Shown here in pieces: positions 1-50,748 of a stretch of 50,748 nt of DNA. Source of the DNA: a virus. Position 1 is the first letter of the stretch. Every line of letters starts with the position of its first letter. Location of the stretch: the IMG/VR virus record IMGVR_UViG_3300030382_003949, positions 1 through 50,748 of that record. The stretch is one strand, 5' to 3'. The translations under genes were made by a program, and so were the position numbers. Under the pieces are notes generated by a model. That model did not search any database and had not been told where the DNA came from. It saw only the letters and a program-made list of their open reading frames with translations.

Positions 1-388
1 TAAAAAGAAAGTTGAAGAAATAAAAGTAGCTCGTACACTAACTAATGATGATAGTGGAAAAGTATTTACTCTTTCTTCCGCCGGTGGTGCTTACTCAATA
101 ACACTTCCAACCGCTACTAGCGGTGAAGAAGGTGTTCATTATAAATTCATCGTAAAAGAAGAAACTCCAACTGCTGCTATTACTATAGCGGCTGGAAGCG
201 CAATCGTTAGTTTTGTAATGAAAGACGCTGGTGGCAATGCTTCTAATTCAACAGCAGGTACACAAATTTCCAATGTAATTGTTGGAACTTCTGCTCAAAA
301 AGGTGATTACCTTGAGTTATTGTGGACTGATGGAGAATACGTTGGAAGCGCACTTTCTAGTATTGATGACGCAATCACTACATCGTAA
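1..388 (+). CDS. 3' part of small virion protein that starts at 50625
   Basis: This open frame enters the window at its first base (codons begin at base 2) and stops with TAA at 386-388. The same sequence is found at 50672-50748, where the gene starts, so on the circular genome it is one gene of about 144 codons. The product is rich in Thr, Ser, Ala and Gly, with alternating hydrophobic positions that look like beta structure, and has no catalytic motif. It directly follows the major capsid gene. This position and composition fit a capsid decoration or other minor head protein, which is an inference. It is followed by a GC-rich hairpin at 420-449. Confidence 0.85.
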   Translation, partial: KKKVEEIKVARTLTNDDSGKVFTLSSAGGAYSITLPTATSGEEGVHYKFIVKEETPTAAITIAAGSAIVSFVMKDAGGNASNSTAGTQISNVIVGTSAQKGDYLELLWTDGEYVGSALSSIDDAITTS

Positions 389-419
389 ACTTAACAAATA
401 AAGTTAGCAGTGGGAACTG

Positions 420-449
420 TGGGGGCTGTCGTATAAAGGGCGGCCCCCA
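420..449 (+). terminator. GC-rich hairpin after the capsid operon
   Basis: TGGGGGC at 420-426 pairs with GCCCCCA at 443-449, and one or two more inner pairs are possible. A run of six T lies 13 nt further on (462-467), so this is terminator-like but with a displaced U tract. It sits 31 bp after the stop of the gene that follows the capsid gene and before a new ribosome binding site. It probably reduces read-through from the very highly expressed capsid genes. Confidence 0.6.
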
Positions 450-520
450 AAATCCAAAGAATTTTTTGACAATCAACAAGCTCGTTCACGGACGGTCAGT
501 CCTTAGGGCAGGAGGAGAAT

Positions 521-802
521 ATGGCATTTAAAAAATCTTTAAGTAATTTTACGGTAGCGGAAGCTCAAAATGCACAATTAGGTCAAAATGGTGCCGTTAT
601 AATAGACGGTACTGATGAAATAACCGGCCCATTTGTTGCGGTTACGGCTTTGGCTGCAGCTGTAGTGGATACGTCGGAATGCACTACAAATCTATCAGGA
701 ACCGTACCGGCAACGTTTGCGATTCCAGTTGGAACTACAATATATGGATTGTTTGATTCAATAGAACTGGATAGTGGTGCCGTCATAGCCTATTATTCAT
801 AA
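521..802 (+). CDS. Small virion-like protein, 93 aa, unknown
   Basis: A strong ribosome binding site (AGGAGGAGA) lies a few bases before the ATG. The product is a small beta-rich protein with repeated Gly, Thr, Ala and Val and no charged catalytic cluster. The middle has a run of Ala and Val (about residues 41-49) and the end is AYYS. Placed between the capsid genes and the adaptor-like genes, it is most likely a head or neck accessory or decoration protein. I do not recognise a named family. The stop codon overlaps the ATG of the next gene (TAATG), which suggests coupled translation. Confidence 0.75.
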   Translation: MAFKKSLSNFTVAEAQNAQLGQNGAVIIDGTDEITGPFVAVTALAAAVVDTSECTTNLSGTVPATFAIPVGTTIYGLFDSIELDSGAVIAYYS

Positions 803-1011
803 TGGCTAATTGCATACATTGTTCCAATCCCAATCCGGAGAGTTGGTTTTACTGCAAAAAATGTGGTCGTAAAACTTCCGAATCCAAGTTTACCACAAAT
901 TTGTATATGATGAGTGATTTGGGAAAAAGAACCGATATTGAACTAACTGCTACAACAGTAGAAGAAGATATCAAAAAAATGAATAGGAGAAATCATGCCA
1001 AAAGTTGGTAA
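802..1011 (+). CDS. Zinc-ribbon protein, 69 aa
   Basis: The N-terminus holds two pairs of cysteines, CIHC and CKKC, 12 residues apart. This is a classic zinc-ribbon knuckle at about residues 4-21. The remaining 48 residues are polar and have no recognisable motif. Its start overlaps the stop of the previous gene by one base, and its 3' end overlaps the next small gene, which starts at 995. The function is unknown; a DNA, RNA or protein binding adaptor is possible. The location among virion genes is unusual for a regulator. Confidence 0.7.
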   Translation: MANCIHCSNPNPESWFYCKKCGRKTSESKFTTNLYMMSDLGKRTDIELTATTVEEDIKKMNRRNHAKSW

Positions 1012-1111
1012 GAAACATTATACCTATGATCCAAAGGGAAAAGCGGCAGCTAAGAAAGCAAGAAAAAGACGAGCTAAGAAAGCAAGAAAAAGACGAGCTA
1101 AGAAGAAATAA
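995..1111 (+). CDS. Tiny highly basic protein, 38 aa
   Basis: ATG at 995 follows AGGAGA (985-990) by four bases, and the frame stops at 1109-1111, where TAATG overlaps the next start. The product begins MPKVGKKHYTYDPKGKAAAK and then is almost only Lys, Arg and Ala, including two copies of an eight-residue block (AKKARKRR). Small proteins beginning MPKVGKK followed by a Lys/Ala-rich tail are, from memory, common in uncultured marine phages. A DNA-condensing or nucleic-acid-binding virion protein is an inference from its charge. It is too short for most gene callers. Confidence 0.7.
   Translation: MPKVGKKHYTYDPKGKAAAKKARKRRAKKARKRRAKKK
1049..1096 (+). repeat. Two tandem copies of a 24-bp unit inside the basic gene
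   Basis: Bases 1049-1072 and 1073-1096 are identical. Each codes for AKKARKRR, and a partial third copy (gctaagaa) follows. The unit length is a multiple of three, so copy-number change would lengthen or shorten the basic tail without a frameshift. Confidence 0.9.
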
Positions 1112-1590
1112 TGGCCGGTAATCTTAAAGTCAGGATACATGAAAATATTGTATTGAACAATACCAGTTACAGTTCAAAACGAACTTATACGAAATCAGGT
1201 ATAAATGAAGCCATTAAAAGAATTGTTTCGGTATCGACTACCGAGACTGGTCTTGTAGGATTTGATGAGGCAAATTCAGATAATTTAGGTAAAAGCCACG
1301 TAGCAGGTTTATTTGACGAGGATGAAGTTTTCTATATTAGGATTACTAATTTGGATGATACCAATCATATTATTTTAACTTTTAAGGATGAAAATGGTGT
1401 TGAATTTGTCATTAAAGTCGATGCAGGTCATTCATTCATATATCCCGGTGATAACAGTACTGGAGTGGTAAATAGTATGAGAGCGGATGATCAAGCTTTG
1501 TCGTTGTCAAGTTTAGGTGATTTAGTTGATATTACGGCGACTGCCGATACTGATTCATGTAACGTTGAAGTGTTTGTGGCGAGTACCTGA
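1111..1590 (+). CDS. Virion-like protein, first of two tandem paralogues, 159 aa
   Basis: The product is predicted to be mainly beta: short alternating strands, many Asp, Thr and Ser, and no signal peptide or TM segment. It aligns over its whole length with the next gene. The blocks FDEDEV-YIRITNLDDTNHI (about residues 69-88), GHSF-YP-DN and LVDITATADT-SCNVEVFV (C-terminal) are nearly the same in both. Coding sequence starts and stops overlap by one base on both sides. The function is unknown; a neck, head-decoration or tail accessory protein is likely from position. Confidence 0.8.
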   Translation: MAGNLKVRIHENIVLNNTSYSSKRTYTKSGINEAIKRIVSVSTTETGLVGFDEANSDNLGKSHVAGLFDEDEVFYIRITNLDDTNHIILTFKDENGVEFVIKVDAGHSFIYPGDNSTGVVNSMRADDQALSLSSLGDLVDITATADTDSCNVEVFVAST

Positions 1591-2066
1591 TGGCAATTTT
1601 AAAAGTAAAATTAAGTGAACAACTTATTATTGAGAATCAAGATTATGGTTCTGAGAATATTTTGGAAATCAGCGGTATAAATGAGATAGTAAAAAGATGT
1701 GTGACCGTTACTACAACCGAAACTGGATTGATTGGATTTGCAACTGCAAACTCAACGGATTTGTCAAAAAGTTATTTGGCCGGTGTATTCGATGAAGATG
1801 AAGTAAGATATATTAGGATTACTAATTTGGACGATACCAATCATATTAGTTTAACGTGTAGAAATGAGTCAACTGACGAGTTTCAGTTAGTTGTCGATTA
1901 TGGACATTCTTTTTTCTATCCTTGCGACAACAGTGGTGGAGTGGTTGATACTATGGATGCCAAAGATGGAGCAATAACAACAAAAACTCTTGCCGATCTG
2001 GTCGATATTACGGCAACTGCCGATACGTCGTCATGTAACGTAGAAGTATTTGTGGGGAGTGCATAA
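1590..2066 (+). CDS. Virion-like protein, second of two tandem paralogues, 158 aa
   Basis: This is a diverged duplicate of the preceding 159-aa protein. It shares the central YIRITNLDDTNHI segment and the C-terminal DLVDITATADT-SCNVEVFV segment, while the N-terminal 35 residues and the region near residues 95-105 differ. Start and stop overlap the neighbours by one base. Retention of two copies implies either two related positions in the particle or a hetero-oligomer, which is an inference. No enzymatic motif is visible. Confidence 0.8.
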   Translation: MAILKVKLSEQLIIENQDYGSENILEISGINEIVKRCVTVTTTETGLIGFATANSTDLSKSYLAGVFDEDEVRYIRITNLDDTNHISLTCRNESTDEFQLVVDYGHSFFYPCDNSGGVVDTMDAKDGAITTKTLADLVDITATADTSSCNVEVFVGSA

Positions 2067-3838
2067 TGGCTACTTTTGAAGCACAAGTGGAAGGATTGAC
2101 GAGCTTGGCGATAGACGGCAGTAGTGCTCCGACTCAAACGGAACTTACTCAGTTTTTAACGGATGGGGCTAAGGAAGTAATTAATCAGTTGCCAAAAAAT
2201 CTTTTACCACTGTGTGCTGCTTCAGTGTCGGTTACTGCTGGGACTGCAAGTACGTTGAATACCGGCAAAATATTGAACGTTTTTAGAAACGATGGAGATA
2301 TAGATCATCCATGTCGTAGAATTCCGGCTAATCTGAAAGGAAGGGTTAAAGACCCTGACGAAATGATGTATGCAACTATTTCAGACCCAATTTATTACGT
2401 AGATAATAATACTTTAACCGTTTTGCCTAGTGGTAGTACTGGTTCTTATTCTGAAGTTGCATATCCAACTCCGGCTTATGGAGATTCTGCGATAGCGGTA
2501 TTCCCTGATGAGGCCGAATATCTTGTTGTTCTATATGCAGCCATCAAATCGTTACAGAACGTATTGGGAAATAAATCATCTAATTCCGACATTACCACGG
2601 CATTGACTGCCATGAATACGGAACTTGACGAAACTCAGGCAGTATGTGATAAAATAGATGCTGATTTGGTTCTTGCAAAGGCTGAAGTCGTACTTGCAAA
2701 AGCAGAAGCGGCTGAACTTGCAACACAAACAGACAATAGTAGTGATTTCAGAACGGCTTTAACTGCAATAAATACAGAATTAGATAAAGTAGATGATGTT
2801 ATTGTAGAAGCAAGTACAGAGTTTGATAAGGTTGACAATGTAATTGTTGAAGGAAGTACAGAACTTGATAAATCTACCGCATTGTTAGATTTAGGTGAGA
2901 CTGATACGGAAGGGGCTGTTAATACGTCTTTGGCTAAATTTATTACGGAATTGGATGAAACTCAGACAGTATGTGATTTGATTAATACGCAAGTTGATAG
3001 TGCTGTTAGTGAATTAGCAGAAGCTGCAACTCTTGTTGATTCTAGTATAGATACAGCAGTAGCTGCTATTACTACAGCTCTTGGTAGAGTAAATACTGCA
3101 GTTGCTTTAGCTAATGCTGAATTTGATTTAGTTAATCCTGAAGTTGATTTAGCGAATGCTCAGGTTGATTCTGAAGATGTGGAAATTGCTCAAGGATATC
3201 TTTCTACGGCTCAAGGATATGCAAATGCTGGTTCTCAATATATTAGTGAGGCTCAGGCATCTCTAAGTGAAGCTCAGGGATATGTCGGTGAAGTATCGGC
3301 TAGGACTGGTCATGTTGGTTCTCAAGTTGCAGTAGCACAAGGATATATTTCAGCTGCTCAAGGGTATTCAAATGAAATACAATCTAAAATTGCCATTGTA
3401 AATGGGTATGTAGCTGAAGTAACTCAAAGATTATCTCAAGCTAGGGCTAAAAGAGAAGAATCTCAATCAAGATTGTCGGCTGGTAATGCTTATCTTCAAG
3501 AAGCTCAAGCATATGTATCTCAAGGTAATGCTTATATTTCAGAGGCTCAAGCATACATTTCTCAGGCTCAGGGGTATGGTAATGAAGTTAGTTCTAGAGC
3601 TGGTTTTAGTTCTGCTAAATCACAGGCAATTCAAGGTCATATAAGTACAGCTCAAGCCTATGTATCGACAGCTCAAGGATTTGGGAATGAAGTACAGTCT
3701 AAAATAGGTATTGCACAAGGATATGGCAATGAAGTTCAATCTAGACTTGCGGTAGATACTGCACATTATTCATGGTATGAAAAACAGCAAGCAAAGTTAC
3801 AACAAGACTATGATAAAGGTATACAGGTATTGAAATAA
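2066..3838 (+). CDS. Adaptor-like protein with long coiled repeat domain, 590 aa
   Basis: Residues 1 to about 170 form a compact domain (MATFEAQVEGLTSLAIDGSS at the start, later a stretch ending in Ala-rich helices near YLVVLYAAIKSLQN). This resembles a connector or tail adaptor domain of short-tailed phages. From about 175 to 570 the protein is almost entirely low-complexity helix: first Leu/Glu/Asp/Ala heptad-like repeats, then repeats of AQGY, AQAY, SEAQ and NEVQS about every 11-14 residues. This looks like a long trimeric fibre or coiled coil. An adaptor fused to a fibre-like rod is my interpretation. It lies three bases before the next virion gene. Confidence 0.65.
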   Translation: MATFEAQVEGLTSLAIDGSSAPTQTELTQFLTDGAKEVINQLPKNLLPLCAASVSVTAGTASTLNTGKILNVFRNDGDIDHPCRRIPANLKGRVKDPDEMMYATISDPIYYVDNNTLTVLPSGSTGSYSEVAYPTPAYGDSAIAVFPDEAEYLVVLYAAIKSLQNVLGNKSSNSDITTALTAMNTELDETQAVCDKIDADLVLAKAEVVLAKAEAAELATQTDNSSDFRTALTAINTELDKVDDVIVEASTEFDKVDNVIVEGSTELDKSTALLDLGETDTEGAVNTSLAKFITELDETQTVCDLINTQVDSAVSELAEAATLVDSSIDTAVAAITTALGRVNTAVALANAEFDLVNPEVDLANAQVDSEDVEIAQGYLSTAQGYANAGSQYISEAQASLSEAQGYVGEVSARTGHVGSQVAVAQGYISAAQGYSNEIQSKIAIVNGYVAEVTQRLSQARAKREESQSRLSAGNAYLQEAQAYVSQGNAYISEAQAYISQAQGYGNEVSSRAGFSSAKSQAIQGHISTAQAYVSTAQGFGNEVQSKIGIAQGYGNEVQSRLAVDTAHYSWYEKQQAKLQQDYDKGIQVLK

Positions 3839-3841
3839 AAA

Positions 3842-4201
3842 ATGGCAACTCATAAAATATCGGTAAAGCAGGTTGTAAGTCGGATTCGTCAGGTGTTTCC
3901 TGAAGCTTCCGAGAATTACGTTTTGAATTTAATTAATGATTCATTGGTTGAAATTGGTATGTTCAGTACGAAGCCGGTACAGGCTAAGATGAGTACCGTT
4001 GCAGATCAGATGTGGTACAAAATAGGAGATGATGCTAAGGATTCTAGTGGAAACAAGTTCGAGGCAAACAAGATTTTTAGAGTGGATTTGATGGATTCGG
4101 ATGGTGATTACATTCAAATACCAAGACTTATAGATAAAAATATTTTACTTATGGATGCCGATTCAAGCGAATCTGCACTCACAACACCGGACAATAAATA
4201 A
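3842..4201 (+). CDS. Small virion-assembly protein, 119 aa, unknown
   Basis: The N-terminus (MATHKISVKQVVSRIRQVFP) is helical, followed by a motif-like LNLINDSLVEIG and a beta-rich middle. Proteins with an N-terminal helix-turn-helix-like bundle in this position often belong to head-tail joining complexes, but I cannot assign a family. It overlaps the next gene by one base (TAATG) and is probably made at a fixed ratio with it. Confidence 0.65.
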   Translation: MATHKISVKQVVSRIRQVFPEASENYVLNLINDSLVEIGMFSTKPVQAKMSTVADQMWYKIGDDAKDSSGNKFEANKIFRVDLMDSDGDYIQIPRLIDKNILLMDADSSESALTTPDNK

Positions 4202-4632
4202 TGGCCAGCAGTATTAAATATCCAGACGATAGAGCAAGATGGTTCATAGAAGGCGACAAGCTTTGTCTTATAACAAACGTAGACAGTGACGGCAATACGA
4301 GAACTACGGAAAGAAAACAGTGGAAGGCCATATCGGAGGCCGTAACCAATGGACTATTGCTTCATTATTATGCCGAACCAAATAGTGTTCTTTCGATTAA
4401 TGATGAATTGGATTTGGACAATACTATGCATTTGGCAATAGTAGACTACGTAAAAAAATGTCTGTATATGGATAAGGCAGGACAATCAACCGATCCAAAC
4501 TTAACGGCCTCGGCAATGCAGTTGTCTGGTATGCATCAAAGAAATTTTGACGATTCCATAAAACGATATGGAATGAGAAAACGTGATAAAACTGGTGGCA
4601 GTAGAGTACTGAAATCAGTTAGTTTAATGTAA
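4201..4632 (+). CDS. Virion protein, possible head-tail joining or neck protein, 143 aa
   Basis: The first half is beta-rich (SIKYPDDRARWFIEGDKLCL, with further strands), and the second half is helical, with DNTMHLAIVDYVKKCLYMDK at about residues 73-92. The helix around LAIVDYVKKCLYM and the MQLSGMHQRNFDDSIKRYGM segment recall neck and tail adaptor proteins that bind below the portal. This is a resemblance only. A structured 60-nt gap follows before the next gene. Confidence 0.6.
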   Translation: MASSIKYPDDRARWFIEGDKLCLITNVDSDGNTRTTERKQWKAISEAVTNGLLLHYYAEPNSVLSINDELDLDNTMHLAIVDYVKKCLYMDKAGQSTDPNLTASAMQLSGMHQRNFDDSIKRYGMRKRDKTGGSRVLKSVSLM

Positions 4633-4634
4633 TA

Positions 4635-4673
4635 TACTCGGATAGGGAGCATTCTCGCCCCACAGGTCGAGTA
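4635..4673 (+). other. Intergenic hairpin in the virion operon
   Basis: TACTCG at 4635-4640 pairs with CGAGTA at 4668-4673, enclosing a G/C-rich segment with an inner GAGcattCTC. It fills almost all of the gap between the two flanking genes, just before a ribosome binding site (AGGAGA). There is no U tract after it, so it is more likely an RNA processing or stability element than a terminator. Confidence 0.45.
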
Positions 4674-4692
4674 AATACAATAGGAGAATAGA

Positions 4693-5097
4693 ATGGCAGA
4701 CCTACAAAGGTTTAGAACACATGAGGCATTGAATACTACCGCAGCTGGTGGATTTTCGGTGGCCGATGCATCATCAGGCGGATTGGGAGGCAGTTCTGGT
4801 GCTCAAGTCAGGGCATCTTCCAATGCCGACGTTACAGATACCAAACATATGGATTTATCTTTTGATACGTTTCAATTATTGGTATACGCTGCAGGTGATA
4901 TATATTTTAATTTTGCAACTTCTGATTTGGATATAGATACCGATATAGATTTAATATTGCCCGGAGGGAGTTTGACGAGCATTGCAGTCCCAATAAGTAT
5001 TTCTGGATCATCAGGGAGTACCTCCGGTAAAATAATCAGATTTAATTTCTTGTCTACTTCAACGACTGTACATGCAGTCAGGATAGTGGAGGTTTAA
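4693..5097 (+). CDS. Small Ser/Gly-rich virion protein, 134 aa
   Basis: The product is beta-rich, with many Ser, Gly, Asp and Thr. The segment SGSSGSTSGKIIRFNF (about residues 104-119) is followed by a final strand AVRIVEV. It sits directly before the large fibre gene with only one base between them, so it may be a fibre-associated or tail-tip protein; this is inferred from position. A good AGGAGA ribosome binding site precedes the ATG. No family is recognised. Confidence 0.65.
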   Translation: MADLQRFRTHEALNTTAAGGFSVADASSGGLGGSSGAQVRASSNADVTDTKHMDLSFDTFQLLVYAAGDIYFNFATSDLDIDTDIDLILPGGSLTSIAVPISISGSSGSTSGKIIRFNFLSTSTTVHAVRIVEV

Positions 5098-5098
5098 C

Positions 5099-8000
5099 AT
5101 GCTGGATGGATTATTAAGTTCAGCTGGATTTCTAAGTTCTGGAGGTACAATCGGTGGAGACCTGACCATTTCAGGTGATTTAACTGTAAGTGGTGATAGT
5201 AGTGGAGCATATAGTGAGATAATAACTGATGGATTGCAAATCACTAAAGACACAGATGGTGAATTTGTTTCATTAATTTTAGTTAATCAGAGTGATGCCG
5301 CTGATACAACAGGTATTATTTCACAAAGATTCGACTTAGAAGATACTGGTGGTACTGCTGTTGATTCAGGTAAGATACTTGTAGGTAAGGAAGCATCATT
5401 TACTGCTACGTCATCTACTCAAGATTCTTATATGGCTTTTCAGACGAGTTTGAATGGTTCATTAGCTGAAAAAGTACGTATCACTTCAGCGGGCAATGTC
5501 GGGATTGGAGCTTCTCCATCTACAACATTACATCTTACTAATACTGCAAATGATGCTACTGCTCCTGAATTAAGACTTCAAAATACAAGAGCAGGAGGTG
5601 CTGGTTCAGATGGTGATGATGCTGGTACTATATCTTTTTATGCAAGTGATGCTGGAAGTAATTCAGAAGAAATGTCCACTATTCTTTCAGAAGTCGGATT
5701 AAATACTACTGGCTCTACCGCTGGTAAATTAACATTTAAGACAATGGCGGCTAATTCATCTACTGCTTTACTTACTTTAAATGGTTGGGCTGGTGGTTCT
5801 CATAATTCTACTGTTTCTTCGGCAATTATTAGTACGGATTTAGTGGGCATTGGAACTACGGCTCCCGATACTTTACTGCATTTGTATTCTACATCTGCAA
5901 GCAAGCCAATATTGAAGATTGAGAACGAGCAAGGTGGTGCTAATCCTGTTTCAATTCAGTTGCTCCGCAATACAAGTTCTCCAGCAGATGATGATTTTAT
6001 TGGTCAAATAGATTTCAGAAGTATGAATGATGCTGGTACTCCTGAAGAAATAAATTATGCATATATTACTGGTCAATCCACAGACATTACTGATGGTACT
6101 GAGGATGGAGAGTTACAGTTCTATACAATGAAAGCTGGCACGTCAACCAATACAATGACAATGCAGTCAGGCAATGTCGGGATTGGACAGTCATCACCAG
6201 ATGGAAAACTTCACATCGAAAGTGGTAGTGCTGGAACTATTGGAACTCTGTCGTACGCTGATGAATTAATTCTTGAAAATAGTGGTGCAGTCGGTATATC
6301 GTTAAGAAGTCCAGATGCTAATAGTGGCTCTATTGTATGGCAATCGGATACTAATGATACAGTTGCAAGAATATATGGGTCTTACAATTCTGGAAATGAA
6401 CTGTTGGCTTTTGAAACCAGCGGCACAGAAAGAATGAAACTCGATGACAACTCCAGAATCTCTCTATCGAATAATGATAGTGGTACTTCCAATACAGTCT
6501 TTGGATATGGTGCTGGTATGCCAACAGGCACAAATTCAAATAATAATGTTATTATTGGTCATCAAACTTTTGATTTAGTTGCGAATGATGGTGCAGTAGG
6601 CAATGTATTTGTAGGATATAGAGTAGCAAGAGGTAATCCTACATCCGATACTGACCATAATGTCGGTGTAGGATATGTGTCATTAAGTGCCTTAACATCT
6701 GGTGATTCTAACATTTGCATTGGCTCAAGTGCTGGAGTGGCGATAACTGAAGAGCATAATGTAATTGCGATTGGTAGAAATGCGGCGGCAACCCTTAATG
6801 ATACTGGAGCTGATGGCACGGTTGCAATAGGAAGAGATGCTTTCACAGCCCTCACAACTGGTGCTGGTAATGTTGCAATTGGTTATCAATCAGCAGACGC
6901 TATGACTGTTGGACAAAAGAATGTTGTAGTTGGGCATCAAGCGATGTCAGCGGCAGTTGAAGATGGGGGATGTGTTGCCGTAGGATGGAATGCTTTATTG
7001 GCGGCAAATGGTGGTGGCTCTGATGGAAGTGCAACAAATACTTATAATACTGCAGTAGGATATAATGCTGGTGCTGTTATTAGTACAGGATTACGGAATA
7101 CGATAGTTGGTGGTGGTGCTGGCCCTGATTTTGATGCGGAAAATAATAATACATTAATAGGAGCATTTGTTGCTTCTGGATCTAATGCCGCCGCTAATCT
7201 TGTTGGTGTAGGTGCAAATGCAATAGGAGGTGCAAACTTAACATCTGGAGCTAATGGGACGGTTGCCATTGGAGAATCTGCTCTCACTGCCCTCACATCT
7301 GGGGCTGAGAATGTGGCGATGGGTTATCAAGCAATGGCTGAAACTACTCAGGGAGATAAGAATACAGTAGTGGGCTACCAAGCGATGGCTGAAGATGCTA
7401 CACTCGACAATACAAACAATACATTCCTTGGTTATCAAGCTGGTGGTGGAGATTGGACAACTGGAGCATCTTCATACAATGTTGGTATTGGTTCAAAAGC
7501 ATTATATGGGGCGATGAATGATGCAGATTACAATGTCGCTATCGGTTCAGAAGCTGGAATAGCAGTTGTTGGTGGCGAACATAACACAATGGTGGGCAAT
7601 ACGGCTGGGAATGTAATCACATCAGGAACTCAAAATACAATTATTGGAAGTGCCTCAGACCCATCCGCCAATAGTGGAACGAACCAATCAGTAATCGGAT
7701 ATGCCACAACAGGCGTAGCGGATAATTCGGTGACTCTTGGTAATGCTTCCGTAACTGCTGTGTATATGTCATCGGATAGCCAAGCATTGGTTCATAGTGC
7801 CGGTATTCAATTTGCAGGAACTCAAGTAGCAAATGCGGGAGCAAATGTTTTTGACGATTATGAAGAAGGTACTTATACGATTACCTGCACCTGTGCAACG
7901 AGTGGTACCGTTACTATTAATACTTCTGATAATGAACTTCAGTACACAAAGATTGGTCGTGTTGTCCATGTACAGGGAAAAATTCGATTAGCCAGCGTTT

Positions 8001-8263
8001 CATCACCAGTGGGAAATTTGCAGTGGTCGTTGCCGTTTGCCGTATTGCAAGGTGTTGATGAATCTGGAATGGCGGCGGGGACTGCTATCCCATATGATTT
8101 AAATATTGAGAGTGGGATGACATCACTGGCGTGTTCAACCGCAGAAGGTACCTCATATTTTTATATGGTTGAATTTGGTGATGACACTGGGTGGGATATG
8201 ATAGAAGGCTCGGATGTGGATGGTAATGAGATATTTAACGTAGGATTAACATATGTCACATAA
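5099..8263 (+). CDS. Large tail fibre or spike with YadA-head-like repeats, 1054 aa
   Basis: The product is probably a trimeric receptor-binding fibre. Three segments carry the NVGIG--P---LH motif usual in phage fibres: at about residue 138, near residue 250, and at about residue 360. From about residue 455 to 880 there are many repeats of the NVAIGYQA / NTVVGYQAM / NVGIGSKAL type, like the left-handed beta-roll heads of trimeric autotransporters. The C-terminal 150 residues start near FDDYEEGTYTITCTC, a module seen at the ends of many phage fibres. I do not see the S74 self-cleaving chaperone, although the upstream repeats are typical of proteins that carry it. Repeat number may vary between relatives. 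Confidence 0.85.
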   Translation: MLDGLLSSAGFLSSGGTIGGDLTISGDLTVSGDSSGAYSEIITDGLQITKDTDGEFVSLILVNQSDAADTTGIISQRFDLEDTGGTAVDSGKILVGKEASFTATSSTQDSYMAFQTSLNGSLAEKVRITSAGNVGIGASPSTTLHLTNTANDATAPELRLQNTRAGGAGSDGDDAGTISFYASDAGSNSEEMSTILSEVGLNTTGSTAGKLTFKTMAANSSTALLTLNGWAGGSHNSTVSSAIISTDLVGIGTTAPDTLLHLYSTSASKPILKIENEQGGANPVSIQLLRNTSSPADDDFIGQIDFRSMNDAGTPEEINYAYITGQSTDITDGTEDGELQFYTMKAGTSTNTMTMQSGNVGIGQSSPDGKLHIESGSAGTIGTLSYADELILENSGAVGISLRSPDANSGSIVWQSDTNDTVARIYGSYNSGNELLAFETSGTERMKLDDNSRISLSNNDSGTSNTVFGYGAGMPTGTNSNNNVIIGHQTFDLVANDGAVGNVFVGYRVARGNPTSDTDHNVGVGYVSLSALTSGDSNICIGSSAGVAITEEHNVIAIGRNAAATLNDTGADGTVAIGRDAFTALTTGAGNVAIGYQSADAMTVGQKNVVVGHQAMSAAVEDGGCVAVGWNALLAANGGGSDGSATNTYNTAVGYNAGAVISTGLRNTIVGGGAGPDFDAENNNTLIGAFVASGSNAAANLVGVGANAIGGANLTSGANGTVAIGESALTALTSGAENVAMGYQAMAETTQGDKNTVVGYQAMAEDATLDNTNNTFLGYQAGGGDWTTGASSYNVGIGSKALYGAMNDADYNVAIGSEAGIAVVGGEHNTMVGNTAGNVITSGTQNTIIGSASDPSANSGTNQSVIGYATTGVADNSVTLGNASVTAVYMSSDSQALVHSAGIQFAGTQVANAGANVFDDYEEGTYTITCTCATSGTVTINTSDNELQYTKIGRVVHVQGKIRLASVSSPVGNLQWSLPFAVLQGVDESGMAAGTAIPYDLNIESGMTSLACSTAEGTSYFYMVEFGDDTGWDMIEGSDVDGNEIFNVGLTYVT

Positions 8264-8265
8264 TT

Positions 8266-8283
8266 CTTAATTGGATAATTAAG
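8266..8283 (+). terminator. AT-rich hairpin after the fibre gene
   Basis: CTTAATT (8266-8272) and AATTAAG (8277-8283) form a perfect seven-pair stem with a GGAT loop, three bases after the fibre stop. There is no following U tract, so this may protect the mRNA end or act as a weak attenuator rather than a full terminator. Confidence 0.4.
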
Positions 8284-8308
8284 TGGAACAAACAACAAGG
8301 AGTAATTA

Positions 8309-8548
8309 ATGGCTTTAGAAAAAAAAGTAACTTACGATTATGAAGTGCGTGGTGAATTTAAATGTATTCAGCAACGGAAAAGAACTGCTATTGAAGAAGA
8401 TGGTGTAGAAATATCATTCTCATATAATCGGACTTCATTCATGCCAGATACAGACGTAAGTGGCGAATCTGATGAAGTAAAAGCATTGGCCGATACACTG
8501 TGGACAGACGCAGTGAAAAAGGCTTACGAGGATAGCAAAGCAGAATAA
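8309..8548 (+). CDS. Hypothetical protein, 79 aa
   Basis: The ATG follows an AAGGAG site in an AT-rich gap. The product has an N-terminal beta part (VTYDYEVRGEFKCIQQRK) and an acidic C-terminal helix (EVKALADTLWTDAVKKAYED). Position after the fibre and before another small acidic protein suggests a tail accessory or fibre chaperone protein, but no family is recognised. Confidence 0.7.
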   Translation: MALEKKVTYDYEVRGEFKCIQQRKRTAIEEDGVEISFSYNRTSFMPDTDVSGESDEVKALADTLWTDAVKKAYEDSKAE

Positions 8549-8569
8549 TTAACAAACAAGGAGTCAATA

Positions 8570-8803
8570 ATGGCTAAAAAAGAAAAAAAAAAGCCAGTCT
8601 TGAATCTCGATGAAAAGGAATACGACATCGAAAGTATGACTGACGAACAGAAAATGATGGTAAATCACATTAACGATTTACAGAACAAACAGAATACGAA
8701 TCAGTTTATGGCTGACCAGCTGTCCGTTGGCAAGGAAGCGTTTATCAATATGCTTCGTGATTCGCTGAATGGAGCATCCAAAGAGGTAGAATCGGAAGCA
8801 TGA
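8570..8803 (+). CDS. Hypothetical small acidic/helical protein, 77 aa
   Basis: A Lys-rich start (MAKKEKKKP) is followed by LNLDEKEYDIESMTDEQKMM and a long helix ending in a conserved-looking QLSVGKEAFINMLRDSL. Proteins with this DGKEYDVESMTDEQK-like signature are, from memory, widespread in marine phages after fibre genes, with unknown function; an assembly chaperone is one idea. The ribosome binding site is AAGGAG. The gene overlaps the next by four bases (ATGA). Confidence 0.75.
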   Translation: MAKKEKKKPVLNLDEKEYDIESMTDEQKMMVNHINDLQNKQNTNQFMADQLSVGKEAFINMLRDSLNGASKEVESEA

Positions 8804-9252
8804 TTGTTAGAAGGTGTAGTCAGGGTCATCGAGTTAGGATTCATAGAAATACCTCTCCGGGTGCTACTCGTACAAAGACTTACTCAGATGGGTCTACCGA
8901 GACTCTGGCTTATCCTTCGTCATATGATTACTTTGTGGACGTTGACGGCTCTGTGGCTAAGAAGACCAATAGCTTTAAGACTGCTGAAGAGTTCTACGTT
9001 GCCGAATGTGCGAAGAAACATGGCGACGGGCACGGTAGGTTGATTGTAGGAGGTCATCACGTAATCAATGGAGTGGCTACTACACAATCGGATTATCCAA
9101 CGGATTCCAATACGAAGTCGGAGATAAAGGACTTTTACGATAAGCGTGGAGTTGTTTATGGTGGGAGTGAAACTAAATCTGAACTTCTTTCAAGAATAAT
9201 CAATATGGTTTATCGAGGAAAGATAGAAGTTTCTAAGTATTTAAAGGTTTGA
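8800..9252 (+). CDS. Hypothetical protein, 150 aa
   Basis: The N-terminus is basic and carries one Cys-His element (RRCSQGHRVRIHR). The middle holds the beta-like YDYFVDVDGSVAKKT and an HGRLIVGGHHVING stretch; the C-terminus is helical (SELLSRIINMVYRGKIEVSK). No family is recognised. The segment with several His residues could bind metal. The gene starts in an ATGA overlap with its upstream neighbour and is followed by the lysis-type small genes. Confidence 0.65.
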   Translation: MIVRRCSQGHRVRIHRNTSPGATRTKTYSDGSTETLAYPSSYDYFVDVDGSVAKKTNSFKTAEEFYVAECAKKHGDGHGRLIVGGHHVINGVATTQSDYPTDSNTKSEIKDFYDKRGVVYGGSETKSELLSRIINMVYRGKIEVSKYLKV

Positions 9253-9253
9253 T

Positions 9254-9319
9254 ATGAATAATAGAAGTACGAGTTATGATATACCAGTTAGGTACGTTTA
9301 TGTTAAAAAACGAGATTAA
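9254..9319 (+). CDS. Possible tiny ORF, 21 aa
   Basis: The ATG lies one base after the previous stop, and the frame ends at 9317-9319, overlapping the following membrane-protein gene. It fills an otherwise non-coding 47-nt gap in a tightly packed operon. The encoded peptide is polar and basic at its end (YVYVKKRD). There is no clear ribosome binding site, so it may be only a coupling peptide or chance. Confidence 0.3.
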   Translation: MNNRSTSYDIPVRYVYVKKRD

Positions 9320-9422
9320 AGTTCTGACTGGATGGATTGGTATTTTGCTGTTCGTTTTGTTTCTGGTCAGCCTTCTTGGATGCGATGGAGGATGGTCTAT
9401 TGGCGGATTGGATATTAAATGA
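9300..9422 (+). CDS. Small lipoprotein-like membrane protein, possible outer-membrane spanin, 40 aa
   Basis: ATG at 9300; the frame ends at 9420-9422 in an ATGA overlap with the next gene. After a short basic start, a hydrophobic segment (WIGILLFVLFLVSLLGCDGG) ends in LLGC, which fits a lipobox with Cys as the modified residue. The mature part is only about 14 residues, short even for an o-spanin of the Rz1 type. It is followed by three one-TM coiled-coil proteins, one of which could be an inner-membrane spanin partner. This implies a Gram-negative host if correct. It is too short for standard callers. Confidence 0.55.
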   Translation: MLKNEIKVLTGWIGILLFVLFLVSLLGCDGGWSIGGLDIK

Positions 9423-9739
9423 GTGATGAAGTTAAAACTGCAAGAAGTTATAGGGGTACTGTTGTCGATGACAATGCTATTGTTAGTATTAACATCAAAT
9501 GGCTGGGACAGTTGCTTGTTTTGGTCGGGATGCTTGTTTATGGCTATTGGCGTGTGGAAAGTAGATTGGGGGGTCTTGAAGATAAGATGCTTGATGCTAA
9601 TGAGCAAATTGGGGATTTGCTTGGTAAACACATCGTGGAAGAAAGGGCTGAACGAGAAGAGTTGGCAGAGAAAGTGAATTTTTATGAGAAAGAATTTAAC
9701 ATTAACCCCCTTTCATGGGGTAAACGGAAGAAGAAATAA
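9419..9739 (+). CDS. One-TM coiled-coil protein, lysis-cluster candidate, 106 aa
   Basis: A polar N-terminal 25 residues precede one membrane segment (WLGQLLVLVGMLVYGYWRVE, about residues 28-47), then a long acidic/basic coiled coil up to about residue 90 and a Lys-rich tail (GKRKKK). This is the layout of holin-associated or i-spanin-like proteins. It starts in an ATGA overlap with the lipoprotein-like gene and overlaps the next gene by one base. The cluster ends with the endolysin at 10665, which supports a lysis role. A specific family is not recognised. Confidence 0.65.
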   Translation: MSDEVKTARSYRGTVVDDNAIVSINIKWLGQLLVLVGMLVYGYWRVESRLGGLEDKMLDANEQIGDLLGKHIVEERAEREELAEKVNFYEKEFNINPLSWGKRKKK

Positions 9740-10056
9740 TGGAAGAATTTCTGGCAATGTATGCAGAATATGGAATGATTGGCGTGGTAGCCTGCATGTT
9801 CGTGTTCATGGTATATCAAAATGCCAAACGGGCTGAAGAGCAAGGTAAGGCAATCAATGACTTGCAAATCGTAAACAGAGGACAGGAAGAGACTCTGGAA
9901 AATATGGAAGGCATGATCATTAAGCTTATAGAAAGATGGAACCGTTCCGATGAAACCAGAGATCGAAGACATGAAAATACGGTTAAGGAAATTAACGATA
10001 TGTCTGACGTTCTTATGGAAATTAAGGGACAAGTGTCGAGGATTAACGGTAAATGA
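9739..10056 (+). CDS. BhlA/UviB-like holin candidate, 105 aa
   Basis: The N-terminal membrane segment (EYGMIGVVACMFVFMVYQN, about residues 10-28) is followed by an amphipathic coiled coil rich in Glu, Asn, Arg and Asp to the end. One N-terminal TM plus a highly charged coiled tail is the plan of BhlA/UviB-type holins. It lies in a row of three similar proteins, so which of them is the holin cannot be decided here. Start and stop overlap both neighbours by one to four bases. Confidence 0.6.
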   Translation: MEEFLAMYAEYGMIGVVACMFVFMVYQNAKRAEEQGKAINDLQIVNRGQEETLENMEGMIIKLIERWNRSDETRDRRHENTVKEINDMSDVLMEIKGQVSRINGK

Positions 10057-10280
10057 AGATTAACGGATCATTCTCGATAGGAAACGTATGGACTATCGCC
10101 ATTACGATTTTGGCTTTGGCGGTTCTGTGGGGTTCCAGTCAAAATAAAATAGATAATTTGGAAAAAGCTATCGAAACGAAGGCTAACAAGGAGTTGGTTG
10201 AAGTCAAGTTTGAATTCATCCAAACTCAACTTTCGGATATAAAAGATTTGCTTGAACCAATATTCGTAAAAACAAAGTAA
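10053..10280 (+). CDS. One-TM coiled-coil protein, 75 aa
   Basis: A TM helix at about residues 12-27 (VWTIAITILALAVLWG) is followed by a coiled coil (KIDNLEKAIETKANKELVEV). It begins in an ATGA overlap with the holin candidate. It is the third protein in the row with one N-terminal TM and a soluble coiled coil. Candidate roles are an antiholin or inner-membrane spanin subunit; this is inferred from the neighbourhood only. Confidence 0.6.
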   Translation: MKINGSFSIGNVWTIAITILALAVLWGSSQNKIDNLEKAIETKANKELVEVKFEFIQTQLSDIKDLLEPIFVKTK

Positions 10281-10290
10281 AGGATAAATA

Positions 10291-10470
10291 ATGAACATAA
10301 TGAAAATGGTCGCAGATGAATTGTTTTCGGATGAAACTGGAGATGAATTAATTGATGAAATTAATAAAGCCGTTGATATCCCAATTCTATCAGAAAAGAC
10401 CGAAAAAGCCATAATGCAAGCATTGTGGAAACTTGTTAAAGCTGTTATGATGAAGAAACTGGGAGTATAG
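10291..10470 (+). CDS. Small hypothetical protein, 59 aa
   Basis: The ATG at 10291 follows AAAGGATAA and the frame ends with TAG at 10468-10470. The product is helical: an acidic first half (VADELFSDETGDELIDEINK) and a basic, Met-rich second half (ALWKLVKAVMMKKLGV). No TM segment or family is recognised. It is placed inside the lysis cluster, three bases before the next gene. Confidence 0.6.
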   Translation: MNIMKMVADELFSDETGDELIDEINKAVDIPILSEKTEKAIMQALWKLVKAVMMKKLGV

Positions 10471-10473
10471 ACA

Positions 10474-10665
10474 ATGAAACTTATCGTATCAATATTATTG
10501 GTTTCACTTCTTGAAGGATATACGCCTCCTCAACCCGTTCAAACGACAACTGTGATCGTTATGGAAGAGGTGAAGAAGAAGAAGAAGAAGGGAAAAAAAT
10601 CAAAAGGCGGTAAAGGCGGAAAGAAGAAGAAAGGTTTTTTCTCTAAGGTATTCGGCAATAAATAA
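10474..10665 (+). CDS. Small Lys-rich protein with N-terminal hydrophobic segment, 63 aa
   Basis: The start MKLIVSILLVSLLEG looks like a short signal or membrane anchor. It is followed by a Pro/Thr/Val linker (YTPPQPVQTTTVIV) and then a strongly basic Lys/Gly tail with more than twenty lysines, ending FFSKVFGNK. If exported, the tail could bind anionic surface polymers or DNA; this is speculation. It overlaps the endolysin start by one base, so it probably belongs to the lysis set. Confidence 0.6.
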   Translation: MKLIVSILLVSLLEGYTPPQPVQTTTVIVMEEVKKKKKKGKKSKGGKGGKKKKGFFSKVFGNK

Positions 10666-11063
10666 TGCCTAAATTCGGTAGAAAATCAAGAGGGAAACTT
10701 AAAGGCGTTGATACTAAATTGGTTAACGTCTTGAATGAAGTCGTCAAGTATTTCGATATAATGGTAATTGAAGGATTGCGTTCTCAAGATAGACAGGATG
10801 AACTTGTCGCTCAGGGGAAGAGCAAGACCAAATTCGGAAAACACGTTTTGGGAAAGGCAGTTGATATTGCTCCATATCCATTGGATTGGAATGCAAGAGA
10901 CGACTTTCATTATCTCGGAGGTTTTGTTCTTGGGGTGGCTTCCAAAATGGGAATTAAGATTCGTTGGGGAGGAGACTGGAATGCCTCCAGTCTTTTTAAG
11001 GGACAACGCACTACCAAGGACAACAACTTCGACGATTTGGTTCACTTTGAGTTACTCGATTAA
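10665..11063 (+). CDS. Endolysin, EndoT5-type L-alanyl-D-glutamate peptidase (M15 family), 132 aa
   Basis: The product is a zinc peptidase that cuts the peptide part of peptidoglycan for host lysis. Visible zinc ligands are H60 and D67 in KHVLGKAVDIAP, and H127 in DLVHFEL; D124 is three residues before the last His. The spacing 7 and 60 residues between the ligands equals that known for the phage T5 endolysin (H66, D73, H133), and the total length is nearly the same. An R-S near residue 39 (EGLRSQDRQ) also matches the M15C group. No signal peptide is seen, so a holin is expected. It follows the TM-protein cluster with one-base overlaps on both sides. Confidence 0.92.
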   Translation: MPKFGRKSRGKLKGVDTKLVNVLNEVVKYFDIMVIEGLRSQDRQDELVAQGKSKTKFGKHVLGKAVDIAPYPLDWNARDDFHYLGGFVLGVASKMGIKIRWGGDWNASSLFKGQRTTKDNNFDDLVHFELLD

Positions 11064-13498
11064 TGCCTAAGCAAGTACATTACATTAGAGATTTTTCCGG
11101 AGGCATAAACAGCCAGAGAAATCCTCGAGACATAAGCGACAATCAGACGCCATTCTGTCAAGATGCCATGGGAGACAGAATCGGTATGCTCAGGACTATG
11201 GGCAATGGAGAAGGAGATTTAAGGCAAAAGGGCAACTCCAGTTCTACGAAAGCCGTTTCTACACTTAGTAGTACGGATTTATCTAATGCTAATGGATACG
11301 GATTCAAGCATTATGAACTTGATTATGCCGTAGATGGGTCTGAAGAGGAAGGTGGAGAACATTATTTTGCCGTAGTAAATACGAATGGTAGATTGAGAGT
11401 GTGGGATTATACTAATGATACGTGGGATATTTTACCTCAGAAATATCAAATTACTGGTTCAATAGATGTAACAGGAACGAATACAGCAGTACCCGGTACT
11501 GGAACAGCATTTGATTCTGAAGTTAGTGCACAAGATAATATTATTGTTTCTGGTGAAACAAGAACAATAGCTTCAGTTACAAATGCTACAACAGCAGCAG
11601 TTACGGCTAATTGGGGTAGCGATTTAGCTAATGATACTTCTCCAGATATAAAAAAATCTATCGATTTAGGTGCTGGGACTGATATAAAAGCTAATATAAC
11701 TGCATTCGATAATGGTTTGAGAATATGTGACAGTAATTTAGACAACAGCAGTACTCCTAAATATTTTAAATATATAAAAAGAAGTCAGCTTGGTAGAAAT
11801 AGGGATGGGTTTTATGGAGGTGCAAATACCCTATTGGCACCATCAGGATGTGATTTAGTAACTAGTGCAACATATGAGGATGGTTTAATAAATTTTAAAA
11901 TAACTTCTGAAGATGATGGTGTAGGCTCTTGGAAAAAGACTGATTATGCGTTTGCCTGTTCCTTTGTATACGACGGTAATCAAGAATCTGCATTGGAGGA
12001 GATTTCAACGTCAGGTGGAGATACTCTTGCCGCAGCTGACGTCAATGCAGACAGGCCATGGGTAGTTGCCGTATATGCAGCTAATGCCACTAAAATAACT
12101 GATTATGATGCTCGTATAACTGGTGCCCGCATATATTGGAAATACTGGGATGAAGAGAATGAAAAGGTGGAAGAGGGTGAATGGAATTTACTTGTCGATT
12201 GTGATTTTACTGGGGCTGCAGGAGTAACAAAATCTTTTGGGATCAGAGGAAAATTAAGCGACAGGTTTAAAGATTGGACTATAAGTAGTAATGATGCAAT
12301 TGCCACAATCGTCATACAAGACCCGTCTATTGATACTTATGCGACGATAAATGGATATAGCAGCAATGACGGTAATCTTTATATAGGTAATTCAGGAGAT
12401 GGATACAAGGCTGCCGTGTATGCCAATCGTCGTATGTTCGTGGCCGGTGTAAGAATGACTTTCGAAGATGGGGTACAGAGACAGAAACTGGATAGGATAA
12501 TGTATTCTCCAGTAGGCAAACCAGACGTATTCCCATTGAGCAACTATATTGATATAGTTCAATCGGATGCCGAGCCTTATATTAAATTGGAAGCTGTAGG
12601 AGACAAGTTGTTTGCCTTCAAATCGGATAATCTTTACGTTGCCAATATTGCAGGATATGCTTCAGATTGGTATTTGGAAAGCACCAACAAGGGTATGGGA
12701 GTGTTGTCTGGTGGAGCCGTATTTAGAACTGATTACGGTTTAGTGTGGGTAAATCCCAATGGATTGTACAATTATACTGCCGGTGGAGGCATATCAGAAC
12801 TTACTGAAGATAAGGTTTTAAGCGGATATAAGACGGACAGCTATAGTAAACCATCGTGGGGTAAATTGATAACTGCAGGTACGATCATAGGTTACGATAA
12901 GAAAGAAAAGGAAATTGTCATCGTATTGAATTCTGGTTCAGCAACGAATGATCAGAGTTTTGGTGGAAATGGTGCCGACGTTATTGTTTATGATTTGGAG
13001 ACCAAATCGTTTTTCTTTGGTAAGAATAGATTGTTGAGTGGTGGAATTGCTTCAAATTTCGATTATGATTGGAATGGAGATTTGGTGTATACAACTGAAA
13101 CTAGTGATGTTATAGATATTAAGAAATGGCAGTCCGATGATCAAACTTCCACTGCATTTGTGTATCAAACTAAAGATTTTGATTTTGGACATCCGTCAAG
13201 ATATAAAAAAATATATGCTATTTATTTAACGTACAAACATTCTCATGGAACCGCAGCTTCAAATTTTGTCAAGTATGTGCAAGATGGAGGCACAAGTTTC
13301 ATTACTACTAATTTATCCAATAATAGCTTTGATCAGGCAACCGTTTTTAAAATACAGAAGGTTACTTTTTCTACTCCGTTGAAATGCCAGAGTATTGCAT
13401 TGCAATTCAATGGTGGTTCAAATGCAACTAAAATAGAGATTAATGATATTGGTATTGAATATAGGCTTTTGCCATCAGCTAAAATGGAGGATACGTAA
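11063..13498 (+). CDS. Large tail or stabilisation-type virion protein, 811 aa
   Basis: The N-terminus (VHYIRDFSGGINSQRNPRDI) resembles the beginning of phage tail-hub or packaged-DNA stabilisation proteins, in which FSGGIN...P-DI-DNQ is common. The body is beta-rich with repeated Tyr, Trp, Gly and Asp (for example KPDVFPLSNYIDIVQ and SDWYLESTNKGMGVLSGG), as in beta-propeller tail proteins. At about residues 130-190 a Thr/Ala/Gly-rich insert (VTGTNTAVPGTGTAF) may be an Ig-like domain. In short-tailed phages, proteins of this size and start form the tail tube or nozzle. The assignment is by resemblance. Confidence 0.6.
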   Translation: MPKQVHYIRDFSGGINSQRNPRDISDNQTPFCQDAMGDRIGMLRTMGNGEGDLRQKGNSSSTKAVSTLSSTDLSNANGYGFKHYELDYAVDGSEEEGGEHYFAVVNTNGRLRVWDYTNDTWDILPQKYQITGSIDVTGTNTAVPGTGTAFDSEVSAQDNIIVSGETRTIASVTNATTAAVTANWGSDLANDTSPDIKKSIDLGAGTDIKANITAFDNGLRICDSNLDNSSTPKYFKYIKRSQLGRNRDGFYGGANTLLAPSGCDLVTSATYEDGLINFKITSEDDGVGSWKKTDYAFACSFVYDGNQESALEEISTSGGDTLAAADVNADRPWVVAVYAANATKITDYDARITGARIYWKYWDEENEKVEEGEWNLLVDCDFTGAAGVTKSFGIRGKLSDRFKDWTISSNDAIATIVIQDPSIDTYATINGYSSNDGNLYIGNSGDGYKAAVYANRRMFVAGVRMTFEDGVQRQKLDRIMYSPVGKPDVFPLSNYIDIVQSDAEPYIKLEAVGDKLFAFKSDNLYVANIAGYASDWYLESTNKGMGVLSGGAVFRTDYGLVWVNPNGLYNYTAGGGISELTEDKVLSGYKTDSYSKPSWGKLITAGTIIGYDKKEKEIVIVLNSGSATNDQSFGGNGADVIVYDLETKSFFFGKNRLLSGGIASNFDYDWNGDLVYTTETSDVIDIKKWQSDDQTSTAFVYQTKDFDFGHPSRYKKIYAIYLTYKHSHGTAASNFVKYVQDGGTSFITTNLSNNSFDQATVFKIQKVTFSTPLKCQSIALQFNGGSNATKIEINDIGIEYRLLPSAKMEDT

Positions 13499-14436
13499 TG
13501 GCAATCGTATTCAATAAAGCTAAAGCAAATTACGTGGTTCCTGAAGATTCGAGAGGTTCTAGGGCTGGAGGCAAAAGTCGCAATGCCATGAACAGAGTTC
13601 CGTCAGTAGGGAGATTGGAGTCAAGGGACGGCACCGATCTTGATTATTTCGACGACAGCAAGGGAAGCGTGTCTTCCACGAGTTATGGCGGATATAAAAC
13701 TGCCATATCGTCCAGAGTGGAGGATATGGATAGGGTTGAAGATGCAATCAATCCTAGGAGTATGACGAGTCAGAAAGCCAATAGTGCAACTTTCAGGGGA
13801 ATGGTTCATATGGGAGGCATCGGGTTTAGAGCCGTTAAAATTGGTACGGCTGCTCAACCTTCTGCTAAATATGTATCATCAGAAGTTCTTTATCTTGATG
13901 GAACTCTTGGAGGTGAGATTGCCACGTTTATAAGAACTGATGATGATTTGCTTATCAGCAGAATTGTTGTTGATCAAACCGGACAATTTCTTTCTTCTAT
14001 GGTTATATTGGAATCTGGTGATGGTGATTGGACTTTGGATTGTGCAGGTAGTGGCAGTATTAATGATGATATAAATATGGATTCCGATGATATATTGTAT
14101 AAAAATCTTGATGGCAGCAATCAATTTACCATACCGTCTGGAGGCAGGGTATTTTTAACTCAGAGTTCTCATGATTGGAAAGTTCAATCAGTTTCAAGTT
14201 ATGGAGGTTTGGACGTTCAGTTTAGTGGAGGTTCCATAACTTTAACCAATAGTTCATCTCCTTCAGTAGTGGCCGATGAAGTTTCATTGGCATCCAGCGA
14301 TGCATCATCCGGAGGTGCCATATTGAATATATCACAGGAGAATGCTCCTGCGTCAAGTACAACTTGGGCTATGAGTCATAGGGTAAAGGTAAAAATAAAC
14401 GGTACTGAATATTATTTGGCATTAGATGCTGTATAA
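13498..14436 (+). CDS. Virion protein, 312 aa, unknown
   Basis: The first 100 residues are polar and Ser/Arg-rich (SRGSRAGGKSRNAMNRVPSV) and probably disordered. From about residue 120 on it is beta-rich, with Gly/Ser repeats (SSSPSVVADEVSLASSDASS), and ends in a compact strand-rich tail (HRVKVKINGTEYYLALDAV). It starts in a TAATG overlap with the large tail protein and is likely assembled with it. No family is recognised. Confidence 0.6.
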   Translation: MAIVFNKAKANYVVPEDSRGSRAGGKSRNAMNRVPSVGRLESRDGTDLDYFDDSKGSVSSTSYGGYKTAISSRVEDMDRVEDAINPRSMTSQKANSATFRGMVHMGGIGFRAVKIGTAAQPSAKYVSSEVLYLDGTLGGEIATFIRTDDDLLISRIVVDQTGQFLSSMVILESGDGDWTLDCAGSGSINDDINMDSDDILYKNLDGSNQFTIPSGGRVFLTQSSHDWKVQSVSSYGGLDVQFSGGSITLTNSSSPSVVADEVSLASSDASSGGAILNISQENAPASSTTWAMSHRVKVKINGTEYYLALDAV

Positions 14437-14452
14437 TGGAGAAAGATTTAAA

Positions 14453-14548
14453 ATGAACAAAAATTTAACAATCTGTTGGGATTGCAATCTTATCAGCTTT
14501 ATATTAAGCTTGTATTATTCCATCACAATTTATAGTATGGAGCTTTAA
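14453..14548 (+). CDS. Possible tiny hydrophobic ORF, 31 aa
   Basis: ATG at 14453 lies 11 bases after GGAGA (14438-14442), and the frame ends with TAA at 14546-14548, one base before the next gene. The peptide has a CWDC pair and a hydrophobic stretch (LISFILSLYYSITIYSMEL), like a small membrane protein. Its existence rests only on the open frame and the tight fit to the gap between neighbours. Confidence 0.3.
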   Translation: MNKNLTICWDCNLISFILSLYYSITIYSMEL

Positions 14549-14549
14549 A

Positions 14550-16340
14550 ATGGCATATATACCGGGAGCATCAGGCCAAGCTTATAGTTTAGGTTTGAAT
14601 CGTAAAATACAAGATACTCAAGGCGATCTTATGAGAAAGGCTAGGTCTCTTTCTAGGCATCAATCTAAAAGAGGGATTTTTGGTAAAATAGGAGGAATGT
14701 TGGGTTCTGTTGCGTTACCTGCTCTTCTTGGTGGTACTATGGGCCCTGCCGGAATGTTGTTGGCAAAAGCTGCTGGTAGTGGTCTTGGCACTTTTTTGGG
14801 TGGTAAAGCCGCTGGGTCGGGGCCGTCTGTAGATCAATCCGATGAAGGTCTTTTGGGTTCTCAGTATAAGATGTTGCAAGATATAAAGGGTGGACAAGAC
14901 CAAGATTTAATTGGGGCATCATTTGGAGCAGGTATGGGCAGTCTTGCTTCTGGACTGACATCCGCGGCAGGTCAAAAACTACTTGGAGATAAATTAAAAT
15001 CTGTTTTTGGTAAAAGAATGGCTGGAAAAACTGGTATAAGCGGTTTTGAAGGTACTCCAATGAAAAGTGTCTTTGGTCTTGATCCTACTGGAGCAGAAAG
15101 ACTTTCTCCCGGAATGCAATCATTTTCACCTAGCAGCAGAGCTGGTATGGCAGGATATAGCGGATTTACTCAACCATCTCAATCTTTTAGTTTTGGACAA
15201 ACGGGAGGAGGGTCTGAAGAATTAGCACAATTTGTTCAACCTGATAAAGACCCTACAAGTTATATTGATAGATATATGAATGAGAAAAAATATAAAAAAT
15301 GGTTCGACAAAAATTATGGAGACAAATATGCAAATATTGCCGAAGCAGTTGGAGGGGACGTTAGCGATATTCAACGTCTTTCTCCTCAATCTTATAAAAA
15401 TACTTTTGGTTTAAACGCCATACCACAGATGTTTGAAGAGGGAGATTTTCGAAATCCTCTTCGTTCATCAAAGTGGTTTACTCCTAAATCCGGGTCTGAA
15501 TTGTCCGGAATGCAGGAACGATTAAGAGGGATGGCTGGTGAGGGTGGTCTTTTTGATCCAGAGACGGGTGATCCTATAGAATTGACAGGAGAATCAATGT
15601 CTGGACGTATGAATGAAGGAGTTGGTGGACTACTAGGTTCTCTATTTAATCCTTTTCATGAAACGGAGAGAGAAGCACCTAGAAGTAGATTGACAGGACT
15701 TACTATAGGAGATTCTTTTGATCCTGATTTAGAAGAGATAGGAAAACAAGATTCTATAGAGCAATATTTGCAAAGCCTGCAAGGTATGCAAATGGGAGGA
15801 ATGACTGGAGTGTCTAATCCATTGCCGTATCAAGTTGGAGGCCTTTCTGAATCAGTAGAAGGTTTCGATTCTCCAATGGTAGATATGGATAGGATTCTTG
15901 CAATGAGTAAAATTAGAAAGGGTATGTCTCCTGAATCCAGAGAAAAAGTTGATCTTGGCCAAGCTAGTATTGTACCGCCTAGACGTAGAAGTTATGGTGA
16001 TAGGGTGTTAGAGAGAAATAGAAATTTAAGGGAACAACATGGTGATATGGATTTTAGCGATATAATGGGTAAGTACTCTTCAGATCAATTAATAGATATG
16101 ATTCCCGGATATCAAATGGGCGGTATGGGAGGTATGCCCGGAAGACGGATGCCTCAAATGATGGGTCAGTCGATGGGACGGATGCCTCAGATGGGAGGCC
16201 CAATGCCTCAGATGCCTCAGAAACCGATAGCTCCTATTGGAAGACCCACTCCTTATAATATAGGTGGTTCAGTATCCAATCAGCCTCTTTCATATCAGAT
16301 GGGCGGTATACTTAAATACAAAAGGAGTCCATTCGCATAA
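14550..16340 (+). CDS. Gly/Met-rich internal virion-like protein, 596 aa
   Basis: A basic N-terminus precedes a long Gly/Ala/Leu hydrophobic amphipathic region at about residues 45-90 (GGMLGSVALPALLGGTMGPA), which could insert into a membrane. The last third has low-complexity Met/Gly/Pro repeats (YQMGGMGGMPGRRMPQMMGQ), with the recurring element YQ-GG also near residues 429 and 587. Such glycine-rich amphipathic proteins are usual among ejection proteins of short-tailed phages. It overlaps the next gene, which has a related PGEYVLN element, by one base. An ejected internal virion protein is the likely role; this is inference. Confidence 0.55.
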   Translation: MAYIPGASGQAYSLGLNRKIQDTQGDLMRKARSLSRHQSKRGIFGKIGGMLGSVALPALLGGTMGPAGMLLAKAAGSGLGTFLGGKAAGSGPSVDQSDEGLLGSQYKMLQDIKGGQDQDLIGASFGAGMGSLASGLTSAAGQKLLGDKLKSVFGKRMAGKTGISGFEGTPMKSVFGLDPTGAERLSPGMQSFSPSSRAGMAGYSGFTQPSQSFSFGQTGGGSEELAQFVQPDKDPTSYIDRYMNEKKYKKWFDKNYGDKYANIAEAVGGDVSDIQRLSPQSYKNTFGLNAIPQMFEEGDFRNPLRSSKWFTPKSGSELSGMQERLRGMAGEGGLFDPETGDPIELTGESMSGRMNEGVGGLLGSLFNPFHETEREAPRSRLTGLTIGDSFDPDLEEIGKQDSIEQYLQSLQGMQMGGMTGVSNPLPYQVGGLSESVEGFDSPMVDMDRILAMSKIRKGMSPESREKVDLGQASIVPPRRRSYGDRVLERNRNLREQHGDMDFSDIMGKYSSDQLIDMIPGYQMGGMGGMPGRRMPQMMGQSMGRMPQMGGPMPQMPQKPIAPIGRPTPYNIGGSVSNQPLSYQMGGILKYKRSPFA

Positions 16341-17272
16341 TGGCTGGTTATTCCAAATATAGTAGGGCACCGGGAGACAGCATATTGGCTCTTTTGGAGC
16401 CGGGAGAATACGTTCTCAACCGCAATGCCGTAAATGAAATCGGTAAGGAGAATCTTGACGATATAAATTTTGAAGACGTTCCAAGATTCAACATGGCTCA
16501 GCGTCAAGTTGGAGGAATGCTTGGAGATGTGATTGGTATGCAGTCCGGAGGGGCTTGGGAAGAGATGGAGTCTCGGCGATCAGAAAGTCCTAACATACCA
16601 TCATTTGGCGGTTTGTGGGATCGGGCTCAAGATGAACTAGCTCCTGCACCTCCTACACCTCCTACATCTCCTGATTATGGTGGATATCAAGCTCCAGAAA
16701 CTGGTTTTGAAGATTTATATGAGTTTTATGGTATGAAGCCTACTGATAAACAAAAAGAAGATTTTGAAAAGCAATATGCATACGATCCAAGTAGAGAGGC
16801 TCCTTTATTCGAACAATATCGGGCAGGATTAGAGACTGGGAGAGAGGCAGCTGGGGCAGGGGCCGGAGAAGCTCGTCAAGCAGCTGGGCAAATGGGAAGA
16901 GGATTTGCAGGTGCCGGTACAAGAGGAACGGCAGTTCAAAAATCTCAGGAATCGATGTATGATGCTTATTCGGAACAGCGTCGACAGGCTCAATCAACTT
17001 TAGGTCAACAGCTTAGAGGAGAGAAGGAAGATTGGATGAAGCAGGCAGGAGCAGGGTTAACTGCTTTGCAATCAGCCGAAGGAACTCAGCAATATGGTGC
17101 ATCTGAAGACCCGACTGGAACTGAGTATGAGTTCCAAGAAGGCAGAGATATAATGCCTCCCAGTAATCCGACTCATGGACAGGCTCATGTATATTGGAAT
17201 GATTTCAAGGTTTATTGGAATGAAAAGACTCTTGCTTGGGATAAACGTACACCATCTTATTATGGAATGTAA
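16340..17272 (+). CDS. Virion protein with LLEPGEYVLNRNAV motif, 310 aa
   Basis: The N-terminal APGDSILALLEPGEYVLNRN (about residues 10-29) is a motif shared by the ends of many phage tail and internal proteins. It is followed by a Gly-rich zone, a Pro/Thr spacer (APAPPTPPTSPDYGGYQAPE, about residues 101-120) and an Ala/Gly/Gln-rich helix (AAGAGAGEARQAAGQMGRGF). No catalytic motif is seen. The order of low-complexity helix and Pro linkers suggests an extended or membrane-active virion protein that works with its two neighbours. It starts in a TAATG overlap. Confidence 0.55.
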   Translation: MAGYSKYSRAPGDSILALLEPGEYVLNRNAVNEIGKENLDDINFEDVPRFNMAQRQVGGMLGDVIGMQSGGAWEEMESRRSESPNIPSFGGLWDRAQDELAPAPPTPPTSPDYGGYQAPETGFEDLYEFYGMKPTDKQKEDFEKQYAYDPSREAPLFEQYRAGLETGREAAGAGAGEARQAAGQMGRGFAGAGTRGTAVQKSQESMYDAYSEQRRQAQSTLGQQLRGEKEDWMKQAGAGLTALQSAEGTQQYGASEDPTGTEYEFQEGRDIMPPSNPTHGQAHVYWNDFKVYWNEKTLAWDKRTPSYYGM

Positions 17273-17326
17273 CCAACTCAATAAGATTGCAAAACAAAAA
17301 TAATAATATTATAACAGGATTTAATT

Positions 17327-18787
17327 ATGGGAAAATATGACGTAATAAGACAAGGATCGATCAATCTCGTTCATCCTGATCCTTGGGGCACAGCCTTGGA
17401 GGTGTTCGACAATGAAATGGAAAGGCACGACAAAAGACAGGTGCGAGCCGAAGCTCAAGAAAGATACGATGAAGAGCAATTTAAAGAACAAGAAAGATAT
17501 GATGAAGCACAATCCATAGCGGCTCAAGATCGTCTTACAGAAGAAAGCAGATATGATGAACAACAAGATATAGCGGCTCAAGATCGTGCTACAGAACAAA
17601 GCAGATATTCCGATCAACAAGATGCAGAGAGTAACCGGATTAAGAGAGACAATTGGGATTTTATGTATGAAGAAGCTGAGAATGATGCCCAACGATATGC
17701 AATTTATAAAGATGGATTAACACATGCAGTACCCGGATTAACACCGGGAGTATTGAATACTCGCAAAAACGCAATGATGGAAGAAGAACGATTGGAATTG
17801 ATGTTAGATAAGTATAATCAGGGTAGTCCTGATTACAAGAATCAGCATGGGCCTGCATTAATATCCGCTTTAATAAAAAACAATAAACCTGTACTATACG
17901 ATACAATAAATAAAGATTATAAGGAAATTGAATCAGAAGTTCAAAATGCGGAATTAATTGGTTTGATATCGACTGCATATCCTGACGTGATTACAGAGAA
18001 AACAAAGTCTTGGATAACTCAAGCAGGAGTTTTAAGCGATAAACAACTGGATATGGTTAAGTCTATGATTGAAGCCAATTTAGAATCAAAACAATATAGT
18101 GTGGAACGAAAGGCAGACCTTATTAACAGTATTATGACTATGTCTCCACCTGATGATACAGCTTCACGAAAGGTAATAGATACTCACCATAATCTGCAAG
18201 CGCTTGCAGCGACTATGCTTTATGAGTTGGAGGGGAGAGGAAAAAAAGGAGAACTTGAACCTGAACCCTATCCCACGTATGAAGACTATGAGACACGGAT
18301 ACCAGAAGATAGCTCTTACAATCAACTACGTAGCGAAAAAAGAAAACAAAGGATATTCAATGATGCAGTTAGAGCAAATCCTGAAGAATGGGAGAGGATG
18401 AGTAAAGAAGAACGAAAGGAAGCCGGTGATAAAATACTGAAAACAATCGAAGAAAGAGAATATACAGCAAGGCCTAAGGAAGAAGGAATAAGCCCCACTA
18501 CCGGAGTAAGATATGACGTTGATTTTGTTGAAAGATATTCAATGGAGGGGATTACTGAAAAAATGATTACTGAAAAAGTAAATTCTTTAATGAAGAAGAT
18601 TCCTAAGAAACAGCGTACTGATATAACGAAATCTAGAATGAGAGAACAAGCAATAAAATTATTAAAAGATGAAAGAACTAATCAATATGTAAAACAATTA
18701 AAAGCTCTGAAATCAGAAGAAAAACGATTAGCAAGAGAAAAAAGAGGAATATCCCTATCTAAAGAAACTGGTAGAAGATGGCAATAA
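17327..18787 (+). CDS. Highly charged coiled-coil virion protein, 486 aa
   Basis: Between about residues 25 and 105 there are repeats of the type RYDE-Q, AAQDR, TEQSRY, rich in Glu, Gln, Arg and Asp; this predicts a long helix or coiled coil. The remaining part is helical and charged, with Lys/Arg/Glu runs to the end. No hydrophobic domain or active-site motif is visible. By position among large virion genes it is a candidate internal or ejected protein. The ribosome binding site is weak (ACAGGA) after a 54-nt AT-rich gap. Confidence 0.55.
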   Translation: MGKYDVIRQGSINLVHPDPWGTALEVFDNEMERHDKRQVRAEAQERYDEEQFKEQERYDEAQSIAAQDRLTEESRYDEQQDIAAQDRATEQSRYSDQQDAESNRIKRDNWDFMYEEAENDAQRYAIYKDGLTHAVPGLTPGVLNTRKNAMMEEERLELMLDKYNQGSPDYKNQHGPALISALIKNNKPVLYDTINKDYKEIESEVQNAELIGLISTAYPDVITEKTKSWITQAGVLSDKQLDMVKSMIEANLESKQYSVERKADLINSIMTMSPPDDTASRKVIDTHHNLQALAATMLYELEGRGKKGELEPEPYPTYEDYETRIPEDSSYNQLRSEKRKQRIFNDAVRANPEEWERMSKEERKEAGDKILKTIEEREYTARPKEEGISPTTGVRYDVDFVERYSMEGITEKMITEKVNSLMKKIPKKQRTDITKSRMREQAIKLLKDERTNQYVKQLKALKSEEKRLAREKRGISLSKETGRRWQ

Positions 18788-18803
18788 AATTGGATTCTAA
18801 TAA

Positions 18804-21800
18804 ATGCCAGACCCATATACAGAGTATCTAAATCTAGCAAGAAAGCGAGCTGGATTAGACCATTATTCCGAATATCTTAATCTTTCTCAGGTGGGTGTCG
18901 GAGACCCTTATGAGGAATATTTAAGACTACTGACATCCCAAAATAAACTGATGACTCCCGAGCCGGGAGAAATAGAAGAAATGGATACCAGAGACCCTGT
19001 AGGATTCGGAGGTTATTTGTGGAAAGGATTCAAGTCTGGTGCCACTTTGGGATATGCCGGAGATGAAGAATTGGGTCAAATGACCACTGGAGAACTCAGC
19101 GGTCTGCTTATAGGAGAATTGGGAGGAGGTCTCTTACCACTTGGTTTTGCTACTGCCGTTACTGGAGGATACGGAGCCCCTGCCGTTGCCACGGGTAGAA
19201 TGGCAAGGGCATATAACATCATTCAAAAACTCGCCTCGTCCGGCAGTAAGATCAACAAAAACACAAAGTCCATTAAAAAACTGGATGCAATTAAAGACAG
19301 GTCTAAGATAATTAGACTGGAAAAAGAGATTGCGGAGGAGGCGTCCAAGAGTAAGGGATACAAAAAAATTCTTAAAGATGATAAAAAAGATTATATAGAG
19401 AGCATTTTAAAAGCCGAGCCTTCAAGATTCATATCTCGATCAGGAAAGGTCAAGACTTTAGCCAAAGCTCCATTGTTTCCCACAGCAGGTGGAATGATGG
19501 GAAAACGAAAGTTATACCAGTCTTCAATAAAATCGATTGCGGAAAACTATGGATTTGAAGCTGCCAATGCTGCAAACAGATTCGCCAATGCGGCAGTGTC
19601 GTTTGCCGCCACCGGAGTCCTTAGGAAGAGAGGAGAAGGAACTTTCGGTGAACTGAATTTGGCCGATAGAATGGCCGGAATACCGAAAGATGCATGGATG
19701 GGTGCATTGTTTACGGTTGCAGGATTGCCGTCCATGTTGGGTGCAAAAGGGGCAGGGTTATTGGATTCTGCAGCTCTGATGGGAGTAGGAGGATACAGCG
19801 ATTATCTTACTGGGTCTCCAAATCCGAACATGACTGCTCAAGAAAGATTGATGCATGCCCTGACTCTTGTGGGATTCCATCATATTCAGAGAGGATTCAG
19901 CAATGCCTATGCCAAAGACAAGATGTTCAATGCCTTGCTTGACTTGAAGTTTGAAAGGCCCTTGGCATATGAACTAATTTATGAAAGCAAGGCTTTAGAT
20001 GCTCAATTTAAAAACAATAGGTCTTTTCTCAAGAAGGAAGGATTCATATACAGGAACAGAAAAGACAAGGATAATTTCGTTTCCATAACAGATATAGTTC
20101 CCAAAGGAGAGAAAGGAGAACCGGCGAGGATTACAGTAAAAGATATAGGTTCAGGAAAATCGGATGCATACGAAGGCAAAAGCATTTCAAAAGCAAGAGA
20201 TAATCTTCATGCAAAATATGAAAGAATAGATTATACCGATAAAAAATATTACGACGATCTGCCAGCCGACATAAAAGAGAATATGGATTTCCAAAACAGG
20301 ATGAAAGACAATATTGCAGGCGGAGACGTTCCAAAACGGACTAAGGAAATGACCCAAAGGAAAAATGATCTTGAATCAAAAAGGATGAAGATTGATGAAG
20401 CTTCCAAAGGGCCAAGATTTTTCAATATCAAAAAAGTTGATCCGTCTGAAGTTACAAAAGGGAAAAATCCCGTCATCGACATCCGCAAGGATTTAAAAGG
20501 GCAGAAAGAATGGTTCGACGCTGAACTGGAGATGTTGGAAAAATTGAAAAATGAAAATCCAGACGTTCCTTGGCAACAATTTGAAGGTGGAAATTGGCCG
20601 GCAGTATATAATTGGGTTCCTTCAGGAGAAAGAAAATATATTAGTAATTTTATTACTAACTACCCCTTACAATATCATGGTCCGGTGGGGTCTCCCCAGA
20701 AAGTCATTTCTGCAAAAATGGTTCAAGAACGGATTCACAAGAACTTTAGAAAAGAAGCTTTAAAAGACCCGTCGAGAAAAGTTGAAAAAGATTTTCCTGC
20801 CAAAGTGAAAGACTACAAGGAAGGAGACATAATCGTAATACCAAAAATCAGAAGGCATAGAACCGTTGCCGATGAAGGGACTGGTGCTGCGTTCGACAAT
20901 AACGAGAGTCAGTTGGCTGTCATTATAAAGACAAATAAAGATCGACCTGATCGCGTCGTAAAAAAGGAAGGAGACAGATACGTTCCAATTCCCGATGCAT
21001 CAACTGTAAGAGTGAGAACCGTCGATCTTGCTTCGGGAGAGTCGATGGAATTAAATATTCGAATAGGAAGATCAAGACGAAAGCGCAAGGATGGTTTAGT
21101 ATTCAGAGAAAATTTTATAGATGAAAATAAAAAAGAGATCGATAAGTTACGAAAGGAGTTGGAATCACAAACAAAAGAGGAGCGTACCGAGTATTGGCGT
21201 GATCCGTCAACTGGAGAAATAAGGAAAGATAAGATTGGCAGGCCAATGGTCAAGAAAATACAAGATATTGATGACATTTACGTTTTACAGGAATATTTGG
21301 AACGCACTGGTCAGTTAGAATCATTCAATGAAAGAGTAAAACGGATCGGCGAATACATAGAGCTGGACGTCACTGCCGATCCTTTTGTCAAATCAAAAGG
21401 CAAGATAGACCCTGAAATTTACAATACTGAAATGTTTAAAGACGCTTCCGGTTTAGTTGAAGGCAAATACATAAAGGAATTTTACAAACCCGAATTATTT
21501 TATCAAAATGACAAAGGTAAAAACGTATCGTTTGATTTGAAAAACATAGGATACAAGGGCGAATATATATTCGATGACCTATTGGAAGCTCATAAAAAAA
21601 TGGAAAGAATATGGAGTGAGCCAATTCCAACCAATGAATTCTTGAAGTCGTCAATGGAAAATTTAACAAGGCAGGCAGGCAAGCTTGAAAAGAATCCTGA
21701 TTGGGTCAGATTCAACAACAAAAAACATGCCATCAAAAATGAATTGAAATCTCAGGGATACTCGGCATGGGATCAAAGAGCCTTGATTACGGCGTTGTAT

Positions 21801-24800
21801 CCACATGCCAAGGGTAGGAGCTCCTCTGAGATGATCGAAAGCCTTACGTACAGCGAATTGTCGAGAATAAAAAGATTCATCAAGGGAGAGGAATCAAGTC
21901 TGATACACGACAATACTACAGTTACGTTTCTCGGTGACAATTTTCCGTCAAAGGTTAGGGCAGCTCGTCTGAAATTAGTCAGAACCATGAGAGAATTTTC
22001 AATGCCGACTATGGGAATTTTCGATGCTGTTGGATATTACGGACAAAAAATTGCCCGGAAGTTAGAGAAATTTTCAATGTGGAGAACGAACGTGATGGGT
22101 AGTGTTGTCCAGTTCGAAAAGGCAATGAATACCCACCTGAAAAGTCACGGACTTGATCTCAACGATATTCAGAAGTTCATGCAGGTCATGCGCGATCCAA
22201 AATACGAAAGGCAGAAAGAGAGCAAGGAATATAAAGATTTCATAGAGAAACTGGAGAAGATAAAAATAATAGAAGGAGAAGGAAAATTTAAAACCGAACT
22301 TAGCCTAAGATCGTGGGTCGAAAATGCATATCAGAAATTCTTCGACGATATGGCAAAGATACAGATCAGTTCCAACTCTTGGATCAAGACGGTAAACAAG
22401 AAGGGAGATGTAAAGACAAGAAGATTCGTAAAGATATCCGACAAGAAAGGCAACGAGATAGAATTGATAGATATGTATGAAAATCCTGAAAGGCACAATG
22501 CTCAGGTAGATACGTTTTTGTCTTTTCTCAAAGGAGGACAAAAAGGAGAACCGGCACCGAAAAAGGTTATGGACAAACACGGCAAGATGGTAGTTGCAGA
22601 TCGCAAGAGTTTGGTTTCTTATTACGAACCCAACTACTCTCCAAGGATGATAACCGATAGATTTATGATGATTGCCGGAATAACCAACACAAAATTGGAT
22701 GCAGCCATACACGATCTTATGAAAAGGCCGGAGATAAGAGAGTTGGGAGTGTCGGAAGCTCGAAAGATGGAGATTGCCCGTCAACAGTTGAATGAAATAT
22801 TAAACATGAGAGGGCCTCAGGGCGTTTACGGCAGACAATGGGCTAGAGTTGCCGATTTGCCGACACACTATTATCTAAAGAAAAGAGGCAGGTCTTGGGA
22901 AAAGGACAACTACGAAGTGATTCAGCTCGAGGGAGGCAGTCACAACGTCACCAAGCCAGACGGAACGTTGTACAAGAAGGGCGAAAAGATACTTGATTCC
23001 CGCAGGAAAGAAGTAGTGATAGACGAAGTGATTCCAGTATATGAAACCGACTACAACATGGTGATGAAAAAGTATTCCGATGCAATCTCACATTCCACGG
23101 CAGCTGCTCATACGTACGGATCAGCTAAGCATAAAAATATTCTTTGGAATGATTTGGCAGAGGGAGTTGGTCGCGAGACTGGAGACCCTTACTATAAGCA
23201 ATTTGCAACCAAGGTGATTAAAAATCAGCTTTATGGAGAATCCCGTACTGGATTCGACAGATTTTTCAGGCCTATTGCAAGAGTTTCTGCTCTTACTGGA
23301 CTGTCGTTCCCCGTCAGTGCCTTGAAAAACACTCTTCTTGGTACGACTCAGGACGTCACCGTGTTTACTTCAAGAGAACTTTTGAGTTCCATGCGACATC
23401 TTTTGAGTAAGGGAATGTATAAAAATGAAAGGGATATGGCTAGGTTAAAAGGTTACACTCACATAGGAGCCTACGATTTATTTCTGACTTCCAAGCCTTT
23501 TGTTGGTGCCACATGGCTGAGGAAAATTCTCTACAATGCCGGACTCATGCAGACAACCGAATCTTTAAACAGAATCGTCTCACAATCCATCGGGCCGTTT
23601 GCATTGAAAATTCACGTCGACAATGTTGCCGGAATAAAAAATGCAGCCACTAAGGGATTGTCTCAGGGTGCAAGTCGAAGAATATTGGTAGACGTGTTCG
23701 GTTTTAAAGGCGAAGAGATATCCGATATGGCATTCAGGCGTCAGTCTGCGAAAGAATCAGGCAACTCAATGGTGTTCAAGGAAACGGAGACGGACAGAGC
23801 AAGATACAGGTCACAGTTGGTTACTCAGGGATCGGGAGACATACCCTACGTCCCGTATTGGATGGGCAAGCAGTGGGCAAAGCCGTTGACTCTTTTCTAC
23901 AGGGTGGCCTATAGGATGACGGAGACGGCCCAGAAGAACGTGATCAAGCCGATCATAGTCGACGGCAATATGATACCGGCTATGAAATACATGACTGCCG
24001 TTACTGGTTCGGGAATGGTTTTATACAAGTTTTACGATTGGGTGCTTGATGAAGAAAGAATGAATCAGTTCAAGTCGATGCCTTCAAATATGTTGGATTA
24101 TTTCATAAAGGCCGAAGGGCTGGGATTGTTCAGCAATGCCTTCAACGAGTATGGTGGAGTGGCCGATTCATATTGGCCTGTGGTTGCCCGCAACACGGAA
24201 ACGTTCGTCGACATGCTGACTGGAACGTTTAAGGAAGTGGCCAGAGGCGAGCCTGAATTTGCCATAAAGGAAATCGGCGACGGGATGTCCCAAATAGTTG
24301 CCGCCTACAACGGATACAAGAGGGTATGGGACAGGTTGACCGGAGACACTCAGAAAAGATTCAAGGATTCCAGAAGAAGGCAGACCCAGTTTCTGGATGC
24401 CTTTTATCCAAAGGAGAAATTAGACATAGATTTTGACGATGGAGCAAACAGCAAAACGGCCTACTACAGGGGAGTCAGGGATTCTTTTTGGATAGATGAT
24501 AACAAGAGAAGAGCAAGATCATACTACTCGGCCCTGCATTATCTGACCCACACCATAATGGCAGACAAGGGATTCACTGCAGCCAAGGCGAAGAAGGAGG
24601 CCCGATCTAGATTAAAGAGAAGCATATCCAAACTTCGTCCCATACCAACCAGTTGGAGAAAGACTCCGGGTCGTACCCGCAAGTCCAAGTATCATGAGTA
24701 TTACACTAGGCTTCCGGCAGGTGCTCGTGAAGAGGAAGATGCATTGGATTCTCTGTACATAAGAAGGAAACAGGAATTGTACAATGCCATAAGACAATAC

Positions 24801-24830
24801 AAAGACCTATACGATACGGATCAATACTGA
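18804..24830 (+). CDS. Giant polyvalent virion protein, 2008 aa
   Basis: This is the largest gene of the genome, about 12 percent of it. The first 50 residues hold three copies of a short element of the type DPYTEYLNL / DHYSEYLNL / DPYEEYLRL. Residues 60-130 include a Gly-rich hydrophobic part (GELSGLLIGELGGGLLPLGF). Long charged helical stretches follow, and a C-terminal region near residues 1490-1760 has Trp/Phe-rich helices (for example GATWLRKILYNAGLMQTTES and a TM-like VTGSGMVLYKFYDW). This recalls the large polyvalent proteins of phages that carry several injected activities. I find no clear catalytic motif. Ejection into the host is an inference. Confidence 0.6.
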   Translation: MPDPYTEYLNLARKRAGLDHYSEYLNLSQVGVGDPYEEYLRLLTSQNKLMTPEPGEIEEMDTRDPVGFGGYLWKGFKSGATLGYAGDEELGQMTTGELSGLLIGELGGGLLPLGFATAVTGGYGAPAVATGRMARAYNIIQKLASSGSKINKNTKSIKKLDAIKDRSKIIRLEKEIAEEASKSKGYKKILKDDKKDYIESILKAEPSRFISRSGKVKTLAKAPLFPTAGGMMGKRKLYQSSIKSIAENYGFEAANAANRFANAAVSFAATGVLRKRGEGTFGELNLADRMAGIPKDAWMGALFTVAGLPSMLGAKGAGLLDSAALMGVGGYSDYLTGSPNPNMTAQERLMHALTLVGFHHIQRGFSNAYAKDKMFNALLDLKFERPLAYELIYESKALDAQFKNNRSFLKKEGFIYRNRKDKDNFVSITDIVPKGEKGEPARITVKDIGSGKSDAYEGKSISKARDNLHAKYERIDYTDKKYYDDLPADIKENMDFQNRMKDNIAGGDVPKRTKEMTQRKNDLESKRMKIDEASKGPRFFNIKKVDPSEVTKGKNPVIDIRKDLKGQKEWFDAELEMLEKLKNENPDVPWQQFEGGNWPAVYNWVPSGERKYISNFITNYPLQYHGPVGSPQKVISAKMVQERIHKNFRKEALKDPSRKVEKDFPAKVKDYKEGDIIVIPKIRRHRTVADEGTGAAFDNNESQLAVIIKTNKDRPDRVVKKEGDRYVPIPDASTVRVRTVDLASGESMELNIRIGRSRRKRKDGLVFRENFIDENKKEIDKLRKELESQTKEERTEYWRDPSTGEIRKDKIGRPMVKKIQDIDDIYVLQEYLERTGQLESFNERVKRIGEYIELDVTADPFVKSKGKIDPEIYNTEMFKDASGLVEGKYIKEFYKPELFYQNDKGKNVSFDLKNIGYKGEYIFDDLLEAHKKMERIWSEPIPTNEFLKSSMENLTRQAGKLEKNPDWVRFNNKKHAIKNELKSQGYSAWDQRALITALYPHAKGRSSSEMIESLTYSELSRIKRFIKGEESSLIHDNTTVTFLGDNFPSKVRAARLKLVRTMREFSMPTMGIFDAVGYYGQKIARKLEKFSMWRTNVMGSVVQFEKAMNTHLKSHGLDLNDIQKFMQVMRDPKYERQKESKEYKDFIEKLEKIKIIEGEGKFKTELSLRSWVENAYQKFFDDMAKIQISSNSWIKTVNKKGDVKTRRFVKISDKKGNEIELIDMYENPERHNAQVDTFLSFLKGGQKGEPAPKKVMDKHGKMVVADRKSLVSYYEPNYSPRMITDRFMMIAGITNTKLDAAIHDLMKRPEIRELGVSEARKMEIARQQLNEILNMRGPQGVYGRQWARVADLPTHYYLKKRGRSWEKDNYEVIQLEGGSHNVTKPDGTLYKKGEKILDSRRKEVVIDEVIPVYETDYNMVMKKYSDAISHSTAAAHTYGSAKHKNILWNDLAEGVGRETGDPYYKQFATKVIKNQLYGESRTGFDRFFRPIARVSALTGLSFPVSALKNTLLGTTQDVTVFTSRELLSSMRHLLSKGMYKNERDMARLKGYTHIGAYDLFLTSKPFVGATWLRKILYNAGLMQTTESLNRIVSQSIGPFALKIHVDNVAGIKNAATKGLSQGASRRILVDVFGFKGEEISDMAFRRQSAKESGNSMVFKETETDRARYRSQLVTQGSGDIPYVPYWMGKQWAKPLTLFYRVAYRMTETAQKNVIKPIIVDGNMIPAMKYMTAVTGSGMVLYKFYDWVLDEERMNQFKSMPSNMLDYFIKAEGLGLFSNAFNEYGGVADSYWPVVARNTETFVDMLTGTFKEVARGEPEFAIKEIGDGMSQIVAAYNGYKRVWDRLTGDTQKRFKDSRRRQTQFLDAFYPKEKLDIDFDDGANSKTAYYRGVRDSFWIDDNKRRARSYYSALHYLTHTIMADKGFTAAKAKKEARSRLKRSISKLRPIPTSWRKTPGRTRKSKYHEYYTRLPAGAREEEDALDSLYIRRKQELYNAIRQYKDLYDTDQY

Positions 24831-27271
24831 TGCCTAAACCTTTAGATTACTTGCCATCATTTGAATCATCAGTTGTCGATGAGACTGCAGTTCATCACAA
24901 CATAGATAATTTAATATTTGATCATGAAATTAATCCGTATTATGAAAATCCTAAAGAAGCATATTATGGTAAACCATATAGATATGATGCTAATCTAGGG
25001 GAAGAAGAACATCGTATGTCTATACCATTCAATATGGCACATTACGCTGATATAATTGAAAAAACAAATTTACCTCAATCATTAAGCCCGGTTATAGAAA
25101 AATATTTACCCGGTCATGGTGAAAGTATAGAAAACCATCTTCTTCATAAGATGCGTAAGGGGGATGACCCGGGTGGATTAGTCGCTTATTATCAACCATG
25201 GCAACGAGGGTCTGATGCTGCTAGCCATAACTATGCCAAAAATATAGGTGGTTATTATAAATCGGCTCAAGATACTACATCTCCTGACACAATAAAGATT
25301 TTTGCTGATGCTTATGAACCGGGTAGTGGCTCTACCGATTCTTCAGTCTACACCATAAGGAATGAGGCTCCATTTGGATTTATTCCACCACAGACTGGCG
25401 GTGATAAATATGGTAAATGGCGTATTGAAAATAAAGCTAGTGCTAGGTATGGAACTGCACTTCACGAGCCTCTTCATGGTATCAAATTTCCTGATAAAGT
25501 GGGTGGTTATTATAAAAAGAAATATCTATCCCTACTGGAAGATGGTATGAAACATATGAGCCATATAGTAGACCCTGCGGGTATGAAAAAATTTCCGGGG
25601 TTTTCACAATCGGATTACAGGAAGTATGTTAAAGAAATGGCTGAAAATTTAATAAGTACTTACGGGGGCGAAACATTAAGACGGCAATTAAATAGATTAT
25701 TTAAGGGTAAGACTGAACATAAAGAATCAGTTATGGTTCAGGATGTATTTGATGATTTGTTTCCTGATTACGTTGATCCTCCTAAGGAATATAGTCAGCT
25801 GCCCAGAGAGGGTTATCAAGAAGGTGGCCATGCAGAAGAGTTGCAGGATATTTATCAAAATTGGGATGGAACACCAATGGTTGGTGTCGGGGAAGATATA
25901 GACGGTGACTCTGAATTTGATAGAAATATGGAAAATGCCTTAGCCATTCAATCTCAAATGCAAAGCTTAACTGGGAGTGATCTGAATTCTCAGGGACAAA
26001 ATTATTTGTCTAAGATTTTACAAACATCTCCAATGTCTGACATAGGATATTATTCATCTCATGTACAGCATGGTTCGGGTAAAGATGCTAGGTTGTCTAA
26101 CGTATTTTCACCAATGTACTATACTGGAGAACGAGATGAAAATGATGATCGTATATTTATTCCACGACTAGACCCCGTAGAGGTATTGGGAGTAAAACCA
26201 AAACAACAAGGAGGCCCTGCAGAAAGGCCACCAATATTAGGATATATGCAACCCGGATTTAATCCTGAAGGATATGGGTATGATATGAACACTGCAGAAG
26301 AAGCCGGATTGGAAAGAGATGAGTTTGGTCATATGGGTAGTTTAGACCCTAGAACAGGCATGGTGTTAAAAGGTAGAAAACATGAAAGCTGGAATCCAAT
26401 GGTTCAAGAAGAAATGTATAGAGGCAATACCGTAATGTATAATCCCAACGAAGATAGATATTTTTCTATTGAAGGAGGCATGTACGAACCCGCAGTACAA
26501 GATGAAACGGCCCATAGCCAAATGGATAAGCTTATGTTCGAGAACGAACTTAATCAACAGCCTCAGTACTACATGAGTGAGTATGAGGAAGGATATGATC
26601 CTGTAATGGACTTTGCCGAAGGCATGATGCCTGTTGGACTGATTGGTAAAACTGGTAAAGGTGGATTTAATTTATTAAAAAAATTATTATCATCAAATAA
26701 AGCTGGGAAAGCTGGGAAACAAATTTTAAAAGAAGGTTCAAGTAAAATAAAAAGAGCTACAAAATTACCCGAAAAATTTGCTAAGGTAGGTGATCATAAT
26801 ATTGGAGTTGCTGAGTTTACAGATGATGCTGGTAATATTATAAAACAACCAATGTATAAAAGTACTGGTACAAGCGGGTATGGTGGACAAAGAGCTGGGG
26901 AATGGATGCCATTTCTAGGAAAAAGAGGCGGTGAATTTCATAAAGGTAGGTATGCCCTTGGAAAGGGAGGAAAGCCAGTTTCACATATGATTGATTTTGA
27001 TAAGTATGGTAGAGTAATGGAAAAAAGTTTATCACCAAGAATGAAAAAAATACTACCATCAAAATCGAAATTTGATTGGGAAGCTAGAATGACAGGCCCT
27101 ACAGGCCCGGATACAGGAAGGATGAAACAACTTAGTTATGATATAAAACAACTTGAAAATAAGCTAGATGATTTGCCATTATCTAAAGTTGAATTTAAAG
27201 ACTTGAATAAATGGCTTAGTAAACAAGGTGTTAAAGTGCCTGAAAGGACATGGATACCAGAAACTTATTAA
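24830..27271 (+). CDS. Virion-type protein with zinc-protease-like HEXXH motif, 813 aa
   Basis: At residues 212-216 the sequence ALHEPLHGIKF contains HEPLH, the zincin HEXXH core. A third zinc ligand is not certain; H or E residues follow within about 25-60 residues. A second observation is an internal repeat: VVDETAVHHNIDNLIFDHEI (near residue 15) and VQDETAHSQMDKLMFENEL (near residue 556). The region near residues 617-650 is hydrophobic then basic. It is the last plus-strand gene, overlapping the giant protein gene by one base (TGATG), so it is probably a late virion protein that could act on cell wall or host protein. HEXXH can occur by chance. Confidence 0.55.
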   Translation: MPKPLDYLPSFESSVVDETAVHHNIDNLIFDHEINPYYENPKEAYYGKPYRYDANLGEEEHRMSIPFNMAHYADIIEKTNLPQSLSPVIEKYLPGHGESIENHLLHKMRKGDDPGGLVAYYQPWQRGSDAASHNYAKNIGGYYKSAQDTTSPDTIKIFADAYEPGSGSTDSSVYTIRNEAPFGFIPPQTGGDKYGKWRIENKASARYGTALHEPLHGIKFPDKVGGYYKKKYLSLLEDGMKHMSHIVDPAGMKKFPGFSQSDYRKYVKEMAENLISTYGGETLRRQLNRLFKGKTEHKESVMVQDVFDDLFPDYVDPPKEYSQLPREGYQEGGHAEELQDIYQNWDGTPMVGVGEDIDGDSEFDRNMENALAIQSQMQSLTGSDLNSQGQNYLSKILQTSPMSDIGYYSSHVQHGSGKDARLSNVFSPMYYTGERDENDDRIFIPRLDPVEVLGVKPKQQGGPAERPPILGYMQPGFNPEGYGYDMNTAEEAGLERDEFGHMGSLDPRTGMVLKGRKHESWNPMVQEEMYRGNTVMYNPNEDRYFSIEGGMYEPAVQDETAHSQMDKLMFENELNQQPQYYMSEYEEGYDPVMDFAEGMMPVGLIGKTGKGGFNLLKKLLSSNKAGKAGKQILKEGSSKIKRATKLPEKFAKVGDHNIGVAEFTDDAGNIIKQPMYKSTGTSGYGGQRAGEWMPFLGKRGGEFHKGRYALGKGGKPVSHMIDFDKYGRVMEKSLSPRMKKILPSKSKFDWEARMTGPTGPDTGRMKQLSYDIKQLENKLDDLPLSKVEFKDLNKWLSKQGVKVPERTWIPETY

Positions 27272-27283
27272 AGGGGTCTAATC

Positions 27284-27297
27284 TCCCGTTTACGGGA
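27284..27297. terminator. Hairpin between converging gene arms
   Basis: TCCCG (27284-27288), loop TTTA, CGGGA (27293-27297), extended by TAAT/ATTA outside an internal loop. It lies in the 46-bp gap between the last plus gene (ends 27271) and the last minus gene (ends 27318), so it can serve both strands as a transcription stop. No long U tract is present on either side. Confidence 0.55.
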
Positions 27298-27317
27298 CTA
27301 TTATAGTTTATTCGATA

Positions 27318-27533
27318 CTATGTTCGCTTCCGACAAGAAGGACATGATTTGAACGATTTACCATGAGGAGGAACGTCTTTGCAGTACAGTACGTGATTCC
27401 TCATAAATCCTCCACCTCCAATCATGTACTCCCATATTTTTTTGCAGTCGGGGCATCTATACAATACGTTGTCGGTGTTTGATTTTTTAAAGTTTTCCTT
27501 TGGTATGTTTTTTGAACCCTTGGCTCCGAGCAT
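27318..27533 (-). CDS. Cys-rich zinc-binding protein, 71 aa
   Basis: CPDC and CPSC pairs are at about residues 27-30 and 64-67, with an additional His-x4-Cys (HVLYC, about residues 47-51) between them, so one or two zinc sites are likely. It may be a small HNH-like or zinc-ribbon nucleic-acid-binding protein. The frame is open upstream of the ATG back to a TGA at 27591-27593 with plausible coding content, but no usual start codon is there. A GGAGGG at 27585-27590 lies about 50 bases before the ATG. The real start may therefore be further upstream with a rare codon. It is the last gene of the minus operon. Confidence 0.65.
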   Translation of the reverse strand: MLGAKGSKNIPKENFKKSNTDNVLYRCPDCKKIWEYMIGGGGFMRNHVLYCKDVPPHGKSFKSCPSCRKRT

Positions 27534-27555
27534 GACTCTGGCAAGTACCGATCCG

Positions 27556-27762
27556 TCATCGTCTATTTTGTAGTTTGACGTATTCCCTCCTCAATATTCT
27601 AATGATTGTTTTCAGTTTGCCTATAGGCAGTTCCTGCAGAGGCCGGTAGCCGGCAACTCTTCTTTTTATCTTCAGAGTTTTCTTTATGCCCAATAGAGAT
27701 TGGGCCGTCGCATACCGGCCTATCAGATCGTAGATTTGCTCTTCCTTAGAACGGGACTTCAT
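27556..27762 (-). CDS. Small basic helical protein, 68 aa
   Basis: The N-terminal helix (SKEEQIYDLIGRYATAQSLL) is followed by a basic middle (KKTLKIKRR) and C-terminal helices (LKTIIRILRREYVKLQNRR). It is rich in Lys and Arg, so nucleic-acid binding is plausible. It overlaps the 3' end of the SSB-like gene by 17 bases and is translated after it. No family is recognised. Confidence 0.65.
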   Translation of the reverse strand: MKSRSKEEQIYDLIGRYATAQSLLGIKKTLKIKRRVAGYRPLQELPIGKLKTIIRILRREYVKLQNRR

Positions 27763-27982
27763 CCGAATCTGAATCGGATTCGTCCGTATCGATTCTTGGC
27801 TCGCTCACTCGAAGGCTTAGATATGCGTTTCCACCTTTGGAAACGTTCTCCCAAGCCGCCAGTTGGATTTCCTCTCCTTCTACGTTGAGGCTTCCCTTGT
27901 AGGCTGGCTTGTTGTCCCCTTCTTCTCGATAAGTGTTGACGAAGAGAACTCCTTTGTTTGTGTTGTCGTAGTCTTTAGGCAT
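27746..27982 (-). CDS. SSB-like or DUF736-like protein, 78 aa
   Basis: The product is small and beta-rich: NKGVLFVNTYREEGDNKPAY, then a second strand set ending AAWENVSKGGNAYLSLRV. The C-terminus is a short acidic tail ending DSDEVPF, like the D-D-x-P-F tip of bacterial SSB proteins that recruits repair enzymes. The body resembles DUF736-type proteins of phages and plasmids. A single-strand DNA binding role in replication is therefore likely, but the fold is not proven. It overlaps the methyltransferase gene by eight bases. Confidence 0.6.
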   Translation of the reverse strand: MPKDYDNTNKGVLFVNTYREEGDNKPAYKGSLNVEGEEIQLAAWENVSKGGNAYLSLRVSEPRIDTDESDSDSDEVPF

Positions 27983-28808
27983 GGAATAGTTCCTCCTGTT
28001 TTAGTCTGTTGTTTATTATCTTATGGTACTCTGGATTAAGTTCGCATCCTGTATAGTTGCGGCTTAATCTTTTTGACGTTTCCGCCACGGTGCCGGAACC
28101 CATGAAGGGGTCGAGTACCAACCCACCTTCAGGACTGCCGGTTTTTATGCATGGAGTTATCAACTCCATTGGGAACGTGGCAAAATGTGCTTCGGGATAA
28201 CTGGCAACTCTTGTCTGCCATACGTCCCTCTTATTTCTTTTGGGATATTTTGCGTCGTTGGTTGTTTCCATGATGCTTTCATGGTCGTAATAATATTTTT
28301 TGTTCTTGGCAAATAGGAATATGTATTCGTGACTGCTTGTCGGTCTGTCGGTTACTGATTCAGGTATGGGATTGTACTTTGACCATATGACGTCGCTACG
28401 AAGTATCCATCCTCGTTTCTGAAGGGCAAACGCCAATCTCCACGGCACTCCTATCAAATCTTTTGAAGTCAGTCCGGACACGCTCTTGTCTCTGTATCCC
28501 AATCTCTTGGCTCCTGAGAATCCTCTTCTTCCATCTGCATTGATCTCTGCTCCGGCAGCATAGCAGTCGCCTATGTTCAACCAGAACGTACCGTCATCCT
28601 TAGTAACTCTGTACACCTCATCAAAAACAAGGCAGAGTTGCTCAATATAATCGTCAATAGAATCTTCCAATCCTATTTGATTTTCATTTCCGTAGTCTCT
28701 GAGATTGTAGTACGGAGGCGACGTAACCGTAGTATTAACAACGCCTTCGGGAAAGCCCTTCAATACCTCACGGCAGTCTCCAACAAATATTTTGTTAATC
28801 ACGTCCAT
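27975..28808 (-). CDS. DNA methyltransferase (N4-cytosine / N6-adenine, beta-type order), 277 aa
   Basis: The enzyme transfers a methyl group from S-adenosylmethionine to a DNA base. The catalytic motif TSPPYYNLRDYG lies near the N-terminus and the AdoMet-binding motif DPFMGSGTVAETSKRL near residue 235. This order (catalytic first, FxGxG later) is that of beta-class enzymes. SPPY is common in N4-cytosine and some N6-adenine enzymes; the target site cannot be read from sequence. An ATG at 28826 would add six residues, but family members begin like MDVINKIFVGDC, so I use 28808. It overlaps a PD-(D/E)XK-like gene, which may be a restriction partner or a host-DNA nuclease. Confidence 0.88.
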   Translation of the reverse strand: MDVINKIFVGDCREVLKGFPEGVVNTTVTSPPYYNLRDYGNENQIGLEDSIDDYIEQLCLVFDEVYRVTKDDGTFWLNIGDCYAAGAEINADGRRGFSGAKRLGYRDKSVSGLTSKDLIGVPWRLAFALQKRGWILRSDVIWSKYNPIPESVTDRPTSSHEYIFLFAKNKKYYYDHESIMETTNDAKYPKRNKRDVWQTRVASYPEAHFATFPMELITPCIKTGSPEGGLVLDPFMGSGTVAETSKRLSRNYTGCELNPEYHKIINNRLKQEELFHA

Positions 28809-29280
28809 CATGTATCCACATTGCATTGTCCACTGGAAGAAAGGAATTGTTCCTTATCGCCTTGCCTCCGTTTATGGTTTCCTGAGTCTCGGTTTCCCAT
28901 GAATCAAATTTGAAGGCATAATTGCCCTCCTTGTCGGTGATCATCCAAGCCAGTATAGAATCGTCAGGTATGAGGTAAAGGAATCCGTAGAACCTGACCA
29001 TCATCATCTCCGACAGCATTTTTCCGAACTCTATTTTCTTGTGAGTTATCAGCCAAGAGCCGAAATTGTACAGTTGAGATACCGACATGTTTCGGCACTT
29101 GGATTCGAACACTCCGACCAGCTCGTTTCTTTTCACCATGATCCCGTCGCACTTTGCTGCAGATTTCTTGTCCGTTTCAAATATATCCACGTTCAGTTCG
29201 CGTTCTATTCTTTCAATCATTTTTCTTTCGTATTCGAGAGACTTCTGACCTCTTGGAGTGTTTATGTCTAGATTATTCAT
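28795..29280 (-). CDS. PD-(D/E)XK-type nuclease, 161 aa
   Basis: D45 in KCDGIMVK, and E59 and K61 in FESKCRN, make the pattern D-x13-E-x-K of this nuclease fold. An N-terminal helix rich in Glu/Arg (SLEYERKMIERIERELNVDI) precedes it, as in RecB- and Holliday-type nucleases. The 3' end overlaps the methyltransferase start by 14 bases, which suggests that the two work together. The ATG is preceded by a large hairpin (29290-29347) and not by a Shine-Dalgarno sequence, so translation may be controlled. It could be a restriction enzyme, a repair or recombination nuclease, or a host-DNA degrading enzyme. Confidence 0.65.
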   Translation of the reverse strand: MNNLDINTPRGQKSLEYERKMIERIERELNVDIFETDKKSAAKCDGIMVKRNELVGVFESKCRNMSVSQLYNFGSWLITHKKIEFGKMLSEMMMVRFYGFLYLIPDDSILAWMITDKEGNYAFKFDSWETETQETINGGKAIRNNSFLPVDNAMWIHDGRD

Positions 29281-29289
29281 AATGGTAGG

Positions 29290-29347
29290 GAGGCCATCGC
29301 CCTAGGAGCGGGGAGGAAAGGAGGTGTAAACCCCGCACGATGACCTC
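29290..29347 (-). ncRNA. Structured hairpin, element E1 of a repeated family
   Basis: In the minus-strand RNA, GAGGUCAUCG (29347-29338) pairs with CGAUGGCCUC (29299-29290), with one G-U pair. Inside it GCGGGG (29336-29331) pairs with CCCCGC (29313-29308). The loop is UUUACACCUCCUUUCCU. It fills the gap between two minus genes and ends nine bases before the ATG of the nuclease gene. The loop contains CACCTCCTTT, which equals the usual 3' end of bacterial 16S rRNA. A related hairpin is at 35873-35923. Confidence 0.7.
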
Positions 29348-29356
29348 ACAATTCTT

Positions 29357-29689
29357 TTAGGATTTCAAAGCCGATAGTAGTATTAAATATTTTTCGAGAG
29401 GTATTGAAACGTATGGTTCCATTCTGTCGGCACGAAAGATGACTCCGGTCTCTTCCTTCTCGGGCAATACCCATCTTGGAACGACCTTGCGTCTCTTGCA
29501 TCCATAATACAATCCTTCGATCTCGACGTCTCCCTTCTCATGTTGTGCTCCGCCTCTGTCCCTGTTGTAGGCTTCGAGTCCCACTTGAGTCGCTTCCTTT
29601 ACTGCCAGTCTCTGAAGTTCCGCCCCTCTTTGTCTGTTCCTCCGTCCCATTTTCTGGGATTTCGTGGTCAGTTTTCTTTTCATTTTCAT
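29357..29689 (-). CDS. Holliday-junction-resolvase-like nuclease, 110 aa
   Basis: The start region RNRQRGAELQRLAVKEA and the following DRGGAQHEKGDVEIEGL resemble small resolvase or endonuclease proteins of phages (E24, D54 and E56 are possible acidic ligands). In the usual E-x-K motif the acidic residue is replaced, as the sequence reads GCKRRK (about 63-68). The active site may therefore be altered or lie elsewhere. An inner ATG at 29650 is another possible start. The 5' part overlaps the next upstream gene by 152 bases in a different frame. Confidence 0.6.
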   Translation of the reverse strand: MKMKRKLTTKSQKMGRRNRQRGAELQRLAVKEATQVGLEAYNRDRGGAQHEKGDVEIEGLYYGCKRRKVVPRWVLPEKEETGVIFRADRMEPYVSIPLEKYLILLSALKS

Positions 29690-29933
29690 ATTCCTTTTCT
29701 ATTAATTCCACAAACGATTCGATGTTGCCGTTGTACTCCATGTACTTCGCAAGAAGATTGAAGTTGGCGGCAAGTGACGTAGTCACTACTGTTCTGAGGT
29801 GATTTTCGATTGCTCCTATTGACTTCTCCAAAGACGAAACGGCTCTGCGAATGACGTCGATATCCGATATGACGTAATTCACTTTCTTGTCGATCTGTCT
29901 CGTGGTCGGTCTTTTTTCCTTTGTTTTTGCCAT
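29538..29933 (-). CDS. Small helical protein with disordered tail, 131 aa
   Basis: The N-terminus KEKRPTTRQIDKKVNYVISD resembles a conserved start in uncultured marine phage proteins that lie beside replication genes. Helices follow to about residue 85 (ESFVELIEKEYENEKKTD). The last 45 residues are low-complexity and overlap, in another frame, the resolvase-like gene. The tail sequence is dictated by the other frame and is probably disordered. Function unknown. Confidence 0.65.
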   Translation of the reverse strand: MAKTKEKRPTTRQIDKKVNYVISDIDVIRRAVSSLEKSIGAIENHLRTVVTTSLAANFNLLAKYMEYNGNIESFVELIEKEYENEKKTDHEIPENGTEEQTKRGGTSETGSKGSDSSGTRSLQQGQRRSTT

Positions 29934-29946
29934 GAGGTTGTATCTC

Positions 29947-30213
29947 CTATTTTTTTGGCGAGTTGTAGTGTCCTACATACTCTATTTCTTCCGAATCTGA
30001 TTGGGCGTCGTTTGGAATCTCAACCTTTTTCGGTATTTGTACGCCGTTTTTCCTGATTTTTTCAATGTCTTTTCGGAGATTTTTTACCACTCCAATTTTT
30101 GAAGTTTTGTCGAAGAAGTAACTGCTGTTTTCCATCCACTCCAAAGCCTTTTCGATTATGCTCATTTCATTTTGAGATATCCATATTCCGTATTTGCCGA
30201 TTTCAGCTTTCAT
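29947..30213 (-). CDS. Hypothetical protein, 88 aa
   Basis: A compact N-terminal region (KAEIGKYGIWISQNEMSIIE) is followed by a helix with WMENSSYFFDKT and then a basic segment (VVKNLRKDIEKIRKNGVQIP); the C-terminus is acidic. Start and neighbours suggest it is co-translated with the helicase: it overlaps its 3' end by 11 bases. No family is recognised; a helicase accessory protein is possible from position only. Confidence 0.65.
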   Translation of the reverse strand: MKAEIGKYGIWISQNEMSIIEKALEWMENSSYFFDKTSKIGVVKNLRKDIEKIRKNGVQIPKKVEIPNDAQSDSEEIEYVGHYNSPKK

Positions 30214-31552
30214 TTTTCAATTCCTTTTTCTTTTTTTTGTTGAATCTTTTTATTTCGGACATGGCCTGTTCGGTACTGTTCAATATCATGCATCTGTCTC
30301 CAACCACTCCCAATAGTTTGCTCCCTGTTTTTCCGTACCTGTTCTTTCCGAGAACTACTTCTATTCCGTATTCGCCCGACATCGAGTCCTGATAATTGTA
30401 TCTCCAGTCGTAGTACATGAACAGTATCATTTCGGCATCCTGTTCGATGGAGCCAGAATCTCTCAAGTCCCTGAGTATCGGTCTTTTGTTCGATCTGTCT
30501 TCACATGCCCTATTGAGCTGGGACACCAGTATGGCAGCCATATCGTAAGTTTTGGCGGCCCGTTTGTACTGTTTCATGATGCTGTCCACCCTCAACCTGT
30601 TGTCTTCCACTCCTACCACGTCTATGAGACCTATGTAGTCGTCAACCACAACGTCGGGACGATGCTTTCTCACTTCTCTCATGGCTCGGTCTATGTCGAA
30701 AACGTCGTCGTACATTATGAGATTCTTGTATTTGTCGGCAATGATGTTTTTTACGGCCTCCAGCTCCTGAATGTCCTTGTCCTCGAAACTTCCCATTCTC
30801 ATCGTGTGATACGAAAGTGAATCGCTTTCGACTATTATGAGTTTCTTCATCATTTCCACGTTGGACATTTCACGATTGAAAACCAAAACCTTAAGCCCTT
30901 TGTTCAGAAGATTGCTGACTATATTTATGGTCATGGTGGACTTGAAGTGACCGGGTCTTCCCGCTATGACAGTTATCTCGCCTCTCGTCATTCCTCCTGT
31001 AAGGTCGTCTATAGGCTTGAATCCGAATGGAACCACGTGCTCGGTTGTCGTCATGTGTTTGGAAGTGTCTTCGAGAAGTTTGTCGAGATCAAAGTCTTTG
31101 CGGATACGCAGATTGAGTATGTCTTCTATTTCACGATTCAGTCTCTGCAGGGCCGTATGGGCTCCGTCTCCGTCCATATCCATCACTTTCTCTATTCTTC
31201 TAGATTTGTCTATGACCTTTCTTAGCAGCCATTTTTCGTAGACCAACTTCGCATAATGTTCGGCGTTTGCCGTAGTGGCAACTTCCTGAATCAGTCCCGT
31301 GAGATAATATCCGGGCGATTCCAAAGTCGTGTTCTTCGGCATCTGAGACAAAATGGTTATCGGGTCTATAACCGACGATCCTTCCCTGTGAAGATCGAGT
31401 ATGCATTTCCATATCTGTTGATGTGCCGAGTCGTAGAAAACCTTCTCTTCAGGAATATACTGAGATATTTGATCAATTACGGCGTTGTCGGTCATTGATT
31501 GACCGAGTATGAGACGCTCGGCCTCTAAGCTATGTGGAGAAAGACTGTTCAT
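30203..31552 (-). CDS. dnaB: DnaB-like replicative DNA helicase, 449 aa
   Basis: The product is a hexameric 5'-3' helicase for unwinding the fork. The N-terminal domain (about 1-110) starts with the usual PHSLEAERLILGQSM. The RecA-like domain has Walker A GRPGHFKST (198-206), Walker B VVVDDYIGLI (301-310), the VSQLNR element (343-348), LRDSGSIEQDAE (363-374) and a candidate arginine finger in KNRYGKTG (403-410). The Walker A differs from the usual GRPSMGKT but keeps K-S/T. The length is normal for DnaB. Neighbours are annealing protein, nucleases and SSB-like protein. No primase domain or loader gene is recognisable nearby. Confidence 0.92.
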   Translation of the reverse strand: MNSLSPHSLEAERLILGQSMTDNAVIDQISQYIPEEKVFYDSAHQQIWKCILDLHREGSSVIDPITILSQMPKNTTLESPGYYLTGLIQEVATTANAEHYAKLVYEKWLLRKVIDKSRRIEKVMDMDGDGAHTALQRLNREIEDILNLRIRKDFDLDKLLEDTSKHMTTTEHVVPFGFKPIDDLTGGMTRGEITVIAGRPGHFKSTMTINIVSNLLNKGLKVLVFNREMSNVEMMKKLIIVESDSLSYHTMRMGSFEDKDIQELEAVKNIIADKYKNLIMYDDVFDIDRAMREVRKHRPDVVVDDYIGLIDVVGVEDNRLRVDSIMKQYKRAAKTYDMAAILVSQLNRACEDRSNKRPILRDLRDSGSIEQDAEMILFMYYDWRYNYQDSMSGEYGIEVVLGKNRYGKTGSKLLGVVGDRCMILNSTEQAMSEIKRFNKKKKKELKNES

Positions 31553-31758
31553 TTCTTGGACTCCCCGTCAACTGCATAGACATACTTTTCTCCATCGATT
31601 TCAACAACTTTTATCTTATCAACATATCTCGTCGGCATATTTCTCTCAAAATCCAAATTTGAACTTAATACAAGTTTTCTCAAGTGTTTCAACCTTATCG
31701 GATTGTTTTCATATCTGAGGACTTTATACACGCTGTCGTAATAGTAACTGCTAAACAT
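31549..31758 (-). CDS. Small hypothetical protein before DnaB, 69 aa
   Basis: I take the ATG at 31758, which overlaps the upstream stop by eight bases (ATGTTTAG); a longer frame from 31794 would overlap it by 44. The product starts FSSYYYDSVYKVLRYENN and has a basic middle and a beta hairpin (IKVVEIDGEKYVYAVDG). It ends in an ATGA overlap with DnaB, so it is probably made together with it. Some phage proteins before dnaB are helicase loaders or initiators, but there is no visible motif for that here. Confidence 0.65.
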   Translation of the reverse strand: MFSSYYYDSVYKVLRYENNPIRLKHLRKLVLSSNLDFERNMPTRYVDKIKVVEIDGEKYVYAVDGESKK

Positions 31759-32242
31759 CCCCGGAGATGTCCATCTCCCTGACCAGTTTTGCAACAGGTA
31801 TCTTATGGTATCCGTTTGAATCGTTCCACTCCTCTTTATATACGTTTACGATGACTCTCTTTCCTTCTATCATATCCAAAGAAATTAAAGGCAGGAGGTA
31901 TCTTATTTTACCATTTATTTCCTTTTTATTCAAGGAAATTCCGAGATTTTCGAGGAACTTTTTGTAGTGAATGTTGCTGTTTCTCGATCCTGCGTCATAG
32001 TATCTGAACAGTCCTCTGTCCCTTAGGATGCGTCCTTCGAAATCAGGCCCGTTTATTCTATATCGAGGCCAGAACAAATCGCATACTCCACCGCTCTTGG
32101 TGGTTTTCTTTATTCTTTTTCGAAGCCCTATTATAGTTGCTTCGTAGGTTCCCGGCGTTATATTGGATTCTATGCCGCTTTCTTCGTAGAATACCCCGCC
32201 ATCGTCTTCAACGTCCTTGACGAGGTCTTTTATGCCTGCCAT
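31751..32242 (-). CDS. DUF669-like recombination accessory protein, 163 aa
   Basis: The product has the layout of phage DUF669-type proteins: an acidic start, then SNITPGTYEATIIGLRKRIK (about residues 25-44), a Trp/Tyr-rich beta region (CDLFWPRYRINGPDFEGRIL) and KRVIVNVYKEEWNDSNGYHK near residue 128. Such proteins accompany phage annealing proteins and probably bind single-stranded DNA. The start overlaps the annealing protein stop by one base, so the pair is translationally coupled. Confidence 0.55.
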   Translation of the reverse strand: MAGIKDLVKDVEDDGGVFYEESGIESNITPGTYEATIIGLRKRIKKTTKSGGVCDLFWPRYRINGPDFEGRILRDRGLFRYYDAGSRNSNIHYKKFLENLGISLNKKEINGKIRYLLPLISLDMIEGKRVIVNVYKEEWNDSNGYHKIPVAKLVREMDISGDV

Positions 32243-32838
32243 CAGGTCTTGATGACGTAGGAGTCTTTAAGGTCTTGTATGCGGTTAAGGGCCTTCTTGT
32301 AGTTTTTCGAGTTCAAGGTGCCGTCTTCCATATAACCTCTTATGGAGGCCTCGTCTTTTTCGTTGAGTCCCTTGATGGCTCCGCTGATTTCCTTCTTCCA
32401 CACTCCGTTCTTGTTCTTTTCGAGAGAGTTTACGTATTTGTTGTCGTCGAACTTGCCCATGAACACGTCGGCATTGAATCCGATCTTACTCAGCCCTTTC
32501 GTAAGGGCATCTGTGCTTACTTTTTTGGAAAAGTCGTCATCGACTCGGTTGTTGTGGTGATATCTGATGGAGCTGTTGATGGGCAGAGTTCCGTCGTTTC
32601 CGTCGTATTTGTACCAGAGGGTGGCTTGGTACAGGGAAAGCCCAACTTCTTCCATTATGGTAAAATTTTCATCGGAAACTCCCCATCCTATGCCGAAAGG
32701 CCCGAACGTTTCAGTTGCCGTTTTGATTTGGTATTGGGCTCCTATTGCCGTGAACCCTCCACGCTGATTTACTTTTGTCGTGAATTCGGGGTCGGTGGTT
32801 TCAACCGAGCTCCACAAATCCATGTTCTTTTTAGCCAT
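32242..32838 (-). CDS. Rad52/Sak-like single-strand annealing protein, 198 aa
   Basis: The N-terminal region carries QRGGFTAIGAQYQIKTATET, then FGPFGIGWGV and a beta part. The sequence ALTKGLSKIGFNADVFMGKF (near residue 111) is the recognisable block of this phage annealing-protein group. It anneals complementary single strands in recombination-dependent replication or end joining. Length and position before DUF669-like, DnaB and nuclease genes fit. A good AGGAGG site precedes the ATG. Confidence 0.78.
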   Translation of the reverse strand: MAKKNMDLWSSVETTDPEFTTKVNQRGGFTAIGAQYQIKTATETFGPFGIGWGVSDENFTIMEEVGLSLYQATLWYKYDGNDGTLPINSSIRYHHNNRVDDDFSKKVSTDALTKGLSKIGFNADVFMGKFDDNKYVNSLEKNKNGVWKKEISGAIKGLNEKDEASIRGYMEDGTLNSKNYKKALNRIQDLKDSYVIKT

Positions 32839-32881
32839 TGTAGGCCTCCTTTGTTTGTTAAATTGGCGTATTGATGGATTT

Positions 32882-33049
32882 TTACACTTCGTCCATATCC
32901 ACTAAAGACCGATGCATCTCGTCGACTTTTTTTTCGACTCGCGTAAGCCTTAGTATTGTGCTGATCGTGAGAAACATGATCAGAACCATCGTAAATTCCC
33001 AATAGGGAAAGTATTCGCTCGAGAAAAGAGCTTCCCAATAATATCTCAT
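32882..33049 (-). CDS. Small one-TM protein, 55 aa
   Basis: The ATG at 33047-33049 is preceded by AAGGAG (spaced about nine bases), and the frame ends with TAA at 32882-32884. The product has one TM helix (TMVLIMFLTISTILRLTR, about residues 20-37), with a Trp/Tyr-rich N-terminal part (RYYWEALFSSEYFPYWEF) and a charged C-terminal helix. A longer frame on the same strand that runs into the annealing-protein gene is not real. The function is unknown; it may modify the host membrane in early infection. Confidence 0.65.
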   Translation of the reverse strand: MRYYWEALFSSEYFPYWEFTMVLIMFLTISTILRLTRVEKKVDEMHRSLVDMDEV

Positions 33050-33082
33050 TCTTGTACTCCTTGTTTTACTTTGTTGGTAATC

Positions 33083-33376
33083 TTACTCGTTGATGGCATC
33101 CCAGAACTTCTTCAGTTGAACAAGTCTTTTTCTATCATGTTCAACCAGTTTTTCGTCTTCTTGCATCTTATCTTTTTTCCGTTCTCTATCATTTTTTGTG
33201 TGAGCACTCAATGCCTGATTTGCAATCCTCTTCATAGCGGTTTTACTTCCTTCCGACAATGAAATCTTTCTCAATGCCTCCAAGTATATCTGCATGTGAT
33301 TTTCAAGATCGAGAAGCATCTCGTTTATGATGCCGTCCACCCTCAACCTGTTGGTCGTAATTTTTTTATCGTTCAT
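33083..33376 (-). CDS. Charged helical hypothetical protein, 97 aa
   Basis: After an AAAGGAG site the product starts MNDKKITTNRLRVDGIINEM and is almost wholly helical and highly charged (for example HTKNDRERKKDKMQEDEKLV). A coiled coil is likely. The upstream tiny gene (33366-33494) overlaps its start by 11 bases. No family is recognised. Confidence 0.65.
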   Translation of the reverse strand: MNDKKITTNRLRVDGIINEMLLDLENHMQIYLEALRKISLSEGSKTAMKRIANQALSAHTKNDRERKKDKMQEDEKLVEHDRKRLVQLKKFWDAINE

Positions 33377-33494
33377 CAGTTATGATCTCCTTTATTTTTT
33401 TAACGTAGGGGCATGGCAGCATCCTCCAAGCCAACCACACATTTTCAACAGTCATCCCGTTAAAAAGAAGTCTTGCACTTTTGCCCCTAACCAT
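33366..33494 (-). CDS. Tiny protein linking nuclease and helical gene, 42 aa
   Basis: ATG at 33492-33494 overlaps the stop of the Cas4-like gene (ATGGTTAG), and the frame ends at 33366, 11 bases inside the next gene. It is the only long open frame in this gap and keeps the tight overlap pattern of the operon. The peptide is basic and hydrophobic (GKSARLLFNGMTVENVWLAW), with Trp and Pro residues. Too short for standard gene callers; function unknown. Confidence 0.6.
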   Translation of the reverse strand: MVRGKSARLLFNGMTVENVWLAWRMLPCPYVKKIKEIITDER

Positions 33495-34272
33495 TCAATC
33501 CTCCACCGCAAGGTTCATAGAAGTTGCAGTATTTATCGTTGCATTCCCATTTGTAGACGGGAGATATTCCGAGATTCACGTCCGGAATGTTGCCGTCCTT
33601 AACAAGTTCGTTTACAGTTGTCCAATATATCATAGCTTCATCTATGAATTCTTCACCAATATCCACTTCTTTCATCTTTGAATTGTCTTTGTTGTAGTAG
33701 CATATTTTCATGGATATGCTTTCAAGTTCGTAAAATCTTTTGGCCCATAGCCCGTAGGTGGCAAGTTGTGTAAAGTAATTCGTTGATGGGTTTGGATCGG
33801 GATACCTGCCAAACATTTTCTTCCACTTGAATGAATTGCATGTCTTTATGTCATAGAGAACGTGATCGTCTCCTTCAGCATCGAGTAGAGCCAAGTCGAT
33901 AAAGCCACGGACGTTTAAATCTTCAAGGTATATTTCTTTTTCTATCAGCAATGGGAGTCCATATTGCACGGCGTGGTCGGTAACGGCCTTCTGTACGTCT
34001 TCATGAACGAGATTTCCGAGCCTGAACAATCTTCTGGTGGTTTCATCGACTGGCTTTCTTTCGGAAGCATCTATCCGTGTACTGAAGTAATGCTTTCTCG
34101 CACATAAACCGGCCACACTGCTGTGAAACCAAGAATTGTCCTTGTACCGTGAGGCGACGTGTTTTTCGTCCAAGCCGACAAGGTACTGATTATATATTGA
34201 GCTGAGTTTGTTTTCCGTTTCCATTTCCACCTTTTTGATCCTTTCGGATATACGGAAATTACTTAAATTCAT
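33487..34272 (-). CDS. Cas4/RecB-like nuclease with candidate 4Fe-4S cluster, 261 aa
   Basis: PD-(D/E)XK exonuclease motifs in order: H90 in GNLVHEDV, D126 in GFIDLAL, D141 and K143 in YDIKT, and Q169 to Y173 in TQLATYG. Four cysteines, C57 (LCARKHYF) and C244, C249 and C255 near the end (ECNDKYCNFYEPC), match the plan of Cas4 and AddB-type proteins, where one N-terminal and three C-terminal Cys hold an iron-sulfur cluster. The likely role is 5' or 3' end processing in phage recombination. No cas1 or cas2 lies nearby, so it is not part of a CRISPR system. It is the first gene after the palindrome region. Confidence 0.8.
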   Translation of the reverse strand: MNLSNFRISERIKKVEMETENKLSSIYNQYLVGLDEKHVASRYKDNSWFHSSVAGLCARKHYFSTRIDASERKPVDETTRRLFRLGNLVHEDVQKAVTDHAVQYGLPLLIEKEIYLEDLNVRGFIDLALLDAEGDDHVLYDIKTCNSFKWKKMFGRYPDPNPSTNYFTQLATYGLWAKRFYELESISMKICYYNKDNSKMKEVDIGEEFIDEAMIYWTTVNELVKDGNIPDVNLGISPVYKWECNDKYCNFYEPCGGGLNG

Positions 34273-34318
34273 TAAGTTTCAAAAACCTTTTTTTTAAAAT
34301 ATTTATTTTTTTTGGGTA

Positions 34319-34351
34319 ATATATATATAATATAATATATATATCATATAT
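34319..34351. repeat. TA-rich tract beside the large palindrome
   Basis: Almost only alternating A and T with two small slips, continuing into the left arm of the palindrome at 34347. It should melt easily or bend. A matching TA tract lies beside the GCTAT repeats at 42411-42430. Confidence 0.8.
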
Positions 34352-34382
34352 GGCTATAGCCTTGCAAGGCCATAGCCATATA
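34347..34382. promoter_or_regulatory. Near-perfect 36-bp palindrome, candidate operator, terminator or origin element
   Basis: Two 18-bp arms meet at CTTG|CAAG with only one mismatched pair (34358 with 34371). The core reads GGCTATAGCCTTG on the left and CAAGGCCATAGCC on the right. It lies in the 136-bp gap between the ParB-like gene and the Cas4-like gene, both on the minus strand. It can be a DNA-binding site for a dimeric protein, a cruciform, or a terminator of the ParB-like transcript. A second palindrome CTCTTTAAAGAG is at 34388-34399. Confidence 0.75.
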
Positions 34383-34387
34383 CTGCC

Positions 34388-34399
34388 CTCTTTAAAGAG
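34388..34399. repeat. Perfect 12-bp palindrome CTCTTTAAAGAG
   Basis: It lies ten bases after the ParB-like stop on the minus strand and six bases before the large palindrome. It may add to the end of the ParB-like transcript or be a protein-binding site. Confidence 0.6.
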
Positions 34400-34408
34400 A
34401 ACTTACTA

Positions 34409-35197
34409 TTACCAGAATCTTAATTTATTTGAGGTTCTGGTATTGTAGACATCCTCTATTTGACGAAGATATTCGCCTTTGTTGCTTGCCTTTTTTATCG
34501 TACTCCCGAGATACTCCATTTTACTCTTCATGCGATTATGATCGTAATCAGAGTGTTTGAAGCAATCCATAAGAGCCAGTACGAAGTATCTGTCCGAACA
34601 ACGTTCGCACGACTCTTTGAGAGATTCCAGCATTTCCGCCTTTTCCGTAGCTTCCTTCAGGTTGTTTATCTTCATTTCTCCGGTCTTGAACAGGTAGTAC
34701 ATAGAGCCTCCCCATCCATCGAAGAAAATGGCAAACGCCGTCGAGAAGTTCAGGTCGTATTTCTTCATAAATCCGGCAAAAATCCTATAATCGTGAATAC
34801 CTGATTCTACCCAAGCATTCAAAAAATCATAGGCATTCCACTTGTCCTGCGAATTGTTCAGCTTTGCCACGGTTGATATGTCTATATCTTGCGTAGTATT
34901 ATACTGAATGGGGATGCCGAGTTCCGAGCACGCAATATATCGGTGCTGTCCGTCGAGTATCTCCATGTCGCCGTTGACGAGAATCGGATAAAACCTCGTA
35001 AGGTCTTTTTGCCGTATGGATTTACGGAGTCTTACAACTTTGCTTCGGCTGATTGGTCTGTTCCCCTTGAAAAAAGAGAACTGCGTATAGTTTTTAGTGG
35101 AAAACTGCTCCACTTCTTGAACTTTACGAGAGCCGATTGCAGCAGTGTCTATGATGGTTCCTCCATTTGTTGTGGAGGTCGTAGTTTCTCTGCTCAT
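34409..35197 (-). CDS. ParB/Srx-like nuclease or DNA-binding protein, 262 aa
   Basis: The motif EILDGQHRYIACSELGIPI (near residues 79-97) is the ParB/sulfiredoxin-type core (DGxHR), and the preceding VVRLRKSIRQKDLTRFYPIL fits the strand-helix before it. The rest is helical with several Cys (CERCSDRY) and a basic C-terminal part. In phages such proteins act as regulators, partition-like proteins or CTP-binding switches; a nuclease activity has been described for some. The palindrome directly after this gene could be its binding site, which is an inference. Confidence 0.75.
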   Translation of the reverse strand: MSRETTTSTTNGGTIIDTAAIGSRKVQEVEQFSTKNYTQFSFFKGNRPISRSKVVRLRKSIRQKDLTRFYPILVNGDMEILDGQHRYIACSELGIPIQYNTTQDIDISTVAKLNNSQDKWNAYDFLNAWVESGIHDYRIFAGFMKKYDLNFSTAFAIFFDGWGGSMYYLFKTGEMKINNLKEATEKAEMLESLKESCERCSDRYFVLALMDCFKHSDYDHNRMKSKMEYLGSTIKKASNKGEYLRQIEDVYNTRTSNKLRFW

Positions 35198-35222
35198 TTG
35201 CTACTCCTTTTGTTGTGTAAAT

Positions 35223-35519
35223 CTAATCCGCAGTGAAAATTTGCATAACGCCGTCACTTGAACCAGTTTTACGTTTTCTGTAATCAAGAACATTCTCCTT
35301 GAATGTCTTGCCTTTGTCCATAATTTCTTCGATTTCATCGGCATATTCGTATTCGTCCTTGTCGTATCCATATCCTTTACAGCATTCTCCACAGTATGCG
35401 TAACCACCTATGATCACGCCTCCGTTTACTTCATCCCCATAAGGGCCGTTGCATCCGTCGCAGAAGACGCTGTCGCCTAAATTACAGACCTTTTTAAGTT
35501 TAAAATCTTTAAAGTTCAC
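35223..35519 (-). CDS. Cys-rich zinc-finger-like acidic protein, 98 aa
   Basis: Two pairs of Cys, CDGC and CGEC (with one extra Cys directly after), are 19 residues apart in VFCDGCNGPYGDEV...YCGECCKGY, so one zinc site of LIM/ribbon type is likely. Around it are many Gly, Tyr, Asp and Glu. The C-terminal half is charged and helical. It overlaps the next upstream gene by 11 bases. The function is unknown; a host-protein or RNA-polymerase-binding factor is possible in such an early region. Confidence 0.65.
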   Translation of the reverse strand: MNFKDFKLKKVCNLGDSVFCDGCNGPYGDEVNGGVIIGGYAYCGECCKGYGYDKDEYEYADEIEEIMDKGKTFKENVLDYRKRKTGSSDGVMQIFTAD

Positions 35520-35724
35520 GCTTAATTATTTCCTCCGATCTTGCATAAATTACCCAAGCCAAGTATTCGTGATGTATTCCTTTTTTTTTCAAATCATCAG
35601 AAATCTCCGTAAAGTAAGACTTTAAGCTTGATAACCTATCTTCATTCTTATTTGTTTTTAGAATTTTGATGACTTTTTTTATTTGACTGTCGCTCAAAAT
35701 TTCCGATAGTTTTATTTGCAGCAT
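35509..35724 (-). CDS. Hypothetical helical protein, 71 aa
   Basis: The start MLQIKLSEILSDSQIKKVIK is followed by a charged helical middle and the sequence HHEYLAWVIYARSEEIIKRE. No metal or nucleotide motif is visible. The ribosome binding site is AAAGGAAAG. It is the last gene in the run before the 200-nt gap with inverted repeats. Confidence 0.6.
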   Translation of the reverse strand: MLQIKLSEILSDSQIKKVIKILKTNKNEDRLSSLKSYFTEISDDLKKKGIHHEYLAWVIYARSEEIIKREL

Positions 35725-35743
35725 GATTTACTTTCCTTTTATT

Positions 35744-35863
35744 TTATTTGGGCAGTGAGAGCAATGCTACGTTATGCAGCCTCATGTTATATCCGATCTC
35801 TCTTGTACTTCAATTTCAGACATGGAAGGCACGTGTACTTTATTAAGCCATCTGCCCAAATAA
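35744..35863. repeat. Perfect 12-bp inverted repeat enclosing 96 bp
   Basis: TTATTTGGGCAG at 35744-35755 is the exact reverse complement of CTGCCCAAATAA at 35852-35863. The repeats border the small ORF at 35787-35870, whose first codons lie in the right copy. It may be a large stem in the transcript, a recombination scar or a pair of binding sites. Confidence 0.7.
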
Positions 35864-35870
35864 CATTCAT
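35787..35870 (-). CDS. Possible tiny CxxC protein, 27 aa
   Basis: ATG at 35868-35870 and stop TAA at 35787-35789. The peptide contains LIKYTCLPCLKLKYKRD, a Cys pair in a basic context, as in small zinc or redox proteins. There is no Shine-Dalgarno; instead, hairpin E2 ends two bases before the start, a similar arrangement to hairpin E1 and the nuclease gene. This parallel is the main support for the ORF. Confidence 0.4.
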   Translation of the reverse strand: MNVIWADGLIKYTCLPCLKLKYKRDRI

Positions 35871-35872
35871 TT

Positions 35873-35923
35873 AGAGGGGTTGGGAGCGGGAGGAAAAGAG
35901 ACGAAACCCACTCCCCAAGCTCT
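35873..35923 (-). ncRNA. Structured hairpin, element E2 of a repeated family
   Basis: In the minus-strand RNA, UUGGGGAGUGGG (35918-35907) pairs with CCCGCUCCCAA (35890-35880) with one bulge and one G-U pair. AGAG/CUCU (35923-35920 with 35876-35873) can close it. The loop is UUUCGUCUCUUUUCCU. The plus-strand core GAGCGGGAGGAAAAGAG matches E1 at 29306-29323 closely. Both are in the same orientation, upstream of a minus-strand ATG without Shine-Dalgarno. Confidence 0.65.
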
Positions 35924-35929
35924 GTATTT

Positions 35930-36466
35930 TTAAGCTTCTCCCCTCGATTTTTTGTCCCATTCGAGGCGACTGAGCTCTGATGTCATCTCTTCGTCCAGCT
36001 CTACTTCTTTCGAATCTCTTTCGGAATACCCCATTTCGCTGAGGTCTACAAACGATGTGAACAATGTTCTGATAAGAGCCGTTTTTTGCTCTCCCACATC
36101 CGCACTCACTCCGATTCCAAGCTTTTCTTCTCTTTTTTCCGAACCCCATTCGGCAAGAATTTTTATCTCGCCTTCATCGAGCCCCAGCATTTCAGAGACC
36201 TTGTGAATTCCATTTATAAGAATGGACACTATCGTCATTCTTCGAGCCATTTCTTTTTCGTTTGAGGCATCATCATCCCATATGCCGGGTCTTTCGGAAA
36301 AATATTTCACAAATGCATCATATTTCTCCTCAGTGCTTTTAAAATTGCTTGAAATTAATTCGCAATCTACGGCCATAGACAAGGCATTCATCCTGTTTAC
36401 GCTCTCAGTTTGGGATTCGCCCAACTTTGCATCGCAAGGAGTGATGAATTTTCGTTTTTTAACCAT
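35930..36466 (-). CDS. Hypothetical acidic helical protein in the AAA/VWA operon, 178 aa
   Basis: The N-terminus is basic (VKKRKFITPCDAKLGESQTE). The rest is helical and acidic, with a segment ARRMTIVSILINGIHKVSEM near residues 74-93 and a strongly Glu-rich end (SERDSKEVELDEEMTSELSR). No family is recognised. It follows the AAA+ and VWA genes in the same transcript with only 21 bases between, and may be a substrate, adaptor or inhibitor of that pair; this is inference. Confidence 0.65.
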   Translation of the reverse strand: MVKKRKFITPCDAKLGESQTESVNRMNALSMAVDCELISSNFKSTEEKYDAFVKYFSERPGIWDDDASNEKEMARRMTIVSILINGIHKVSEMLGLDEGEIKILAEWGSEKREEKLGIGVSADVGEQKTALIRTLFTSFVDLSEMGYSERDSKEVELDEEMTSELSRLEWDKKSRGEA

Positions 36467-36487
36467 TTTGTGCTCTCCTTTTTTCGG

Positions 36488-37528
36488 TTATTTCATTTTC
36501 TTTGCCGTTTTGGCAAACTGTCTTGTATTCGTGATGCCTGAGTAGACAACCAAATTCTTTGTATTGACTGAACTCATATTCTTTGTTATTCTACGTGCAG
36601 TATTGTAAATGTGACTTGTCGCATGATCTGCCCCATATTCAGTGCAAAAATAATAAACTTTATTGTGAATGGTGTTTTTTAAGGAGATGCCGGCGGCATC
36701 ATAGTCGCTGAATATTACGACTACCCTGTTTCTGAACAAACTCCATTGAGAAACTCCGGCAAGTATGTCCTGCGGAGTCAAAAATCTTTCAAATCGTTTT
36801 TTTCTGAGACTCCATCGATGCACTATGTGACCATTGGGTGCATCATACATTTCAACGTCTCCATATTCGGCCGCAACTACGGCCATTTTGCTGTAAAAGT
36901 TCGAATAATCACTACATGAGGGACTGCTGTCCAAAAGCAGAACTATTCTGCGTTTTTCTCTCGACATGCGACATTTTAGTATGGATTCTCTACTGATCTT
37001 GCGGGACATTATCCTGTTGACGTCCCAAAAATCGTCGCCTTCAATCTCTCCTCCAACATTGTCCTCTGCAATTTTTGACATCACTCTTGCAAAATTTGCT
37101 GCAATTCTTCTGTCTCTCACCGATTTCAGGTCGTATTTGCCGGGCATTGCCGGGTTCATGTTTATGCGAGACATTCCGTATGCCTCGTCGAATTTGTGTA
37201 CTTTATTCGCCACATCTCTATTCTGCATGTCAAGTCCGGCTAAAGAATAGGCTCCACTATAAACTGCTTCAACGGATCGAAAAGACGATTTATTGTTGTT
37301 ACTGAATTTTTTTGCAATTTTTGAAATATTGTTGTGAAACTTGCTCAAGCCGGGGAGCTTGATGCCCCCCGACTTGTTTTTCACTACATTAGAAATAGGC
37401 GTGATCTTCGTATTGGTTTTCTTTTTGCACGATATCACCTTCGCCGAGTTGATTTCTGATTTTATCTCGGGCGACGAAAAATCACGCCATCCAAAATTAA
37501 GAGTCTTGTGACTTGAATGCTTTTTCAA
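36488..37528 (-). CDS. VWA-domain protein, partner of the AAA+ ATPase (CobT/CoxE-like), 346 aa
   Basis: The C-terminal part contains RRIVLLLDSSPSCSDYSNFY, whose D200-x-S-x-S204 is the MIDAS metal site of von Willebrand A domains, and VVVIFSDYDAAG (about 270-280) gives the later Asp. The N-terminal 190 residues are basic and of unknown fold, with ANFARVMSKIAEDNVGGEIE resembling the linker of CobT-like proteins. In such pairs the VWA protein presents a substrate to the AAA+ ring. The start is TTG at 37526-37528, after AGAGGA, and lies 32 bases inside the ATPase gene, so translation is coupled. Confidence 0.72.
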   Translation of the reverse strand: MKKHSSHKTLNFGWRDFSSPEIKSEINSAKVISCKKKTNTKITPISNVVKNKSGGIKLPGLSKFHNNISKIAKKFSNNNKSSFRSVEAVYSGAYSLAGLDMQNRDVANKVHKFDEAYGMSRINMNPAMPGKYDLKSVRDRRIAANFARVMSKIAEDNVGGEIEGDDFWDVNRIMSRKISRESILKCRMSREKRRIVLLLDSSPSCSDYSNFYSKMAVVAAEYGDVEMYDAPNGHIVHRWSLRKKRFERFLTPQDILAGVSQWSLFRNRVVVIFSDYDAAGISLKNTIHNKVYYFCTEYGADHATSHIYNTARRITKNMSSVNTKNLVVYSGITNTRQFAKTAKKMK

Positions 37529-39608
37529 GTGATTCTATCCTCTTTATCTTTGATTTCATAGATAGTGAAAGTGATGACGAGCTCAACTGTTCATCGCTTC
37601 TGAGAAATGCCGCAAACATTACGTGATCATACGATATTCTGGCATAAATGCCGTTTCGCACGAACACTTTGCTGTTCTTACTATTTACTTTCCATCCGCA
37701 TTTCTGAAGTTTGTCGCTTATGTCGCCACAGTGTTTGAAGCATCTGTACACCGGTATGGGATTGCGAAACCATCCCACTATCGTTTTCATCACCAATCCG
37801 TTTACGGCTCCGTCGATTTTCAAAAACGCAGCATATGGGCTGGTTCCATTGTAATCGTAGAACCTGAGACGCATGTTTGTAGCCGTAATCAACAGCCCGT
37901 CTTCTACACTCTTTGATTTTGCAACAGTGTGACCATTCAACAGGCTTTCCATGCCTTCGAAATCAACGTAGTTACAGTGCTCCAAAGGCTTCATCATCCG
38001 ACAAAATCCTTCATGATTTTCCATGCTTTTCAACAAACTGTTGCCTAAACTGTATGTTCCTGAAGCAACATTGGAAAAAATGTCGCACACGGCAACATTC
38101 GAAGATTTGTCTGATCCGATGTTTAGAAGAAAATCACCTGAAGCATCGTCGAGAGTGTACGAATAAACGAGGTTTTCGTTTTTGTTCATCTTAAAAAGAG
38201 ATGCCATTTGCTGCGGAGTGAGTCCTATGGGAGCGACTATTTCCAAACCGCTTTCTTCCCTGTATCTCAAATCGGCATAATTTCCGTTTCTTCCGACATG
38301 CCTTCTGGCAATTAATTCGTGCTTGTCTCTTTTGTGAACGTACCACTTCCCGGCAATCATTCTGTTGATCTCTTTGCGAGTGACATATTTGTCGGAGATT
38401 TTTATTTCTCCGTCGCAGTCCTCGAATTCTCCACTTTTCAGAAGAACTGCAATATCGGTAGACGCAAAATCTTCAAGTAGAAAATTATAGTGCTCCGTTA
38501 TTACTCCCCATTCCGAAAAGGCTGGAGTTTCAGGGTCTTCGCTGTCAAGATGACTACGCATGACTATGCTGTCGGCCTGTGAACTTCTCTTAATTACTGC
38601 AGAGGCATTCTCAGGCACTTCAACTGACTTCTTGAAAGACTCGTTGAACTGAAGCAGTTCGGTAAGTCTGGGCATTTCAGGATTTTTGGAGTTTCTTTTT
38701 TTGATTACTTCATCAACTCCATATCCTTCGGCATCTATTTTTGCCGCTCGCCTGACATCGACTCCTTCAACCTGTCGCTGATTGCTCAGCATTTCATGGT
38801 TTTCTGGCGTTTTAGTGACATACTGATACACCAAATCGTTCCAATCGGCATTGCTCCCCAAAGTAGTGATGGCATCCATCAACTGCCGGAGTTCCTGTAT
38901 TGTTGCAGGTTTCGGCATTGCTGCCGCCACACTACGCAAATACAAATCCAGCATCTGAGGAAGATAGCTGTGATTGGAATGAGTGATATTCAAGGCCTTC
39001 ACTACATCCGATGCCGACATCGGGTCTACATGAATCATCGGAAAGCGTCTCAAGAGAGCTTCGTGAAATTCGCGTTCGTCGTTGGCGGTTATGAAGATGG
39101 TGAGATTATCCATTTCGGCATATACCTCTCCTCCTTCGACACCGGGGATCGAAAGCCTTCCATATTGCAGAAAATCCAAAAAGAAACCATCGACGCTCGG
39201 TCTGGTTTTATCCCATTCGTCGAGCATCAATATTACTGGCTTCTTTCGTGATTCACAGGCAGCACGAAACAATTTGCCCTTTGATACCTTGACGCCGGAG
39301 GTAGTATTCTCCGACGGCATGAGTTTCACGAGCAAATCTTCTTCGCGAGTGCCTTGAGTGCATTGGTGTACGTACAGAGGCCGATTCAACACTTGAGCAA
39401 GTATTTGAGGCAAATAGGACTTTCCAGTCCCTGCCATTCCATAAAGAAACGCCCCGCCCATCGGCTTACTGTTTATTGAAGTCAGAACTTTTGCCGCAAA
39501 CTCTTCACTGCAGATATAACCTCTGTCGTTGAGCCTTTGGTGTAGTTCTGGGACTTCAAGCGTCCAGTTGGGCATTTCCCGAGGATCGGTACTTTGCTTG
39601 TTCGGCAT
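37497..39608 (-). CDS. AAA+ ATPase, MoxR/CobS-like, with long C-terminal extension, 703 aa
   Basis: Walker A GMAGTGKS (57-64), Walker B VILMLDE (125-131), sensor-1 region FITAND (172-177) and arginine-finger-like LLRRFP (185-190) show an active AAA+ module of the AAA_5/MoxR group. It ends near residue 260. The remaining more than 400 residues have no recognised domain; they contain Tyr/Arg-rich beta stretches (ARRHVGRNGNYADLRY). Related two-gene ATPase plus VWA sets act as chaperones or metal-chelatase motors; phage cobS-like genes are known in marine phages. The long extension is unusual. A structured 185-nt leader precedes it. Confidence 0.85.
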   Translation of the reverse strand: MPNKQSTDPREMPNWTLEVPELHQRLNDRGYICSEEFAAKVLTSINSKPMGGAFLYGMAGTGKSYLPQILAQVLNRPLYVHQCTQGTREEDLLVKLMPSENTTSGVKVSKGKLFRAACESRKKPVILMLDEWDKTRPSVDGFFLDFLQYGRLSIPGVEGGEVYAEMDNLTIFITANDEREFHEALLRRFPMIHVDPMSASDVVKALNITHSNHSYLPQMLDLYLRSVAAAMPKPATIQELRQLMDAITTLGSNADWNDLVYQYVTKTPENHEMLSNQRQVEGVDVRRAAKIDAEGYGVDEVIKKRNSKNPEMPRLTELLQFNESFKKSVEVPENASAVIKRSSQADSIVMRSHLDSEDPETPAFSEWGVITEHYNFLLEDFASTDIAVLLKSGEFEDCDGEIKISDKYVTRKEINRMIAGKWYVHKRDKHELIARRHVGRNGNYADLRYREESGLEIVAPIGLTPQQMASLFKMNKNENLVYSYTLDDASGDFLLNIGSDKSSNVAVCDIFSNVASGTYSLGNSLLKSMENHEGFCRMMKPLEHCNYVDFEGMESLLNGHTVAKSKSVEDGLLITATNMRLRFYDYNGTSPYAAFLKIDGAVNGLVMKTIVGWFRNPIPVYRCFKHCGDISDKLQKCGWKVNSKNSKVFVRNGIYARISYDHVMFAAFLRSDEQLSSSSLSLSMKSKIKRIESLEKAFKSQDS

Positions 39609-39630
39609 GTTTCACTTCCTTTTTTTTAAC

Positions 39631-39684
39631 GTGCCGACCCCAACGCTCCGTTGGTTTCATACCTCCAATTCCACGAATCGGCAC
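39631..39684. other. Two-stem structure in the ATPase leader
   Basis: GTGCCGA (39631-39637) pairs with TCGGCAC (39678-39684), and inside it CCAACG (39640-39645) pairs with CGTTGG (39649-39654). The structure ends 22 bases before the ATPase ATG on the minus strand. It has no tRNA T-arm and no U tract on the minus strand. Confidence 0.6.
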
Positions 39685-39715
39685 TAAAGTCTAAATCTTT
39701 AGGGATTGAAACGAA

Positions 39716-39778
39716 GGCTGGTGCGGATAGTTACAACGCCAAGTCATGCTTGACATGCACGTGCCACCGATACCAGCC
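39716..39778. other. Stem-closed 63-nt element in the ATPase leader
   Basis: GGCTGGT (39716-39722) pairs with ACCAGCC (39772-39778). Inside there are further short stems, for example GTCA/TGAC and the palindrome GCACGTGC. This is about the size of a small structured RNA. It has a tRNA-like closing stem but lacks the T-loop sequence, so I do not call a tRNA. Confidence 0.5.
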
Positions 39779-39793
39779 CAAGTTTCATTTGCA

Positions 39794-39991
39794 CTACGTC
39801 TTGAATCTAGCTCCATAAAGGTCTTTAAGGTTTTTCAGGTGCTCCAATCGTTTTGCAGCTGATCCATTCGGCTTTATTTTGCCTTTTGCCTTAAGACCCT
39901 CGTAAACGAGTATCAACTCGCGTAGAGTTATTGACGATGTCGTACTTTTCACTTTTGCCGGTTTATCCGACTTATTTGATGAAAGCGTCAT
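39794..39991 (-). CDS. Small basic protein, 65 aa
   Basis: A Ser/Thr/Lys-rich N-terminal tail (SSNKSDKPAKVKSTTSSITL) precedes a helical bundle-like C-terminus (RELILVYEGLKAKGKIKPNG, then AAKRLEHLKNLKDLYGARFK). DNA binding is plausible because of charge. It starts in an ATGA overlap with the previous gene. No family is recognised. Confidence 0.6.
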   Translation of the reverse strand: MTLSSNKSDKPAKVKSTTSSITLRELILVYEGLKAKGKIKPNGSAAKRLEHLKNLKDLYGARFKT

Positions 39992-40206
39992 TTCGCCTCC
40001 TTTTTTTCTGAAAACAGCATGTCTCTGGTTTTCTCCGCCGACTTATGTATGGCATCCATCATTTCATCGACACTGTCCATAACTTCAAGCATTCTCACCA
40101 TGTCTTCATGACTCGACATGCCAGTCATGGCATCAACCAGCTCTCCGATTGCATCGGAAACTCCAACCCAACTGTTTATCAGCTTTGTTCTTTGTTCTTT
40201 GTTCAT
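39988..40206 (-). CDS. Small helical Met/Asp-rich protein, 72 aa
   Basis: Helices rich in Met, Asp, Val and Glu (SSHEDMVRMLEVMDSVDEMM) give a pattern of amphipathic dimerising helices. Overlap ATGA with the next gene. No catalytic motif; a small adaptor or anti-host protein is possible. The ribosome binding region is AGGGAAAAG. Confidence 0.6.
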   Translation of the reverse strand: MNKEQRTKLINSWVGVSDAIGELVDAMTGMSSHEDMVRMLEVMDSVDEMMDAIHKSAEKTRDMLFSEKKEAK

Positions 40207-40220
40207 GTTGCTTTTCCCTA

Positions 40221-40328
40221 TTAAATAATTGCCCTGATTATCTGAAAGAATATATTCAGCATACAGAAAATCACGAACAGATAAAAAGCTTCGTCGCTAG
40301 ACAGAAATTTAATTATCTTGTCTACCAT
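40221..40328 (-). CDS. Tiny one-TM protein, 35 aa
   Basis: I use the ATG at 40326-40328, which overlaps the upstream stop (ATGGTAG). A longer open frame to 40436 overlaps another real small gene and is not preferred. The product is MVDKIIKFLSSDEA followed by a TM helix of Phe, Ile, Leu and Val to the C-terminus. With the gene upstream it forms a pair of miniature membrane proteins, perhaps for superinfection exclusion or membrane take-over; no direct evidence. Confidence 0.6.
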   Translation of the reverse strand: MVDKIIKFLSSDEAFYLFVIFCMLNIFFQIIRAII

Positions 40329-40453
40329 TTCAATGCTCTCTTCGCCATGCTCACCAACATTCCCCATACGAGAAGAGATAATGCCAGCACCAATGACGAT
40401 ATGCTGATGAAGAACAGGTTTGCCACCCATTCCCAAACATCTAAAAATATCAT
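40322..40453 (-). CDS. Small TM protein, 43 aa
   Basis: ATG at 40451-40453 after AAAGGAG; stop TAG at 40322-40324. The product has one or two closely packed hydrophobic segments (WEWVANLFFISISSLVLALS, LLVWGMLVSMA) and a basic end (KRALKW). It starts in an ATGA overlap with the upstream 48-aa gene. It is missed in standard frames because a longer frame on the same strand covers it. Confidence 0.65.
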   Translation of the reverse strand: MIFLDVWEWVANLFFISISSLVLALSLLVWGMLVSMAKRALKW

Positions 40454-40596
40454 TTTGTGCTCCTTTTTTTACCTGTGTTGTAAAATATTGCGTAAAGTTG
40501 AGATTTTCTCATCTTCATAAATCTTGAAGGCGTAAGATTAAATCTTTTGGATGCCCATTGAACGAGCTCTTTCTTATTGGAGTAAGGACATCTCAT
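40450..40596 (-). CDS. Small basic helix-rich DNA-binding-like protein, 48 aa
   Basis: ATG at 40594-40596 overlaps the upstream stop in an ATGA, and the frame ends in an ATGA overlap with the next gene. The product reads KKELVQWASKRFNLTPSRFM and MRKSQLYAIFYNTGKKRST. The second half resembles a SAP-like or other short helical motif with a repeated K-QLYAIFY-type element known, from memory, in marine phage proteins. It fills a gap that otherwise would look non-coding. Confidence 0.65.
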   Translation of the reverse strand: MRCPYSNKKELVQWASKRFNLTPSRFMKMRKSQLYAIFYNTGKKRSTK

Positions 40597-41048
40597 CTGC
40601 CCAACAACTTGCGTATCTCCGACTTATACTTCGCTTCATCAATAGTTCCAGCATCATAATAATTGAACAATCGCTTCATTTGTTCGTATTTCCACTCCTT
40701 CTCGCTCTTCTCAAAGGTTACGAGTTTGTTTGGAACATAACGCATACCCTTCGGCATGCCTTTATATACATCTTTAAATTTTGGTTGCTCCATATTCAGA
40801 GTCACTGCGTCATTCGACCTGTAATTGGTTATCAATACGGGCAATCCCTTTTCAACGCCTTCTTCATCCAAATACATGGGTTTATAGCGTCTGAAAAATT
40901 CATTTACAAATGCCTTTTGATCTCTTGCAGGTATGTGAATCACATGCTCCACTCCAAGGCAACTAAATCTTATTTTATTTCTTTTTTCTATTGCAACAGT
41001 CATGAGAGTGTCATAACATTTGGTGTCTTTTATTTTATCTGACATCAT
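40593..41048 (-). CDS. Hypothetical protein, 151 aa
   Basis: Beta-rich N-terminal half (KIRFSCLGVEHVIHIPARDQ) and helical C-terminal half ending DEAKYKSEIRKLLGR. The C-terminal element YDAGTIDEAKYKSEIRKL resembles short-helix hairpins (SHOCT-like) that mediate oligomerisation. The start is ATGATG just after AAAGATTTA. No enzyme motif. It is the head of a chain of overlapping small genes. Confidence 0.6.
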   Translation of the reverse strand: MMSDKIKDTKCYDTLMTVAIEKRNKIRFSCLGVEHVIHIPARDQKAFVNEFFRRYKPMYLDEEGVEKGLPVLITNYRSNDAVTLNMEQPKFKDVYKGMPKGMRYVPNKLVTFEKSEKEWKYEQMKRLFNYYDAGTIDEAKYKSEIRKLLGR

Positions 41049-41067
41049 TAAATCTTTTATTGTTGTA

Positions 41068-41280
41068 TTATTCGTTTATTTGTTCTAAAAACCACTCTAA
41101 ACCAATGACTATTTCGAAGAGGTCTTTCTGAGACTCCTCTACAAAATCACATTTGAAACATGTTAAAACATTGATTGTTTCATTTATTTGTTTTGTTATT
41201 TTATTTATATCATCGTTTTTAAACACAGTTTGAGTCTGTGAAGTCTCAAAAGGTGTTTTTTCTTTTGTTGTTAGTGTCAT
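41068..41280 (-). CDS. Hypothetical Thr-rich helical protein, 70 aa
   Basis: A Thr-rich N-terminus (TLTTKEKTPFETSQTQTVFK) precedes a helical acidic remainder, with a CFKC pair at about residues 41-44. A redox or zinc role of the Cys pair is possible. The ribosome binding region is AAAAGAGAC. It is an early gene with an unknown role. Confidence 0.55.
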   Translation of the reverse strand: MTLTTKEKTPFETSQTQTVFKNDDINKITKQINETINVLTCFKCDFVEESQKDLFEIVIGLEWFLEQINE

Positions 41281-41319
41281 TTGGTGTCTCTTTTGTTGTT
41301 GTTTAAATCTTTGGTGTTT

Positions 41320-41535
41320 TTAAAATTTTAAACGACTGATTACATCGAGTGTCGTTATTACTTCTTTGAGTTCGTTTTTAATTGGTTGGATGTTTTCATC
41401 ATCTTCAAACCAAGAAACAATGAATTCATAAACATTGTCAAGTGTTTCCTTATTGTCTTTTATAATCTCGGTGACATCTAAACAATTTCCATCACATTCA
41501 TTATTATTTGGACAATATTTTATTTTTGTTGTCAT
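41320..41535 (-). CDS. Small acidic Cys-containing protein, 71 aa
   Basis: The N-terminal part holds three Cys within 12 residues (YCPNNNECDGNCLD); the rest is an acidic helical region (DNVYEFIVSWFEDDENIQPI). Zinc or Fe-S binding through the Cys set is possible but one ligand would be missing. No family is recognised. The two small acidic genes next to each other are alike in size and acidity. Confidence 0.55.
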   Translation of the reverse strand: MTTKIKYCPNNNECDGNCLDVTEIIKDNKETLDNVYEFIVSWFEDDENIQPIKNELKEVITTLDVISRLKF

Positions 41536-41587
41536 ATTTCCTTACCTGTGTTGGTGTTTACTGTGTGTGTTAGGATTAACTGTTTAA

Positions 41588-41619
41588 AAGAGGGGATATC
41601 TACTATGACATCCCCTCTT
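41588..41619 (-). terminator. Intrinsic terminator after the first early gene
   Basis: In the minus-strand RNA AAGAGGGGAU (41619-41610) pairs perfectly with AUCCCCUCUU (41597-41588), loop of 12 nt, followed by UUUU then AAAC. It lies 13 bases after the stop of the 155-aa gene, so it limits read-through from the strong divergent promoter to the following early genes. Confidence 0.85.
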
Positions 41620-41631
41620 CAATGGTATGTG

Positions 41632-42099
41632 TTATTTAGGTTTGTATGTCGTTTTCATGACAACTCTACCTTCTGGTGTCTTGATGTACTCACGAAAGAA
41701 AACATGAGGTTTGTACATCTTTCCAGACTTACCGATAAAAACATCATTCTCGTTACTATTCTCGTTAATGATCGTCATTATTTTCGTTTTGGTGTCGTTC
41801 ATAATGTCGGAATAGTCCTCCATGTTCCGATTCCCAATACCTTCTGATGAAGGTGGTCTTTGGTTCATGAGTCCGAGTGTCTTAACCTTGACTCTGACCA
41901 TCTCGACATTATATGTCTTGGTCTTCTGGTCGAAACATTCGTAGAGGTGTGTTTTCCAGTTCTTACCACCGATATTGATAAGGTTCTTATTGTTGACAGA
42001 ATCAACAAACCAATCCAATATGGTGATGTTTGAGGGTAGAGGAGGTAGTGAATCCAACACCGACACCGGTGAAGGTGTCGTTTGAGTATCTTTACCCAT
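41632..42099 (-). CDS. First gene of the minus arm, hypothetical, 155 aa
   Basis: A Pro/Ser/Thr-rich start (TQTTPSPVSVLDSLPPLPSN) is followed by a mixed alpha/beta region (KNWKTHLYECFDQKTKTYNV) and a basic C-terminal part (EYIKTPEGRVVMKTTYKPK). It is preceded by an AAAAGGAG site inside a seven-codon upstream ORF (ATG at 42121). Own terminator at 41588-41619 and position at the control region suggest an abundant early or constitutive protein. No family is recognised. Confidence 0.7.
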   Translation of the reverse strand: MGKDTQTTPSPVSVLDSLPPLPSNITILDWFVDSVNNKNLINIGGKNWKTHLYECFDQKTKTYNVEMVRVKVKTLGLMNQRPPSSEGIGNRNMEDYSDIMNDTKTKIMTIINENSNENDVFIGKSGKMYKPHVFFREYIKTPEGRVVMKTTYKPK

Positions 42100-42176
42100 G
42101 TTAGTTAATCTCCTTTTTCATGATCAGAAGTTACGATGATATAATTTAATAATCAATAAACCATTGGTAGACTATA

Positions 42177-42197
42177 TTTATTGAGTCCATCAATAAA
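42177..42197. other. Perfect 8-bp hairpin in the control region
   Basis: TTTATTGA (42177-42184) pairs with TCAATAAA (42190-42197), loop GTCCA. It lies about 80 bp upstream of the first minus gene and so would be in its leader if transcription starts further right. Confidence 0.6.
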
Positions 42198-42279
42198 AAA
42201 TCTTAGATTACATATAGCCTACATTATGTATAATTAATTTTAACCCAAAACTTTAATCTCAATAAGAAAACAACCGGGA

Positions 42280-42305
42280 TGGGGGCGGGGTAAAAGAAGG
42301 CCCCA
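42280..42305 (-). other. Possible third hairpin (E3) of the E1/E2 family
   Basis: TGGGG at 42280-42284 can pair with CCCCA at 42301-42305, with GCGGGG and AAAAGAAGG between. The order GCGGGG, A-rich AAAAGA, CCCC is like E1 and E2 in the same orientation. The outer stem of E1/E2 is absent, so this is a tentative member. Confidence 0.4.
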
Positions 42306-42369
42306 CATTGTAAGCCTATTTTTCCAATTTCCACACGTTTTAAGTTATTTCTTTAATTACTTTAGCTTT

Positions 42370-42430
42370 GCTATAGCTATGGCTATGGCTATGCTATGGC
42401 TATTGCTATGCTATATATATATATATAATA
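42370..42430. repeat. GCTAT(A/G) short repeats followed by a TA tract
   Basis: About seven GCTAT units, some as GGCTATGGCTATG, lie at 42370-42410, then CTATATATATATATATAATA at 42411-42430. The same elements GGCTATAG plus TA tract make up the palindrome region at 34319-34382, read on the opposite strand. They may bind a phage regulator or initiator. Confidence 0.75.
42424..42429 (+). promoter_or_regulatory. Possible -10 element of the rightward arm
   Basis: A perfect TATAAT at the end of the TA tract, 100 bp before the first rightward gene. No good -35 is at the right distance (the GCTAT repeats occupy that place), so an activator or an alternative sigma factor might be needed. In such an AT-rich stretch it could also be chance. 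Confidence 0.4.
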
Positions 42431-42440
42431 GGGAATCTTT

Positions 42441-42500
42441 ATGTTTTTAACGGGAATCGGGATTGTTCTTGTTTTTATGGTTAGATTCTTCTTATATTGA
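42441..42500 (+). CDS. Possible 19-aa hydrophobic leader peptide
   Basis: ATG at 42441, 12 bases after the possible -10 element, and TGA at 42498-42500. The peptide is nearly all hydrophobic (FLTGIGIVLVFMVRFFLY), like a tiny membrane peptide. There is no proper Shine-Dalgarno (only GGGA). Kept as a low-confidence item. Confidence 0.22.
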   Translation: MFLTGIGIVLVFMVRFFLY

Positions 42501-42528
42501 CGTCCAATAAAACTGGAGTCTTGAAATA

Positions 42529-42624
42529 ATGAAAAAGAGTAGGAAATCCAATAAATTGTTCAAATCGGTGCTGAAGGCTTTGAAAAAGCCAGTGAAATTG
42601 CCGTTTAAGTTTAAGAAATGGTAG
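42529..42624 (+). CDS. Tiny highly basic protein, 31 aa
   Basis: ATG at 42529 after GGAG (11 bases upstream), stop TAG at 42622-42624. The product is made of Lys, Ser, Leu, Pro and Phe (KKSRKSNKLFKSVLKALKKP), strongly positive and amphipathic. It overlaps the next gene in ATGGTAG. It is the first probable gene of the rightward arm. A nucleic-acid or membrane binding role is possible by charge. Confidence 0.5.
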   Translation: MKKSRKSNKLFKSVLKALKKPVKLPFKFKKW

Positions 42625-42836
42625 TGCCTCTGCCGATGACTTCCCTTATTTCTTCAGCAAGGAAACACTGTGCAAACTGGAATGACGGCGACTGCCTTGG
42701 TTGTATGATAAAAGTGTCCGATAAATCCATAATTTTTAGGGTTTCAGGCAGATTTGCAGGATTTCCGTGTCAAGTGTGCGACAAATGCGACTATTTCGAC
42801 AGAATAGTGGTGCCGGGTATCAAAAATGAAGCTTGA
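42618..42836 (+). CDS. Cys-rich zinc or Fe-S protein, 72 aa
   Basis: Six Cys: C18 (KHCANW), CLGC at about 26-29, and CQVCDKC at about 51-57. Four or more can bind zinc or an Fe-S cluster. The segment FDRIVVPGI at the end is like small cysteine-rich proteins found by marine phage packaging genes (recall only). It overlaps the next gene by 11 bases. A transcription factor for late genes is one possibility because of its position ahead of the late operon. Confidence 0.65.
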   Translation: MVVPLPMTSLISSARKHCANWNDGDCLGCMIKVSDKSIIFRVSGRFAGFPCQVCDKCDYFDRIVVPGIKNEA

Positions 42837-43023
42837 TAGTCTTGATTTGGTGGATACCATAGGCAGACTGCGTGAGATATGTAGAAAACTTAACGTTTCC
42901 AAGATTATCGATGGTAATGCAGATCAGATAGAGATGATTGTGGAAATAAAGGAGAGAGTGATGTCCCTTGAAGTGGAAAGAGTGGATATGGGAAACGTCG
43001 ATCTTATGGAATACAGGGCCTGA
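42826..43023 (+). CDS. Small helical protein, 65 aa
   Basis: Helices with charged heptads (VDTIGRLREICRKLNVSKII, later IVEIKERVMSLEVERVDMG) suggest a coiled-coil dimer. It is packed between the Cys-rich gene (11-base overlap) and the phosphoesterase (one base apart). No family is recognised. Confidence 0.6.
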   Translation: MKLDSLDLVDTIGRLREICRKLNVSKIIDGNADQIEMIVEIKERVMSLEVERVDMGNVDLMEYRA

Positions 43024-43024
43024 T

Positions 43025-43840
43025 ATGGGCAAGAAAAAGATTCACAAAAGGGCCGTAATAGTTCCGGACATACATTTCCCATTGCAGGACGATCCTGCCG
43101 TGGAAGTTGTGTTGAAGTCCATAAAAATGGTAAAGCCGAATATATTCGTGTGTCTTGGAGACCTTGGCGAATGGAAAAGTGTTTCTCCTTTCAAATACAA
43201 GCGCCGTAAGAGGCCTCCTCTTGAATACGTGATAGAAGACCTTCAAAAGGAAATCGATGCCGTTGAAAAAGGGCTGGACAGGTTTGATAAGGTATTGAAA
43301 TCGGTGAAATGCTCGGAAATGCACATGATTGAGGGCAATCACGATAATTGGTTGAATTTCTTTGTGGAGGAATATCCCTATCTAAAGAAGTTCAGATTCG
43401 AAAATGCCATGCATTTGGCAGAAAGGGGATATAAATACCATCCTTACGGCAAATATTTGAAAATAGGAAAATTGTATTTTTATCACGGAGGTCATTATAC
43501 GACCACGTATCATACGAAACAACATGCCGAGAAACTCGGTAAGAACGTGGTGTATGGACATATGCACGACGTTCAGAGACATGGCGTTACTCACGTCGAT
43601 GGAGCCCATCATGGATTCTCATTGGGATGTCTTAAGGACATGAAGAGAGAAGCCAACCTGTGGCTTAGAGGCAGAATGCATAATTGGGCACATGCCTTTG
43701 CCATAGTCGATTGGTTCGAAGACGGAAACTTCAGAATAGACGTGATAGACATACATAAAGGAAAAACTTACGTATGGGGAAAACTCATAGACGGAAATGC
43801 AGCATCCGGAGGGGTGGCAAGGGCGAAGAGAAGTCATTAG
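43025..43840 (+). CDS. Calcineurin-like metallophosphoesterase, 271 aa
   Basis: All core metal-binding motifs are present: D15-x-H17 in VPDIHFP, D46 in CLGDLGEW, N105-H106 in EGNHDNW, a His in YHGGHYTT, and H179-x-H181 in VYGHMHDVQ. It is a two-metal phosphatase, phosphodiesterase or nuclease. A longer frame from 42968 is open, but this ATG, one base after the previous stop with GGGCC context, fits the motif distance. Phage enzymes of this type may act on DNA ends, nucleotides or host signalling molecules; the substrate cannot be read. It lies directly before the terminase genes. Confidence 0.88.
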   Translation: MGKKKIHKRAVIVPDIHFPLQDDPAVEVVLKSIKMVKPNIFVCLGDLGEWKSVSPFKYKRRKRPPLEYVIEDLQKEIDAVEKGLDRFDKVLKSVKCSEMHMIEGNHDNWLNFFVEEYPYLKKFRFENAMHLAERGYKYHPYGKYLKIGKLYFYHGGHYTTTYHTKQHAEKLGKNVVYGHMHDVQRHGVTHVDGAHHGFSLGCLKDMKREANLWLRGRMHNWAHAFAIVDWFEDGNFRIDVIDIHKGKTYVWGKLIDGNAASGGVARAKRSH

Positions 43841-43855
43841 GTTGGGAGTGATGCT

Positions 43856-44593
43856 GTGAAATCGAAACTGATTGGTAAAAAGACGGAACGACTGTATGAT
43901 GATAAAGATGAGTTTTTAAATAACTCTGATGAGGAACTCTCTGGAGACTGGCGTACGTCAAAAACCGGCGATTGGGTTGTTTCTGACGATGGTCAGGTAT
44001 GCCGAATACTTCATCGCGGAGCCTTTTCAGACGGCAAGGAGTACGTTCGTACCATACTTGGAACCTATCCCGTAAGAAAAAACGTTCTTATGCAGGGTGA
44101 AATTGCAGAGGACGTGTATAGATTCAGCAAATCAAACAAGAATAGAAAATATAGGATTGAAGACAAAAATCCAAATGGCAGGGAAATCGTGTTTGCCAAG
44201 TACGTGGCCAACGGAATGCCTCCGGATCAGGCTTATTTGAGAATATTCAAAACCAATGATTCGGTTTATTCCAAGAATGCGTCGTCGGCCCTGCTTAAAA
44301 CCAAGAGGGTCAAGAAATTGATAAGTGAAGAAACAAAGAAAATGATGGGCAAGGTCGGTATCGATGAAGAATACTTGCTTCACAATACGAAATACGTCAT
44401 AGACGATGAGGATGGCCGGGCTTCGGATAAGTTGAGAGCCATAGAAATGTTGATGAAAGTTTCCGGAATGTTCCCAAACGACAAGAAAACGGAATCGCTT
44501 ACCGTGTTTCAGGGATTCAGCAAAGAACAACTGCAGTCTCTGAATAGTGGAAAAGCGAAGGCTTTGGGACATGCAGAAAAAGATATCACATAG
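43856..44593 (+). CDS. terS: Terminase small subunit, 245 aa
   Basis: The second half has the helix-turn-helix type layout of small terminases: GREIVFAKYVANGMPPDQAY and then SSALLKTKRVKKLISEETKK, followed by RASDKLRAIEMLMKVSGMF, which resembles the oligomerisation part. The N-terminal 100 residues are an extra, Lys/Asp-rich beta domain, making it longer than common small terminases. The start is GTG at 43856. It binds the packaging site and presents DNA to the large subunit, whose gene follows after one small gene. Confidence 0.78.
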   Translation: MKSKLIGKKTERLYDDKDEFLNNSDEELSGDWRTSKTGDWVVSDDGQVCRILHRGAFSDGKEYVRTILGTYPVRKNVLMQGEIAEDVYRFSKSNKNRKYRIEDKNPNGREIVFAKYVANGMPPDQAYLRIFKTNDSVYSKNASSALLKTKRVKKLISEETKKMMGKVGIDEEYLLHNTKYVIDDEDGRASDKLRAIEMLMKVSGMFPNDKKTESLTVFQGFSKEQLQSLNSGKAKALGHAEKDIT

Positions 44594-44813
44594 CGATATA
44601 TCATTATATACCATGCCGATTTACAACAGCAAGTCAAAAATGTGCAAGGTATGCGAACGGGAAATGACCAATCACACCAAAATGATAGTCTTTGGAGAGA
44701 CGTTCGTTCCAGTTGGTTTCAGTTGCAGTCATTGCCGTTCCATATACGTTAACGACGACGTGTTGGTTGAAGTGGGCAGTCCCGACGGAGGAGACGTTCA
44801 TGGCGAATCGTAG
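44571..44813 (+). CDS. Zinc-ribbon protein between the terminase genes, 80 aa
   Basis: CKVC and CSHC pairs, about 25 residues apart, make a zinc-ribbon. I take ATG at 44571, which overlaps the small terminase by 23 bases; a later ATG at 44613 and an earlier GTG at 44547 are also possible. It overlaps the large terminase by 14 bases. A small zinc-binding protein in this place may assist packaging or be a late regulator; not established. Confidence 0.6.
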   Translation: MQKKISHSDISLYTMPIYNSKSKMCKVCEREMTNHTKMIVFGETFVPVGFSCSHCRSIYVNDDVLVEVGSPDGGDVHGES

Positions 44814-46410
44814 TAAGGAATCCGATGCATTCAATATAATTCCTCCTCCATCCCAATCAAAGATAAACGACGAGGTTCTAAAACAATCGTTTAAGGACTT
44901 GCTTTATTTCGGAAGAGCATTTCTTCCTAAGGATTTTCTAGATAAAAGCTCTTCTCCAAAGTTTCACTATGAAGTTGCCGAAAAGCTGATGTCCACCAAA
45001 CCTGCAGCCAGAATCTGCAACATACTTCCAAGAGGTTTCGGGAAATCGATACTTGCCAAAGCGGCAGTTATGCATAAGATGCTGTTCTCTCCTCAGGGAG
45101 ATAGGCTGTTTACGGCATGGGTTGCCGAAGAACAGGGACAGGCCATCGATCACATCAAGTATCTTAAGTCTCATTTCGAGTATAATGATAAGATAAGATA
45201 TTATTTTGGCAATTTGGCCGGAGATGCCGTAGGAAAAAGATGGACTGAGAAGGATATCGTTTCTGCCAAGGGAGACAGGATCATTGCCAAGGGAACCAGT
45301 CAGCGTCTTAGGGGTAGAACTGAAATCGACGTTAGGTACACCGGCATCATTTTGGACGATTTCGAATCTGAACTGAATACGAAGACTCCAGAAAGGAGAG
45401 ACGAGATCAAGAAATGGATCGTATCTACCGTATTTCCCGCCTTGGAGGAATCTCCCGGTAGGGAAGGATGGATATGGTTGGCCGGGACAATCGTGCATTA
45501 CGACAGTTTTCTGCAAATGGTGGTTGATGGATATAGGGATGCTGAGAAACACGGAAGGGAATATCCTTGGGACGTGACTTTCTACAGGGCCATCGAAAAC
45601 GACAAACCGTTGTGGCCTCAACAATTCCCTCTTAAAAAACTGGAGACGAAGAAAAAAGAATTTATTGAAGCAGGAATGGTCAACAAATATGCTCAAGAGT
45701 ATATGAACGACGCCAGAGACATTTCCGATGCTTCATTCAAGATAGATAGGATATTAAAACACAATCATACTTTTGTGTCCAGAAACAAATTCTGTTATCT
45801 TGAGGATAAGGACGGAGACTTCATTCCCATAAACGTGTATATCGGAGTGGACGTTGCAGCCACTGCCACAAAGAAATCGGATTTTCAGGTAATAGTGGTT
45901 ATTGGGATCGATAAGAACAAGAATCGATATCTGTTGGAATATTTCCATGAACGGATACCTACTTTCGACATGCCGGAAAAGATAGTTGAACTTGCCAAGA
46001 AGTACAGTCCCGTAAAAAGGGTGACTATAGAAACCGTTGCCGCTCAGGAAATGGTCAGGGATATGGTTACGAGAATTGCCGTAAAGGACAGGAGGTTGAT
46101 ACCGGGGATGTTCAAGGGAGTGAGACCTCCCGCCGGAATTAAAAAGGAAGACAGATTGGAAACTTCGCTGGGCCCTATAGTTAATTCCAAGAAATTGTAC
46201 GTAAGACCGGCCATGACTGAAATCATAGATGAGTTCTTCGAACACCCTTTTGCAAAACACGACGATCTTATGGATGGATTGTATTATGCCGATTATTTTG
46301 CCAAGCCTCCTCTCAGCGGTAAGGTCAGTAAGACTAAGATGGATAAGGATACCGGAAAGAAAGTATCAGGTAAAAAATACAACTGGTTTACCGGCGCAAG
46401 AATAAATTGA
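44800..46410 (+). CDS. terL: Terminase large subunit, 536 aa
   Basis: It is the DNA packaging motor and headful/site nuclease. The ATPase part has Walker A PRGFGKS (77-83) and Walker B GIILDD (182-187) followed by E. The RNase-H-like nuclease has D351 in GVDVAATATKKSD, E411 in TIETVAAQE, and D488/D489 in AKHDDLMDGLYYADYF. The start is ATG at 44800, preceded by GGAGGAG; a longer frame from 44692 has no such site and overlaps the zinc-ribbon gene. Length and order are normal for a phage large terminase. A short promoter-like gap lies between it and the portal. Confidence 0.94.
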   Translation: MANRSKESDAFNIIPPPSQSKINDEVLKQSFKDLLYFGRAFLPKDFLDKSSSPKFHYEVAEKLMSTKPAARICNILPRGFGKSILAKAAVMHKMLFSPQGDRLFTAWVAEEQGQAIDHIKYLKSHFEYNDKIRYYFGNLAGDAVGKRWTEKDIVSAKGDRIIAKGTSQRLRGRTEIDVRYTGIILDDFESELNTKTPERRDEIKKWIVSTVFPALEESPGREGWIWLAGTIVHYDSFLQMVVDGYRDAEKHGREYPWDVTFYRAIENDKPLWPQQFPLKKLETKKKEFIEAGMVNKYAQEYMNDARDISDASFKIDRILKHNHTFVSRNKFCYLEDKDGDFIPINVYIGVDVAATATKKSDFQVIVVIGIDKNKNRYLLEYFHERIPTFDMPEKIVELAKKYSPVKRVTIETVAAQEMVRDMVTRIAVKDRRLIPGMFKGVRPPAGIKKEDRLETSLGPIVNSKKLYVRPAMTEIIDEFFEHPFAKHDDLMDGLYYADYFAKPPLSGKVSKTKMDKDTGKKVSGKKYNWFTGARIN

Positions 46411-46428
46411 AAAAAGATATTTTTTTTA

Positions 46429-46457
46429 TTGACATTGTAAAAAAATAGTGCTTAACT
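46429..46457 (+). promoter_or_regulatory. Possible promoter before the portal gene
   Basis: A perfect TTGACA (46429-46434), 17 bases, then TTAACT (46452-46457) preceded by TGC, which is an extended -10-like but weak element. It lies in the 59-bp AT-rich gap before the portal start and could give extra transcription of head genes. Confidence 0.35.
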
Positions 46458-46469
46458 TCTAAAGTATCA

Positions 46470-48500
46470 ATGCAAATACAGGAAGACCCAAGAGCTAAGA
46501 CCAATAGGGAGCTTTATAGGCGTTATAGGGACGCTCGCTCCGATTGGGATACCGAGGCCCGTAACGACATAGACTTTTTTTACGGCAATCATTTCAGTAG
46601 TAATGAAGTTGATGAGCTGGAAAGTCGCAATCAGGCTGCGGTTCCTATGGACAGATGTGGCCCCGCCGTAGAGAAGTTGAAGGCAATGTTGACTTCTTCC
46701 GCTCCGGCGTTTACGGTAATACCCAGAGAAGATTCCGACGTTAAGATGGCCAAGATGTGGCGTGTCATAATAAGCTACGTTTGGGAAATATCCGATGGCA
46801 ATTCACAGTTGAAGGAGGCCATTCACGATCATAGTACTTCCGGATTGGGTTATTTGTATGCTTATATCGATGCCGATTCGGATTTTGGAAAAGGAGAAGT
46901 TAAGTTTACGAGCGTCAATCCGTTTAGGGTATACGTTCCGTCTTCCAGTAGGGACAGGTATTTCAATGATGCCTCAAATATAGTATTATCGACTATACTT
47001 ACCAAAGATCAAATTTTAAGTATATATCCTGAACTTGGGCCTCAGGTAGACGAAGAAACTGGTGAAGTAACTGAAATTTTAAAAAATATTTCAGGTTATA
47101 GTGATGACGAGGATTATCCTTCATCTCAAAACAGCAATCAGCAAAAGACTTGGACTCCTGCCGAGGCCAAGGATTTGGAGACTACTCATCAGGAAAAATA
47201 TCAGGTACTGGAAAGATTTTATAAGACTAAAATTCCTTTTTATCAGATTGTCGATGCCCAGAGTCAGGAAGAGATGATATTGAATGAAGAGGAATTTCAT
47301 AAGTTTCTTGAAGAAAATCCCGAAGTTTTCGAAAAGGGATTGATACAGTTCCAAGAAATTTTGCAGACCCGTGTTGCGGTAGTGGCATCCGTTGGAGAAA
47401 TCGTTTTGTATGAAGCGGTTCTCAATACTGATATATACCCAATAGTACCATTGCCCAATATTTACAGTGGTACTCCCTATCCGAGGTCGGACATATCTAG
47501 GGCGAGACCCATGCAGAGACTGTTAAACAAATTGTGGTCTCTGGCATTGTCTCATGCTCAGGCTTCTGCGGGTCTGAAATTAATTGTTCCAATAGGCAGT
47601 GTCGACGATTTGAGTCAACTCGAGCAGGATTGGTCAAATCCAAATGCCGTCATAGAAGTCGATAGTTCTCAGGGAGAGCCTCATTTTCCGGCTCCGACTC
47701 CATTGGCCGGTGAATTCTACAAGTTGATTCAATCATGCGAGTTCTACATAGATTTTACGTTTGGGCTTCCGGAGTTGATGCACGGATTTGCCGAAAAGGC
47801 TCCTGATACGGTAAGGGGAACCGAAAGGATGTTGGCTCAGGGGGCTGAACGTCCCAAATCAAAATTGAGAGATATAGAATTAAGTCTTAGAAAACTTGGT
47901 CAGGTCGTTTATGGTCTTTCCAAGGGACATTATACGTTTAAAAAGATTTTTAGGCTGGTGCAGGCCAACAATAACGTCAATGAAGTTATGGCAAACTACT
48001 ACGACGACTACAGTGAGACCGTCATGGATATTCAAAAGGATAGACATCTCATTGGACAGCATGATGTCAGCATAGAGCCGGGTTCCACGTTGCCGACCAG
48101 TAAGTGGACTGAGTATCAAGTTTATGCGGAGGCATACCAAATGGGATTGATAGATAGGGTTGAAGTGATAAAGAAGAATCCGGAAATTTTTGACAAGGAA
48201 GGTCTTATCCAGAGAATGGGTGAGATTCAGCAGCTGCAGGGACAAGTCCAGCAGCTCACCGAACAAAACAAAGAATTGCAGGGAGACTTGCAGACGGCGC
48301 AAAGAGAGTCTGTATCCGACAGGAAACGGGTTGAAGTTGAGAAATTTAAATCCAAGCTTACCGGGGTACAGTCTGACGCTAAGGCCGACAGGCGAATACA
48401 ATCAAACAAACTCAATAATGCAGTGCAGCTTGAAATGGAAAAATTGAGGCCCCAAATTGAAGAATTTGGAGAAGGGCTCGGTTCCATTCCTGAAATTTAA
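46470..48500 (+). CDS. Portal protein, 676 aa
   Basis: The portal protein forms the ring at the capsid vertex through which DNA enters. The sequence has the character of P22-like portals: an N-terminal helical region (KTNRELYRRYRDARSDWDTE, FYGNHFSSNEVDELESRNQ), a central wing and stem part (RARPMQRLLNKLWSLALSHA), PEVF-type loops and a helical barrel-like C-terminus with Gln/Glu-rich coiled coil (QLQGQVQQLTEQNKELQGDL). Length and position between large terminase and scaffold fit. No ATG ribosome site is strong; the region is AAAG. Confidence 0.88.
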   Translation: MQIQEDPRAKTNRELYRRYRDARSDWDTEARNDIDFFYGNHFSSNEVDELESRNQAAVPMDRCGPAVEKLKAMLTSSAPAFTVIPREDSDVKMAKMWRVIISYVWEISDGNSQLKEAIHDHSTSGLGYLYAYIDADSDFGKGEVKFTSVNPFRVYVPSSSRDRYFNDASNIVLSTILTKDQILSIYPELGPQVDEETGEVTEILKNISGYSDDEDYPSSQNSNQQKTWTPAEAKDLETTHQEKYQVLERFYKTKIPFYQIVDAQSQEEMILNEEEFHKFLEENPEVFEKGLIQFQEILQTRVAVVASVGEIVLYEAVLNTDIYPIVPLPNIYSGTPYPRSDISRARPMQRLLNKLWSLALSHAQASAGLKLIVPIGSVDDLSQLEQDWSNPNAVIEVDSSQGEPHFPAPTPLAGEFYKLIQSCEFYIDFTFGLPELMHGFAEKAPDTVRGTERMLAQGAERPKSKLRDIELSLRKLGQVVYGLSKGHYTFKKIFRLVQANNNVNEVMANYYDDYSETVMDIQKDRHLIGQHDVSIEPGSTLPTSKWTEYQVYAEAYQMGLIDRVEVIKKNPEIFDKEGLIQRMGEIQQLQGQVQQLTEQNKELQGDLQTAQRESVSDRKRVEVEKFKSKLTGVQSDAKADRRIQSNKLNNAVQLEMEKLRPQIEEFGEGLGSIPEI

Positions 48501-48521
48501 GGACATTGCAGGGAGAAAATC

Positions 48522-49253
48522 ATGAGTGAAGTCAATGTAGAAGGTCAGGTATTGGAAGATACTGGTTTTAATGAAGAGCAGGTATACGGAGATGTGCCTG
48601 TAGCTGATAGGGGAGTAAACAGAAGTGAAACCCATCACGTGGATTGGGAAAATGAAACTAAGAAGTTTCAGTCTATGTATGATAAACAGAAATCTGAAAA
48701 CAACAAGATGAAACAAGACATGAACTATTTGGTGGGTGAAGTCACTAAAAATCAGAGACAAGCCAGTGTCAATAATCAACCTTCATTACCCGAGGATGAA
48801 TTTAATCCTTGGGATGCGTATTATAAACCGGATTCACCGAGCTTTAAGTTCCGGCAACAGCAGGAAAGTAAAGTGGTGAATCAGGCAATTGGTGCACAGA
48901 ATGCAAAAATGCAGGAAGACATGATGATAAATAATACGGTAAATGATCTGAAGAGCGTTTATAAGATGCCGGAATCGGATATTCGTGAATTTATGGAATG
49001 GTCAACCGATCCAAGCAGCAGTTTGAACTTGGATACTTTGGTGAACGTTTTTAATTCAAGGAATAAATCGGGTTCCATGCCATCCAATGAACCTGTTCCA
49101 GATTCATTTAATGCGGTAAAAGCCGCACGAGAGGCTCCCCGTACTGCAGGAGTCCTACAAGGCCAAGAGGCCGATCAACCAAAGTCTGAAAAAGACCAGA
49201 TGTGGGACGCCATCATGAGTGCGGGAAGCAGGAGTAATGTTTTACACAAATAA
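48522..49253 (+). CDS. Scaffolding protein, 243 aa
   Basis: The product is an acidic, helical protein directly before the major capsid gene. It has a central coiled coil (KQKSENNKMKQDMNYLVGEV), a Pro/Asn-rich linker (PEDEFNPWDAYYKPD), a further helical region and a C-terminal basic/helical end (DQMWDAIMSAGSRSNVLHK) that could bind the coat protein. This is the usual plan of phage scaffolds. The ribosome binding site is GGGAGAAA. The assignment rests on position and composition. Confidence 0.75.
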   Translation: MSEVNVEGQVLEDTGFNEEQVYGDVPVADRGVNRSETHHVDWENETKKFQSMYDKQKSENNKMKQDMNYLVGEVTKNQRQASVNNQPSLPEDEFNPWDAYYKPDSPSFKFRQQQESKVVNQAIGAQNAKMQEDMMINNTVNDLKSVYKMPESDIREFMEWSTDPSSSLNLDTLVNVFNSRNKSGSMPSNEPVPDSFNAVKAAREAPRTAGVLQGQEADQPKSEKDQMWDAIMSAGSRSNVLHK

Positions 49254-49270
49254 ACTAAGGAGTACTGAAT

Positions 49271-50623
49271 ATGGCAACATATAGTGCTGGCAGTTTATCG
49301 GCTGGTGGATCAAGAACTCCGGGTACCTCTGCAACTGATTTTCACACAAGACGATTATTCGACTTCAGTGATAGAGTTTCAGAATTATCCCCGGAAGAGT
49401 CTCCATTTTTCGTATATCTGTCGAGAGTGGCAAAAGTTCCCACTTCAGATTCTCAGTTTCGATTTTTAGAAGATAGAACTAAAGTATCAATTACCGATAG
49501 GGCTTTCTTGGCTCAGGCAGCCGTTACGGTTGCTGCAGCCGGTAGTTCAACGTCGATAACGTTTGATACGACAGGAGGGGCTAACGTCGCATGGCTTATC
49601 CCCGGTATGGTAGTTTCTATTGGAGAAGACGACGATTCAACGTCTCAGCCTGAATGGTGTACTGTTCGGTTGGATAGTGTTGTTCAGACGTCTTCTACCG
49701 TAACGACAGTATCAGCAACTACTATTGCTGCAGCCAATGCTTCTACAACGGCTGTAGACGACAATACGAAGTGCACTGTTATCGGAACTGCATTTGAAGA
49801 AGGTTCTGGAGCTCCAGACGTTTGGTCTCAAAAGCTTGATCACGATTATGGATATTGTCAGATATTCAAAACGGCTGCTGAAATGTCGAATACGGCTAGG
49901 GCAACTGTTTATCGTGGATATGCCGATGAGTGGCAACGTATCTGGAACTTAAAACTTAGGGAACATAAGATCGATATTGAGCGGGCTATGCTTTTTGGTA
50001 TGCGCGGCAGTCAGAACAGTATTAACTATACTGACGGTATTGCAGGGCATATTATTGCAAATTCACAGTCTCAGGCAGTGTTGGATGGTAGTCAAATGTC
50101 CTATACGGAAGATAAGGCTTACCTAAAATCCAATACGGCAGCTCAATGGACTTATGATGACCTTCTTTCTGATTTCGAAGTTATATTCGACCCGGCAAGG
50201 GGTGGAAGTTCGGCAAAACTGGCCTTGGCCAGTCTTCCGGTCATTTCACACTTTAACAAACTGGGTGGTTTTGTTGATGCTTCCATGGCTGCAGCAAGTG
50301 ATGGAACGTCATTGTATAACTTTGAAAGAAGTAAGGGTTCATTCGGACATCGTATAACTCGGATAGAAACCGTTCATGGTGAAGTTTCGCTTGTCAAAGA
50401 ACCTCTTTTCAGGGGTATGGCAGCAGGTTTCCTGTGTATGGTCGATCTAGATCACGTATCCTACCGGCCTTTGGTTGGTAATGGTATTAACCGAGATACT
50501 TCAATCCAAACTAACGTTCAGGCAGCAGATGAAGATTTGCGGAAAGACATGATCCTCACGGAAGCAGGTCTTGAAGTTGGTCTTCCTGAAACTCATGCCT
50601 TGATTAATTTGGAGGGTGTCTAA
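49271..50623 (+). CDS. Major capsid protein, SU10/DUF5309-like, 450 aa
   Basis: After an AAGGAG site, the protein has a disordered Ala/Ser/Thr-rich start and a capsid-type core. The segment YCQIFKTAAEMSNTARATVY with the following helix LREHKIDIERAMLFGMRGS is, from memory, typical of DUF5309/SU10-like head proteins, an HK97-fold group of podovirus-like phages. An insertion at about residues 80-150 is rich in Val, Thr and Ala and beta-like. It is directly followed by a small virion gene, one base away, and preceded by a scaffold gene. Confidence 0.82.
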   Translation: MATYSAGSLSAGGSRTPGTSATDFHTRRLFDFSDRVSELSPEESPFFVYLSRVAKVPTSDSQFRFLEDRTKVSITDRAFLAQAAVTVAAAGSSTSITFDTTGGANVAWLIPGMVVSIGEDDDSTSQPEWCTVRLDSVVQTSSTVTTVSATTIAAANASTTAVDDNTKCTVIGTAFEEGSGAPDVWSQKLDHDYGYCQIFKTAAEMSNTARATVYRGYADEWQRIWNLKLREHKIDIERAMLFGMRGSQNSINYTDGIAGHIIANSQSQAVLDGSQMSYTEDKAYLKSNTAAQWTYDDLLSDFEVIFDPARGGSSAKLALASLPVISHFNKLGGFVDASMAAASDGTSLYNFERSKGSFGHRITRIETVHGEVSLVKEPLFRGMAAGFLCMVDLDHVSYRPLVGNGINRDTSIQTNVQAADEDLRKDMILTEAGLEVGLPETHALINLEGV

Positions 50624-50624
50624 G

Positions 50625-50748
50625 ATGAGAAGTGATTATCTAAATCAAAATAGCGGTCAAACAGCCGGATTTAAAAAGAAAGTTGAAGAAATAAAAGTAG
50701 CTCGTACACTAACTAATGATGATAGTGGAAAAGTATTTACTCTTTCTT
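50625..50748 (+). CDS. 5' part of small virion protein (continues at base 1)
   Basis: ATG at 50625, one base after the capsid stop. The reading frame continues through the 77-base overlap and, on the circle, to the stop at 386-388. The start of the product is polar and basic (MRSDYLNQNSGQTAGFKKKV). See the entry at 1-388 for the rest of the description. Confidence 0.85.
   Translation, partial: MRSDYLNQNSGQTAGFKKKVEEIKVARTLTNDDSGKVFTLS
50672..50748. repeat. 77-bp end overlap identical to bases 1-77
   Basis: Bases 50672-50748 equal bases 1-77 without a mismatch. This shows that the contig closes into a circle. A 77-base overlap is the size of a common assembler k-mer, so it is more likely an assembly overlap than a biological terminal repeat; it also lies inside a coding sequence. 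Confidence 0.95.

Follow-up and report, generated by a model that had tools for sequence, protein, structure and literature searches.

A conserved hairpin RNA behind the RusA gene of uncultured marine phages, with a possible anti-Shine-Dalgarno loop

Background

The closest precedent for the phage hairpin described here, E1, is provided by the alpha-r14/cuckoo/CcsR RNAs of alphaproteobacteria, in which a conserved loop resembling the anti-Shine-Dalgarno (aSD) sequence is carried on variable stems, as it is in E1. In the alpha-r14 (NfeR1) small RNAs, for example, the ultraconserved aSD motif CCUCCUCCC is found in the unpaired regions of hairpins whose stems are highly different (PMC10746234). 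The CcsR RNAs are cut by RNase E from a transcript behind a protein gene, ccaF1 (PMC10253847), and this location behind a protein gene is matched by that of E1 behind RusA. Unlike alpha-r14 and cuckoo, E1 is a single hairpin with a two-part stem and a 3′ bulge, it lies in a phage gene context and it has no Rfam match. Moreover, the CCUCCUCCC motif is absent from the E1 loops, which contain either CCUCCUUUCCU or UCCUUUU(U). Judged by anatomical analogy, E1 resembles the aSD-loop RNAs without being one of them, since its motif differs and no family model matches it.

Other described systems share fewer features with E1. The alpha-R8 RNAs SisA-D of Caulobacter have a core, UUUCCUCCCU, that has been called an anti-Shine-Dalgarno signature (PMC12559287) and resembles the E1 loop in composition. 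However, these are host-encoded small RNAs acting in trans, with the motif downstream of a weak hairpin, whereas that of E1 occupies the loop of a strong hairpin. In Gram-positive bacteria, RNAs of the LhrC, RsaE and RNAIII type pair with the Shine-Dalgarno (SD) regions of mRNAs through UCCC or CU-rich loop motifs (PMC4132741). In contrast to E1, they are host small RNAs with multiple sites, and their sequence and structure are unrelated to it.

A further type of phage element is the T7-type intercistronic RNase III site, a hairpin with an asymmetric bulge located between the genes of an operon. E1 is likewise an intercistronic double-stranded stem with an internal bulge, but its loop sequence is conserved, which is not needed by the T7-type sites. 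Processing of T7 phage RNA by RNase III is mentioned in PMC5371410, which refers to Dunn and Studier 1973 for the cleavage.

Genome context and relatives

The window, i.e. the whole stretch of DNA analysed, is 50,748 bases long and corresponds to positions 1-50,748 of the IMG/VR virus record IMGVR_UViG_3300030382_003949. Given a direct terminal repeat of 77 bases (window 1-77 and 50672-50748), the record is probably a complete genome. The presence of genes for a P22-like portal and an SU10-like capsid protein identifies it as a tailed phage. Near the capsid genes there are two tandem paralogous genes (1117-1610 and 1592-2086) with 67% DNA identity, homologs of which were present in 4 of the 4 E1-bearing genomes compared and in none of the three E1-less ones.

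The replication module is a leftward block extending from ~42.1 to 27.3 kb, with genes for a DnaB-like helicase, a RusA-like resolvase, exonucleases and a DNA methyltransferase. The gene for the RusA-like Holliday junction resolvase (29357..29689, minus strand; PHROG 244, E 7.4e-9) is directly upstream of E1 and has orthologs in the relatives. Downstream of E1 is a gene encoding a 161-aa protein with no family match (28795..29280, minus strand), and other genes occupy its place in the relatives. At 34319-34382, within an intergenic gap, there is a near-perfect 36-base palindrome around GGCTATGGCCTTGCAAGGCTATAGCC, adjoining an AT-rich inverted repeat. No tRNA or tmRNA was found in a search of the window.

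Among annotated phages, there were no DNA-level matches to the 27-36.5 kb stretch, and the helicase homologs were all below 60% identity, with the best among the matches listed at 30-32%. The relatives used here are uncultured IMG/VR contigs (designated L001 and so on) retrieved via the helicase, the AAA protein and RusA; those bearing E1 are uncultured marine phage contigs.

Structure and conservation of the E1 hairpin

E1 is a hairpin of 58 nt (29290..29347, minus strand), supported by its fold, by covariation and by a covariance-model match. Reading 5′ to 3′ along the minus strand, it consists of the 11-nt 5′ arm of an outer stem (29337..29347), the 5′ arm of an inner stem, GCGGGG (29331..29336), a 17-nt pyrimidine loop, UUUACACCUCCUUUCCU (29314..29330), the inner 3′ arm CCCCGC (29308..29313), a one-sided 3′ bulge of 7 nt, UCCUAGG (29301..29307), and the outer 3′ arm, also 11 nt (29290..29300). 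In the relatives, the bulge reads UUCCGGA, GUCCGGA, GUCGCGA or UCCCGGGAAAU. The resulting fold, with stems of 11 and 6 bp, has a predicted energy of -27.4 kcal/mol and a z score of -3.9 against shuffled sequences, compared with -1.6 for the plus strand. A pseudoknot between loop and bulge (GGAA with UUCC) of 3-4 bp is possible in every E1 copy by eye, without clean covariation.

An initial annotation, made from the letters of the window, had described E1 together with a second hairpin, E2 (35873..35923), as related elements with G-rich/C-rich stems on one strand. The coordinates, the shared minus strand and the agreement with the direction of the surrounding genes were all borne out, and so was the folding of the stems, E2 having z scores of -2.5 on the minus strand and -1.6 on the plus strand. 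Also correct were the distances to the following ATG, 9 bases from E1 and 2 from E2.

E1 was found in the window and in seven relatives forming two clades (L001-L004; L009, L013 and L016), under a strict design consisting of an outer stem, a 3′ bulge of 7 or 11 nt, an inner 6-bp stem and a pyrimidine loop. In 8 of 8 copies, it lies 3-68 nt 3′ of the RusA stop codon. RusA is thus the constant neighbour of E1, and the gene downstream differs among the phages and is of several kinds. In other relatives, for example L010, L011, L012 and L018, RusA is directly adjoined by the next gene, with no E1 between them. The second clade is the more divergent, its RusA being 74% identical to that of the window, and its hairpins have the same two stems and 3′ bulge at the same site. 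The suggestion that the hairpin might be a mobile element did not survive this comparison, since there is one copy in each of the seven relatives, always behind RusA, and the window is the only one of 49 whole records with two copies.

Covariation was counted on five close sequences (the window and L001-L004), the L009 clade being left out because it was misaligned by MAFFT. All 85 of the 85 pair cells in these sequences are standard pairs. Five E1 pairs are altered on both sides, compared with 0-1 in slid controls. In RNA of the gene sense, 11 of the 85 cells are G.U and none is A.C; because each G.U pair would be an A.C mismatch on the opposite strand, this argues for RNA of the gene-sense strand. 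A role as DNA, such as a cruciform for RusA, is unlikely for the same reason, the G.U pairs of the stem being found in one strand only.

The loop is even more constrained. Between the window and L001-L004, the fourfold-degenerate sites of RusA have reached saturation (identity 0.23-0.45), yet over the same comparison no E1 loop differs by more than one substitution and one inserted U. Such near-invariance beside saturated neutral sites implies strong selection on the loop sequence, with the stems selected mainly for pairing.

A descriptor scan of the related loci returned 24 similar hairpins in the sense orientation, compared with 3 in antisense and 3 in reversed sequence. When the exact patterns of both loop types were searched across IMG/VR, only the known contigs were recovered, plus unrelated matches without the two-stem design. 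In Rfam 15, no family reached gathering score for the window or for eight related loci; at E <= 5, the 28.5-42.7 kb region gave no relevant match, and three weak matches were unrelated to E1 or E2. A hairpin of E1-like outline that is not behind RusA was seen in L124 (2336-2410), with a 14-bp outer stem, a 7-bp inner stem, a 7-nt 3′ bulge and a pyrimidine loop.

The initial annotation had considered that the hairpin might be a selected RNA element and had proposed a covariance-model search of related phages. That search recovered E1 orthologs, and the compensatory stem changes, the near-invariant loop over saturated sites and the gene-sense orientation with its G.U pairs favour selection. There is very little doubt in our minds that E1 is a functional conserved RNA.

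Complementarity of the loop to Shine-Dalgarno sequences

The E1 loop of the window contains 11 nt identical to the 16S rRNA 3′ tail, CACCUCCUUUC, and the corresponding identities are 9 nt in L001-L004 and 6 nt in the L009 type; the tail used is a generic bacterial sequence. Compared with shuffled loops, the 16S-tail match has p values of 0.001-0.009 in one clade and 0.04-0.05 in the L009-type clade. Of the phages' own genes, 24-36% have an SD region with a perfect match of at least 6 nt to the loop, compared with 3-9% for coding sequence. Shuffled loops match 10-16% of SD regions on average, giving p values of 0.007-0.018 in one clade and 0.025-0.083 in the other, several of which are borderline; values from one clade are not independent. 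Pyrimidine content by itself accounts for part of the SD match. The L009-type loop has lost CCUCC; that the SD match is present in both clades despite their differing loops indicates that the fit to SDs was retained through the change in sequence. The E2 loop, put through the same tests, has neither SD nor 16S-tail preference.

No consistent best target emerged across the phages. RusA and an SSB-like gene rank high in several, but not in every one, and a single specific target in cis or in trans was rejected on this basis. A cis pseudoknot with the SD of the next gene is also not conserved, as that gene has no SD in the window, L001 and L004 and the match is of 5 bp only in L009, L013 and L016.

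The E2 and E3 sites

E2 has a 9-bp stem, GGGAGUGGG (35915-35907) with CCCGCUCCC (35890-35882), a 16-nt loop, UUUCGUCUCUUUUCCU (35906-35891), and a short outer stem. The core GAGCGGG-AGGAAA-GAG that it shares with E1 on the plus strand occurs at two sites in the whole window, E1 and E2. A covariance model built from five E1 sequences, including that of the window, was used to search 1.17 Mb of DNA from related phages. The output comprised the E1 orthologs, the L009, L013 and L016 copies, and then E2 with its copy in L021, with nothing more up to E = 10. E2, as the next match after the E1 orthologs, scored 22.8 bits (E = 0.062; 35876-35916), and in the window's own genome its E value is 0.0027. 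The L021 copy adds no independent evidence, as this contig is near-identical. The likeness of E1 and E2 is therefore better than chance, but modest. Where the relatives have hairpins at the E2 locus, their stems and loops are different; the L022 loop, for example, includes AAUUAU. Given the core, the model match and the fold, the best reading of E2, with moderate support, is as a second, diverged copy of the E1 design, seen in this phage only. For E2 taken alone, chance likeness is possible.

The ATG after E2 opens a frame of 27 codons in which nothing suggests a gene; the first real gene beyond it begins at 35724 and has an SD. Between E2 and that gene, a larger structure is predicted (35741-35866, minus strand), closed by a perfect 12-bp inverted repeat, TTATTTGGGCAG / CTGCCCAAATAA, and ending immediately before the SD of the gene.

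E3 (42280..42305, minus strand), proposed as a possible third copy, was rejected: the model finds no match there up to E = 10. It is a C-rich tract that forms part of a block conserved ahead of the leftward operon, and its stem is broken in L024. The block itself (42255-42320) is conserved as sequence in the relatives, in the form GTGTGGAAATTGGAAAAATTGG..TACAAT..CTTTTACCCCNCCCCC, and is promoter-like.

Possible modes of action

Our preferred reading, put forward tentatively and at somewhat less than even odds, is that E1 is an anti-Shine-Dalgarno hairpin. E1 would be made within the leftward transcript of the replication module, in the gap behind the RusA gene, where the stem would serve as a scaffold presenting the pyrimidine loop as the active part. 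The exposed loop would be an anti-SD seed that pairs with purine-rich SDs in the messages of the phage and possibly of the host. Pairing could take place in cis, within one polycistronic RNA, or in trans following processing, and translation of the paired messages would be lowered or reordered. E2 would be a diverged hairpin built to the same plan, whose loop has lost its fit to SDs. A frozen loop requires a partner that does not drift.

If this is correct, these phages tune translation by the same generic trick as the host aSD-loop small RNAs. Such hairpins are already known as host small RNAs; here, one would be fixed in a phage replication operon and absent from Rfam. E1 is also a short, testable element that its covariance model recovers.

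The main rival, which we regard as a less likely but serious candidate, is a protein-binding operator. A pyrimidine-preferring RNA-binding protein of the host or phage, for example ribosomal protein S1, a cold-shock protein or a phage repressor, would read the loop and adjust expression of the RusA segment. A conserved protein partner would predict just such a loop, almost frozen while the stems covary, and E2 and further leader hairpins of these phages likewise have pyrimidine loops closed by G-C stems. However, comparison with three E1-less genomes gave no replication-module gene that they lack and the E1-bearing phages share, the genes exclusive to the latter being restricted to the structural region. 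Furthermore, the loop change between the clades preserved SD complementarity, which a protein site need not do.

Two further possibilities are unlikely, and about equally so. E1 could be a structural mimic of the 16S rRNA 3′ tail, displaying the anti-SD, capturing SDs or a factor that reads the tail and thereby producing a global shift of translation in infection; the loop would have drifted between clades yet kept its fit to the phages' SDs. Alternatively, it could be an intercistronic hairpin for RNase III processing or 3′-end protection, dividing the polycistronic message after RusA in the manner of T7 early RNA. The 17 stacked pairs, the one-sided 3′ bulge and the location in the gap behind the RusA stop would suit such a site. 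For RNase III a helix suffices, however, and the near-invariant 16-nt loop, which would not be needed, is the most conserved part of E1 over saturated sites.

Less probable still is the view of the initial annotation that the hairpin governs an immediately downstream gene lacking an SD, for example by blocking or replacing the SD. It is true that 6-9 nt separate the end of the hairpin from an SD-less ATG in the window, L001 and L004, and that the loop of L002 and L003 complements the SD downstream of it (AGGAAAG with CUUUCCU). Nevertheless, the downstream gene varies, 5 of the 8 E1 copies (L002, L003, L009, L013 and L016) are followed by an SD, the L009-type loop forms only 5 bp with it, and E2 precedes the short frame with no gene-like character. 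Translation control as such is plausible through the anti-SD-like loop; what is not conserved is control of an adjacent SD-less start codon. Finally, a lack of any function, with E1 and E2 alike by chance as two GC-rich stems, might be argued from their modest similarity alone, measured with a model that included the window's E1, but it is refuted for E1 by the covariation and the conserved loop of its orthologs, which span two clades, and retains hardly any probability.

Other structured leaders in these phages

Hairpins with U-rich loops (GG-UUU..UUUUCC) are found before SDs in many of these phages, with 21 in the sense orientation and 1 in antisense. In more distant marine phages, strong hairpins with loops of the form UUU-N3..8-UUUU were seen, in sense orientation, before the SD and ATG of various genes (L056 1959, L073 2567, L122 1271, L125 4304, L126 4383 and L136 4589). 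The general U-loop set was rejected as a single conserved family, as L022 and L023 carry other loops at the E2 locus.

The leader of the AAA ATPase gene (window 39609-39795, minus strand) is highly structured. In L002, L003, L022, L023 and L026, this leader has a hairpin with a TTTnGTCATGnTTT-like loop on variable stems, and a second hairpin in the relatives has the form GCTYGACA..TGTCGAGC, followed by AAAAAAAGGAAGCG-ATG. The hairpins of this leader look like another covarying RNA family.
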